From a virus, in IMG/VR virus record IMGVR_UViG_3300009320_000053, positions 1 through 39,650 of that record: 39,650 nt of DNA. One strand, given 5' to 3'. A model generated the notes under the pieces. The model was not told the DNA's origin. It ran no database searches and saw only the letters and a program-made list of their open reading frames with translations. Each line of letters begins with the position of its first letter. Positions within the stretch are counted from its first letter, which is position 1. Shown one piece after another: positions 1 through 39,650 of the stretch. Both the position numbers and the translations under genes were made by a program.

Positions 1-119
1 GCCCAGATTCCCTCGGTATCAACTGCGATTTGATCAGTAGCCGCAGCACCATCAATCAGTGCAACACCAACAATACTTCCACAAACTACAGGATCTTTTG
101 CGTCCACAAATCCATCGGT
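1..119. repeat. Terminal direct repeat, copy 1
   Basis: Bases 1-119 are identical to 39532-39650. The repeat lies inside a gene, and joining the ends keeps its frame (36 codons before the repeat plus 294 from its start to the stop). This is best read as assembly overlap of a circular or circularly permuted genome, not a biological terminal repeat. The length 119 is also a common assembler k-mer size (inference). Confidence 0.9.
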
Positions 120-227
120 GTGTGAAGGATGCGTCCACAGACTTTCATACAGGGTAATGTGCCGACCTTCATAGGTCGAGCTAATCTCTTTCCCTGCTGT
201 ATCAAAACCATCATAAATATTAGGCAT
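1..227 (-). CDS. Capsid decoration-like protein (DUF2190-type), N-terminal part, runs off window start
   Basis: This is the first 75 codons of a 329-aa protein whose remainder is at 38769-39650. The start is the ATG at 227-225, preceded by GGAGAATAAAAG, with only 3 bases between the upstream protease stop and this start. The N-terminus reads MPNIYDGFDTAGKEIS and flows in frame into DGFVDAKDPVVCGS in the other piece. The order protease/scaffold, this protein, major capsid is typical of a capsid-stabilising or decoration protein gene. The split is caused only by where the circular contig was opened. Confidence 0.8.
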   Translation of the reverse strand, partial: MPNIYDGFDTAGKEISSTYEGRHITLYESLWTHPSHTDGFVDAKDPVVCGSIVGVALIDGAAATDQIAVDTEGIW

Positions 228-230
228 CTT

Positions 231-1319
231 TTATTCTCCTATTTCAGCCAATCTTTTGGCTTCTTCTAAACTTTTTCCCTGAGCGACATATATCTTAGTC
301 ATAGATTCGGCGTAACTAGGTACTTCCTCTTCTGACGCTGTACTTTCACCCAAGCCAGTAATTTTACCTGTTCCAACGATCTTGCCAAGATATTCAAGCT
401 CTTCTTTGACAGATTCTCCAATAACCTTTTTGTAGGCTTCTTTATCAATAGATTTATCTTCTGCAAGAACCGGCTTAACTGATAATTTCTTCGCCAGCCT
501 TTCTTTTGCTAGGTCAGGCATTTCAATTTCCGCTAACTCTGAATTTACAAAGTCGGCAGCTTCCTTCAATAAGGCTGCTACATTAAACTGATCAATCTTT
601 TCATTAGCTTCTTTCAATTCGTCATCTTTAGCCGATGATTCAGTTTCAAGTTCTGCAATCCTATCGTTTGCTACTTTCAAATCTTTTTCCATTTTATTTT
701 CCTTTGGTTTTCTCCCGACTGATTCAAACATCTCAACTATTTGTCCACCAGCTCCAGGAACGGTTACGAAATCAACGCTGCGGGCATTTAATAATTCTTC
801 TATGACTAATCCCTTTTCTCCGTTAACTTCGCCTTCTTCCGCGATACCAGATGCTCTAATGCTCACTCCAATGTGTGGTGCGAGGTCTTTTACAACAGCT
901 TGGTATTTATCGAAAATCTTAGCATCAGCATAAAGTCCTTCACCGGCAACGCCATTCTCTTCATATCTGGCATCGCTAATAAACTCACCTGCTAAATTGT
1001 CTAAGTCTCCCTCTGGGCGTTCAAATTCTTCGGATGTGGTCTGATGATTCCAGTACATCTTCACGCCTTTAGTAAATACTTTAGAGCCGTCCCGTTCCAG
1101 TACATCTTTTGGATAATAACCGGATGATCCCCAGCCAGGTTGAATAATTTTTATGGGAACAATACTATTCTTTCCCTTTCCTTCTATCAGTGGAACAACA
1201 CCGCTTTTCATTTCCAATTTCCACTTGGGCAGTCGTTCCTCTAATTCTTTCTTCTCCGCTAAAATGCTGTTGAATTTCTCCTGCACTTCGGTGGTCTGCT
1301 CTTTCAACCATTTATCCAT
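231..1319 (-). CDS. Prohead protease with C-terminal scaffold-like coiled coil
   Basis: This 362-aa protein is predicted to process the capsid precursor during head assembly. Residues about 40-195 match the phage prohead-protease pattern: a WNH motif (His92), a GVSIRASG strand carrying Ser153, and SVDFVTVPGAGG near 181-192. Residues about 210-360 are charged and predicted coiled coil, ending in an acidic tail, as in protease-scaffold fusions where the delta/scaffold domain is made in cis. It is followed after 3 bases by the decoration protein and then the capsid genes. Its own promoter and a hairpin leader lie at 1320-1447. The protease family is a confident call; the catalytic residues are inferred by position. 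Confidence 0.85.
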   Translation of the reverse strand: MDKWLKEQTTEVQEKFNSILAEKKELEERLPKWKLEMKSGVVPLIEGKGKNSIVPIKIIQPGWGSSGYYPKDVLERDGSKVFTKGVKMYWNHQTTSEEFERPEGDLDNLAGEFISDARYEENGVAGEGLYADAKIFDKYQAVVKDLAPHIGVSIRASGIAEEGEVNGEKGLVIEELLNARSVDFVTVPGAGGQIVEMFESVGRKPKENKMEKDLKVANDRIAELETESSAKDDELKEANEKIDQFNVAALLKEAADFVNSELAEIEMPDLAKERLAKKLSVKPVLAEDKSIDKEAYKKVIGESVKEELEYLGKIVGTGKITGLGESTASEEEVPSYAESMTKIYVAQGKSLEEAKRLAEIGE

Positions 1320-1340
1320 AAGCTATCTCCTTTAATAAAT

Positions 1341-1370
1341 AAAAAGCGACAATCATTTCTGAGTGCCGCT
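1341..1370 (-). terminator. Attenuator-like hairpin upstream of the protease gene
   Basis: On the minus strand AGCGGCA pairs with TGTCGCT (one G-T wobble). A C/T mismatch and the extra pairs TCA/TGA follow, closed by a GAAA tetraloop, and then TTTTTATTT. This has the form of an intrinsic terminator, but it sits in the leader of the protease gene, only about 10 bases before its AAAGGAG ribosome binding site. It could attenuate head-gene transcription or separate it from the zinc-ribbon genes upstream. Confidence 0.6.
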
Positions 1371-1397
1371 ATTACGGTGGCTATTATTAAATTGTGT

Positions 1398-1434
1398 TAG
1401 GACGTTTACAAGAAACGCCTAATTTATTATACCA
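1398..1434 (-). promoter_or_regulatory. Extended -10 promoter and 5' hairpin before the protease gene
   Basis: TGG TATAAT occupies 1434-1426 on the minus strand, an extended -10 with no good -35. The expected transcript start falls near 1419. It enters directly into a hairpin (TTAGGCGTTT pairing with AAACG-T-CCTAA, loop CTTGT) at 1422-1398. With the second hairpin at 1345-1370 this makes a structured leader of about 100 nt for the protease/capsid genes. The 128-base stretch 1320-1447 holds no gene. Confidence 0.6.
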
Positions 1435-1447
1435 TACTTGTCAACAA

Positions 1448-1588
1448 CTATTTCTTATATTGCTTGTTCCTTTCGGCATACTTCACTTTACTTAACTTCT
1501 CCCTCCGCCTGCGTTCTTTGCGGTTGATCAAGGTGTGTTCAATGACTATTTCGCCCTTAGGACTTACTCGCTTTTCTTTCTCGGCCAT
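1448..1588 (-). CDS. Small basic protein, 46 aa
   Basis: This short frame starts at the ATG at 1588, which overlaps the stop of the upstream zinc-ribbon gene as TAATG, implying translational coupling. The protein is very basic in its C-terminal half (RKERRRREKLSK) and so could bind nucleic acid. I do not recognise a family. It is the last gene before the promoter and leader of the protease gene. Confidence 0.6.
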   Translation of the reverse strand: MAEKEKRVSPKGEIVIEHTLINRKERRRREKLSKVKYAERNKQYKK

Positions 1589-1890
1589 TATTCCTTCCCT
1601 CCATGCGGTTGAGGTGCTGAAGGGCGCAGGTTGTATTTCTCTTTACATTCAGGGCAGGTGTAAACTTTCCACTTCACTGAAATAGTAGCCTTGAAGCTGG
1701 TCCCACATTGAGGACACACAAAGTCAACTGATGGCTTTCTTTTCAATACACGTGACTTCTTGACTACTTCTTTCTTAGCTTTTGGTGGTGCTTTTTTAGG
1801 TTTCTTTGCTTCTGGTGCGCTCTCTTCTTTGGCTGGTTCTTCTTCTTGCTCTTCAGCCATGTTGATCATTTCTTCTTTAGGTTCTGACAT
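1588..1890 (-). CDS. Zinc-ribbon protein with charged N-terminal tail
   Basis: This 100-aa protein has about 50 residues of Glu/Lys/Ala/Pro-rich disordered tail followed by a zinc ribbon with two CxxC knuckles (CPQC and CPEC, about residues 59-80). The C-terminal 40 residues match the whole of the next gene upstream (1894-2043): VDF-C-CG-FK, then KW-V-TC, then YN-RPS. The two are therefore tandem paralogues. A GGAG ribosome binding site is supplied by the end of the upstream paralogue. The function is unknown; DNA/RNA binding or a head-assembly accessory role is possible. Confidence 0.75.
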   Translation of the reverse strand: MSEPKEEMINMAEEQEEEPAKEESAPEAKKPKKAPPKAKKEVVKKSRVLKRKPSVDFVCPQCGTSFKATISVKWKVYTCPECKEKYNLRPSAPQPHGGKE

Positions 1891-1893
1891 TAT

Positions 1894-2043
1894 TTACTCC
1901 TTTTTCTTACATCCACAATCTTTCTTTGACGGGCGGATATTATACTCCGCACCGCATTTGCATGTTACCACGTACCATTTAGTTGATGTTTTTACTTTGA
2001 ACACATCTCCGCATTTATGACAGGTGAAGTCAACTTTAGTCAT
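1894..2043 (-). CDS. Mini zinc-ribbon protein, paralogue of the next gene
   Basis: A 49-aa frame from the ATG at 2043 to TAA at 1894. It contains CHKCG and TCKCG knuckles and ends in a Cys/Lys-rich tail. It aligns with the C-terminal ribbon of the 100-aa protein at 1588-1890, sharing VDF, CG, FK, KW, TC and YN-RPS. Intergenic gaps are only 3 bases on each side. It is probably a tandem gene duplication in which one copy later gained a long charged tail. No specific function can be given. Confidence 0.7.
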   Translation of the reverse strand: MTKVDFTCHKCGDVFKVKTSTKWYVVTCKCGAEYNIRPSKKDCGCKKKE

Positions 2044-2046
2044 CTT

Positions 2047-2247
2047 TCAGTTACGAGTATTCCATTTATCAACAGCACCTTCTTCTGTATCTGCGCCACT
2101 TCCACCTGCTCCACATTCTTTGTTATTGCATATAATCCAATAGTGTATAGAACCTCCATCAAATTCAAGGTCTGTGCCACCACAAAACGGACACGGCTTC
2201 AATTCATGCGACATCATCTTAGCTTCCATAAGCTCATTTTTACTCAT
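2047..2247 (-). CDS. Lar-like zinc-ribbon protein (restriction alleviation family)
   Basis: The protein has 66 aa from the ATG at 2247. I chose it because AGGAGG at 2259-2254 is 6 bases upstream; an ATG 6 bases earlier abuts that site. The motif LKPCPFCGGTDLEF, a central ICNNKECG and a terminal AVDKWNTR match the Lar family, first known from Rac prophage as a modulator of type I restriction. In most phages the family function is unproven. A second Lar-like gene lies at 17786-18100. Confidence 0.75.
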   Translation of the reverse strand: MSKNELMEAKMMSHELKPCPFCGGTDLEFDGGSIHYWIICNNKECGAGGSGADTEEGAVDKWNTRN

Positions 2248-2419
2248 ATCCATCCTCCTGTTCTAATTCCTTATACCAATCATGCGCTAATTTCTTTGCC
2301 AGTCGATTGCTTCCGTTCTTGAGTATAATACATTTCGGAATCTGGTCATAACGAAAATAGTAATACACTTGACCACGCTTACGCTCTGTCTTTTCCAGTA
2401 TTATCTCGTTTCTGTCCAT
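2240..2419 (-). CDS. Hypothetical protein, 59 aa
   Basis: The frame starts at the ATG at 2419 behind AAAGGGAAAAG and ends in TAA at 2240, overlapping the start of the Lar-like gene by 8 bases. The sequence is basic at the N-terminus with a QVYYYFRYDQIP stretch and an acidic tail. No family is recognised. Tight overlaps on both sides argue that it is translated. Confidence 0.55.
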   Translation of the reverse strand: MDRNEIILEKTERKRGQVYYYFRYDQIPKCIILKNGSNRLAKKLAHDWYKELEQEDGYE

Positions 2420-2576
2420 CTTTTCCCTTTCTTAAATAAACAGTTGGTTTTGCATGTCTGTTAGGAATTTTAGTTCGCGGTAAATCAAGATAAGTTTCTA
2501 TTGCTCCAATCTGGATAAGCCATCCCTGCCTGAGTGATAATAGAAGCTCTCGGAATTCGTTTGTAGGTTTAGCCAT
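2379..2576 (-). CDS. Hypothetical protein, 65 aa
   Basis: The start ATG (2576) immediately follows the upstream stop (TAAATG). A hydrophobic LLLSLRQGWLIQIGAIETYL stretch is followed by a Lys/Arg-rich tail that overlaps the next gene by 41 bases. No recognised domain. It belongs to the run of small genes between the MuF gene and the protease. Confidence 0.55.
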   Translation of the reverse strand: MAKPTNEFRELLLSLRQGWLIQIGAIETYLDLPRTKIPNRHAKPTVYLRKGKDGQKRDNTGKDRA

Positions 2577-2771
2577 TTATCCTCTATCCATTGTTCCAGT
2601 ATAGTATTTCATGACAGTATCTAGTTCTTTGTTCGTTAAATCTGGTAACATTTCCTTTACTGAAACATCACCACTAGGTTTAAGAGGTGGGTATTTTGGT
2701 AGCATGGAAGCGGCTAACTTAAGTTCTTTTGTTGTTAATTCGAGAAGATCATTGCGAGTATTTGTCATCAT
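2577..2771 (-). CDS. Hypothetical protein, 64 aa
   Basis: I place the start at the ATG ATG pair at 2771-2766, 3 to 6 bases after AGGAGG. The longer frame to 2786 would begin before that site. The gene overlaps the last 23 bases of the MuF gene. The protein looks helical with repeated Leu/Lys heptad-like spacing (DLLELTTKELKLAA). No family recognised. Confidence 0.6.
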   Translation of the reverse strand: MMTNTRNDLLELTTKELKLAASMLPKYPPLKPSGDVSVKEMLPDLTNKELDTVMKYYTGTMDRG

Positions 2772-4254
2772 AAACCTCCTGAACAATATCTCCTATTGCC
2801 TGGGCAATCGGTCTTGGTGTTGGATTATTCATATATTCAGCAAGCCCCTCTGCTATAAATTCTGCTCTATTCTTTTTTGCATACTTAGATAATTCTGATT
2901 CAATCAATTTGCTAGATTCACGGCGTAGTTGTATTATTTTGTCATTAGTTGATAATCCTAATAACTCATCCAAGGCATGCGCTGTCTCGTGATCAAAAAG
3001 AGATTTAATTGTATCACATCCAACTGGATGATAGCCTGTTTTTACATCATTCGCTAAGTGTTTTAACATTTTCGCAGACTTATACTTACTGTTTACCAAG
3101 AGACCAGTATATTCTTTCGCGTGCATATAAGATGCAGCATAAGAATTTGCAGGTGCTTTGCCAACTATTTTCCGCACTCTTTTCTTCGCGAGTTTTAATA
3201 TGTCTGCGTCTGTGTACCAATCAGGAGCTACCCTTTTTATATCTTTAATTTCTAATGGTAAATAATAATCCATTAATTCTTTATTCCTTGCTTGGATAGT
3301 TCCAGTGAAAGAAAAACCACTCTTAACTTTCGGATATCGCTCAAATGCTCCTGTCAATCCTCTATTCCATTCATTCGCGATTTTTAAATCCGTGCCTTTG
3401 TAATTAGCTTTATCAATACCAAGTACATTTGTGGCATATTCATTAGCACCAGTTATTGATTTTGCATTCACAAATACATCTTGATTTAGTAAGAAACCTC
3501 TCCCCTCCTTCATCATTCTCGTCAATAACGCACATCTGCAACCAGGAAATCTCAACGGTCTCATATCGCCACTTGGGAAAGCATCATTTAGCGGAATCCA
3601 GCCTGCATCTTCATTTTCCATACAGCCATCACTAACCCTATTATCTCTTGAGGTCAGCCAGCTCTTTTCCATCGGTAAACCAGCACTTTGCAGTGATTGT
3701 GATTGTATCATGCTGGCTTCTTCGTAAGCGTTGCCTGTTTCAGTAACAGCAATCAACTCCGCTCTTGATCTAATATGCTTCTGTGGTTGCCCTACTGCAA
3801 ATTCATTAAATCGATTCTTTATTTCTCTGGCTGTCTTTGCATAGCTCCATCCTTCATCAGTAGATTTAGTAATGATCGTGTTTAGATAATCTTTTGTGGT
3901 TATATCTATTCCTGCAACTTCTACTGCTCCATAATTTTCTAACCATTGAACAGCCATTGGATTCTTCAACGTGAACGCTAATGCTCTAGTTAATTCTGTG
4001 GGTGGTTTTAATCCTGCTAATATCATTGATTGAATAACCGCATCATCTACATCATCAGCCATTGCCGAAATTGTCATAAAACTCACGTATTCCCAATATT
4101 TCGTCCAATCATCAATGTCCGCTTCGCTGAATTCCGTCTTTAATCGTGCAAACATAGTAAGGAACATTCTGCCCTGTTTCCTGAAATGACGAGCAAATTG
4201 CCGTTGCAGTTTACTCTTTACAGGAGATAATATTTTCTCTCTATTGATTGGCAT
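2749..4254 (-). CDS. MuF-type head morphogenesis protein fused to a zincin-like domain
   Basis: This 501-aa minor head protein follows the portal, as Mu gpF-like proteins do. The MuF core is at about 160-245: SRAELIAVTETGNAYEEA, then DNRVSDGC, then FPGCRCALLTR. After about 250 comes a separate domain ending in FDHETAHALDELLG (HExxH with His422, Glu423, His426) and RAEFIAEGLAEYM near 463-474, which could supply the third metal ligand. Fusions of MuF to toxin-like or metallopeptidase domains are known in phages and prophages. Here the tail may act on capsid proteins or travel into the host cell. The MuF call is strong; the protease activity is inferred. Confidence 0.8.
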   Translation of the reverse strand: MPINREKILSPVKSKLQRQFARHFRKQGRMFLTMFARLKTEFSEADIDDWTKYWEYVSFMTISAMADDVDDAVIQSMILAGLKPPTELTRALAFTLKNPMAVQWLENYGAVEVAGIDITTKDYLNTIITKSTDEGWSYAKTAREIKNRFNEFAVGQPQKHIRSRAELIAVTETGNAYEEASMIQSQSLQSAGLPMEKSWLTSRDNRVSDGCMENEDAGWIPLNDAFPSGDMRPLRFPGCRCALLTRMMKEGRGFLLNQDVFVNAKSITGANEYATNVLGIDKANYKGTDLKIANEWNRGLTGAFERYPKVKSGFSFTGTIQARNKELMDYYLPLEIKDIKRVAPDWYTDADILKLAKKRVRKIVGKAPANSYAASYMHAKEYTGLLVNSKYKSAKMLKHLANDVKTGYHPVGCDTIKSLFDHETAHALDELLGLSTNDKIIQLRRESSKLIESELSKYAKKNRAEFIAEGLAEYMNNPTPRPIAQAIGDIVQEVYDDKYSQ

Positions 4255-4255
4255 T

Positions 4256-4615
4256 TTATTTTTTATTCATAAGAGATACAAATATTGTGTATGATTCTAT
4301 GCTTTTTATATTCGATTTTCCAGATGGATCATATATGATTTTCCCTCTTTCGCCAACCACACAATGCTCAATTCCACACTCTAGTTTTATTTGTATTAGG
4401 TGCCGTCCCATCAAATATTCTTTTTCTTTATCACTACCAGCTTTAAAACACAGAGGATATACTCCCCTCAGAATACAGAAATCTTGAAATCTATTCCACC
4501 ATGTATCATCGCTATATATTAAACAAAAATGCGGTACATGTTTTATTGGAATTTCAAATATATATGCTACGCTTTTTTGAAAACACGCGCCCAAATCCGT
4601 AATTTTATTTGGCAT
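4256..4615 (-). CDS. Papain-like/NlpC-like mini cysteine peptidase (predicted)
   Basis: A 119-aa protein from the ATG at 4615 (a TTG two codons upstream is possible). The pattern GACFQKSVAYIFEIP-HVPHF near the N-terminus, EHCVV near residue 88 and IIYDPSG near 96 resembles a small phage family that usually reads D-C-variable-ASILELP and HAVV followed by DP. That implies a Cys-His-Asp catalytic arrangement. It lies one base from the MuF gene start and downstream of portal. The substrate is unknown; a virion assembly protease or a host-targeting enzyme is possible. Confidence 0.5.
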   Translation of the reverse strand: MPNKITDLGACFQKSVAYIFEIPIKHVPHFCLIYSDDTWWNRFQDFCILRGVYPLCFKAGSDKEKEYLMGRHLIQIKLECGIEHCVVGERGKIIYDPSGKSNIKSIESYTIFVSLMNKK

Positions 4616-4781
4616 CTTCAACTTTCTTTATACAGATAGCTCTATTGTTAATTATATAAACATGATCGTTTTCTGCTTCAAGAAATTCCCAGCAGGGTTG
4701 TTGCTCTACTAATGTGCCAGCAACATAAGAACCGTCATCATAATGAACGATTACTTTGTCGCCAGGTTCAGGCGTGTTCAC
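4605..4781 (-). CDS. Hypothetical protein, 58 aa, probable small beta-barrel
   Basis: A GTG start at 4781 overlaps the upstream stop (GTGA), and the frame closes with TAA at 4605 inside the next gene. The sequence PGDKVIVHYDDGSYVAGTLVE is typical of a Tudor/SH3-like small barrel turn. It sits between the portal and MuF genes. No confident family. Confidence 0.6.
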   Translation of the reverse strand: MNTPEPGDKVIVHYDDGSYVAGTLVEQQPCWEFLEAENDHVYIINNRAICIKKVEDAK

Positions 4782-4972
4782 AATTCTTTTATTTCTTCTT
4801 TTAGAATCGCTACTGCTTTTCTCATTCCTTCATAGAATTTAATATTGTGTTTAGCGAATTCAGCAAGTGATTCTGCATCCACTTTTGCTAATGCTTCTTT
4901 CAATCGATTTAGTAAACTACCCTTTTTGATAACTACTTCATCATCTTTTACATTCTTAAATTGGTCAGTCAT
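4778..4972 (-). CDS. Hypothetical helical protein, 64 aa
   Basis: The start ATG at 4972 overlaps the portal stop as ATGA, with AAGGAG inside the portal tail as binding site. The protein is mostly charged helix (LLNRLKEALAKVDAESLAEFAKHN). It may be a small accessory or scaffold-like helical peptide. Family not recognised. Confidence 0.65.
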   Translation of the reverse strand: MTDQFKNVKDDEVVIKKGSLLNRLKEALAKVDAESLAEFAKHNIKFYEGMRKAVAILKEEIKEL

Positions 4973-6489
4973 TTCTGCTCCTTCACTTTAAAATGTTTCT
5001 CAATAAACGCTTTGATTGATTCTGTTATTTCGTCATCTTCTTTCATATTTTCCATGATTTGTTCAACGTCCTGCTCGCCCAATGCGATGAGGAACATTTT
5101 TGTCAGTTGCTCTTCATCAATCAATCCAAGTGGTGCTACTTTAGATAACGCTTCTACTTCTTTGAATTTATCGGGGGCAATTACTGATGGGAAGGTTATC
5201 TCAACTACATCATTGAAATCGCCCTCGACCCAATTAAGATCTTCTGATCCGTCAGGATTCTTTTCTACAGTAGCTAAACCTTTGCCTTTCAGGTCGCCCG
5301 CTTTTACAGACCACAATAAAACATAATTAAGAAGATCGGCTATAATGTCTTTCCAGAATGTTTGACGTGATTTCATTTGTAATTCTGTTGGTCTATTCAG
5401 CGATTGTGCAGTTGCCAAAGATCCAACTGAAGCGTCACCAAAGAATGTTTCTGGAAGTCCGAATGCTGAAGCTGCCATTAATAAAATTCTGCGCCCTGAT
5501 TCCGGAGTAGTAGTTGCTCCTGCCGTTTTCATGGGTTGGAAGTCATAGCCCTCTTTTGTGATCGCAATAGAACCAACGCCTGGCTTCGGATTTGTTTCAG
5601 TTGAAGTCGAACTCCAAGTAGAAGCAAGTTTAGTTTTTATGTTATCCATAGCAGCTTTGTTTTTTGCGCCAGATGATTTCCATGCAAACCGGGCCAATGC
5701 TCTTGTAATAGTTGCCCAATCTTCTAAGAACTCTTTGTATGCTTTCGCCCAATCTAATGCAGAATATATCTCTGAACAACCAAATTTCCAATCACTAAAG
5801 CCGCCTGCTTTGATGTGCATTATTAAGGCTTTGTCATTTATAGTAACGTTATTGCGTGTTTTGTTTTTCCTCTTTGGTACATACTGCCAGTCAGGATATA
5901 ATTCTTTTTGGGCTTTTCCTTTGCTATCCATCCATTTTCTTAAATACAACCATGGGTCTTTAGCATCTTGTGGATTCGTTATAATATCTTGCATTTGGTC
6001 AAACGGGATTGATCTTAGCCTAACATCTCCATTTGAAGTGTTTGTAAATAGGACCAGAAATATATTTCCATCACATTCAAGGTCTAGTTCTTTTAATATC
6101 TGTGCATTATGAGACGTGAATTCTTTTCTGTTCTTATCATCGTTCCAGAATTCTTGAATGACTGCATTGACTTCCTCATTCTTTGATCGAACAGTAACAC
6201 CAGTTCCCCATACATAGTCCTGCTTTGTGCTTATTCCACGATGAATAATTGGGTTCTTCAGATAATACATCCTAGCAAGATAAGCGATCTTCCCTAATGC
6301 TTCACGACTTAACTCCCTTTCAGTTCCATAAGTTAGCTTTAGCCAGTTAGCGTCTTCAAGTGCTAGTTCTAATTCTGCATATCGTTCAACCAAAAACTCG
6401 ATATTGCTTTGATCGCTGATGCTTTGATTTCTTATTTCTGTCAGTTCATCTTTTAATAATAACTTCGCGCCTTCCTGTAATATTCCCAT
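4969..6489 (-). CDS. Portal protein
   Basis: This 506-aa protein is predicted to form the ring at the head vertex through which DNA enters and leaves. Its position directly after TerL and before the MuF protein is diagnostic. Portal-like features include the N-terminal YLKNPIIHRGISTKQDYVWGTG segment, the central acidic and aromatic stem region, and AFGLPETFFGDASVGSLATAQSL near 365-390, the usual wing/stem signature. The start ATG at 6489 is preceded by AAAGGAGTAACTT. An extended -10 promoter lies 130 bases upstream. Confidence 0.85.
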   Translation of the reverse strand: MGILQEGAKLLLKDELTEIRNQSISDQSNIEFLVERYAELELALEDANWLKLTYGTERELSREALGKIAYLARMYYLKNPIIHRGISTKQDYVWGTGVTVRSKNEEVNAVIQEFWNDDKNRKEFTSHNAQILKELDLECDGNIFLVLFTNTSNGDVRLRSIPFDQMQDIITNPQDAKDPWLYLRKWMDSKGKAQKELYPDWQYVPKRKNKTRNNVTINDKALIMHIKAGGFSDWKFGCSEIYSALDWAKAYKEFLEDWATITRALARFAWKSSGAKNKAAMDNIKTKLASTWSSTSTETNPKPGVGSIAITKEGYDFQPMKTAGATTTPESGRRILLMAASAFGLPETFFGDASVGSLATAQSLNRPTELQMKSRQTFWKDIIADLLNYVLLWSVKAGDLKGKGLATVEKNPDGSEDLNWVEGDFNDVVEITFPSVIAPDKFKEVEALSKVAPLGLIDEEQLTKMFLIALGEQDVEQIMENMKEDDEITESIKAFIEKHFKVKEQK

Positions 6490-6638
6490 AAGTTACTCCT
6501 TTATCTTTTTATCACACCGCCTGGATCATCAACCTTCCAAGGGTCTGGTTTATTAGATTTATTTTTTCGTTTGTTTCTCGGCCCACCACGCGCACAACTC
6601 TGCTTTTCCTTCTTATCTTATTATATCAAACAAAATTA
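6490..6638 (-). promoter_or_regulatory. Promoter and about 130-nt leader before the portal gene
   Basis: TGA TATAAT at 6628-6620 (minus) is an extended -10; no good -35 is visible. The leader then runs to the portal ribosome binding site. It contains an open frame at 6501-6617 with protein-like content (GGPRNKR, KPDPWKVDDPGG) but no ATG, GTG or TTG at a sensible place. It is either a remnant or simply leader RNA. Confidence 0.5.
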
Positions 6639-6815
6639 TTATTCATTATCAATAATTTCAGCGTCTTTGCGTAGTTTGCCTGTTTTATCGCAAGTTACGT
6701 CATCTCTTTTATGCCGAACAGTCCAATTATCATTAGAGCAGTATTTACAAGCCCACCAACCATCGCGCTTTGCTATTTTATCAAACAAATCTAAAGCTTC
6801 ATCAAGTTTAGCCAT
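6639..6815 (-). CDS. Small CxxC protein, 58 aa
   Basis: This frame starts at ATG 6815, 7 bases after the TerL stop, with GTGAGGATATA before it. It contains WACKYCSNDNWTVRH and a third Cys (VTC), suggesting a partial zinc site. Its place between TerL and portal is often filled by small HNH or zinc proteins that help packaging, but no HNH motif is visible here. Confidence 0.6.
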   Translation of the reverse strand: MAKLDEALDLFDKIAKRDGWWACKYCSNDNWTVRHKRDDVTCDKTGKLRKDAEIIDNE

Positions 6816-6822
6816 TATATCC

Positions 6823-8115
6823 TCACACTGGACTTATATTGACCGGATCATAATATTCAATTATTGTATCTTGTTCTTGATCCATTGATAATTCAGTCAT
6901 CGCCCACACTTTAGCGTCAAGTCTGTTTGGTGATTTATCTCCTGGAATCCACAAACACAATTCATCTTCTAATGCTTCAAAGTTCCCAACGTGATGATCG
7001 CGTCCGTTTTCTGCAATCGCTGAAATAGGTTCTGCTCTTGTTGCTTTTCCGCGTGATGCCCAAACTAATTTAACCGGAACATTACCTACTGTACGGTCTT
7101 TTTTCCTCGCATTGATAACTGCTTGATTGATGACGCTCAATACCATTTCACCACCATTATTCTTTTCAGCTACTATACAATCAGCCATAAATCTATGATA
7201 AGCGGTTATAGCGGCTTGCGCCCATGTTTCAGGACTTCCCTGCAAACTATCATCCGCTAAAGTGAAATAATCCTCTCCAATTTTTCCGACTGTGATTATT
7301 CCGGCTTCATCCCCATCAGTAGTAGTAGAAGGATCAACACCGACAACTATACGAGATAAACTTTCTGGTGCTTTTGTCAACCTGCTTAGTTCTATTAATC
7401 CGCGTTTCCATAATGCACCTGGAGCTTCATCTATGTCCTCAGCCATAATTTCCATACGATAAGCCATCGAGGTCATATCTGATGTTATTTCTTTCAATGC
7501 CTCTTTGCTCAAATGTGGATTGTCATGACTTGTAAAATTAAAGGTTGCATATCTTGAATTGCCAGCCTTAATTAATTCTAAATAACGTTTATACATTTTA
7601 GCAGCATGTTGTGGGTCCTTCGCTTTGCTTGCACTTCTAGAATGTAGCGAAGGAGGAGTATAAATAAATGTAGCATTTCCATTAGTGTCAAGCATCATTG
7701 GGGCGCCAACTAATCCCCATGTATCTTCGTTCATTAATTGCCATTCGTCTAAGTCAAGCTCATCTGCATAATCGCCACGCAATGAATCAGCATTCCAGGC
7801 TGTCTTTCCCTTTAGTCTTTGTTCTGTGCCTTTTAACTCAATGATATGTTCAGTTTCATTCTTATAATAAACGCCCTCTCTAATAGGTTCAATCAATGCT
7901 CTTGTTACCACTGCCCACCATCTGTTTAATTGATCTGCTGTTGGAGTAGCATATAAAACTCTTTTGCCGTTTAGAAAGCTATTAACATCTTTTATTGCAA
8001 CGCCAAGTGTCTTTCCTGATCTTCTACCAGCTCTAATAATCTTGCGCTTTGCAGGACTATTGATAAATAGCTTCTGTGAATCATGTGGTCTCGGAAGAGT
8101 TACGTTTAGTTTCAT
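6823..8115 (-). CDS. terL: Terminase large subunit (packaging ATPase/nuclease)
   Basis: This 430-aa motor protein is predicted to drive DNA into the prohead and cut concatemers. The Walker A motif AGRRSGKT is at 29-36 and an acidic Walker B region (ELDLDEWQ) at 119-126. The C-terminal RNase H-like nuclease shows VVGVDPSTTTDGDEAG, CIVAEKNNGG and DAKVWAMTEL, giving the expected metal-binding acids. The start overlaps TerS by 35 bases. At 430 aa it is slightly short but complete. The packaging mode (cos or pac) cannot be told from the sequence. Confidence 0.92.
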   Translation of the reverse strand: MKLNVTLPRPHDSQKLFINSPAKRKIIRAGRRSGKTLGVAIKDVNSFLNGKRVLYATPTADQLNRWWAVVTRALIEPIREGVYYKNETEHIIELKGTEQRLKGKTAWNADSLRGDYADELDLDEWQLMNEDTWGLVGAPMMLDTNGNATFIYTPPSLHSRSASKAKDPQHAAKMYKRYLELIKAGNSRYATFNFTSHDNPHLSKEALKEITSDMTSMAYRMEIMAEDIDEAPGALWKRGLIELSRLTKAPESLSRIVVGVDPSTTTDGDEAGIITVGKIGEDYFTLADDSLQGSPETWAQAAITAYHRFMADCIVAEKNNGGEMVLSVINQAVINARKKDRTVGNVPVKLVWASRGKATRAEPISAIAENGRDHHVGNFEALEDELCLWIPGDKSPNRLDAKVWAMTELSMDQEQDTIIEYYDPVNISPV

Positions 8116-8623
8116 CTTTTTTTAATTCATCGTCATACTTTACAGTTATTTCTACTTTGTCATCATGTTCAACCTTATCAATGAACAATCTATGTGCTTT
8201 ACCAATAAGTTCTAATGCTCTTTGGGAACTGTATAATTCAACTTTAGTTCCATGTGCTGTCGGTATGATTGATTTTATAAGATGAAGTTTCCCGTTCTTT
8301 TTTGCTTTTATTAAATTAAGCCTGTGTCTAACTATCATCACCCCGGGTTTAATTTTTGATTCTTCCAATTCAATATCGAAACAATCATCAAGTGTACTTC
8401 TTGCTTGTTCTGATAATAGTCTTAGTGCTTCATCCCCACTCATGCACATTTCTTTAACGCGCTTTTCTATTTCTTCTTTAATGCTAACTTTTGCTAACAA
8501 ACGAGATCCTTGCACATTTGGATGTTTATATCCAACTATACGAGCCGCTTCAGTTGCATTCCAGCACTGTACATACTCGTTTATAAATGCTTTCTGTTTA
8601 TTGCTGATTCTTTTCTTGGTCAT
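8081..8623 (-). CDS. terS: Terminase small subunit
   Basis: This 180-aa protein is predicted to recognise the packaging site and regulate TerL. The N-terminal SNKQKAFINEYVQCWNATEAARIVGYKHPNVQGSRLL is the classic terminase_2 helix-turn-helix. Helical oligomerisation and a charged C-terminal tail overlapping TerL follow. The start ATG overlaps the upstream stop (ATGA). Confidence 0.88.
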   Translation of the reverse strand: MTKKRISNKQKAFINEYVQCWNATEAARIVGYKHPNVQGSRLLAKVSIKEEIEKRVKEMCMSGDEALRLLSEQARSTLDDCFDIELEESKIKPGVMIVRHRLNLIKAKKNGKLHLIKSIIPTAHGTKVELYSSQRALELIGKAHRLFIDKVEHDDKVEITVKYDDELKKDETKRNSSETT

Positions 8624-8859
8624 ATTGATAGAGCGGATTCAGCTTTGATAGCTGACTGCAATCCTGATTTAAGTTCTTTCAAATAATCATATTTTACTTT
8701 TATTATATCAAATTCTGCTTTAATTTGATAGTATTTAGCACTTTTTTGCGCTAATTCGCCTTTAATTGACACAGTTTCAGCAATAACCTGCTCAAGTAAT
8801 CGCACTTTTTCAGCATAATCAAGCGCATAAACGTCTTTTATTTGTTCTATTTCAGTCAT
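8620..8859 (-). CDS. Coiled-coil protein, 79 aa
   Basis: Almost the whole protein is heptad-patterned helix (EKVRLLEQVIAETVSIKGEL, then DIIKVKYDYLKELKSGL). It ends four bases into the TerS gene, so the two are probably translated together. It is not a recognised family. A small packaging accessory is plausible from position only. Confidence 0.65.
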   Translation of the reverse strand: MTEIEQIKDVYALDYAEKVRLLEQVIAETVSIKGELAQKSAKYYQIKAEFDIIKVKYDYLKELKSGLQSAIKAESALSI

Positions 8860-8874
8860 TTTGACAATCTAATC

Positions 8875-9780
8875 TCAGCTATTGTTGAACATCTCATTGA
8901 ATAATGTATCCTGCATTTCGTGCTCTTTCATCAAAAGCGCATTTGAATACCCGTGCGTTTTCAACTCGCCATTTACAACTTGGCACTCTTCAATCCACTT
9001 TTTAGCATCTCGGTAAAAATCCTTTTTTATCTCAAATCCATACGCATTCCGTCCTAAATTATTAGCAGCAACAAGAGTTGATCCACTACCCGCAACTGGA
9101 TCTATAACAACATCCCCTTCGTCTGTAAATATTCTAATGAGTTTTTCAAGTAATTTAACGGGCTTTTGTGTGGGATGAATTTTTCGATATAATGGAAGTT
9201 CATTGTCTGATTCCCAGTCAATAATGTTAAAAACCATTTTCTTATTATTATTGAATTTTGGCAGTTTATTCCTATATAAAACCAGCCCATACTCTGCATT
9301 ACTAACAATCCGCATATTCGCCTTCAATACCTGTGCTGAATACTTTTTTCTAAAAACGATGTTGATGTAATTGTTTATATTATATTTCTTAGCAAGCTCA
9401 ATTAAATAAAACTGTTGCTCAAAACCACAGAATATAATCATACAGGGTGCTTGTCCTTTTTCCTTCGGCTCTTTTTTCATCATTTTCTGACAAAAGTGCA
9501 TAAACTCGGCAGGCTTGAAATATCCTTCTGTGTCAAAAAATGATTTTTTGGCGAGTTCGGATTCACCCTTTTTATTATCCCCGTCTATATACCAAGATGG
9601 ATTAGACCCATACGCTTTATTGCCAACATTATATGGTATGTCTGCAATCACTAATTGCGCTCGAGGAATTTGATAACTCTTAAAATTCTGATAGTGGTCA
9701 TTTATTAGTTTTACTGTTAACTTTACTTCTCTCTTTTCAGTCATTTCTTCAACAATATCTTTACTGTTCCTATCTTTCAA
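8875..9780 (-). CDS. Beta-class DNA methyltransferase (DIPY variant)
   Basis: This protein of about 300 aa is predicted to methylate an exocyclic amino group (N6-adenine or N4-cytosine) using SAM. Motif IV appears first as ADIPYN near residue 48 (Ile replaces the usual Pro of DPPY). HPTQKPVKLLEKLI and motif I, DPVAGSGST, follow near the C-terminus; that order defines the beta class. The start is uncertain: TTG at 9780 or ATG at 9744. No restriction partner is present, so it is probably protective or regulatory. It is separated from the packaging genes by 15 bases. Confidence 0.85.
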   Translation of the reverse strand: MKDRNSKDIVEEMTEKREVKLTVKLINDHYQNFKSYQIPRAQLVIADIPYNVGNKAYGSNPSWYIDGDNKKGESELAKKSFFDTEGYFKPAEFMHFCQKMMKKEPKEKGQAPCMIIFCGFEQQFYLIELAKKYNINNYINIVFRKKYSAQVLKANMRIVSNAEYGLVLYRNKLPKFNNNKKMVFNIIDWESDNELPLYRKIHPTQKPVKLLEKLIRIFTDEGDVVIDPVAGSGSTLVAANNLGRNAYGFEIKKDFYRDAKKWIEECQVVNGELKTHGYSNALLMKEHEMQDTLFNEMFNNS

Positions 9781-9800
9781 TCCCGTTGTAAAGATAAGAT

Positions 9801-9878
9801 TTAACTATCCTTATTCTTAAGTCCACCTGGAGCACTTTCAATAAGCTCTCGAACAACACCTGACATTGTTTTACTCAT
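9801..9878 (-). CDS. Possible 25-aa peptide
   Basis: A short frame from the ATG at 9878 to TAA at 9801, behind AAAGGAATTAG. It reads MSKTMSGVVRELIESAPGGL and could be a leader peptide or a C-terminally cut ribbon-helix-helix-like piece. The GGAATTAG of its binding site recurs in the loop of the hairpin just upstream. Weak evidence. Confidence 0.3.
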   Translation of the reverse strand: MSKTMSGVVRELIESAPGGLKNKDS

Positions 9879-9908
9879 AATCTAATTCCTTTGTGGTAAA
9901 ATATCACT

Positions 9909-9946
9909 GAAGCCAGCCTGTAAACTAATTCCTACAGATTGGCTTC
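9909..9946 (-). terminator. Hairpin after the ribbon-helix-helix gene
   Basis: Arms GAAGCCA...TGGCTTC (7 bp) and CTGTA...TACAG (5 bp) are separated by a 2x2 internal loop, with a 10-base terminal loop. On the minus strand it is followed by AGTGATATTTTACC, only weakly U-rich. It may be a weak terminator or a processing/regulatory hairpin in front of the 25-aa frame and methyltransferase. Confidence 0.45.
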
Positions 9947-9958
9947 CGCTCTTTACAA

Positions 9959-10132
9959 TCATTCCTTAACTTCCCCCATGTTCTCCGAATAATCTAATTC
10001 CGCTTTGATTGCTGCCCGGATAACGATACTTACATTCTCACCCCTGCAATCTGCAACTTTTATAAGTCTTTCGTATGTTCGCGGCTTTATTCTTACCACT
10101 ACTAACTTGCTGAAAACTGGTTTTCCTGTCAT
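9959..10132 (-). CDS. Ribbon-helix-helix DNA-binding protein, 57 aa
   Basis: A 57-aa frame from the ATG at 10132 with AAAGGAG upstream. It has the CopG/Arc pattern: an N-terminal strand (KLVVVRIKP), a helix (RTYERLIKVADCRG) and a second helix (NVSIVIRAAIKAELDY). Such proteins act as dimeric repressors. An 18-base palindrome-like site overlapping the -10 of its own promoter (10221-10238) is a natural autoregulatory operator. It is the best candidate for a transcriptional regulator of the neighbouring envelope cassette or methyltransferase. Confidence 0.75.
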   Translation of the reverse strand: MTGKPVFSKLVVVRIKPRTYERLIKVADCRGENVSIVIRAAIKAELDYSENMGEVKE

Positions 10133-10156
10133 TCTCTTACTCCTTTCTTATCTATA

Positions 10157-10185
10157 AGCGGCAATCTGATTAATAGATTGTCGCT
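10157..10185 (-). promoter_or_regulatory. Leader hairpin before the ribbon-helix-helix gene
   Basis: AGCGACAATCT pairs with AGATTGCCGCT (one A/C mismatch) around a 7-base loop. It lies just upstream of the AAAGGAG site. The arms resemble those of the protease-leader hairpin at 1345-1370 (AGCGGCA/TGTCGCT), hinting at a shared leader element. Confidence 0.5.
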
Positions 10186-10220
10186 GCTACGGCTGACCGT
10201 TCTTTATTCAATTAGTAACT

Positions 10221-10260
10221 GTATCATGTATATGATACCACACATCTATATTTTATGCAA
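10221..10260 (-). promoter_or_regulatory. Promoter with overlapping palindromic operator
   Basis: On the minus strand there is TTGCAT (10260-10255), a 17-base spacer and TATCAT (10237-10232), with TGG forming an extended -10. GTATCAT, a 4-base spacer and ATGATAC at 10221-10238 make an inverted repeat lying across the -10 and transcript start. This is typical of a repressor operator, plausibly for the ribbon-helix-helix protein it drives. Confidence 0.6.
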
Positions 10261-10406
10261 CCTTGTAGAGAATGTTAATAAATTTCTAATAAACGAAGGC
10301 GTAACGAATTGTTATTATCAACCACCAACCACACCCCCAAATTACCGTACCCGATATAATTGTGAGGAAACTCTTTAATGATGGGAGAAGATCAAAGGAA
10401 GAATAT
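10261..10406. other. Intergenic stretch without a gene
   Basis: Between the RNA unit at 10407-10484 and the promoter at 10221-10260 lie about 145 bases, AT-rich with one G/T-biased run on the minus strand (GGGGGTGTGGTTGGTGGTTG). No convincing frame, repeat or hairpin is seen. A plus-strand frame at 10178-10378 lacks a binding site and looks spurious. Confidence 0.5.
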
Positions 10407-10484
10407 AAAAAGCCACCGGATATAGGATTTCCTGACCGCAGTCTGGAAACCACACGGCATGGAGCCGAATTTTGTCCGCTGGCA
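10407..10484 (-). ncRNA. Putative structured small RNA, about 78 nt, with own promoter and U-tract
   Basis: Downstream of a good promoter the minus strand folds into a junction. The closing stem is GCCAGCGGA with TCCGGTGGC (one central mismatch). Enclosed are CGGC-TCCAT-GCCG, then GGTTTCC with GGAAATCC (one bulge), capped by GAC-TGCG-GTC. The closing stem ends directly in TTTTT. No frame of useful size is inside. It ends in GGTGGCTTTTT, the same end as the leader RNA at 19605-19690. Function unknown. It could be a free small RNA or an attenuated leader. Confidence 0.55.
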
Positions 10485-10489
10485 CTTTG

Positions 10490-10518
10490 ATTATTGCACT
10501 AATTCGTGCAATTGTCAA
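10490..10518 (-). promoter_or_regulatory. Promoter with operator-like inverted repeat in the spacer
   Basis: TTGACA at 10518-10513 and AATAAT at 10495-10490 are spaced by exactly 17 bases, and TGC precedes the -10. The spacer holds TTGCAC, 6 bases, GTGCAA, a perfect inverted repeat suited to a repressor. It drives the structured RNA at 10407-10484 and overlaps the stop of the lipoprotein gene. Confidence 0.65.
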
Positions 10519-11093
10519 TATTCAATATATAAATTAAAAAGACTTTCGTAATAATAACTTGCTTCTTGCATGTATCCATGCGCTCGATCTCGATGCTCAA
10601 ACCCGCTCAGTATTAGATCCATATCTTTATTTTCTACCCCCAGCCTCGCTTGCCTTTGAAATTGATAATACTCTTGATCTGATTTTTCAAACAATCTATT
10701 TAAAATCAATAATGACATTGGGGGATCTTCAACCGCGATATTGGAGCAATACATTTCAATATCATCCATCAACCATAACCATGGTTTCACAAAATTGGAA
10801 TTACCAAACAACCCTGGATCCTGCTCTAAACTCGTCAACATAGACAATGCTACATCGCTATCAAGATACTCGCCTGTTTCTATTCCAATACATGAAACTA
10901 TTTGTTTTTCGTAATGTTTCACAACCTCCTGGAATCTTTTGCCCTCCACAGTTAAGGTTGGCGTTGGCTCCAGGGTAGGTTGATTCAAATAAATAGACGT
11001 TGGTGTACTATCCAGCAAATAATCTGGATCTGGAGGTACACAACTTGATAGCAGGAGCATGACCATAAAGACCATGCTCCATTTCGTTTTCAT
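10515..11093 (-). CDS. Lipoprotein with Thr-Pro linker, 192 aa
   Basis: The N-terminus is a lipoprotein signal: Lys-containing start, hydrophobic core, and lipobox LLSSC with Cys18. A PTLEPTPTLT linker, typical of surface proteins that span a wall, follows. The remaining about 145 residues are helical and acidic (HYEKQIVSCIGIETG, QYYQFQRQARLG) without a recognised family. Its ATG overlaps the upstream lipoprotein stop as TAATG, so the pair is co-translated. It probably faces the outside of the membrane. Superinfection exclusion or host-surface alteration is conceivable but unproven. Confidence 0.7.
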   Translation of the reverse strand: MKTKWSMVFMVMLLLSSCVPPDPDYLLDSTPTSIYLNQPTLEPTPTLTVEGKRFQEVVKHYEKQIVSCIGIETGEYLDSDVALSMLTSLEQDPGLFGNSNFVKPWLWLMDDIEMYCSNIAVEDPPMSLLILNRLFEKSDQEYYQFQRQARLGVENKDMDLILSGFEHRDRAHGYMQEASYYYESLFNLYIEY

Positions 11094-11899
11094 TATTCTG
11101 ATACCACAAATCTCACGCGTTCAAGGAACTGTTCTCTTAGACTCAGTGTTGTTTCATCTTCAACTGGACCGATCAGCGAAACTCTGACATCATCTATCTC
11201 TGTGTAATGCCAACCGTTTCTTGTTATATCGTCTGACCACTTAGCGTAATTAATCTCTGCGCGTGTGCTTTCTTTGGTAATAGCATCAAGGTGTTCCGTT
11301 TGCCATAGAAATGCCATACCCCAGTCAAGTCCAACTTCAAAACTGATCTTGATAACAATGCCCTCATGGACTATTTGCCCATACGTGTTTGTGATCGGTG
11401 TGCAATCTGCGACCAGGAATGGGCCTTGCCATCCTCCACCCAAATCTATCCACACTGATTCTCCGTTTGCTCCGCATACAGGCAATTCGACTGCTCCTAA
11501 ATATCCTTGCAGGTACTTATCTGCTCCAAGCGTGTTTGGTTCATATACCGCACCTAATTTACCTGAGAATATTGGAGGCGGTTGCATATTGTACGATTCG
11601 GGAGTAATCATCCCTGGGATCCAAGCCATCGGCCTCATATCACCCCAACGATAGCCATCATAGGGGCCATCGTCAATTATGATCGGGTTTCCGTTTGAAT
11701 CAAGATCATACAACTCAACATCCTGGCTGCCGTATAGTGCGAAATCCGACTCCTCCACTATCGGTACCACTGGTTCATCCACAACAGGAATCTCGACCAT
11801 TTCTGGAAGCGCTGCTGTTGGCTCTGGATTCATCGTTGATTCGAGGTTACACCCCATTAACATCAAAGCTATTAGTATTACATACATTATCTTTTTCAT
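11093..11899 (-). CDS. Lipoprotein with double-psi-barrel-like domain, paralogue of the L,D-transpeptidase N-domain
   Basis: I place the start at ATG 11899 (AAGGAG 4 bases upstream). The longer frame to 12010 has no binding site and hides a signal peptide. The 268-aa product has lipobox LMGC (about residue 17), a PEPTAALPE linker and an acidic segment. A domain with WIPGM, GAVELPVCGANGESVWI, WQGPFLVADC and VVKISFEVGLDWGM-like order follows. The same order (WIPGM, CADHGGLVWL, WEGPFKVVDC, VEVGFETAVRWGM) is in the transpeptidase at 12277-13599. The family may be a barwin/RlpA-like double-psi barrel (inference). Confidence 0.7.
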   Translation of the reverse strand: MKKIMYVILIALMLMGCNLESTMNPEPTAALPEMVEIPVVDEPVVPIVEESDFALYGSQDVELYDLDSNGNPIIIDDGPYDGYRWGDMRPMAWIPGMITPESYNMQPPPIFSGKLGAVYEPNTLGADKYLQGYLGAVELPVCGANGESVWIDLGGGWQGPFLVADCTPITNTYGQIVHEGIVIKISFEVGLDWGMAFLWQTEHLDAITKESTRAEINYAKWSDDITRNGWHYTEIDDVRVSLIGPVEDETTLSLREQFLERVRFVVSE

Positions 11900-12012
11900 C
11901 TTGCTCCTTCCATTTCTACAATCATTGTTATTACAATCCAAACGATCAACCCTGCAGATATGATCGCCATTACTATTTCCAAGAATAAAATGACCAGTGC
12001 TATTATCCACAT
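11896..12012 (-). CDS. Small single-span membrane peptide, 38 aa
   Basis: The start ATG at 12012 is preceded by AGGAGTGTTACT. The stop overlaps the next lipoprotein start (ATGA). Nearly the whole sequence is one hydrophobic helix (MWIIALVILFLEIVMAIISA) with a short charged end. It resembles holin/toxin-like or exclusion micro-proteins, but its function is unknown. Confidence 0.6.
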   Translation of the reverse strand: MWIIALVILFLEIVMAIISAGLIVWIVITMIVEMEGAR

Positions 12013-12098
12013 AGTAACACTCCTATAAAGACACAAAGCATCATTAGTCCTGCGCAAATTATCATCATCATCCAACCTGCTATCGCTCGAGGATACAT
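12003..12098 (-). CDS. Small membrane peptide, 31 aa
   Basis: The ATG at 12098 overlaps the stop of the upstream gene as TAATG. The product is a hydrophobic segment rich in Met (GWMMMIICAGLMMLCVFIGV) and overlaps the next membrane peptide by 10 bases. The chain of coupled starts from 12226 to 11093 supports its reality. No family recognised. Confidence 0.5.
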   Translation of the reverse strand: MYPRAIAGWMMMIICAGLMMLCVFIGVLLCG

Positions 12099-12226
12099 TA
12101 TTCAAATATTGGTAGTCTCATTTGCCGTAAATTACCAATCAATTTTCTTTTGCGTTCCACCCAACGCTTTCTCTGAGCTTCGCTCATTTTTATTCTGGAT
12201 TCTTTAGAAAACCGTTTACCATACAT
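12098..12226 (-). CDS. Stand-alone NUMOD3-like DNA-binding peptide, 42 aa
   Basis: The sequence KRFSKESRIKMSEAQRKRW matches the NUMOD3 motif, usually a DNA-binding repeat attached to HNH or GIY-YIG homing nucleases. Here it stands alone with a basic tail (VERKRKL). It may be the leftover C-terminus of a decayed homing endonuclease, or a small DNA-binding protein. Its stop couples to the next frame by TAATG. Confidence 0.5.
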   Translation of the reverse strand: MYGKRFSKESRIKMSEAQRKRWVERKRKLIGNLRQMRLPIFE

Positions 12227-12276
12227 AGGATTATTTTTTCCGCTGACCCTCAATCACTCTATCATAAACCCCGCAA

Positions 12277-13599
12277 TTATTGATGGATATAGACATGCGT
12301 TCCTTTCTCTGCCCTTTCATAAATCCATTCAGAATCCTCAACCGTCAAATTAATACAGCCACGAGACATTTTTTCCCCAAACGAGTTGTGCCAAAAAGTT
12401 CCGTGCAAGGCATACTCTCCGTGAAAAAACATACTAAACGGTACGTGAGGGATAGACCCATCTACGCCTGCCATTGTGTAATCTAAATACATAGCATATA
12501 TTTCATAGCTCCCAGGTGGTGTAGGTGTATGAAATAGGCCAGAAGAAATAACAAACTTATTAATGACTTCTGAGCCACTATAAGCATAAAGTGCCTGTTC
12601 GCTCAAATCAACATCTATCCAAAACTCATCTGGCTCAACCTCGAATGACTTGATGACACTCGTTGGTGTATGCACCACCACTTTTCCTGCAATAGATTCA
12701 ATATCAATAGGAATATCCGCCATTGTAGTTAGATCGAAGCCGATAAATTCACCTGAAGGCGGTATTCTCCAAGTCGGCAATCCTTCTTTTTCAACCGGAG
12801 GTCGATACAGCATCCTGGGAATAGTATTGTAATATTTTTCTGCCTCCTGGTTGGTATCAAATTCATCAAACGTTACTCGATCCAGGAACCATTCGCTGTA
12901 ATCTACTATTTCCTCATCGCCTGATAACTGATCGGGGGGGATCTTTGAAACGATCACATCATGTACTATCCCTTGAGTCCAATACTGAACCCACTCACCA
13001 TTGATTAATTCGGGTTTGGTTGACATTCCCCACCTTACAGCGGTTTCAAACCCTACCTCCACTGCCTCATCACGATGAACTGTTGTATTATAAATATCAT
13101 TTCTCCTGGCACAATCCACCACTTTAAATGGGCCTTCCCACTCGTACCGTGGTCTTTTCAGCCATACCAGCCCCCCATGATCGGCACAAGTCATTAATGC
13201 CACGCCATCCACTACATTATCTAGCGATAAACCGTTATACTCTGCGGTTCCTTCCATCACTCCTGGGCCATACGGCCAAACATCACCCATAAACAGATCG
13301 GGTGCCACCATGAATTGACTTGCGAATGACGGCATCCCTGGGATCCATTTATTATTCAATCCATAATGCCACCCATTGTATTCGATCCCATCATCAACGG
13401 CCTCTGGTACTACATGCCCTTGATAACCTTGATCCGGGATCTCAAATTCAATGCCTGCGTAATCGTATGTTGGTGCCTCTTGAATCTCTACTACCTTTTC
13501 CAATGGCTCTATCGGTTGAGATTCGACCATCTTTTCTGCTCCACCTAATAGAACACCCAACACAGACACAACCATTAAGAATCGTGCATTTAAATTCAT
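12277..13599 (-). CDS. Secreted L,D-transpeptidase (YkuD) with N-terminal double-psi-barrel-like domain
   Basis: This 440-aa protein begins with a signal peptide or anchor (about residues 5-20). A region at about 75-235 shares WIPGM, GPF-VVDC and FETAVRWGM with the lipoprotein at 11093-11899. The C-terminal YkuD domain is at about 315-440, with HGTFWHNSFGEKMSRGCINL (His399, Cys415), the intact catalytic signature. Such enzymes form 3-3 cross-links or attach proteins to peptidoglycan. A phage copy outside the lysis cassette suggests remodelling of the host wall during infection. Its own promoter is at 13636-13662. AAAGGAG precedes the ATG. Confidence 0.85.
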   Translation of the reverse strand: MNLNARFLMVVSVLGVLLGGAEKMVESQPIEPLEKVVEIQEAPTYDYAGIEFEIPDQGYQGHVVPEAVDDGIEYNGWHYGLNNKWIPGMPSFASQFMVAPDLFMGDVWPYGPGVMEGTAEYNGLSLDNVVDGVALMTCADHGGLVWLKRPRYEWEGPFKVVDCARRNDIYNTTVHRDEAVEVGFETAVRWGMSTKPELINGEWVQYWTQGIVHDVIVSKIPPDQLSGDEEIVDYSEWFLDRVTFDEFDTNQEAEKYYNTIPRMLYRPPVEKEGLPTWRIPPSGEFIGFDLTTMADIPIDIESIAGKVVVHTPTSVIKSFEVEPDEFWIDVDLSEQALYAYSGSEVINKFVISSGLFHTPTPPGSYEIYAMYLDYTMAGVDGSIPHVPFSMFFHGEYALHGTFWHNSFGEKMSRGCINLTVEDSEWIYERAEKGTHVYIHQ

Positions 13600-13635
13600 G
13601 GGGTAACTCCTTTGACGACTGCCGTAGGTGAACCC

Positions 13636-13662
13636 ATTATACTATATCTTACAACTTGTCAA
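13636..13662 (-). promoter_or_regulatory. Promoter of the L,D-transpeptidase gene
   Basis: TTGACA (13662-13657) and TATAAT (13641-13636) are both perfect, but the spacer is only 15 bases. That usually weakens a promoter or makes it activator-dependent. It overlaps the end of the upstream 55-aa membrane protein gene. Confidence 0.55.
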
Positions 13663-13826
13663 CCCCATAATTGACTACCTACGATAATCCCCAGGGTGAA
13701 GAAAATAACAAAAACAATCACATAAAATATGATCGTTCTTTTGACTTCCTGCCTGTATTGGAATTTATAAAGATGATCGGCCAATTCCTTTTTTTCAGTT
13801 TCAGATATTGGTTCGTGGTACATCAT
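13659..13826 (-). CDS. Small membrane protein, 55 aa
   Basis: The start is ATG 13826 or the adjacent ATG 13823, behind AAGGAGG. About 30 hydrophilic residues are followed by one strong membrane helix (IIFYVIVFVIFFTLGIIV) and a short tail. It resembles XhlA-like or single-span accessory proteins. It lies between the anchored Pro-rich protein and the transpeptidase, so an envelope role is likely. Confidence 0.65.
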   Translation of the reverse strand: MMYHEPISETEKKELADHLYKFQYRQEVKRTIIFYVIVFVIFFTLGIIVGSQLWG

Positions 13827-13888
13827 TCCTCCTTCAATTCTTGATAATTACTTCGCTATACAAAACTTCCTTATAATGTTCTGGTGGG

Positions 13889-13976
13889 TGTGTATAAGTG
13901 GATAGAGAAAGATACTCTTAAGGAAACGAAATGGGGGACTGTATATACAGTTAGTATATATCCATTTCGTTTCCTT
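13889..13976. repeat. 15-bp inverted repeat around a 14-bp palindrome, with DnaA-box-like site nearby
   Basis: The arms at 13920-13934 and 13962-13976 are perfect 15-bp inverted repeats. Between them sits ACTGTATATACAGT (13938-13951), itself a perfect palindrome, and AT-rich DNA. On the plus strand the distal arm ends in TTTTT, so it could be a plus-strand terminator; the minus-strand side is not U-rich. At 13889-13897 the minus strand reads TTATACACA, which fits the DnaA-box consensus TTWTNCACA. The stretch 13827-13998 holds no gene. Confidence 0.6.
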
Positions 13977-13998
13977 TTTACCTAAGAGTTAGAGTTTT

Positions 13999-14769
13999 TT
14001 AGTTAAAAAGCATTGAGATCCACATGACCAAAAGATAAAGGGGGTTGTCCCCTCCTGTGTTGATGTTAGGAGTTGGTTTTGGGGTCGGTTTTGGAGCTGG
14101 AGGAGTTGGTTTTGGGGTCGGTTTTGGAGCTGGAGGATTTGGATCTACGACCTCGACTTCACACTCAGGAATCCAAAAAAGTAAGCTCTGAATTTGGGCC
14201 ATATTGTTTGGACTTCCCCACCAGGAAGAAACTATTTCATTTCCCCCGATCCAATCGATTGTAGGATCTGGAATATCTCCAGAGGTGTCTCTGACGAGTC
14301 TAATTACTTCATCATAGATACCAGAGCTTGCGGCTGTTTCCATGGCATCATCAATTTGAGTGCCGCGGAGGTATGCATCTTCTTCTGTATAACCACCGGT
14401 ACCATACTCAGCAGCAATTGCATTAAGTATCAATGCGTCGGTTACTAACCCGAGACTAAAATCTGTGGGTTGTTCAATGTAGATGACATCATTCTGTTCT
14501 GCACAGACTGCAGTAGTATCCTCGAAAATTTCTCCTTCAACCACAAGATCTCCAGTCATAGCCGCGTTCCCCGATCCAGGAATAGCTGCATCCACTGTGT
14601 AAGTAGCATCTGCTAACTCTGCTACCTCAGTAACAGGCTCGTCTGGAAGAACCTCACAGTTCACGTCAGGATCTTCCCCTTCACCGTCGCAGGCGAATAC
14701 ATTTCCTGTTGCGGTTAAGAGAATCAGTAGCGCAATAAGTAGACTAAAAATCTTTTTCTTGTGTTTCAT
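13999..14769 (-). CDS. Secreted Pro/Lys/Thr-rich protein with C-terminal membrane anchor
   Basis: This 256-aa protein starts with a clear signal peptide (Lys-rich start, LLIALLILLTATG core, cleavage before the Cys-containing FACDGEG). A Cys-bearing globular part spans about residues 30-205. Then comes a PAPKPTPKPTP linker, encoded by a 33-bp tandem repeat, and a C-terminal hydrophobic segment (NPLYLLVMWISMLF). The topology is that of a wall-spanning surface protein held in the membrane. Its ATG is 2 bases after the stop of the sortase-like gene. Function unknown; the neighbourhood suggests a surface factor. Confidence 0.7.
   Translation of the reverse strand: MKHKKKIFSLLIALLILLTATGNVFACDGEGEDPDVNCEVLPDEPVTEVAELADATYTVDAAIPGSGNAAMTGDLVVEGEIFEDTTAVCAEQNDVIYIEQPTDFSLGLVTDALILNAIAAEYGTGGYTEEDAYLRGTQIDDAMETAASSGIYDEVIRLVRDTSGDIPDPTIDWIGGNEIVSSWWGSPNNMAQIQSLLFWIPECEVEVVDPNPPAPKPTPKPTPPAPKPTPKPTPNINTGGDNPLYLLVMWISMLFN
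14070..14135 (-). repeat. 33-bp tandem repeat encoding the Pro-Lys-Thr linker
   Basis: Copies at 14070-14102 and 14103-14135 are identical. Each encodes 11 residues of the PAPKPTPKPTP type. Exact identity suggests recent expansion. Length changes here would alter how far the globular part stands off the membrane. Confidence 0.85.
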
Positions 14770-14771
14770 TT

Positions 14772-15284
14772 TTACCTCTTTTCAATCTTGTATATAATTC
14801 GGAGAAATTTGTTTGCACAAGTGTTAATGTATAGAACACCTGGCTCACCTTGAAATTCTTCACTCACTTTAACCTGAGTGACAAACACTAGGCTATCTCC
14901 GATTAATATGTCATTTAAGTAAATATCTGAATTAATTACTAATTCGTCATTTTTACCCTTAAGGGCAAAACTAAACCATTCTCGAAAGAGAATATTGCCC
15001 AGACCTTCCTCTTTCGTAGCACTATGGACATAGAAAGTCCATGATGGTCCGAAAAAACCAATCCTTTCATGAGCTGTTCCGTCATTTCCATTCCCAAGGA
15101 ATTTTTCAAGTTCATTTATATCATTGAACTCTCTCAAATCCTCGAAAACTAGTGTTTTATCACTATCTTCCATGACTACTCTTAGATTGAATTGATTTAA
15201 TTCCTGTGCGTAAACAGTCTGAGGAGATATAAATACTCCTAGCAGAGCTACTAGGAACAAGAATTTAAGAATGATTCTTTTCAA
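14772..15284 (-). CDS. Secreted protein with sortase-like features (tentative)
   Basis: A 170-aa protein with a signal peptide (RIILKFLFLVALLGVFIS, cleavage after VYA). It begins with TTG at 15284, behind AAAGGAGG. The mature part has FYVHSAT with His87, LIGDSLVFV, and LYINTCANKFLR with Cys156 and Arg162. This order (His, GD-strand, Thr-Cys, Arg) resembles a small sortase. The His-Cys spacing of 69 is near that of sortase A, but the Arg is unusually close to the Cys. If real, it could anchor phage- or host-encoded surface proteins. An alternative is an unrelated secreted beta-rich protein. Confidence 0.45.
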   Translation of the reverse strand: MKRIILKFLFLVALLGVFISPQTVYAQELNQFNLRVVMEDSDKTLVFEDLREFNDINELEKFLGNGNDGTAHERIGFFGPSWTFYVHSATKEEGLGNILFREWFSFALKGKNDELVINSDIYLNDILIGDSLVFVTQVKVSEEFQGEPGVLYINTCANKFLRIIYKIEKR

Positions 15285-15474
15285 TTAGCCTCACCTCCTT
15301 TGTTTTATGTTTTTCAACTCTTTTATTTTTAATGAGCCCCTATTCTTAGGCATGTAATTATATCACAAGCTCACAATTCTAAAATTTTGAAAATTCACTT
15401 ACAGTGTCTATTTTTTTGTAAGTATAAAGATGTTCCTAATAATAATGGAATTCTCTCTCTCCCATTTTAAATCT
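15285..15474 (-). promoter_or_regulatory. AT-rich intergenic region with extended -10 promoter
   Basis: TGA TATAAT at 15365-15357 (minus) is an extended -10 about 75 bases before the sortase-like gene and should drive the envelope cassette. The leader ends in AAAGGAGG. The rest of this stretch is AT-rich and appears to include decayed downstream sequence of the GIY-YIG fragment. No other gene is seen. Confidence 0.55.
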
Positions 15475-15579
15475 CTACCATGCTTCTTGTTCTCCAACTC
15501 CCAATAAATCAGTAGAACCTCCAATATAGCAATGATTATTAGCAATATTCTTTATTTGATATATTCCACTATTACTCAA
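15475..15579 (-). pseudogene. GIY-YIG nuclease fragment
   Basis: The frame reads SGIYQIKNIANNHCYIGGSTDLL, the GIY and YIG strands of a GIY-YIG homing endonuclease. It then meets TAG after 34 codons and lacks the catalytic Arg/His/Glu part. A strong site (GGAGGAGGGAAGG) precedes a TTG. It overlaps the end of the HNH-like gene by 8 bases. This is most likely a decayed mobile endonuclease gene. Confidence 0.6.
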
Positions 15580-15877
15580 ATCCTTCCCTCCTCCATTTTG
15601 ATACTTTATTATTCCAGTTTAGCATGTGATCTCTGCCTAATTCTTTACAACGCTTTTTCCAATGTTTCTTTTTTGCTTCTCTTGAGTTTGCGTTTGCTCC
15701 ATAGCCGGTATTGCATATATTACAGTTAGATTGACAATTCTCGTAGCTATCAAAAATGCCTCCGTGAATATGATAAAGACAATGCCCAACATCTGTTGCT
15801 ATAACGATATTGCATACCTCACAATAGGGATGTTTTCTTAAGAGAAGATCCTTTAATTCTTTATACTTTTTCTTCAA
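15572..15877 (-). CDS. HNH-like endonuclease / zinc-binding protein, 101 aa
   Basis: This protein has PYCEVC near residue 18, ATDVGHCLYH near 28-37, and ENCQSNCNICNTG-ANSREAKKKHW. The pattern is that of the small phage HNH family, where a metal-binding Cys pair precedes a His-containing loop and an N-S-REAKK-HW tail. It could nick or cut DNA or join in recombination. It overlaps the upstream coiled-coil gene by 17 bases. Confidence 0.7.
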   Translation of the reverse strand: MKKKYKELKDLLLRKHPYCEVCNIVIATDVGHCLYHIHGGIFDSYENCQSNCNICNTGYGANANSREAKKKHWKKRCKELGRDHMLNWNNKVSKWRREGFE

Positions 15878-16493
15878 GTTTCTCCATTAGTTGTTTGTGT
15901 TGGTCTAAAAATTCTCTCTCTATCGGATATTCTGTATTCCTTTCACCCTCTAATTCAATGAGCATGTCTTTTAGACCATTTGCCAACCTCTTACTGTTTT
16001 CTTTTAGTAGTTGGTTTTGGTTGCGGAGTTCGGTTATTGTTTTTAGATTCTCTATTATTGAGATGTGTTGATGCTTATTTTCCCTCCGCAATTCTTTGAA
16101 TTCTTTCAAAGCAGGAATAATGTATTTATTTGTATATTCAGTTCCGAAATTTCCTGCTCCGTTTTCGCCTATCTCTATCAACTCATCTAACCTATCATCA
16201 TCTAATCTTTTGTCATTCATTTCAGATGCTTCCCCTTTACCTTTGCGCCTTTTCCGTCTGCACCAATATCTTTTCCAGAAATCTTTTATTTGTTCTTTCG
16301 ACTTATCCAAGCACATCAACGCTTGTTCAATATTTTGTTCGGGATTCCACAATGCGCCATTGAATCCTGTCCCCTCATAACGATACCCGGTTTCTTTACC
16401 GTTTTCGTCATAGTATCTACCACCCTGCCAACTTCTTTTTTCTATATGCCACCCCATCACTTCCTTTGCCATATATTCGTTTAGGTTAGTCAT
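15861..16493 (-). CDS. ABA-sandwich-type protein with long coiled-coil extension, 210 aa
   Basis: The first about 70 residues (MTNLNEYMAKEVMGW, then LWNPEQNIEQALMCLDK) match the start of the neighbouring 101-aa protein at 16576-16881 and resemble the phage ABA-sandwich domain. The rest (about 85-205) is basic then heptad-rich helix (RRENKHQHISIIENLKTITE). It appears to be the second copy of a duplicated module with a new tail. The start ATG overlaps the upstream frame as ATGA. Confidence 0.7.
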   Translation of the reverse strand: MTNLNEYMAKEVMGWHIEKRSWQGGRYYDENGKETGYRYEGTGFNGALWNPEQNIEQALMCLDKSKEQIKDFWKRYWCRRKRRKGKGEASEMNDKRLDDDRLDELIEIGENGAGNFGTEYTNKYIIPALKEFKELRRENKHQHISIIENLKTITELRNQNQLLKENSKRLANGLKDMLIELEGERNTEYPIEREFLDQHKQLMEKLEEKV

Positions 16494-16603
16494 TCATCCT
16501 CCAGATTCCACCCCAATTCTTTATCTATCTTATCAACTGTCAACAACAATCCCAGGTCTTTTACCAATGCGCCAATTACCCATTGGCCGTCTTGTAAATA
16601 CAC
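16490..16603 (-). pseudogene. Truncated duplicate of the C-terminus of the 16893-17369 gene
   Basis: This 37-codon frame contains VKDLGLLLTVDKIDKEL, also the C-terminus of the protein at 16893-17369. The DNA shares a 48-bp exact match (16517-16564 with 16923-16970). It is coupled to the next gene by ATGA, as a relic of an intact gene would be. A GTG start is possible but has no clear binding site. Confidence 0.55.
16517..16564. repeat. 48-bp direct repeat, copy 1 (copy 2 at 16923-16970)
   Basis: The two copies are identical over 48 bp and lie 406 bp apart. They mark a tandem duplication of a unit made of a gene 3' end plus an ABA-sandwich gene. Exact identity across a coding segment suggests a recent event or gene conversion. 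Confidence 0.85.
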
Positions 16604-16881
16604 TCACATATCGCTTTGGGTAGGTCAGCAAGAGTTTTACATCTTATTCGTGTTTCGTTTCCTATTTCTATTGTCCAGCCATGATGAGGAATACAATTAA
16701 TCCTCATAATAATCCCTGCTTTATCCGCACACATAAACGCTTGGTCTATATTTTGTGTGGGATTCCATGCATGATACCCCATAACTATTGGGGCTTCCTT
16801 ATCGTTTGTATCTATCCATCTATCTTTATCGTGATACCACTCCATCACTTTCTCTGCCATAAATTCGTTTAGGTTATTCAT
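16576..16881 (-). CDS. Phage ABA-sandwich-domain protein, 101 aa
   Basis: MNNLNEFMAEKVMEW, then AWNPTQNIDQAFMCADK and a C-terminal RCKTLADLPKAICECI stretch. This resembles the widespread small phage protein with an alpha-beta-alpha sandwich fold and no known activity. GAGGTGAAAG precedes the ATG. It is a paralogue of the N-terminus of the next gene (15861-16493). Confidence 0.7.
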   Translation of the reverse strand: MNNLNEFMAEKVMEWYHDKDRWIDTNDKEAPIVMGYHAWNPTQNIDQAFMCADKAGIIMRINCIPHHGWTIEIGNETRIRCKTLADLPKAICECIYKTANG

Positions 16882-16892
16882 CTTTCACCTCG

Positions 16893-17369
16893 CTAATATG
16901 AAGTTATAACTACCAACTGCAGTTCTTTATCTATCTTATCAACTGTCAACAACAATCCCAGGTCTTTTACTATCGGCCTCCATTTCTTTAATTGTTTGGT
17001 CGATTCCATGTTCTTTATTGCTATCAATCGATCTACTTCATCCATCACTTGTTTATTACATTCTGCGCTGAATCTTGCTCTTGGTTCTTTACCTGATAAC
17101 AGCCTGCCCTTTGAATACAAATTATCTTTATTTTCTACCATTACCTTCAATGCTCTTAAAAGAATGAACATCGGATAATCCAGAAATTTGCGCCTTTCAT
17201 CACTTTTCCATTTGTACTTTGTTGCGCCCCTGGCTCGTTTATTACTCACCTTAAAATATCCTGCATGATATAAAGAATCAATCACTGTATATAGCTCTTT
17301 CTTAGTTGCTTTAATCAGCTTTTCGGCCTGGTCCAGTTCTTCACTAATCCCATTCTTCATATTCATCAT
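16893..17369 (-). CDS. Hypothetical protein, about 158 aa
   Basis: I place the start at ATG 17369, just after GAGGTCG; a GTG at 17378 is an alternative. The N-terminus has a possible winged-helix pattern (EKLIKATKKELYTVIDSLYHAGYFKVSN). A basic middle and the conserved end VKDLGLLLTVDKIDKEL follow. That end is duplicated downstream. It overlaps the upstream 55-aa gene. The function is unknown; a DNA-binding role is possible. Confidence 0.65.
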   Translation of the reverse strand: MMNMKNGISEELDQAEKLIKATKKELYTVIDSLYHAGYFKVSNKRARGATKYKWKSDERRKFLDYPMFILLRALKVMVENKDNLYSKGRLLSGKEPRARFSAECNKQVMDEVDRLIAIKNMESTKQLKKWRPIVKDLGLLLTVDKIDKELQLVVITSY

Positions 17370-17511
17370 CGACCTCACATATTTCTTTGGCTATTTCTTC
17401 GCCGTATTTTTCAATCATTTTGTAATAAACCCAACCGCTTTTATAGCCTTTATCTTTACATTCTTTGAGCAGTCTTTCATATTCTTTTCTGCGTTCATCG
17501 AAGATGGGCAT
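17344..17511 (-). CDS. Hypothetical protein, 55 aa
   Basis: The ATG at 17511 overlaps the upstream stop as TGATG. The product is charged and helical (FDERRKEYERLLKECKDKGY, acidic end EVDDEYEEWD). The motif K-GYKSGWVYYKMIEKYG is typical of small phage or plasmid proteins of unknown function. Confidence 0.6.
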   Translation of the reverse strand: MPIFDERRKEYERLLKECKDKGYKSGWVYYKMIEKYGEEIAKEICEVDDEYEEWD

Positions 17512-17789
17512 CACTTTTCATCTTTCTTGGCGGAGTTCTCCAGTTCTTCTTCAAGCATTGGGATAACGTGGTCAGGTACAGTATGCCCAATCTTTATATG
17601 TTCTTTCAAGTGTTTTATCATTCCAGAGTAGCCCCCAAATACTCTTGATGAATAATTACCCTCAATTTTGCAACCACAACATTCCAGCCCCCCCGCACCC
17701 CAAAAGATATATACATCACTCTTGGGAATGGTTATGTTTACCTCTGGATATGGTTTATATGTTTTGCTTGAAAATCTACAATAACTCAT
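17511..17789 (-). CDS. Conserved small phage protein (MSYCRFS family), 92 aa
   Basis: It begins MSYCRFSSK, has DVYIFWGAGGLECCGCKIEG, and ends with MIKHLKEHIKIGHTVPDHVIPMLEEEL. This layout (Cys-rich start, then HL-x2-H and GH-VP) is common in actinophage and other phage early regions. It probably binds zinc through the Cys/His set. The function is unknown. It overlaps the Lar-like gene by 4 bases. Confidence 0.7.
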   Translation of the reverse strand: MSYCRFSSKTYKPYPEVNITIPKSDVYIFWGAGGLECCGCKIEGNYSSRVFGGYSGMIKHLKEHIKIGHTVPDHVIPMLEEELENSAKKDEK

Positions 17790-18100
17790 TCTTCACCTCT
17801 CAATTCGGGGATATGTTTATGGAGAATATCAACGGCAAGCGTAAGGGCTTTTGTGAATGCTTTATCCTCCTCGTTATCTAATTCCCAATCTGCCCCATAC
17901 AGATCAATCTCCTCAATAGCTTTGAGAAGGCGAGAATCTATTGCTCTTTTATTCCAGAAATCTCTAATTAGTATTTTTCCAGAACGTTCTTTTGTTAAAC
18001 AACAACCATTATTACAATACGCAATCCATGCTATTCCACTCCCAAGTCGTTGCAGTGTAATGTCTGTACTTCCACAGAAAGGGCACGGTTTTAATTTCAT
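17786..18100 (-). CDS. Lar-like zinc-ribbon protein with helical tail, 104 aa
   Basis: MKLKPCPFCGSTDITLQ, then YCNNGCC and DFWNKRAID give the Lar restriction-alleviation fold over about 55 residues. A helical, acidic C-terminal extension follows (RLLKAIEEIDLYGADWELDN). It is the second Lar-like gene here (the other is at 2047-2247). Together with the two methyltransferases it might blunt host restriction, by analogy only. Confidence 0.7.
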   Translation of the reverse strand: MKLKPCPFCGSTDITLQRLGSGIAWIAYCNNGCCLTKERSGKILIRDFWNKRAIDSRLLKAIEEIDLYGADWELDNEEDKAFTKALTLAVDILHKHIPELRGEE

Positions 18101-18292
18101 TTATTCCTCCTTCCAACCAGTAGGTAGTTCAGCCCAAGCACGATAATTCTCCCCTTTGAACATATACCAGTCGCTTCCAACCACATACATATCAACTCTT
18201 ATATTGCCCCACCTATCATGAACAAGATATTCACCGCTCTTATTCGGTTTCTCGCCCTTATTCCATACTATTGTTTCTGTTTGAGTTGTCAT
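18101..18292 (-). CDS. DUF551-like protein, 63 aa
   Basis: The sequence VWNKGEKPNKSGEYLVHDRWGNIRVDMYVVGSDW followed by YRAWAELPTGW matches the small DUF551 pattern (P-x-SG-YLV, then AW-LP). The function is unknown. It starts with ATG overlapping the upstream stop (ATGA), behind GGAGG. Confidence 0.7.
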   Translation of the reverse strand: MTTQTETIVWNKGEKPNKSGEYLVHDRWGNIRVDMYVVGSDWYMFKGENYRAWAELPTGWKEE

Positions 18293-18435
18293 TTTACCTC
18301 CAGTCTAAACTTATCAAAATCTAAATTACAATGTATGATCTGTTTCTGAACTGACTTACTTCTATGGTTAACTTCTTCAACAATATTCGGGTTATCTACA
18401 AATACCGTCAGGATTCGACTATCTAATGCCAACAT
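18289..18435 (-). CDS. Hypothetical protein, 48 aa
   Basis: A frame from the ATG at 18435 (inside the 3' end of the replication-initiator-like gene) to TGA at 18289, coupled to the DUF551-like gene. It contains NPNIVEEVNHRSKSVQKQI. Overlaps at both ends suggest translation. No recognised family. Confidence 0.5.
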   Translation of the reverse strand: MLALDSRILTVFVDNPNIVEEVNHRSKSVQKQIIHCNLDFDKFRLEVK

Positions 18436-19132
18436 TTCCATATTCTCCTTTAAGGTATTTACGATAATCTGGCTCTATCTGTTCCTTTTTGGCTTTGCGC
18501 TTATTTATGACATTAACGACTGGATTCCATAACCCCTTAGGCGTTGTTGGTATATTCAAGTCCTTTCCTGCCAATTCCCTGAACGCCTGAACAAAATCAT
18601 GTTTAGTTGCGCCTATCCTTAAAAGGGGCAAGAACTCTTTTGGTTCATGTGCTTTGTGTGTCCATTTGGTAAATGTTTCTGATAAATCTTCTAAATATTC
18701 AAGGTCGTTGTCGCTGACATCTTCATCTACATCTTTATCTTTATTTAACTCTACATCTTTATCTATATCTGTGACGGAGTTAGTCTGGAACAGGTCTGGA
18801 TTAGGGGGGTAGTTACTCTCGGCTTCTTTTGTAGTAGATTGATACTTATGCCAGTTGCAAATCTCAAAGTAATCTCTACCATCCACAGAATAAAGGTTAA
18901 TCATTCCCCTCTTTTCAAAAACCCGCATGTATTTCATGAGTTGATTAGACCTTATATCCTGTCTTAAAGGAAATGCCCTTGCTCTCAACCATGCGCCCAT
19001 CAACAGACCTCTACCCTCTTTATCTACTATTAAAGACAAGTTGTACCAAAGCAATCTACAAGTGTCATCGGGCAGTTCGTGAATATCAATGCTATCCAAC
19101 GATTTTAGGTGTGATTTTCGCCAGGTTGGCAT
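18419..19132 (-). CDS. Replication initiator-like protein (phage replisome organiser N-domain)
   Basis: This 237-aa protein has an N-terminal winged-helix-like region. MPTWRKSHLKSLDSIDIHEL, a RLLWYNLSLIVDKEGRG segment and KYMRVFEKRGMINLY-GRDYFEICNWHKYQS are typical of phage O/DnaD-like replication initiators. An acidic repetitive linker (DKDVELNKDKDVDEDV, about 120-140) and a basic C-terminus follow. No DnaC-like loader or helicase is nearby. GAGGAGGAACA precedes the ATG. Confidence 0.7.
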   Translation of the reverse strand: MPTWRKSHLKSLDSIDIHELPDDTCRLLWYNLSLIVDKEGRGLLMGAWLRARAFPLRQDIRSNQLMKYMRVFEKRGMINLYSVDGRDYFEICNWHKYQSTTKEAESNYPPNPDLFQTNSVTDIDKDVELNKDKDVDEDVSDNDLEYLEDLSETFTKWTHKAHEPKEFLPLLRIGATKHDFVQAFRELAGKDLNIPTTPKGLWNPVVNVINKRKAKKEQIEPDYRKYLKGEYGNVGIR

Positions 19133-19587
19133 TGTTCCTCCTCGCTTCTCTTGAAATCATTAATGTTGTAATATAGAGTTTCCCCAACCTTGACACCTTT
19201 TATCTCGTTCTCGTGTATAAACATGTCAAAATTAGAAAGACCGAATATATTAGAGATGGTTTTCTTTCGTTTCCATATGGGGTTAGATGGAAGATTTATA
19301 TTAAAATAGGGTTGGTATTTTATAATCTCCTCTACTTCAAGCATGCTCATTTCTTCTATCGGGGAAGGGCGCATGTGAAAATGTGAGAAGACTTTTTTCC
19401 TTTCTGCCATGTGGGTTAAAATTCTTTTTGGCATGTTCTTTGATTTTCCAATATAGATTATCTGTTTTTCTATTTCGTATAAATCCCCGTCGTTGTCGCT
19501 TGCAAATTGCGGGCAAAGCAGGTAATACACACCAGACAATCCAGCACCCCTTAATGTTGCGTTGTCTAATATTTCTTTCTTATCCAT
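19105..19587 (-). CDS. GIY-YIG endonuclease, 160 aa
   Basis: The catalytic domain spans about 18-100: GVYYL (19-23), IIYIGKS (43-49), Arg55, His59, and LEVEEIIKYQPYFN with a Glu and the terminal Asn. All the GIY-YIG landmarks are present. The C-terminus (DFKRSEEEQ) is short, with no clear separate DNA-binding domain. It may be a homing or recombination nuclease. It is preceded by a promoter and a pseudoknot-like leader (19605-19690), which recalls the translational restraint seen for phage homing nucleases. Confidence 0.75.
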   Translation of the reverse strand: MDKKEILDNATLRGAGLSGVYYLLCPQFASDNDGDLYEIEKQIIYIGKSKNMPKRILTHMAERKKVFSHFHMRPSPIEEMSMLEVEEIIKYQPYFNINLPSNPIWKRKKTISNIFGLSNFDMFIHENEIKGVKVGETLYYNINDFKRSEEEQCQPGENHT

Positions 19588-19604
19588 TTTTCCTCAAACA
19601 AAAA

Positions 19605-19690
19605 GCCACCCACTACGGTTTACCTGCCTGATTAGGGTGCGCTTGTAGCGGATGGCTCTCTGTTGGTAAACTAAAAACGCACTCCTAATC
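19605..19690 (-). ncRNA. Structured leader RNA with three mutually crossing helices
   Basis: On the minus strand, in order: A (19690-19678), B (19671-19665), C (19656-19645), A' (19642-19630), B' (19624-19618), C' (19616-19605), then TTTTT. A with A' pairs over 12-13 bases, B with B' is a perfect 7 bp, and C with C' pairs 12 bases with two G-U. Because the order is A B C A' B' C', all three helices cross. They form either an unusual pseudoknot or mutually exclusive alternatives. The likely transcript start falls at the first base of A. C' plus TTTTT could be a terminator before the GIY-YIG gene. Confidence 0.6.
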
Positions 19691-19696
19691 ACTTCT

Positions 19697-19705
19697 ATTA
19701 TACCA
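19697..19705 (-). promoter_or_regulatory. Extended -10 promoter of the structured leader
   Basis: TGG TATAAT on the minus strand, with ATATGG directly before the hexamer. No good -35 is visible at 16-18 bases. It lies immediately downstream of the methyltransferase stop and starts transcription at about 19690. Confidence 0.65.
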
Positions 19706-19707
19706 TA

Positions 19708-20448
19708 TCATATCGGTAATCTCATCTGCTGTTGGGCATCCTTGATTCTCTTAACTGCAATATCAAAGTATTTCTTTTCTATTTCAATTCCGATGAACTT
19801 ACGTCCTGTTTGAACACAAGCAACGCCAGTCGTGCCACTTCCCATGAAGGGGTCGAGGATAGTATCATCTGCGTCAGAATAAGTGTTTATCAACCACGCC
19901 ATTAAATCGACTGGTTTCTGTGTTGGGTGTTCTGTGATAGACGGGTGTGGTTTTGAATATCTAATTATTGATTTTGGAAATTTCATGTTTCCATGATTAT
20001 CTTTACCTTTTGCAATTTCATAAGCACCATAACAACTATTCTCTATACTATATCCATGCCCCTTGCTATGGTTCGGATTACCTTTTACTTTCTGCGGATT
20101 GTAAACGCCACTTCCAAATATTAATATGGTTTCATGTGAGCGCATTGGCATTTTATTGGCATTAAAAAACCCAGATGTTAATACTTTGTCCCAAACAATA
20201 TCGTATTTGAAATCGTTATAGTTCTCGCTAATTATCTTTGTTGTAAATGGCTGTTGTGATGTAACAATGGTATGCCCTCTACTTATTCTTAATGCCTCAT
20301 TCATAAAACCACTTGACTCTGTATCCCATCTATTTGCAGTAACTCCATAAGGAGGGTCAGTAATCACGGCATCCACTTTATCAATCTCTTTCATCACTTC
20401 TAAACAATCGCCGTGATAGAGAGTGCAATCACCGAGTATTTTCTTCAT
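19708..20448 (-). CDS. Beta-class DNA methyltransferase (DPPY)
   Basis: A 246-aa enzyme from the ATG at 20448 (TTG at 20454 is possible). The N-terminal LYHGDCLEVM and DAVITDPPYG (motif IV) are followed by HPTQKPVDLMAWLI and motif I DPFMGSGTTG. This is the beta-class order expected of N6-adenine or N4-cytosine methyltransferases. The domain is complete with no target-recognition extension, so the site is probably short. It lies in the early region and probably modifies phage DNA against restriction. Confidence 0.88.
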   Translation of the reverse strand: MKKILGDCTLYHGDCLEVMKEIDKVDAVITDPPYGVTANRWDTESSGFMNEALRISRGHTIVTSQQPFTTKIISENYNDFKYDIVWDKVLTSGFFNANKMPMRSHETILIFGSGVYNPQKVKGNPNHSKGHGYSIENSCYGAYEIAKGKDNHGNMKFPKSIIRYSKPHPSITEHPTQKPVDLMAWLINTYSDADDTILDPFMGSGTTGVACVQTGRKFIGIEIEKKYFDIAVKRIKDAQQQMRLPI

Positions 20449-20596
20449 TTTCAATATACCTTATGATCTTATCTAATTTCTTGCCTATTTTCTGGAAATC
20501 AATAGATTCTGAAATGTTATAGTTAGAATCTGCGTTGAGCATACATTGGGCGACAAATTGGCGAAGTTCGCCAAGTCGTTTGACTATCTCATCCAT
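20429..20596 (-). CDS. Hypothetical helical protein, 55 aa
   Basis: The ATG at 20596 overlaps the end of the upstream gene, and the frame overlaps the methyltransferase start. The sequence MDEIVKRLGELRQFVAQCML is helical. No family is recognised; translational coupling on both sides supports it. Confidence 0.55.
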   Translation of the reverse strand: MDEIVKRLGELRQFVAQCMLNADSNYNISESIDFQKIGKKLDKIIRYIENEENTR

Positions 20597-20954
20597 CTTT
20601 CCTCCTCAACACTTTATAAATAAGTTCAATAGCCATAGCTTTACTTGCTTGTAATTGCAATCGCGAGGATTCCATTCTACTTATACCATCTGGAAGTTTT
20701 TCAATTGTAACAAGGTTGTTACAATTGGGATTTCCTGCCCTTACATTATTAGATAGCCAATTTCCAGCCTTGCGATTTGATTTCAATTCCAGTATTTTAG
20801 CTGTCTGAGCTATCTCTATAAGCCCTTGCCGTTCTGCAAATATAGCTGCTGCGGAAGCCAAATTTCCTATTGTTCTCATTTCATAAATATTGTTAGTCCG
20901 ATCAAGCGCCATTTGTGCTTCACTTATTTGAATAAGTGCCTTATTATCTTCCAT
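20589..20954 (-). CDS. Methyltransferase-associated phage protein, 121 aa
   Basis: The segment TIGNLASAAAIFAERQGLIEIAQTAKILELKSNRKAGNWL follows the pattern of a helical family often found just upstream of phage adenine methyltransferase or ParB-like genes (AAA-YAKRAGL then AEIKLRAERKAGE). Here it precedes a methyltransferase. AAGGAGTTTAG precedes the ATG. The role is unknown. Expression is under the pseudoknot-bearing leader at 20975-21073. Confidence 0.6.
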   Translation of the reverse strand: MEDNKALIQISEAQMALDRTNNIYEMRTIGNLASAAAIFAERQGLIEIAQTAKILELKSNRKAGNWLSNNVRAGNPNCNNLVTIEKLPDGISRMESSRLQLQASKAMAIELIYKVLRRKDG

Positions 20955-20974
20955 CTAAACTCCTTAAAATGTAA

Positions 20975-21073
20975 AACCACCACGATTGACGCATTTGTTC
21001 TGTTCAGGAAACGAATGCCGCTGCCTATCGTGATGGTTATTACTAATTAAATGACATCCGCTTATCCTGAACA
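20975..21073 (-). ncRNA. Leader RNA with a large H-type pseudoknot
   Basis: Minus-strand helix A (21073-21053) pairs with A' (21019-21001): 9 bp, a 2-base bulge, then 10 bp with three G-U. Helix B (21038-21027, AACCATCACGAT) lies inside the A loop and pairs over all 12 bases with B' (20986-20975, one G-U) beyond A'. This is order A B A' B', a pseudoknot. B' is followed by TTTTAC and then the AAGGAG site of the 121-aa gene. Linkers are 14, 7 and 14 bases. It shares TAATA-CCA and AGCGGCA with the protease leader. Confidence 0.6.
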
Positions 21074-21083
21074 TATTAAGAGT

Positions 21084-21113
21084 ATTCTATCACACTTTCA
21101 GCGCATTTGTCAA
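21084..21113 (-). promoter_or_regulatory. Promoter of the pseudoknot leader
   Basis: TTGACA (21113-21108), an 18-base spacer and TAGAAT (21089-21084) with TGA as extended -10. The transcript should start about 21077, four bases before helix A. The -35 overlaps the stop of the upstream 34-aa frame. Confidence 0.7.
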
Positions 21114-21214
21114 TCATCTTTTATCTCAAGAATATTTTGGATCTTTCTTGCGGTATCGCCGTTGCAGCGAAAAGCCATATATTGACTGTCTGATAATATT
21201 TTAGGCCTGCCCAT
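21110..21214 (-). CDS. Hypothetical protein, 34 aa
   Basis: It begins MGRPKILSDSQYMAFRC and ends NILEIKDD. The GRPK start and short length resemble a truncated ribbon-helix-helix or AT-hook-like peptide. The ATG overlaps the upstream gene by 14 bases. Weak but plausible. Confidence 0.4.
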   Translation of the reverse strand: MGRPKILSDSQYMAFRCNGDTARKIQNILEIKDD

Positions 21215-21428
21215 CTTTGTCCTCTGCTATAAATACCCAAGTTCTCAGGACATAGATGGATCCTGGCTCGCCATACTTTTTCCGGAATAGTTTTACCGAG
21301 CAGTTAATAGCATGATCAGTTTCGCTCATTCCCTTTTCTTTTTGAATAGAGAAAAAGGGACCATTGTATAAATGCCATTCTGCCCTTCTTGGTAATTGAT
21401 TTATCAAAGTAATGTATTTTGGGTTCAT
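21201..21428 (-). CDS. Hypothetical protein, 75 aa
   Basis: The start is ATG 21428, overlapping the upstream stop (ATGA), with GGAG and GAGGG upstream. The longer frame to 21455 is less likely. It shows AEWHLYNGPFFSIQKEKGMSETD and a basic middle followed by SIYVLRTWVFIAED. It is probably a small alpha/beta protein. No family recognised. Confidence 0.6.
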   Translation of the reverse strand: MNPKYITLINQLPRRAEWHLYNGPFFSIQKEKGMSETDHAINCSVKLFRKKYGEPGSIYVLRTWVFIAEDKDGQA

Positions 21429-21601
21429 CCCTCGATCTCCTTGTAATGTTCCCAATAGGCTTTTTGGATGGCTTTTGTGGGAAGCGCAATATTTTTAATA
21501 CAGAAAGGCGTGCCGATTTCTATATCTTCATTCCCCATAATAAGTAGATTTCTTTCAACTTTAAGTTCTGCTAATCTATTCAACTTTTGTTTTGTGATCA
21601 T
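21425..21601 (-). CDS. Hypothetical protein, 58 aa
   Basis: The ATG at 21601 is preceded by AAGGAGGAAAC. The N-terminal half is a basic helix (ITKQKLNRLAELKVERNLLI), then GNEDIEIGTPFCIKN and an aromatic C-terminus. It is coupled to the next gene by ATGA. No family recognised. Confidence 0.6.
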   Translation of the reverse strand: MITKQKLNRLAELKVERNLLIMGNEDIEIGTPFCIKNIALPTKAIQKAYWEHYKEIEG

Positions 21602-21610
21602 GTTTCCTCC

Positions 21611-21874
21611 TTATTCAAAACAATGCACAACATATTTGTTTTCTAAAATCCACTTTAGATATTCCTTAAAATCTTTCTCGTAATGTTTCGTTGCTTTATA
21701 ACCAAAATCAAACACAATCTCATGATGGCATATTGGACATTCTAAAAGATTAGCAGTCCATATTTCATTCTCGACAGGCTCTCCTTCTTCATTTGGTCGG
21801 TATGTAATAACTCTAATGCCATATTTACTTGCACGATATATTGCTCCACATTTTGCACATATAGGCATTCTCAT
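21611..21874 (-). CDS. Zinc-ribbon protein, 87 aa
   Basis: Two Cys pairs (PICAKCG at the N-terminus, ECPICHHEI near residue 45) define a zinc ribbon, and a helical C-terminus with Tyr/Lys follows. The ATG overlaps the HNH gene stop as ATGA, so the two are translated together. Function unknown. Confidence 0.65.
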   Translation of the reverse strand: MRMPICAKCGAIYRASKYGIRVITYRPNEEGEPVENEIWTANLLECPICHHEIVFDFGYKATKHYEKDFKEYLKWILENKYVVHCFE

Positions 21875-22170
21875 TGCTCAATCTCCTGCGCCCTTCCAAC
21901 TCCCATACCGTTGTGAAATTCTCTATGATGTGCCGGACATAACCACCTCACTTTAAGAGGATGATCGTAGCTATCGTGATGCAGTTGAACATTTTGAGAT
22001 CCACATACTTCACAATTCTGCTTGATTAATTTCCCCGCCTTTACCGCATCATATGCCCTTTCTCTTGCTTTCAATCGATCTGGATACCGTTCTTTTTGGA
22101 TCAGTTTATACCTGTAATAATTCGTAGATATTCCACCTTTCCAATTTGGGTTAGCTGCTCCTTCTTGCAT
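21871..22170 (-). CDS. HNH endonuclease, 99 aa
   Basis: I place the start at ATG 22170, behind AGGAGGAACA. The longer frame runs into tandem repeats and is not credible. Features: NPNWKGGIS start, CEVCGS (first Cys pair), LHHDSYDHPLKVRWLCPAHHREFH (HNH core with second Cys and His residues). It is a complete small free-standing HNH of phage type, with possible roles in homing or DNA processing. Confidence 0.8.
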   Translation of the reverse strand: MQEGAANPNWKGGISTNYYRYKLIQKERYPDRLKARERAYDAVKAGKLIKQNCEVCGSQNVQLHHDSYDHPLKVRWLCPAHHREFHNGMGVGRAQEIEQ

Positions 22171-22180
22171 TGTTCCTCCT

Positions 22181-22274
22181 GTGAAACATTCGATATTATC
22201 GTGAAACATTCTGTGAAACATTCGATATTATCGTGAAACATTCTGTGAAACATTCGATATTATCGTGAAACATT
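22181..22274. repeat. 32-bp tandem repeat array with six direct GTGAAACATT motifs
   Basis: Three units begin at 22181, 22213 and 22245 (the last is 30 bases). Each is GTGAAACATT, CGATATTATC, GTGAAACATT, CT. The motif occurs six times in the same orientation, alternately 20 and 12 bases apart. The unit length is not a multiple of three, so it is not coding. The layout resembles iterons or an operator array. GTGAAACA is also the half-site of the bacterial parS centromere, though here in direct rather than inverted pairs. Confidence 0.85.
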
Positions 22275-22279
22275 TTATT

Positions 22280-22308
22280 GGGGGGAGCGTTGCCGTTTCA
22301 CTCCCCCC
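22280..22308 (-). terminator. GC-rich hairpin after the Bet gene
   Basis: GGGGGGAG pairs perfectly with CTCCCCCC around a 13-base loop, just downstream of the Bet gene on the minus strand. No U-tract follows (AATAAAA), so it would be a weak or atypical terminator, or an RNA-stabilising hairpin. The loop contains one more GTGAAAC, inverted relative to the array next door. Confidence 0.5.
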
Positions 22309-22322
22309 ATAGAAAAGGAGAA

Positions 22323-23294
22323 TTAAGAATCTAACAAATCTAATTGTCCTAATTCTTTCAATCTCGTTGTCAATATCTTTGAAGCTTCGGCAGGAACATA
22401 TTCATCTGGACTATATGCACCTCCTGAATCTTTGACTGGTTTGATCCATTCCAACAAAGCGATTATGTAATTGTCTGGAATATCCTTTGATGAACCATGC
22501 CCAGTTAGATATTGACAGACTTCTTTTCTTTTCATTTCGGTATCGCCAACGGCAAAACATGCTTCAATCATCCCAACCATCAGGCCAATCTGTGCCTTAG
22601 TCGCTTTTTTGCCTGTAAATTTGCTTGCCAAGGCGTCTATTTTGGCTTTTACTACTTCTGGGTTATATGGGCGTTCATTCTGCGCTTCTGGTTGATCTTC
22701 AACTATTTCAGCTTCGACCACTTCATTACTTGCCTGACCCATTTCACCAGGAGTATAAAGTCCTGATAGTTCCTGCGGAAATGCTTTTCTCAATGCAAGT
22801 GATTCTGCACACTTCGCCAACATTAACGCTGGCATTTTCCGCCACATTCCCATCAGTACAAACTCGCCGTCCTTTTTGTAGGTTTGTTTATATTGTTCCC
22901 ATGTAGCAACTGCCCATAAGGGTTCTGAAAAGTCTTTTCTTAATACTGCAACTTTTGCAGCTGCAGGATATTCAGCGGATAGCCAGACTTCTTTCCAATC
23001 GCCATTCAATCCGCACCAATAAGGCCCCAACTGTCCGGCATACTTATCAGTTCTTTCAGCTACTAATCGGAATCCGTCAATGCTGACTTGCACTCCCATG
23101 ACTTGCCGATTTTCCCTGCTATCCCACCGCTTGATAGCATAAATCTGTCTCGAGAATGGATCAAGTCCAGTGCGCTGCGCCTGCATGATGAATAACTTTA
23201 ATTCGTCATCGCTTGCACCTTTACAGATCGTTCTTTTAATAAGATCCTTCTGCTGTTTTGAATATTCATTAACTGTTGCTAATTCTTTTGTCAT
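22323..23294 (-). CDS. bet: Recombination protein Bet (RecT-family single-strand annealase)
   Basis: This protein of about 323 aa is predicted to anneal complementary single strands in phage recombination. The core matches Bet: [57 protein letters not shown], and [36 protein letters not shown] (about 150-190). The C-terminal third is an acidic linker plus a helical domain. No partner exonuclease is visible nearby. The start is ATG 23294, within AAGGAGGTAAGTG; a GTG three bases before is possible. Confidence 0.88.
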
Positions 23295-23490
23295 CACTTA
23301 CCTCCTTTTTGTTAAAATCAATTTTCGTCAGCCCTACCTCATCCTTATATTTGTTTAGGGCAATTCGGATCACTTTTGCTCTTGGTTTTTTGTTAATCAC
23401 CTTCCACTTATTCAGGAACTCAATCTCTTTTAATCTTAGATTGACCGTTAGCTTTCCTGCAAACTCTTTCTTTGGACCAGGTCTTGTCAT
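23269..23490 (-). CDS. Ribbon-helix-helix protein, 73 aa
   Basis: [46 protein letters not shown] gives the strand-helix-helix pattern of small DNA-binding repressors, with a basic N-terminal arm. AAGGAGGCAGT precedes the ATG. The last 9 codons overlap the Bet start and carry its ribosome binding site. It could regulate the recombination operon. Confidence 0.7.
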
Positions 23491-23499
23491 ACTGCCTCC

Positions 23500-23724
23500 T
23501 TATAAGTCTATTCTCAAATCACAATCAGCGCAATATAAATATTCGCCACCTGATTGCCCGTAATCTTGATTAAAAAACTCGCGAAAATCATCATCGTAAA
23601 TTAAGTCTTTATTACATTTTGAGCATTTGTTCGTTTCCACAGCAAGCTCGATTTCAAGTTCTTCCAATTCTAACTCTAAATCCTCTATTGCCCCATCCCA
23701 TTCTTCCTTGAGCAGTACGTTCAT
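23500..23724 (-). CDS. Acidic helix plus zinc-ribbon protein, 74 aa
   Basis: The N-terminal half is a Glu/Leu coiled coil (DLELELEELEIELAVE); the C-terminal half has CSKCNKD and YCADCDLR, two Cys pairs of a zinc ribbon. The ATG overlaps the upstream stop (ATGA). Unknown function; early-gene location. Confidence 0.65.
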   Translation of the reverse strand: MNVLLKEEWDGAIEDLELELEELEIELAVETNKCSKCNKDLIYDDDFREFFNQDYGQSGGEYLYCADCDLRIDL

Positions 23725-24014
23725 CGCTTCCTCTCGATCTGATCCTCTGTTGATTCTGGGATTCCGAACCCTGGGCGTGAAACTGTTATCTTCGTATATG
23801 GATCATTCGGTGCTGAGAATACAGCTAAATAATCGCTATCAATAATCACACGCGGATAGAAATTTCTCTTTTCTGCCAAAGTCTGAGCAAATACAAGCGC
23901 ATGATATTCATTCTCAAATAGTGCTAATTGTTTGATAATTTTCTCTTGTGCTGTGTCTACCTGAAATCGTACTTCAAAATGATATGCTTTTCCTGAATAT
24001 TTGATCTTTGTCAT
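23721..24014 (-). CDS. Hypothetical protein, 97 aa
   Basis: The first about 55 residues (KAYHFEVRFQVDTAQEKIIK, ALVFAQTLAEKRNFYPRV) suggest a small alpha/beta fold; the C-terminus is basic. An AAGGAGGAAAC site and an extended -10 promoter (24030-24038) precede it. First gene of the Bet operon. No family recognised. Confidence 0.65.
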   Translation of the reverse strand: MTKIKYSGKAYHFEVRFQVDTAQEKIIKQLALFENEYHALVFAQTLAEKRNFYPRVIIDSDYLAVFSAPNDPYTKITVSRPGFGIPESTEDQIERKR

Positions 24015-24029
24015 GTTTCCTCCTTGATT

Positions 24030-24038
24030 ATTGTATCA
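24030..24038 (-). promoter_or_regulatory. Extended -10 promoter of the Bet operon
   Basis: TGA TACAAT on the minus strand, 16 bases before the 97-aa gene start. A TTAACA lies 15 bases upstream of the hexamer. The very short leader carries AAGGAGG. Confidence 0.55.
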
Positions 24039-24072
24039 TATATTATTGGTTGTTAATCTTAAAAAGTCTGAC

Positions 24073-24327
24073 CTATTTGACAACCCCGACTTCTTCCCAG
24101 TTCTTGATCAGTCCAATGTCGAAAGCGCGTGTTGCGTAAGTCAACGCGATCTCTTTCTTGTTTTCATCAAGAAGATTATGGATCGCTTCGTGAGCGTCGT
24201 CGCAAACTTCGAACGGTGCAACTTCGTGCCAAGAATCCTTTTCCGCTTCAACGAAATAAATATCGGTGGGGTTTTCTTCTGGATTCGGGGATGGTACTTT
24301 TCTAACTCTATGCTCTTTCATTTTCAT
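24073..24327 (-). CDS. Hypothetical acidic protein, 84 aa
   Basis: This is the first gene after the divergent promoter region. Two AAGGAG copies (AAAAAGGAGAAAAAGGAGAA) precede the ATG. It has DIYFVEAEKDSWHEVAPFEVCDDAHEAIHNLLDENKKEIAL, acidic overall. Early phage genes of this type often inhibit host proteins, but nothing specific can be said. No family recognised. Confidence 0.65.
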   Translation of the reverse strand: MKMKEHRVRKVPSPNPEENPTDIYFVEAEKDSWHEVAPFEVCDDAHEAIHNLLDENKKEIALTYATRAFDIGLIKNWEEVGVVK

Positions 24328-24355
24328 TTCTCCTTTTTCTCCTTTTTCTACTTAT

Positions 24356-24383
24356 ATCTTATCATATAATATAGGATAGTCAA
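24356..24383 (-). promoter_or_regulatory. Early promoter, minus strand
   Basis: TTGACT (24383-24378), a 16-base spacer and TAAGAT (24361-24356) with TGA as extended -10. It reads leftward into the 84-aa gene and the early region. About 80 bases away a promoter on the other strand drives the plus-strand RNA. AT-rich DNA with an inverted CTTAAT/ATTAAG lies between them. Confidence 0.65.
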
Positions 24384-24438
24384 GAGGCCAATCTTAACAA
24401 ACCACTTAATTTAAGATTAAGGAATTTTTCACTTTTAA

Positions 24439-24447
24439 TGCTATAAT
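24439..24447 (+). promoter_or_regulatory. Extended -10 promoter, plus strand
   Basis: TGC TATAAT, with no clear -35. This is the only convincing plus-strand promoter. It starts the small RNA at about 24454. GAACATG at 24448-24454 pairs with CATGTTC at 24478-24484, possibly as a DNA-level operator, because most of the first arm lies before the expected start. Confidence 0.6.
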
Positions 24448-24453
24448 GAACAT

Positions 24454-24565
24454 GATCATCGGAGGTATCAGCCTCCGCATGTTCCCTCCTTTGGGTGCGG
24501 TTCATTCATTAGCCGCACCCATCCGTTTAAATAGAAAAGGCCTCCTACCAGGGAGGCTTTTTTTT
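24454..24565 (+). ncRNA. Putative small RNA with anti-Shine-Dalgarno motif, about 112 nt
   Basis: From an extended -10 promoter the plus strand makes hairpin 1 (24460-24477, CGGAGG with CCTCCG). An unpaired linker follows, then hairpin 2 (24493-24520, GGGTGCGG with CCGCACCC), a short A-rich linker, and hairpin 3 (GCCTCC with GGAGGC) followed by eight T. The linker at 24485-24492 is CCUCCUUU, identical to the 3'-end core of 16S rRNA and complementary to AAAGGAGG sites. It may base-pair with ribosome binding sites of phage or host messages. The plus-strand frame through it crosses the terminator and is probably not translated. Confidence 0.65.
24539..24565. terminator. Bidirectional intrinsic terminator
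   Basis: GCCTCC and GGAGGC (24540-24557) are followed on the plus strand by TTTTTTTT. On the minus strand the same stem is followed by TTTTCTATTT. It therefore ends both the plus-strand small RNA and the leftward late/lysis transcript, whose last gene stops at 24581. Confidence 0.8.
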
Positions 24566-24580
24566 GTCTTTTACGTAATG

Positions 24581-24904
24581 TTACTTTTGAAATCTCTCAA
24601 AGAGACCGTGTGCGAAATTGGATCCTTTAGATAAAAGAAATCCAGTGATAACATACGCAACAGGCGCCCACGCGAATGGAATTTCTAACACTTCAAAAAT
24701 ATTTACCTTCGCGCCAAAAGCTAAAACTATCCCGACCACCATTGAAACAACAATATCTATTTCAACAGGTACTTCACGAGCATCGAGAATTTCTTCCAGT
24801 TTTGCATAAAGGGGCTTTAAGATTTCAACGAGAACACTAACTAGAGTTGCTAATGCTGAAAATGCCGCAACTCCTCCTGCTACCTCTACAACTGCACCTA
24901 GCAT
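24581..24904 (-). CDS. Holin-like membrane protein, 107 aa
   Basis: The start is ATG 24904, behind AAAGGAGG; the longer frame to 24928 would begin before that site. Three hydrophobic stretches are seen: about 5-30, 55-75 (VVSMVVGIVLAFGAK) and 83-97 (PFAWAPVAYVITGFLL). A charged tail follows. Size, topology and position next to the lysozyme and XhlA-like genes fit a holin. It is the last gene before the bidirectional terminator. Confidence 0.6.
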   Translation of the reverse strand: MLGAVVEVAGGVAAFSALATLVSVLVEILKPLYAKLEEILDAREVPVEIDIVVSMVVGIVLAFGAKVNIFEVLEIPFAWAPVAYVITGFLLSKGSNFAHGLFERFQK

Positions 24905-24920
24905 TTTTACCTCCTTTCGA

Positions 24921-25775
24921 CTAATCAATAGCCAAGGTTATTTCGTGCTTCAGTTCCTCATTATACCAATAAAATCTTAACCATGCTGCACCGCGCGGTC
25001 TTGGGGATTTTCCGCTTTCTACATGAAAGCCACCATAACCATCTCCATAGTCATCTGAGTATGTTCCCAGATTTAAGTATCTACAATTATACTGCTCAAT
25101 ATTTCCTTTAGCGTTCATGCGAATCTTTTTTATTGGAACATCCCACATGTCGTGTGAATGTCCCATAATAACAAAGTTAGCACTCTCAACATACATACCC
25201 ATCCGATTTGTTCTAATCACCCCCCTAGTTACTTCTGCTCTTCCTGAGCCAGCTCCATGAAAGTAATATAATCGTCTGCATATTCTTTGCTTACCACGTT
25301 TGAATTGAAATCTAACCCAGCCACCGTATCCGCCAAGTTGAATTTTCGCTCCCGGAACCTCATTCAATTTTCCAGTCAGCAAGCTCATCACATCAAGCGA
25401 ATTATGTTTCATAACTTTTTGATCATGATTGCCTCTTCCTAATAAGACAAATCGATCTGAATAAGGCTTTAATTGTTTATAAGCATCTGCAACAATCTCT
25501 CCAAGATAATTGTCTAGAAGATATTCCGGGCGGATGTTACTAAACTGTCTGCGCGGATCATATCTCCCTTCCATCATTGAGAAGAAGTCGCCAGTATCAA
25601 GTATGTGAGCATCCCTTTCTTTCGCCTGCTCTAAATGCTGGAACATTAATTTTCTATCACAATTAGGTGAATCCCAATGACGATCTGAGCTGAGTAAAAA
25701 CCACTTCTGCCAGCCCGCTTTAACGTCATCCATTTGCAAGGTAAGAACGTTCCTTGAGTTATGCGTAATCTCCAT
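24921..25775 (-). CDS. Calcineurin-like metallophosphoesterase, 284 aa
   Basis: The metal-binding blocks are in order: SSDRHWD (D-x-H, about 29), DTGDFF (GD, about 60), GRGNHD (about 114) and GHSHD (about 205). This is a complete two-metal phosphoesterase core. The substrate is unknown: nucleotides, nucleic acid or phosphodiester wall polymers. It is encoded between the XhlA-like and holin-like genes, which is an unusual spot and might mean a role in lysis or late DNA metabolism. Confidence 0.8.
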   Translation of the reverse strand: MEITHNSRNVLTLQMDDVKAGWQKWFLLSSDRHWDSPNCDRKLMFQHLEQAKERDAHILDTGDFFSMMEGRYDPRRQFSNIRPEYLLDNYLGEIVADAYKQLKPYSDRFVLLGRGNHDQKVMKHNSLDVMSLLTGKLNEVPGAKIQLGGYGGWVRFQFKRGKQRICRRLYYFHGAGSGRAEVTRGVIRTNRMGMYVESANFVIMGHSHDMWDVPIKKIRMNAKGNIEQYNCRYLNLGTYSDDYGDGYGGFHVESGKSPRPRGAAWLRFYWYNEELKHEITLAID

Positions 25776-25799
25776 GGTTTCCTTTCAGTTGTTAAGGTT

Positions 25800-26024
25800 C
25801 TATCTTATTACCAAAGCTATTAGTGATCCCAATACCGCCACAATAATCATGCCGACAAATCCGAAGGTTATCTGCTTCACTGGGCTAAACTCAACCTTAG
25901 TAACATACTCATTTTTAAGGGTGTCTTTAATTTCATCCATGCCGTCTTTAATATAGCCTATATCTTTGACTATCAACGCCACCGAAGTTGCTACCGTCAT
26001 TTTCTTTACTGGTTTATTGTCCAT
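25800..26024 (-). CDS. XhlA-like lysis accessory protein, 74 aa
   Basis: The N-terminal half is amphipathic helix (VALIVKDIGYIKDGMDEIKDTLK) and the C-terminus is one membrane helix (TFGFVGMIIVAVLGSLIALV). This is the layout of hemolysin XhlA-type proteins that assist holin/lysin release in phages of Gram-positive hosts. It sits directly after the lysozyme gene. Confidence 0.7.
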   Translation of the reverse strand: MDNKPVKKMTVATSVALIVKDIGYIKDGMDEIKDTLKNEYVTKVEFSPVKQITFGFVGMIIVAVLGSLIALVIR

Positions 26025-26050
26025 ATAATACTCCTTATTGCGCCCTCCAG

Positions 26051-26923
26051 CTATTGTTCCTTTATGTATTTCTCATCCGCTGAAACATAAACGATTCTTT
26101 CTGGTACTTTTATTGGTTGCCAGGTGATTCCGCTTGCAGCTTCATAAACCTTATCACCCGCCTTATCGTATAGCTCTCCTTTCCTAACAATAACAGAATG
26201 TGTCCTTGATTCAAACACTGGCTCGCTCCTTCCCCATAACTGATCAACTAAAATTAACACATCCTCTGTTGGTGTAGCCGGTGGTTGAGAACCTCCTTCC
26301 CCAAGATAATTTCTGAATGCCTGTTCATCACCGTTAAATCTATTCAGATCCATATAAGTAGAATCTCCGCCGTAAGCCCTGCAATCAGCTTTTGATGTAT
26401 ATTGCCAGAAAGTCCACGGCACTCCATCATTTGCCCAAACAGACGGCATCCTGGGGGCTGGTGCATTTGTATAGTTGGCCACCCACAACTCATAATTCAA
26501 AGCCCATAATTGGTTGTTGTGATTCGGTCTACCGTTCCAATATCCCTGAGAAGTGTAAATAATAGGTCTTATGCCTGAAAGCCTTTCCACCTCATTCAAG
26601 AATCTTTGTAGTTCATCGAATGTACAATTACCATGATAAGTAGTTGATTCAAAATCTGCGACTGGTGCGATTTCTCCAGGATCATTTTTCCAGCGATTGA
26701 CAAAACGCCTGGCCAATTCCTCCTGGTTCATCCCATGCAAAGGCCAACCATAAGCACCCCTGGCTATCCCAACTCTTTTAGATTCTCGCCAGTTTCGATC
26801 AAATTCCTTATCCTCATTGTAGCCAAACATTGCTCTTTCAAATGCAAATTTAACTCCCTGAGATTTAGCTTTATCCCAGTTGAATTTGCGATTGTGATGA
26901 CTGACATCTATACCATTATCCAT
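26051..26923 (-). CDS. GH25 lysozyme (endolysin), 290 aa
   Basis: This enzyme is predicted to cut the MurNAc-GlcNAc bond of peptidoglycan. GIDVSHHNRKFNWDKAK (start of the barrel, with Asp), GVKFAFERAMFG, a VADFES strand carrying catalytic Asp/Glu (about 88-93), IIYTSQGYW and WTFWQYTS are GH25 landmarks. After about residue 205 comes a PPATPTED linker and a roughly 75-residue C-terminal domain, probably wall-binding. There is no signal peptide, so release depends on a holin. Confidence 0.9.
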   Translation of the reverse strand: MDNGIDVSHHNRKFNWDKAKSQGVKFAFERAMFGYNEDKEFDRNWRESKRVGIARGAYGWPLHGMNQEELARRFVNRWKNDPGEIAPVADFESTTYHGNCTFDELQRFLNEVERLSGIRPIIYTSQGYWNGRPNHNNQLWALNYELWVANYTNAPAPRMPSVWANDGVPWTFWQYTSKADCRAYGGDSTYMDLNRFNGDEQAFRNYLGEGGSQPPATPTEDVLILVDQLWGRSEPVFESRTHSVIVRKGELYDKAGDKVYEAASGITWQPIKVPERIVYVSADEKYIKEQ

Positions 26924-27092
26924 TTTTATTTAATTCCTCTTTAACAATACGCCTTATTTTATTTTCTAATGATTCTGGTTCGGGTGGAGGTACAAAAGAC
27001 GCTTGCCGATCTCGAATTTCTTTAACTTCGACATTGGTCAATTCCACATATTTTTGCGTTTTATTTGTACAATCAATTACTATCTTTTTCAT
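26916..27092 (-). CDS. Hypothetical protein, 58 aa (lysis cassette)
   Basis: The ATG at 27092 follows the fibre gene stop directly, and the frame overlaps the lysozyme start by 8 bases. The sequence has YVELTNVEVKEIRDRQASF, a PPPEPE turn and a basic helix. It is like the small XkdX/tail-attached peptides often found before lysis genes. Function unknown. Confidence 0.6.
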   Translation of the reverse strand: MKKIVIDCTNKTQKYVELTNVEVKEIRDRQASFVPPPEPESLENKIRRIVKEELNKNG

Positions 27093-27093
27093 T

Positions 27094-28245
27094 TTATTTC
27101 ATCCCATACAATGATATTCTCGAATATTCTTTCCAGTTAGCCCCTAACTGTGGAATAATTGTAATTCTATTAATGGCTGCTGTTGAATCCCATAAACCCA
27201 TTCCGTTTCTTATTGTAACATTACCCGATGCAACTGATTTTGCTACCCCAGCCGAAACGTAAAGGGACTTATTGATATCTGCACTTGCGTAATTTGGAAT
27301 AAATATTTCCGATGGATCAAACTGATCAGCTAGCCCATTTGCTGAAACTACCCCAGTAATAATCGCTTCGTTTTGCGCAAGTGCTTCGTTTGTTACAAGT
27401 ACATTGTTATGATGTATGTCATAATATAAAGCATTGTAATTTGCCCCAGCATCATTGTTAAATCTGACAGTAATACCATCACTTACTGCTCCTCTATCGC
27501 TTCTCAATGAACACATTAATCTTAAGTGTTTATAAGTTGCTGGTATAGACGTAAAGTCAAAACTTGCCACATCGCTACTTAACAACACATCTTCTATTAA
27601 CTCTAATCCTACTGTATTATCAACGTATGCTTTAATGCTCTGTTGTGTTGCCAGCTTCGTTGCGCTATCAGATACCATGTTATCTTCATCAAGACAGTCG
27701 GAAATATTAGCAGTCGTTGGGAAATCAAAATTGTTTCCATTTAAGTCTAAATCGCCACCAAGTTGCGGTGTCAGATCATCTACAAGGTCTGACATTCCTG
27801 CGCCGCCACCTCCACTAAACGCTAGCCATTTAGAAAGCCCATCATCATAGATAAGAAGAGCTAAATCTTCAACGTCATCTAACGTAATATCTGCCTGACC
27901 ACCACAAGAAATGTTCCCCACGTCATGCTTAATTACAATAGTTCTTGCATCGTTCTCTGGTCTAAGAAAGATTATCAACGCTTCAACACCGCCATTGATG
28001 GTTTCTAAATCATCAGAAGCCGCATCTCCAAAAGTGTCAACCGTAAAATAGTTTCCAGAGTTAGCTGACCATGTTATTTCTCCCGCAGCGTCAATAGTCA
28101 GTTCAGTCGCTTCTAAGAATCCAAACTGTGTTGCTAACGCATAAATATCATCAGTTCTTTGATTTAGATCCGCAGCATCGTTGTAATCTACTCCGTCTGT
28201 GTAGCTTGTATTTGGGGGTGCCGTTCCTGGTATAGTACTCGCCAT
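27094..28245 (-). CDS. Tail fibre / receptor-binding protein, 383 aa
   Basis: The N-terminus (STIPGTAPPNTSYTDGVDYNDAADLNQRTD) is an attachment-type segment. A central GGDLDLNGNNFDFPTTANIS repeat-like shaft follows (about 165-185). The C-terminal half (ATYKHLRLMCSLRSDRGA, NNDAGANYNALYYDIHHN, ISLYGMK) resembles jelly-roll fibre tips. It is the last tail gene before lysis. AAGGAGATAAT precedes the ATG. The receptor is unknown. Confidence 0.7.
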   Translation of the reverse strand: MASTIPGTAPPNTSYTDGVDYNDAADLNQRTDDIYALATQFGFLEATELTIDAAGEITWSANSGNYFTVDTFGDAASDDLETINGGVEALIIFLRPENDARTIVIKHDVGNISCGGQADITLDDVEDLALLIYDDGLSKWLAFSGGGGAGMSDLVDDLTPQLGGDLDLNGNNFDFPTTANISDCLDEDNMVSDSATKLATQQSIKAYVDNTVGLELIEDVLLSSDVASFDFTSIPATYKHLRLMCSLRSDRGAVSDGITVRFNNDAGANYNALYYDIHHNNVLVTNEALAQNEAIITGVVSANGLADQFDPSEIFIPNYASADINKSLYVSAGVAKSVASGNVTIRNGMGLWDSTAAINRITIIPQLGANWKEYSRISLYGMK

Positions 28246-28292
28246 ATTATCTCCTTATTTAGTACATATTTTCATATTACTATTACACTTTA

Positions 28293-29000
28293 CTATGAAC
28301 CTGCAAATGCGAAAGCAATTAGTGTTGAATAATAAACCGCTGATTTCCCTCCACCTTCCCCATACGCTTGCATTAAAACATCAAATGTACCCGCTGACTC
28401 CGCGCGAGCTTGACTCGCGCTAAACGGTTCATCTGTATGTCCAGTTTCTTCTGTATAAATACCTACACCGCTATTTGCATTTATTTTGACTCCGCATCTT
28501 GCCCAAAGACCGCCTGTATTTGACCACAAGTTTCCTGTCGCTACTGCTATAACAACTCCATCAACTGGTAAAGTTAAAGATATAGTTGAACCCGGAACGG
28601 TCTGATATGCAGCAACCGCAGTTGATTGCCAATTCGCTGGAGTTGTTATACCCCAATCTAATAAAGGAAAACCTTGTTCCATCGCGGTTGCTCCTGCATT
28701 AGCTCTTGGACTTTGTCCTTGTAAACCGATAGCAAGCCATGAAGGGATTGTTCCATTCTCAGTTAAAATTCCTCCGCCTGCCCCGATACCTAACCACGAA
28801 GGAGCTGCCGCACCAGATAAAAGAACTCCACCATTTGAGGCAGCAAGTCTCGCCTTATTAGCCGCACCCGTATAGTAATCTATATCTCCAGCAGTTGTAC
28901 CGACCCATACTGCCGCAAAGTTATCTTTAAGATAAGTATTCTGATTAGCCGCTGTCCATAAATCGCCAACAGCTACTAAAGGAACAACGCTATAGGCCAT
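28293..29000 (-). CDS. Tail fibre protein B, 235 aa, paralogous N-terminus
   Basis: Residues 1-50 (MAYSVVPLVAVGDLWTAANQ, DNFAAVWVGTTAGDIDYYTGA) are nearly identical to those of the 187-aa protein at 29319-29882, while the C-terminal 150 residues differ. This suggests a shared virion-attachment module with different tips. Gly/Ala-rich middle, C-terminal beta-rich domain (VYYSTLIAFAFAGS). GGAGTTCT precedes the ATG. Confidence 0.7.
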   Translation of the reverse strand: MAYSVVPLVAVGDLWTAANQNTYLKDNFAAVWVGTTAGDIDYYTGAANKARLAASNGGVLLSGAAAPSWLGIGAGGGILTENGTIPSWLAIGLQGQSPRANAGATAMEQGFPLLDWGITTPANWQSTAVAAYQTVPGSTISLTLPVDGVVIAVATGNLWSNTGGLWARCGVKINANSGVGIYTEETGHTDEPFSASQARAESAGTFDVLMQAYGEGGGKSAVYYSTLIAFAFAGS

Positions 29001-29322
29001 AGAACTCCATTAATACTTCTGGGATTCTTCCTCCAACTGCCAATATAGCATAAAGCCGAGCAAAAGCCTCTGAATAAAGACAGGAATCCACTTCATTTTT
29101 GCAACTCGTATCTATTAATAATATTGGCAGTTGTTCATCCACTGCAATCATAAACTCTTCCGTTTGCGATTGCCTTCCACTTTTAAAATCTAATCTATGG
29201 CCTTCTTCATGATGACATATTATTGGATTATCACAAATCACAAGATCAATGACTGGAATATACATCGCCTCAAAACCAAATATTAATTCAATTAATATTA
29301 ATAAAATCTTGTTATATATCAT
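28990..29322 (-). CDS. Small HExxH (zincin-like) protein between the fibre genes, 110 aa
   Basis: I place the start at ATG 29322, which overlaps the upstream fibre stop as ATGA. The N-terminus is hydrophobic (YNKILLILIELIFGFEAMYI). ICHHEEGHRLDF gives HExxH, and SEAFARLYAILAVGG further on offers a Glu third ligand. The combination resembles a minimal gluzincin-like metallopeptidase. A virion-borne protease helping passage through surface protein layers is possible. It is unusual to find one lodged between two fibre paralogues. Confidence 0.55.
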   Translation of the reverse strand: MIYNKILLILIELIFGFEAMYIPVIDLVICDNPIICHHEEGHRLDFKSGRQSQTEEFMIAVDEQLPILLIDTSCKNEVDSCLYSEAFARLYAILAVGGRIPEVLMEFYGL

Positions 29323-29882
29323 TCTGGGCCTATTGCAATCCAAGCAAACTCGACAGTGAATGCCGCTGCCAAACCATCACCACCGTAAACCTGCACATCA
29401 ATATCAGCAGCAGCCTGATTAGATAACAAGAATGAAAATATTCCTCTTGCTCCACCTGCGGTCTGTTCTACTGAGCCAGCAAGAAATATTGGCACATCTG
29501 AAAAAGCTACTGGATAGGTGATAGTAACGTCAGCAGTATCACCCGCTCCAGCCTCAATCGCTTCTGCACTTCCTGCTTGAATAAACCAATCCGCAGGAAC
29601 ATAGTTATTCGTTCCTTCGGTTGACCAGTTAGTTGCGTGCCCCCCTTGCCTTCCTAAAAGTTTAAACCATTCAGGGGCAGTGCCAGCTCCATCAACTCTC
29701 TGAGCAAAGCCAGCAGTACCTATTGCTAATCTCGATTTAGCTGCCGCACCAGTATAGTAGTCAACATCTCCGGCAGTCGTTCCCACCCAGATTGCAGCCA
29801 TATTATCACGCAAATATGTGTTTTGATTGGCTGCTGTCCAAAGATCGCCGGTCGCAACTAAAGGTACTGCACTATAAGCCAT
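29319..29882 (-). CDS. Tail fibre protein A, 187 aa, paralogous N-terminus
   Basis: Residues 1-50 (MAYSAVPLVATGDLWTAANQ, DNMAAIWVGTTAGDVDYYTGA) match the 235-aa fibre. The C-terminal part (ADWFIQAGSAEAIEAGAGDTADVTITYPVAFSDVPIF) has a beta-sandwich look typical of gp53-like fibre tips (FSDVPIF, VEFAWIAIGPE). The two proteins may be alternative or jointly used receptor-binding tips. Confidence 0.7.
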   Translation of the reverse strand: MAYSAVPLVATGDLWTAANQNTYLRDNMAAIWVGTTAGDVDYYTGAAAKSRLAIGTAGFAQRVDGAGTAPEWFKLLGRQGGHATNWSTEGTNNYVPADWFIQAGSAEAIEAGAGDTADVTITYPVAFSDVPIFLAGSVEQTAGGARGIFSFLLSNQAAADIDVQVYGGDGLAAAFTVEFAWIAIGPE

Positions 29883-30360
29883 GTACTATTCCCGCCTTTG
29901 CGAGAGTATTTTGTCTTTTCAAATCATTTAGAGTTTCATCTTTATTCCACTTTCTTGAAAGACCTTTTATCTTGGGTTGTGAGCATAACACCCTGCCAAG
30001 TAATTCTGTACCTGCTTTTCTAACAACCTCTCTTTCTTGAAGTATCTGTTCTATTCGTGCCATCTTACTCTTATTAGGAAATATTACTTTGCGTCCCTTC
30101 CCTTTTTGTTTGTAATTGCCGCATGAGAAACAGTAAAACAGCTTTTCTTCTTTACAAACATATTCAACACCGCCGCACTCACACTTTGCAATCCACCTTC
30201 CCCAATCAACTATTGCATGTACTGGGTCTTTGTTAATTATGTCGCCAGTAAAAGGAGTATCTAACAAACGTTTCTTTTTAAGTATGTTGCTGCGTCTCAA
30301 TATCCATTCTTTATGAGTTTTACATCCGTCTCTTTTACATAAGTCTTTAGCTGTTATCAT
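29872..30360 (-). CDS. Zinc-binding hypothetical protein, 162 aa
   Basis: The start is ATG 30360 (AGGATAAAT upstream); the longer frame to 30426 overlaps the hub gene without reason. It shows AKCECGGVEYVC and LFYCFSCGNY, two Cys pairs of a zinc ribbon at about 75-100, followed by basic helices. This is unusual content between tail-hub and fibre genes. It may be an inserted gene. No named family. Confidence 0.6.
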   Translation of the reverse strand: MITAKDLCKRDGCKTHKEWILRRSNILKKKRLLDTPFTGDIINKDPVHAIVDWGRWIAKCECGGVEYVCKEEKLFYCFSCGNYKQKGKGRKVIFPNKSKMARIEQILQEREVVRKAGTELLGRVLCSQPKIKGLSRKWNKDETLNDLKRQNTLAKAGIVHGL

Positions 30361-30367
30361 ATTTATC

Positions 30368-31876
30368 CTAAAAAGCAAATATAGTTTCTTCACCCATTTT
30401 AGCAGGAAATGTCCAATATCCTTCAACTTCCATGTGCGGTTCTAGCCACCAGGTAGTTAATATTCTACCAAATCCATAATCTTCGTGTGCAATTCCTGCA
30501 ATACGATATTCAGCATCTATGGTAAGGTCTGCTATTTCTAACTTAATCTTCTCATATAAATCATAACCTAATTGTGCAGACACAGGAGAGTATATTTGAA
30601 TTATTGGGAATCGATTGTTTCCAGCAAAGAACCCAACAAGAAATGCTGAAAGATCGATTGAAACATTAATATTCTGCTGCCACGGATTGTCAAGTTCAAA
30701 CACTACCCCTTCTTCAACCCCATCTTGAACAGGTGTGGTTTCTGGCGTGTCAATAGCTTCTCCACGAACCTTGACCGCTATGTAACCGCCAGCCGCATTG
30801 TTATTTGTGAATACTAATTTAGAAGTCTGACCAAAGTCAGTTTTTACTAAAACAATGTCCGCGGTTATATCTGCTCCACCTCCACCCTCTACTGTGTTTG
30901 CTGTATAGTCGGTTGTAGCAGCACATAAAATCCCTTCTGCTGGCACTTTTCGATTATCATAAGTGTAGTCAGCCCACAATGTAAGTGTTCCACCGCTGCC
31001 GTCTATATAAGGTTCTTGATAACAAGTCCACAAAGTCGCAAGAGCTTGTTTTTCTTTTGGATAGGTAATGATTTTTACAAGATCAAATTTGTTCTCCCAG
31101 GGCTGAGGAATGACTAAACTTTGCCCAACATCAGTTGCAGTTAGCGTAAGTGTTGGAGCTGCGCCAACATAATGACGGCTATGAAAAGTTGCTTTCCCAT
31201 CATTCGCAATATAGAATATTCCAAGCTCACTTTCTACTATTTCATCAACAGCTAAGTTAGCGTTTTGTCCGCTGATCCAACTATAAGGAATTGTATCTGC
31301 TCCAGATAATATATCAGTACCCCAAATAGCAGGCCATTCTATATAATCAAATAAAGCTTTAAGCATAGTGTCTGCATCTGTATTCTGTGTAAGATCAACA
31401 TACGCTTTGCTTCGTCCTAATAAATCGTTTCCGTCAACAGCTCTTATTATTACAGTCTTTTTTCTTCCCTGTTCAATCGCCTGTACATCATCTACTATTC
31501 CATTGAACACATCGTATTTAATCTCGGTAGAATGATCAACTGCAGTAACTTTTATGTACTTATCAATTCCAACATTCGGATATAAAGGACTTGCAGCATT
31601 CAAAGGATCATAACGCCCGTCCTGATTATTTAATTCAAATAGCAATGTACCAATACTTTGCGGTTGAAACCCCTCTCCATTTGATCTGATTAAATGTTTT
31701 CTTCCTCTAAACGTTCTGAATGAATTTTGAACTATCCAGGCATCCTCATTTGAGCCGTCAAATACGCTATCTTCGTCCCAGTCTATTTCAACTCCCAATG
31801 TCATACTGCCAACAGCAGGACATTCCCACTCGCCGTAAGGGCAAGAACCGTAAAGAGCAGCACCATAAAGAGCCAT
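30368..31876 (-). CDS. Tail tip / hub protein, 502 aa
   Basis: Directly after the tape measure. The N-terminus has repeated ALYGAALYGSCPYGEW turns. Then comes a distal-tail/hub region (VNDG-like NNQDGRYDPLN, VFNGIVDDVQAIEQGRKKTVIIRAVDGNDLLGR) typical of the tail hub (Dit/Tal-like) family that measures displacement with a central beta domain. The C-terminus (IDAEYRIAGIAHEDYGFGR) fits the same class. It probably closes the tail tube and bears fibres. Confidence 0.7.
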   Translation of the reverse strand: MALYGAALYGSCPYGEWECPAVGSMTLGVEIDWDEDSVFDGSNEDAWIVQNSFRTFRGRKHLIRSNGEGFQPQSIGTLLFELNNQDGRYDPLNAASPLYPNVGIDKYIKVTAVDHSTEIKYDVFNGIVDDVQAIEQGRKKTVIIRAVDGNDLLGRSKAYVDLTQNTDADTMLKALFDYIEWPAIWGTDILSGADTIPYSWISGQNANLAVDEIVESELGIFYIANDGKATFHSRHYVGAAPTLTLTATDVGQSLVIPQPWENKFDLVKIITYPKEKQALATLWTCYQEPYIDGSGGTLTLWADYTYDNRKVPAEGILCAATTDYTANTVEGGGGADITADIVLVKTDFGQTSKLVFTNNNAAGGYIAVKVRGEAIDTPETTPVQDGVEEGVVFELDNPWQQNINVSIDLSAFLVGFFAGNNRFPIIQIYSPVSAQLGYDLYEKIKLEIADLTIDAEYRIAGIAHEDYGFGRILTTWWLEPHMEVEGYWTFPAKMGEETIFAF

Positions 31877-33132
31877 TATCTACCCCATCCCCTATCTCTT
31901 ATTCCTTCTTTAATAAACGGATTAAGAGCTTCTTGTACTCTAGTGGAATCAGATATATCAACACCGTAATTGTTATAAACAACAGTTTCGTGTCTTGTAG
32001 GGCTAACTTGTCTTGCTGCGCCAGCCCCAGATTGCGAATAGGCGTAATTCACAATACCAGCTCCAAGCGCCAGAGGATTTCTAAGTTTCATTATCAAGTT
32101 ATAAATTGCTTGTAATCTTGCGGCTTGACCAATAAACGTTTCTACCCAACTAATAATTTCTCTTACGGCGTCACGTATATCGTTAAAGCCATCTCTAAGA
32201 CTTATTAATTTGTCATAAGAACCCTGCCCAAAAGCCATTTCAATAGCGCCTTCTATATCGCCGCTTTGCAGTAAAGTAAGAATTCCTACTAGCCCGCTAC
32301 CTTCATCACCAATCACTCTTCCTAACCAATCAAAGAAATTTTGAATAGCTGCTTGTACTGCCGGACTGTCTAAGGCGTTAATTATCCCCTCCATTATTTT
32401 GGTAAACAACGGCAAAACGGTAACAGCCAATTTATCTCTCAAGTTCTCCATTGTTGTTTGAAATCTAGCAAAATATTGAGAAGCTGTTCCAGCCACTTCA
32501 GGAAGATCCGCTGTGCTTTCTTTTAATTTCTCAGTTACGACATTCGCCATGCCCATTTGGATTTGATATTTGGTTAATTCACTTTCTGCAACACCAAACA
32601 TCTTTGCCGCTTCAGCAGTCGCTTCCGCTTGAGATACTTGTATCTTTAGGTTATCAATAATCATCGGAGATAAGCGACCAATACCTCTGACGTATGAATC
32701 CATTAAGTAGTCAACGCTCTCGCCAGTCGAGGCCGAAATCTTAGTGAAATACTGCATGGCGTCAGGCAATGTTTGAGCAAAATCTTTTCCGATTAGCTGT
32801 GCAGCACTATTAAAGTTCTTCATCAGGTCAACTTGATTGACCATACCCAATGATCCTTTGTTAAGTGCTCTAAGCCATCTCTTACTACCCCCCTCTAGTT
32901 CTTCAGTAAGTCCTTCAAATGCTTTTGTTACACCTTCAACTTCTGCACCTCTTTTGGCAAGCGCCATAGTGCCTTTCGCAAGTACAGCTACAGCAGCAAC
33001 ACTAAAAGCAGCGGCTATTGCGCCACCGGCCAACTTAGCAACTTTACCCAACCCCTTTAATTTAGTGCTAAACCCTTTAGTATCAGCGGTTACTTTTACT
33101 ACTAAATTGCCTAATGTTCCTAATCCGAACAT
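31876..33132 (-). CDS. Tape measure protein, 418 aa
   Basis: Its length sets the tail length. The N-terminus contains GLGNLVVKVTADTKGFSTKLK and a hydrophobic helix (GGAIAAAFSVAAVAVLA), and the middle carries MVNQVDLMKNFNSAAQLIGK, a region found in small tape measures. At 418 aa it is short, predicting a tail of roughly 60 nm at about 0.15 nm per residue. It follows the tail chaperones and overlaps the hub gene start by one base. Confidence 0.8.
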   Translation of the reverse strand: MFGLGTLGNLVVKVTADTKGFSTKLKGLGKVAKLAGGAIAAAFSVAAVAVLAKGTMALAKRGAEVEGVTKAFEGLTEELEGGSKRWLRALNKGSLGMVNQVDLMKNFNSAAQLIGKDFAQTLPDAMQYFTKISASTGESVDYLMDSYVRGIGRLSPMIIDNLKIQVSQAEATAEAAKMFGVAESELTKYQIQMGMANVVTEKLKESTADLPEVAGTASQYFARFQTTMENLRDKLAVTVLPLFTKIMEGIINALDSPAVQAAIQNFFDWLGRVIGDEGSGLVGILTLLQSGDIEGAIEMAFGQGSYDKLISLRDGFNDIRDAVREIISWVETFIGQAARLQAIYNLIMKLRNPLALGAGIVNYAYSQSGAGAARQVSPTRHETVVYNNYGVDISDSTRVQEALNPFIKEGIRDRGWGR

Positions 33133-33471
33133 TTATTTTTTCTTCCTCAAGTCTTTGCCTCCAAGGGCAGTATTTAATATCTCAACTATTGATATTTGTT
33201 CTTTCCATGTTTGAGGCTTTTTCTTTATTGTTTCAGGCATAAAATCGGTTGGCTTGTATGATTTTTGCCCCTTACCTCTAAAGACGTTCGCTATGACAGC
33301 GCAGATAGTGCCTGCTCTTAAATCTGCCCGATATTCAAGCGGTTCGATTTTATTTTTTTCAATCCACTCTTGTATTTCGTAACTATCCATCCTGGATAAC
33401 AATTCCTTCTTCGTCATTCCTAGCTTTGCTGCTAACCGAAAGTAGAATAAATACTCAGGATGGTGTTTTAG
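33133..33471 (-). CDS. Tail assembly chaperone T extension (made by -1 frameshift)
   Basis: This frame is reached by slipping at A AAA AAC (33477-33471), so its first codon after the slip is the CTA at 33471. It adds 112 residues (LKHHPEYLFYFRLAAKLGMT) to the 117-aa G product, giving a GT protein of 229 aa. An apparent ATG at 33513 inside this frame has no binding site. GT-type proteins bring tail tube subunits to the tape measure. Confidence 0.75.
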   Translation of the reverse strand, partial: LKHHPEYLFYFRLAAKLGMTKKELLSRMDSYEIQEWIEKNKIEPLEYRADLRAGTICAVIANVFRGKGQKSYKPTDFMPETIKKKPQTWKEQISIVEILNTALGGKDLRKKK

Positions 33472-33821
33472 TTTTTTGCTATCTTCTCTATTACGCCTTC
33501 TGATAATCCACAAAGATCGCCAGCAACTTCAAATATTCTTTGAAGTGCTTTAGCTGATTTCTTTCCAAGAGCAAGTACATCTTTCATGTCAAATATTCTC
33601 TCACCCTTTTCGTCAATAACACATTGGATCACCAGCTTTGCGCGAATATTCTTAGTGTCGACTTCAGATTTTCCTTCTTTAATTGTCGTAATACTCCCTT
33701 CAAAAGCATCCCGCTCTTCCCCGGTCATGCCACGAACACGCACATCACCGCCCCATTCTGGAACTTTCACAATCTTAATCTGTGTATCTGCCTTCTTAAG
33801 TATTTGTTCTCTTGTTAGCAT
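33468..33821 (-). CDS. Tail assembly chaperone G, 117 aa
   Basis: The position between tail tube and tape measure, the small acidic/basic fold (VRVRGMTGEERDAFEGSI, KLVIQCVIDEKGERIF) and an A AAA AAC slip site at the last codons are diagnostic. The stop TAA follows the slip site at once. The typical G protein is made most of the time and GT a minority of the time. Confidence 0.8.
   Translation of the reverse strand: MLTREQILKKADTQIKIVKVPEWGGDVRVRGMTGEERDAFEGSITTIKEGKSEVDTKNIRAKLVIQCVIDEKGERIFDMKDVLALGKKSAKALQRIFEVAGDLCGLSEGVIEKIAKN
33471..33477 (-). promoter_or_regulatory. -1 ribosomal frameshift slippery site
   Basis: A AAA AAC in frame with the end of G (GCA AAA AAC TAA). This is a standard X XXY YYZ heptamer. 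A -1 slip gives CTA AAA CAC and opens the T frame. No strong stimulatory hairpin is obvious in the next 30 bases by eye. Confidence 0.75.
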
Positions 33822-33834
33822 TTAATTATCCTTT

Positions 33835-34269
33835 CTACGCTAACGTGGGTTCTCCTGAAACTGTTAAGGTTACTGCTGCGCCAAGTTTTCCGGCTACATC
33901 CATATCTGGAACAAAACCAGTAACCAGGGCTGGGCAAATCCAAAAAGTTGTATCAACAAAAAGAAGTTTATAGTTATTAACTGACCGTTGAGTCATATTG
34001 TATAAAAGACCTCCAACTGCTTCTTTATGTGTAGCTCCCGTTGGAACGAAATTAATATCTAATGTAAATTCACCGCCGTCCAACAAGCCGCCTACTTTTT
34101 CTCTGAACGCACCAGATGAGCTATGTGAAGTTACATCAACAACTTCTTGAGACAAACTCGGTCCAGAAATGTTTGTTACTTCTGCAATCGTTGTAAATAC
34201 TTCAGGCGTTGCACCATCACCCATTTGTAATAATGAGCCAAAGGCTGCCGATCCATCTCCTGCTGCCAT
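33835..34269 (-). CDS. Major tail tube protein, 144 aa
   Basis: Small beta-rich tube protein: AFGSLLQMGDGATPEVFTTIAEVTNISGPSLSQEVVDVTSHSS is the hallmark N-terminus of phage tail tube proteins (V/gp17.1 fold), followed by FREKVGGLLDGGEFTLDINF and a C-terminal beta domain. It is just upstream of the chaperone genes. It polymerises around the tape measure. Confidence 0.85.
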   Translation of the reverse strand: MAAGDGSAAFGSLLQMGDGATPEVFTTIAEVTNISGPSLSQEVVDVTSHSSSGAFREKVGGLLDGGEFTLDINFVPTGATHKEAVGGLLYNMTQRSVNNYKLLFVDTTFWICPALVTGFVPDMDVAGKLGAAVTLTVSGEPTLA

Positions 34270-34286
34270 AATTTATTCTCCTTTCT

Positions 34287-34670
34287 TTAATTTAATACTG
34301 GTAATCTGACAACACATATATATAAATCTGCTGCAGTAACAGCGGCATATAATAGAGCTGTTCCAGACTGATTCCAGCCTTCCGGCTTGAACGGGCCAAA
34401 CCAGGCATATTCTCCTATCCCAATAGAATAAGTTGTAATATCGCCAGTTCGTTTTGTTTTACCCATAGCAACAGATGAAATGGTTATGGTCTGTGCGCCA
34501 GCATTGTCATTTCTGATCAATATTAATTCACGCCCAGTATTTGTAAAGCTAAACCCATCTGCGAAGTCTGCTCCTGATGCCGTCCATGTAAAATCTTCCG
34601 CATTAGCGGTAAGCGGTAGTGCTGGCCAAAATCCCGCTGGTTCTTGTACTGTAATACTTAGTCTTGCCAT
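34287..34670 (-). CDS. Hypothetical virion protein, 127 aa
   Basis: Between the tail terminator and tail tube genes. Beta-rich (FSFTNTGRELILIRNDNAGAQTITISSVA). This segment recurs in small phage head/tail decoration proteins. It may coat the tail or head-tail junction. Exact role unknown. Confidence 0.65.
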   Translation of the reverse strand: MARLSITVQEPAGFWPALPLTANAEDFTWTASGADFADGFSFTNTGRELILIRNDNAGAQTITISSVAMGKTKRTGDITTYSIGIGEYAWFGPFKPEGWNQSGTALLYAAVTAADLYICVVRLPVLN

Positions 34671-34682
34671 TTTTATTCTCCT

Positions 34683-35066
34683 TTAGGCACTCTCTCTGTG
34701 CCATGCTCTAACTTCTATAAATTTTCTATATCTTCCTGTTTCTGGTTCATAAGTAGCCATTTGATTTCTTATAAAACTAACTCCTGGACTGCCACCAAAG
34801 TTTGTTCTTATTCCACTAATAAAAGGGCGCAACTCTGCATAAACTTCTTCCCTATCTAATGCTGTGTCTGCCCATATATTTACATCAAAATCACCATCTT
34901 CTAGATCAGAAGATCCAGAATGAGAATATTCAGGTATTCCGTAAATTCTGCGACACGTTATTGCTGGCAATATAGGATCCTGTGGCAACGTATCTGTATA
35001 AACACGCTCACTCACTGTTGAAACATTAGCTGCTATATAATCCATCAATCCAAATTCAAACGCCAC
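34683..35066 (-). CDS. Tail terminator protein (DUF3168-like), 127 aa
   Basis: The sequence LMDYIAANVSTVSERVYTDTLPQDPILPAITCRRI, central DFDVNIWADT and C-terminal YRKFIEVRAWHRES match the pattern of tail completion proteins. These cap the tail and join it to the head connector. The start overlaps the gp10-like gene by 11 bases. Confidence 0.75.
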   Translation of the reverse strand: MAFEFGLMDYIAANVSTVSERVYTDTLPQDPILPAITCRRIYGIPEYSHSGSSDLEDGDFDVNIWADTALDREEVYAELRPFISGIRTNFGGSPGVSFIRNQMATYEPETGRYRKFIEVRAWHRESA

Positions 35067-35505
35067 TTAATGCCTTCCTTATTAATACCTTTACTGCATC
35101 CCCAATTTCTTTTTGTACCGCCTTCTCGTTTTCTGCAAGCGCAGGTCTTAAGAACGGTTGTCCAGTCATTTTACTTGTTCCATATTCCTGATGAACTGCG
35201 TACTCAACATTAGTGCCTACTAATAAAGTTACACTGTGAGGCTTGATTTCTTTTCCTCCAACATCGCTATATGTTCCAGCAACGTCATTAGGCGCAAAGT
35301 CTGGCGCTGATTTTCCTACATGACCCCCAACGTGAATAGACCTGCGAAGCGTTCCGGTTTTATAAGGCGCTTTTACTTTTGCAGCATTATTAACCAACAA
35401 TGCGCCCGCAAGAGTAGCCTTTTCAAGCAATTTCCCTCTTGTACCCTTATCAAGTTTATTTAGATTAGCTTTGAATTTCGCCAATCCAGCAACTACTTCA
35501 CTCAC
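35056..35505 (-). CDS. HK97 gp10-like tail/neck protein, 149 aa
   Basis: The order KLLEKATLAGALLVNNAAKVKAPYKTGTLRRSI, then VGTNVEYAVHQEYGTSKMTGQPFLRPAL is the HK97 gp10-type signature (TGTLRRSI, YAVHQEYGT, PFLRPAL). Such proteins help connect tail to head. It overlaps the closure gene by 4 bases. Confidence 0.85.
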   Translation of the reverse strand: MSEVVAGLAKFKANLNKLDKGTRGKLLEKATLAGALLVNNAAKVKAPYKTGTLRRSIHVGGHVGKSAPDFAPNDVAGTYSDVGGKEIKPHSVTLLVGTNVEYAVHQEYGTSKMTGQPFLRPALAENEKAVQKEIGDAVKVLIRKALSGV

Positions 35506-35870
35506 TGTACTATCTCTCCTGTTATCCTTGTTAATTCGCTACTGCCATCATGTTCAACTAAAAGAATATCGTAATAATCTGTGCCAAATTTAACTCTATA
35601 TGTTTCTTCGATTGTGTTGTAATATCCTGCTATTTCAATGATGCTCACATTGGTTGCATAGGTCTGATCAGGTCTTTTATACTCGCCTCCTTTTTCTGGT
35701 GCTTTCCTGCACGGTAAATCTACATGCCCTGCTAAATCTACCCATGTTTTAATTGGCTCATGTGCAGCGTCAAGTGTTGTGGTAAAGTCTTGAATAGTAC
35801 ACGTTGAAGGGAAGAAATCCGCTTCTGCTTCAAGCAATGCACCATGAATGATTGTCATTCTATTCGCCAC
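35502..35870 (-). CDS. Head closure / head-tail joining protein, 122 aa
   Basis: Beta-rich (DFFPSTCTIQDFTTTLDAAHEPIKTWVDLAGHVDLPCRKAP and the strand DYYDILLVEHDGSSELTRITGEIV) and placed between the adaptor and gp10-like genes, as for SPP1 gp16-type closure proteins. It probably plugs the connector after packaging. Confidence 0.7.
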   Translation of the reverse strand: MANRMTIIHGALLEAEADFFPSTCTIQDFTTTLDAAHEPIKTWVDLAGHVDLPCRKAPEKGGEYKRPDQTYATNVSIIEIAGYYNTIEETYRVKFGTDYYDILLVEHDGSSELTRITGEIVQ

Positions 35871-36249
35871 TTTCTAAAGCCTCATCAATGATTCTTTCTC
35901 TCAAGCTGAAATCGTCATAAACTAATTCAGCATAGTCGAAGGGGCTATAATCAGCATCTTCATCTGCCTTAGCTTGATCTCTTAATAACTTAGCACGCTT
36001 TAATAGTTCCGCGCTTTCTGCTGGACCGTCCGTACTAAGGTCTAATAGTTTGATCCGCTTTTGTACTAATACTTCTGAGGAAGCTATTGTTTCTAACGCT
36101 AAGGCAGCAGCTTTTTTTATACCGCTTGATTCCAATGTAAGAAAACTGTCTATCTCATCATCAGAAAATATCTCATAAGCTGCTACTGAATCAGTACATA
36201 ATAAACGTACTTTTCCTCTATCGGTAGATAAATCATAAGTGAAAGCCAT
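35860..36249 (-). CDS. Head-tail connector (adaptor) protein, 129 aa
   Basis: Helical small protein with FTYDLSTDRGKVRLLCTDSV, EIFSDDEIDSFLTLES and KKAAALALETIASSE, matching gp6-like phage adaptors that bind the portal. The ATG at 36249 overlaps the stop of the small gene before it (TAATG). Confidence 0.8.
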   Translation of the reverse strand: MAFTYDLSTDRGKVRLLCTDSVAAYEIFSDDEIDSFLTLESSGIKKAAALALETIASSEVLVQKRIKLLDLSTDGPAESAELLKRAKLLRDQAKADEDADYSPFDYAELVYDDFSLRERIIDEALESGE

Positions 36250-36383
36250 TAGTCAGCCTCTCTCAATTCAGCTTCTAATTCTTCTTTCTCGTGGATATAT
36301 TTTTTTAAATTCTCAATATCTTCGCGGATAGCTTCATCAATTTTCGCAATATCCCTTAGTATCTTTTCTTTTGAGCGACTCAT
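36249..36383 (-). CDS. Small coiled-coil protein, 44 aa
   Basis: The frame starts with ATG 36383, overlapping the upstream stop (ATGA), and its stop overlaps the adaptor start (TAATG). Nearly all helix: KILRDIAKIDEAIREDIENL and KEELEAEL. It is linked to both neighbours by translation coupling and is probably a real accessory peptide. Confidence 0.6.
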   Translation of the reverse strand: MSRSKEKILRDIAKIDEAIREDIENLKKYIHEKEELEAELREAD

Positions 36384-36958
36384 GTTACCGCCGTTATGTT
36401 TGAACCCGCATCGTCAAATAAATGGCGATAAATAATGGTGAAGTGAATTACTGCCTCACACCCTCCGCCGTCCGACGTATAACAAAATCGTATATAAGTT
36501 TTTGTACCTTCTTTCGCATTGGCAGCGAACGGAGCAAATAAATCAAGTCCAACCGCACCATCAATAATAGATGCATTCGCGGAATCCATTAAAGTCAAAG
36601 CCGAGGTGGCAGCTGCTGTTCTACCTATCATTGAATTTACTATCACCCCTGATAAATCCGTTCCTGCCGCCAAAGTCAAATCAGTCGAAGCACCATCATA
36701 AATATCAAAATGAGCTGCGGTTATCGCAGAAACGTCTGTTACATCATGAAAGTGTCCGAATAATTGTAAAACTTCTACTGCGCCTTCAACTTCAAAAAGA
36801 TTTTCTGTTTGAGCGCCATTCGGCGAACCAGTAATAGTTAATACATCGCTTACATTCCACCCGCCTGCTCGTGCAAGAAAAGCTTCTCCTTTCAGCGGGT
36901 CTCCAAAAGGCCATGCAAATTTTTGTGCTAAAGGATTTCCGGGCACGTGTCCTGTCAT
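36380..36958 (-). CDS. Virion structural protein, 192 aa
   Basis: Beta-rich (VEGAVEVLQLFGHFHDVTDVS, AAHFDIYDGASTDLTLAAG, IHFTIIYRHLF) and encoded directly after capsid genes. Possibly a head decoration or collar protein with a jelly-roll-like fold. It has no recognised name. Confidence 0.65.
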   Translation of the reverse strand: MTGHVPGNPLAQKFAWPFGDPLKGEAFLARAGGWNVSDVLTITGSPNGAQTENLFEVEGAVEVLQLFGHFHDVTDVSAITAAHFDIYDGASTDLTLAAGTDLSGVIVNSMIGRTAAATSALTLMDSANASIIDGAVGLDLFAPFAANAKEGTKTYIRFCYTSDGGGCEAVIHFTIIYRHLFDDAGSNITAVT

Positions 36959-36967
36959 TTTATCTCC

Positions 36968-37288
36968 TTATACATCCGCATTTGCCACTTCTACAATCCA
37001 TTCTACGACACACGTACATTGCGCTTCTGCATCACACCAAACGTCGCCGACGTTGTCGATTGCAATTTGAACGCTCGCATCCGGTGTCAAAGTAAAATGA
37101 TGTGCTTCTGCTTTTGCCTGTGATTCTCCGATGTAAATATCGCCATCATTATCCGGGTCCGCGTGAACAGTTAAATACTGTCCTTGAGGAACACGATGCG
37201 CAGTCAGTTGTTGAGCTGTGCCTGGCGCGTCAATAGCCAAAGAACCAGTCTCAAATGATTGCTTATTATCACGACCATATATCGCCAT
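36968..37288 (-). CDS. Virion structural protein, 106 aa
   Basis: The start is ATG 37288 (AAAGGAG, 7 bases). Small beta-sandwich-like sequence (TAHRVPQGQYLTVHADPDND, VQIAIDNVGDVWCDAEAQCTCVVEWI) with a short Cys cluster. It follows the major capsid protein after a GC hairpin. It may be a head fibre or cement protein. Exact function unknown. Confidence 0.65.
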   Translation of the reverse strand: MAIYGRDNKQSFETGSLAIDAPGTAQQLTAHRVPQGQYLTVHADPDNDGDIYIGESQAKAEAHHFTLTPDASVQIAIDNVGDVWCDAEAQCTCVVEWIVEVANADV

Positions 37289-37309
37289 AAGCAAACTCCT
37301 TTATTCTTG

Positions 37310-37330
37310 GGGAGGGATTTGCTCCCTCCC
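37310..37330 (-). terminator. Hairpin after the major capsid gene
   Basis: GGGAGGG and CCCTCCC are perfect 7-bp arms around a 7-base loop. No U-tract follows on the minus strand (CAAGAATAA). It may act as a transcript-stabilising or partial stop element, as often found after capsid genes. Confidence 0.5.
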
Positions 37331-37344
37331 ATTATTTGATTTAT

Positions 37345-38472
37345 TTATCCTATCTGGGCATATGCAAATCTTGGATCCAATTGAACACTTTCCATCACCT
37401 GTCGCACCCGATAGAAAATATTGTCGGTTGCGAAGTCGCCAGCAAATGGGCTAATTGGCGCACCCGCTGTTGATACTTTGTCTGAATTCTTCATGCAAAT
37501 TTCAGGTGTTTCGTGTCCGCGCAAGTAGCCAAATTCCATTGCCGCACCCTGCGGAGGATCCGCGAACAGATACCAGGTTGTAGCCTGGTCACCACTCACA
37601 TCAATGATCGGAATGTAAGGATCTACATGCAACCTTAATCCCATCTGTGGGACTACGTTGGTTGTCGGATAGAACACTGGCCCTGCTGCATTATCAGAAA
37701 CCATCTTCTGTGCAGAGGTCAGAATCGACCGCGCCGTGAATTCAAGCGCCGGAGGTACGACTAAATGTGCGCCGCGTACCAAAATAGGTTCACCGCTAAC
37801 CTTAGCTTGAGCAGCCATTAATTCCATAGTTGTCTCAAGGTTGGTTATAGTCAACGCCAATGATCCCAAGTTTGTGATCGCTTGGCCATCGCAAGAATCT
37901 GTGATAGTTGCACCGAATAAACTCGTATGTGGACCAGTCGCGGCAACATAAGTTCCAGTTGCTTTAAATGCTTCTGAGCGAATAACTGCGGTTGCGAATC
38001 TATCTCCGATATCTCCAAAAGCGTTCATAATGTCGTTGATGATCGATTCCCAAGAAATGTCAAATTGCTTTCCATATTTCTTGAGGTTGTAGCTGTAATA
38101 GCAATCGCTCATGGGCGCTACAAGATATTCGCCCTTTTCCGCAACTTCATCAAGCCTATCGTCTGCGCCCTGTACTTTATGCCGTCTAACTGTGTTGAAG
38201 TTAGCCAACTTCGCAATTTTGAAATATGGCTTCCAGTCAACAACAGCCGCACGGTATTTTGTTAAAATCTCCCGGTCAATCACAAAGCCGAGCAGGTCCG
38301 GGAAGTCGCTCGTAGTCACCACTTCTTTCAGCAGGTATTCCCACCGATGAGAGGGCATTTTCTTTTCGTTTGTTACCAGAGAAACGAAACTTGCAATCTT
38401 CGCCTCCGATAATCTCTTTTCGCGGACAGGTGTGTAACCGTTCCACTTTTCCATTAAATTTAGAAATTCCAT
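37345..38472 (-). CDS. Major capsid protein, 375 aa
   Basis: Located after the decoration protein and a small helical gene. A hydrophobic, HK97-fold-compatible sequence: KYGKQFDISWESIINDIMNAF, FATAVIRSEAFKATGTYV, and GAHLVVPPALEFTARSILTSA (typical of gpT/Mu-like MCPs). The C-terminus ends FRVRQVMESVQLDP-like, common in this class. The start ATG overlaps the stop of the 93-aa gene by one base. Confidence 0.85.
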   Translation of the reverse strand: MEFLNLMEKWNGYTPVREKRLSEAKIASFVSLVTNEKKMPSHRWEYLLKEVVTTSDFPDLLGFVIDREILTKYRAAVVDWKPYFKIAKLANFNTVRRHKVQGADDRLDEVAEKGEYLVAPMSDCYYSYNLKKYGKQFDISWESIINDIMNAFGDIGDRFATAVIRSEAFKATGTYVAATGPHTSLFGATITDSCDGQAITNLGSLALTITNLETTMELMAAQAKVSGEPILVRGAHLVVPPALEFTARSILTSAQKMVSDNAAGPVFYPTTNVVPQMGLRLHVDPYIPIIDVSGDQATTWYLFADPPQGAAMEFGYLRGHETPEICMKNSDKVSTAGAPISPFAGDFATDNIFYRVRQVMESVQLDPRFAYAQIG

Positions 38473-38753
38473 TATCCTTTTCCTTTTCCGGTGGCTCGTA
38501 CGCCTTTATCTATATCTTCAAGGGTAACAGCACCTTTTTCAACTGCTAAGTAAGTATCAAATTCTCTAGCCGCTTTATCATTTACGTGGGCCGCGCTCAT
38601 CGTTTCGATGATCAACAAGTCCAACTCTTTAAGTCTGTTTGCTATAGCTTTTGTTTGCTCACTTAGCCGATAATACTCAAGTGTCATTCCGGACAATTTC
38701 TGTCCGTACTCTTGACTTCTTTTTGCGAACTCATCACCAGGATTTATTGTCAT
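38472..38753 (-). CDS. Small helical head protein, 93 aa
   Basis: Helical with a run KLSGMTLEYYRLSEQTKAIANRL and a basic Gly/Lys tail (GVRATGKGKG). It lies between the decoration and capsid genes. It could be a head-completion or capsid-assembly factor, but no family is certain. Confidence 0.6.
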   Translation of the reverse strand: MTINPGDEFAKRSQEYGQKLSGMTLEYYRLSEQTKAIANRLKELDLLIIETMSAAHVNDKAAREFDTYLAVEKGAVTLEDIDKGVRATGKGKG

Positions 38754-38768
38754 TATTCTCTTTCTGCT

Positions 38769-39650
38769 CTAAGATTGAGCTTCTGAAACCATTATGTAGC
38801 GTACATTGCCGTTAATAATGCAACGTAACGCGAACGCTGGGGTATCTGTATTTGCCGCATACTGAACAGCGGACAGATTCACAAATTCAAAAACATTATC
38901 ACCGGTTGCGTAACCAGTAGCATTTCCATCCATCACAAACCTGTGAATGGAGTGAACCGTTGCAGTTCCAAAATCTGTGGAAACGCCGGCTGCGTAAAGT
39001 TCTGACATACCACCGCAAATAGTAGCTCTTTGATTTGCGTCATTTGCAAAGTAAGTAAAGCGTCCGCCAGCAGCCAGCCCTGAAATTGATCCGCCAGTAG
39101 TAAATTCAATACCAGCATGGATACCGTGTGCAGTTGCTACTGCTGCAGCGATCATCGTTCTTGGCCGTAATGCCTCACCAGAAACACCTGCTCCAGCTAG
39201 GTCTAGTTCTACATACATTGCCCGCACATCGCCAGAAGTTAGCTCTGTTGAATAGCGATATTCACGCGCAATCGTTTCTGCTCCCATTTCATACGGTACC
39301 GAGGAAGATCCAACTTGTACTTCCTCTTCATTAGAACCCGGATCCCAGTGAACTTTTACTGCAATCACATCTGTTGCACCTGAATCGGCAGACATTAGCG
39401 CATAACCGAAGTGTGCGCTTACATTTAGATCGTAGTTTTTGCTCAATACCGCGGTTGTTTTATTAATGAAGATTTCATCCCCAACTGCAATAGCTGAGTT
39501 TCCATCCTGATCAGTAGCAACAACACTTAACGCCCAGATTCCCTCGGTATCAACTGCGATTTGATCAGTAGCCGCAGCACCATCAATCAGTGCAACACCA
39601 ACAATACTTCCACAAACTACAGGATCTTTTGCGTCCACAAATCCATCGGT
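38769..39650 (-). CDS. Capsid decoration-like protein (DUF2190-type), C-terminal part, runs off window end
   Basis: The frame is open to the last base (codon 37 of the full protein at 39650-39648). The start is at 227-225 in the window; the apparent GTG at 39638 is not the true start. The N-terminal half has a DUF2190 pattern: CGSIVGVALIDGAA, then VDTEGIWALSVVA and AIAVGDEIFINKTT. The C-terminal half (from about residue 150 of the full protein) is a beta-rich domain with RPRTMIAAAVATAHGIHAG. It is probably a capsid-binding protein with an extra outer domain. Confidence 0.8.
   Translation of the reverse strand, partial: TDGFVDAKDPVVCGSIVGVALIDGAAATDQIAVDTEGIWALSVVATDQDGNSAIAVGDEIFINKTTAVLSKNYDLNVSAHFGYALMSADSGATDVIAVKVHWDPGSNEEEVQVGSSSVPYEMGAETIAREYRYSTELTSGDVRAMYVELDLAGAGVSGEALRPRTMIAAAVATAHGIHAGIEFTTGGSISGLAAGGRFTYFANDANQRATICGGMSELYAAGVSTDFGTATVHSIHRFVMDGNATGYATGDNVFEFVNLSAVQYAANTDTPAFALRCIINGNVRYIMVSEAQS
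39532..39650. repeat. Terminal direct repeat, copy 2
   Basis: Identical to 1-119. Joining the copies gives a circle of about 39,531 bp and restores the decoration protein frame. Confidence 0.9.

Follow-up and report, generated by a model that had tools for sequence, protein, structure and literature searches.

Does the single rightward unit at 24439-24565 of a leftward-running phage genome make a regulatory RNA, and on which messages would such an RNA act? The window analysed here is the whole IMG/VR virus record IMGVR_UViG_3300009320_000053 (39,650 bases). Its gene order is head, tail, GH25 lysozyme, phosphoesterase, a holin-like gene (24581-24904), the junction carrying the putative small RNA (sRNA), and an early block containing RecT (PF03837), a replication initiator and a DNA methylase. 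An earlier sequence-only reading held that all proteins run leftward, and gene calls showed this to be true for all convincing protein genes. The sRNA region, 24454-24565 (+), falls between the genes at 24073-24327 and 24581-24904 without overlapping any gene; it would therefore act in trans through its linker.

Structure of the RNA locus

The sRNA region folds on the + strand with an energy of -53.9 kcal/mol and a z-score of -8.8, which was equalled by 0 of 200 shuffles; the slightly longer interval 24448-24565 (+) gave a z-score of -9.4. In a sliding scan of 5,650 windows of 112 nt on both strands of the record, the locus ranked first for fold stability. The rightward unit with an extended -10 and three hairpins that had been proposed from the letters was borne out as sequence by the folds, the motif scan and the terminator scan (Table 1). 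The motif TGnTATAAT is found once on the + strand of the record and six times on the - strand. No good -35 was visible upstream when the sequence was read by eye, so the promoter call depends on the extended -10.

Table 1 Features at and around the RNA locus, with positions in the window.
Feature	Position	Strand	Basis and remarks
Putative promoter of the early leftward operon, divergent from the sRNA promoter	24356-24383	-	TTGACT-16-TAAGAT, TG before -10; promoter scan
24-codon ORF, AAAGGAGG four bases before ATG; judged not a gene	24406-24480	-	Sequence read; L003 comparison
Candidate regulator site TTAAGATTAAGGAATT	24411-24426	+	Upstream of the sRNA promoter, between the divergent promoters; once in the record
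Extended -10 promoter TGCTATAAT	24439-24447	+	Sole + strand TGnTATAAT; RNA start expected at ~24453-24455
Hairpin 1	24454-24484	+	MFE and centroid fold; L003 counterpart of 10 bp with other sequence
Open linker CCUCCUU, equal to the 16S rRNA anti-Shine-Dalgarno core	24485-24491	+	Unpaired probability 0.95-1.0; identical 7-nt linker in L003
Hairpin 2, UUCAUU at the loop	24492-24521	+	Fold; L003 counterpart of 9 bp, UUCAUU likewise in the loop
Terminator hairpin with U8, doubling as a weaker terminator of the leftward lysis operon	24533-24565	+	Terminator scan, both strands

The linker between hairpins 1 and 2 had been described as the open sequence CCUCCUUU, equal to the 16S rRNA core. Thermodynamic folding of 24454-24565, proposed earlier as a check, did not sequester the linker, and its openness was upheld; its length was not, since T24492 is mostly paired (unpaired probability 0.18) and the open segment is therefore 7 nt, CCUCCUU, rather than 8. 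The record contains 68 CCTCC sites on its two strands, 26 of them open in local folds, and the linker at 24485 is the only one of the 68 lying in an open segment with a hairpin on each side.

Conservation of the junction in a second phage

The sole relative found with the lysis-recT junction was IMGVR_UViG_3300035698_001800 (27.8 kb), referred to as L003. Its phosphoesterase (83% identity), GH25 lysozyme (82%), RecT (65%) and holin (57%) are similar to those of the window while its head genes are a different and unrelated set, so the two phages have a lysis-to-recT module in common. In the window, the corresponding interval 22323-26923 (GH25 lysozyme, phosphoesterase, holin-like gene and recT, at 57-83% identity in the two phages) is, judging from these comparisons, a mobile lysis-to-recT module.

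On the strand opposite the genes, the L003 junction carries TTAAGGTTAAGGAATT, a promoter-like site, a 10-bp hairpin, CCUCCUU and a 9-bp hairpin. The promoter-like site (TGATAAAAT; TTGAAA-16-TAAAAT with TG before the -10) occupies the place equivalent to that of the window promoter. The linker is base-for-base the same and is bounded by the hairpins at the same points; the L003 fold has a z-score of -6.8, with a linker unpaired probability of ~0.98-1. Because MAFFT misaligned the rewritten stems, the alignment-based pair count was dropped and the stems were matched pair by pair on the folds of the two phages. By hand count, both bases have changed in 5 of the 9 aligned pairs of hairpin 2. Paired stem changes around a conserved linker, proposed as a check in the sequence-only reading, were thus seen in this one relative. 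Because the linker is identical while the stems differ yet pair, the linker and the overall shape appear to matter and the stem sequence does not.

Further relatives with the junction were sought among viral contigs by holin, RecT, phosphoesterase and GH25, two alignments and two DNA patterns, and none beyond L003 was found; two GH25-matched viral contigs (L009 and L010) end before the junction. Among genome contigs, one distant phosphoesterase (L006) was recovered on a 4.7-kb contig with no junction sign in its ORFs, and blastn of the region against phages and plasmids returned nothing meaningful. Two candidate relatives were rejected: L002, a GC-rich unrelated phage whose RecT is related, and L015 (Rhodobacteraceae phage LS06-2018-MD07), where a distantly related phosphoesterase adjoins a repressor gene and only a terminator is present. 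Beside the L015 repressor, at 3900-3990 (minus), a tRNA-like sequence was noted by eye.

Putative divergent promoters and operator-like sites

The leftward promoter-like site listed in Table 1 has an L003 equivalent, TTGACA-16-TATAAT, and would serve as the early promoter. The candidate regulator site that precedes the sRNA promoter is likewise present in L003 (TTAAGGTTAAGGAATT) at the same place, 10 bp farther from the sRNA -10, and may be bound by a regulator. The interval between the divergent promoters (24384-24438) contains an inverted repeat, AATCTTAA...TTAAGATT, and the direct repeat TTAAG-A-TTAAG, the second of which recurs in L003, and looks like an operator. In L003 the first gene of the early block is Arc-like by a weak PHROG match, and by eye alone the window interval 23269-23490 seems to belong to this class; an Arc-like regulator of this kind could set both divergent promoters.

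Candidate targets

Strong Shine-Dalgarno (SD) sequences were defined as GGAGG at <=20 nt from the gene start. In the window these precede 7 of 19 replication/early-block genes and 2 of 34 late genes (p = 0.007), the early/late split having been examined after the fact and the second late gene being the holin, which was counted once its start was set at 24904. L003 shows the same trend, which is not significant (3/10 early versus 1/13 late; p = 0.28). Mean pairing energies of early and late genes did not differ significantly in the window or in L003. Among predicted linker pairings, recT ranked first in L003 and fourth in the window, and it is the only orthologous gene within the top pairing group of both phages. 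The window holin, a late gene, is also among the best-matching SDs. A seven-base anti-SD gives little specificity.

From the two sequences available (n = 2), the small RNA is well supported and probably acts as a genuine regulator, stopping the translation of certain messages; its transcription, its pairing in the cell, its targets and its timing are predictions. The phage would produce a regulatory RNA of ~112 nt from a dedicated promoter lying back to back with that of the early operon. The 7-nt anti-SD linker CCUCCUU, kept open by two stable hairpins, would pair with strong SD sites (AGGAGG), preventing ribosome binding. The likeliest targets would be phage early messages such as recT, with early proteins being lowered or their level set. 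Repression of GGAGG-type, mainly early, phage messages is favoured because of the GGAGG excess in the early block, the predicted pairing with recT, and the back-to-back promoters with their shared motif; it is nevertheless put forward tentatively, at slightly less than even confidence. The wider proposal is more doubtful: that this phage family uses a stand-alone copy of the 16S anti-SD tail between hairpins as a general switch, turning off strong-SD early messages of the phage, and perhaps of the host, when the late programme starts. A phage RNA imitating this ribosomal tail would offer a simple, RNA-only route for moving translation from early genes to late ones, or for damping that of the host.

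The main rival to early-message repression is a broad effect, in which a real RNA with an SD-blocking linker acts on host messages or on translation generally as a competitor of the 30S subunit. The linker matches the universal anti-SD core, has no conserved flanking complementarity, and no single phage target stands out strongly in the pairing list, all of which would suit such a competitor. It would, however, need to be very abundant and would also affect the phage's own early messages, and the concentration of GGAGG SDs in the phage early block points the other way; this explanation is considered unlikely. Competition with 16S rRNA, which had been offered earlier as a separate possibility, amounts to SD blocking when the competition is for mRNA; binding of an anti-SD RNA to 16S rRNA itself is not expected.

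Termination and strand assignment

The strong terminator proposed for the rightward unit was retained for the window, where the hairpin at 24533-24564 with its T run was an independent match in the terminator scan with a higher score on the + strand and ends in U8. Its conservation is unsupported, since the third hairpin of L003 lacks a U-run on the sRNA strand. That hairpin, with its U-run confined to the gene strand, is the lysis-operon terminator; the sRNA of L003 might end instead at hairpin 2 and the UUUCAUUU after it. Another reading takes the hairpins as a bidirectional terminator and insulator between the lysis (late) operon and the early operon, in which the third hairpin does the work and no trans-acting RNA is made. 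In both phages the third hairpin does close the lysis operon, scoring as a terminator on either strand in the window and bearing its L003 U-run on the gene strand. This reading is quite unlikely, as it leaves the promoter, hairpins 1-2 and the identical open linker unexplained.

It is very unlikely that the linker merely complements the SD of the tiny leftward ORF at 24406-24480 (-), with the hairpins forming a leftward leader or attenuator. AAAGGAGG does stand four bases upstream of an ATG on the coding strand, and most CCTCCTT in the record is on the + strand, as SD complements would be. In L003, however, no start codon follows the equivalent GGAGG, and the two phages differ by one base in the spacing from AATGAA to AAGGAGG, which leaves no conserved reading frame through this stretch. 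The ORF is not conserved in L003, and coding potential of the sRNA complement was considered and rejected. Between the terminator and the ORF, the promoter scan picked up nothing resembling a leftward promoter. The fold of hairpins 1-2 is also stronger on the sRNA strand than on the gene strand in both phages (-35.1 versus -29.0 kcal/mol in the window; -30.6 versus -26.7 kcal/mol in L003), and G-U pairs in these hairpins total 4 for the sRNA strand against 1 for the gene strand.

Relation to known small RNAs

The structural hallmark of the anti-SD small RNA class, an open anti-SD within a structured small RNA, was found in the window and in L003. Streptococcal csRNAs are cia-dependent small RNAs that form stem-loops and leave a CCUCCU anti-SD motif unpaired (PMC4438229). 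Like the sRNA described here, they have their own promoter, stem-loops and an unpaired anti-SD, and the csRNA types share little sequence with each other, as do the sRNA stems of the window and L003 (PMC4438229). They differ in being chromosomal rather than phage-borne and in carrying CCUCCU in the first loop, with stem-loops ~40 nt apart, whereas the present motif is a linker between hairpins (PMC4438229). The csRNA promoter has the CiaR box TTAAG-N5-TTTAAG, where TTAAG-N-TTAAG is found instead at this locus (PMC4438229); no CiaR box of that form occurs in the record.

The alphaproteobacterial ar14/cuckoo RNAs (NfeR1) keep their anti-SD motif while their stems vary strongly (PMC10746234). Three hairpins, a conserved unpaired anti-SD and divergent stems are common to them and to the sRNA, but they are chromosomal and bear the motif CCUCCUCCC in unpaired parts of all three hairpins, in contrast to the one CCUCCUU linker seen here (PMC10746234). 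The ar14 model RF02344 scored 15.6 bits on the sRNA against a cut-off of 58.8. Caulobacter SisA-D also have a common anti-SD motif (PMC12559287). The sRNA would resemble csRNAs and ar14/cuckoo RNAs in action, repressing messages by SD pairing, without having their tested sequence features. In the literature searched, no phage-borne anti-SD small RNA was found, the known ones being from bacterial chromosomes.

Several reviewed phage small RNAs are antisense RNAs (PMC12197685). Lambda OOP is similarly a short, terminator-ended phage RNA, made against the direction of its neighbouring genes and close to a control region, but is a cis antisense RNA to cII, while the sRNA here overlaps no gene (PMC12197685). 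Against the families of Rfam 15, no match reached the curated cut-off for the window sRNA, the best being RNAI (32.8 bits against 47), and the L003 region gave no match. A replication primer or an RNA I/OOP-like origin element, whose linker pairs elsewhere or nowhere, is highly improbable: the inter-module position, the opposite direction and the sub-threshold RNAI match recall such elements, but that match, absent in L003, spans only hairpin 2 and the terminator, GC skew gives neither a switch at the locus nor an origin signal, and overlap with no known message argues against OOP-like cis antisense action.

Other features of the genome

The terminase large subunit gene (6823-8115) encodes a protein with 58% identity to that of Methanosarcina virus MetMV, yet the phage has a peptidoglycan-type lysozyme. 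Unusual phage cargo, a run of genes for secreted or lipoprotein-like products with an L,D-transpeptidase (YkuD, PF03734) among them, occupies 10515-15284.
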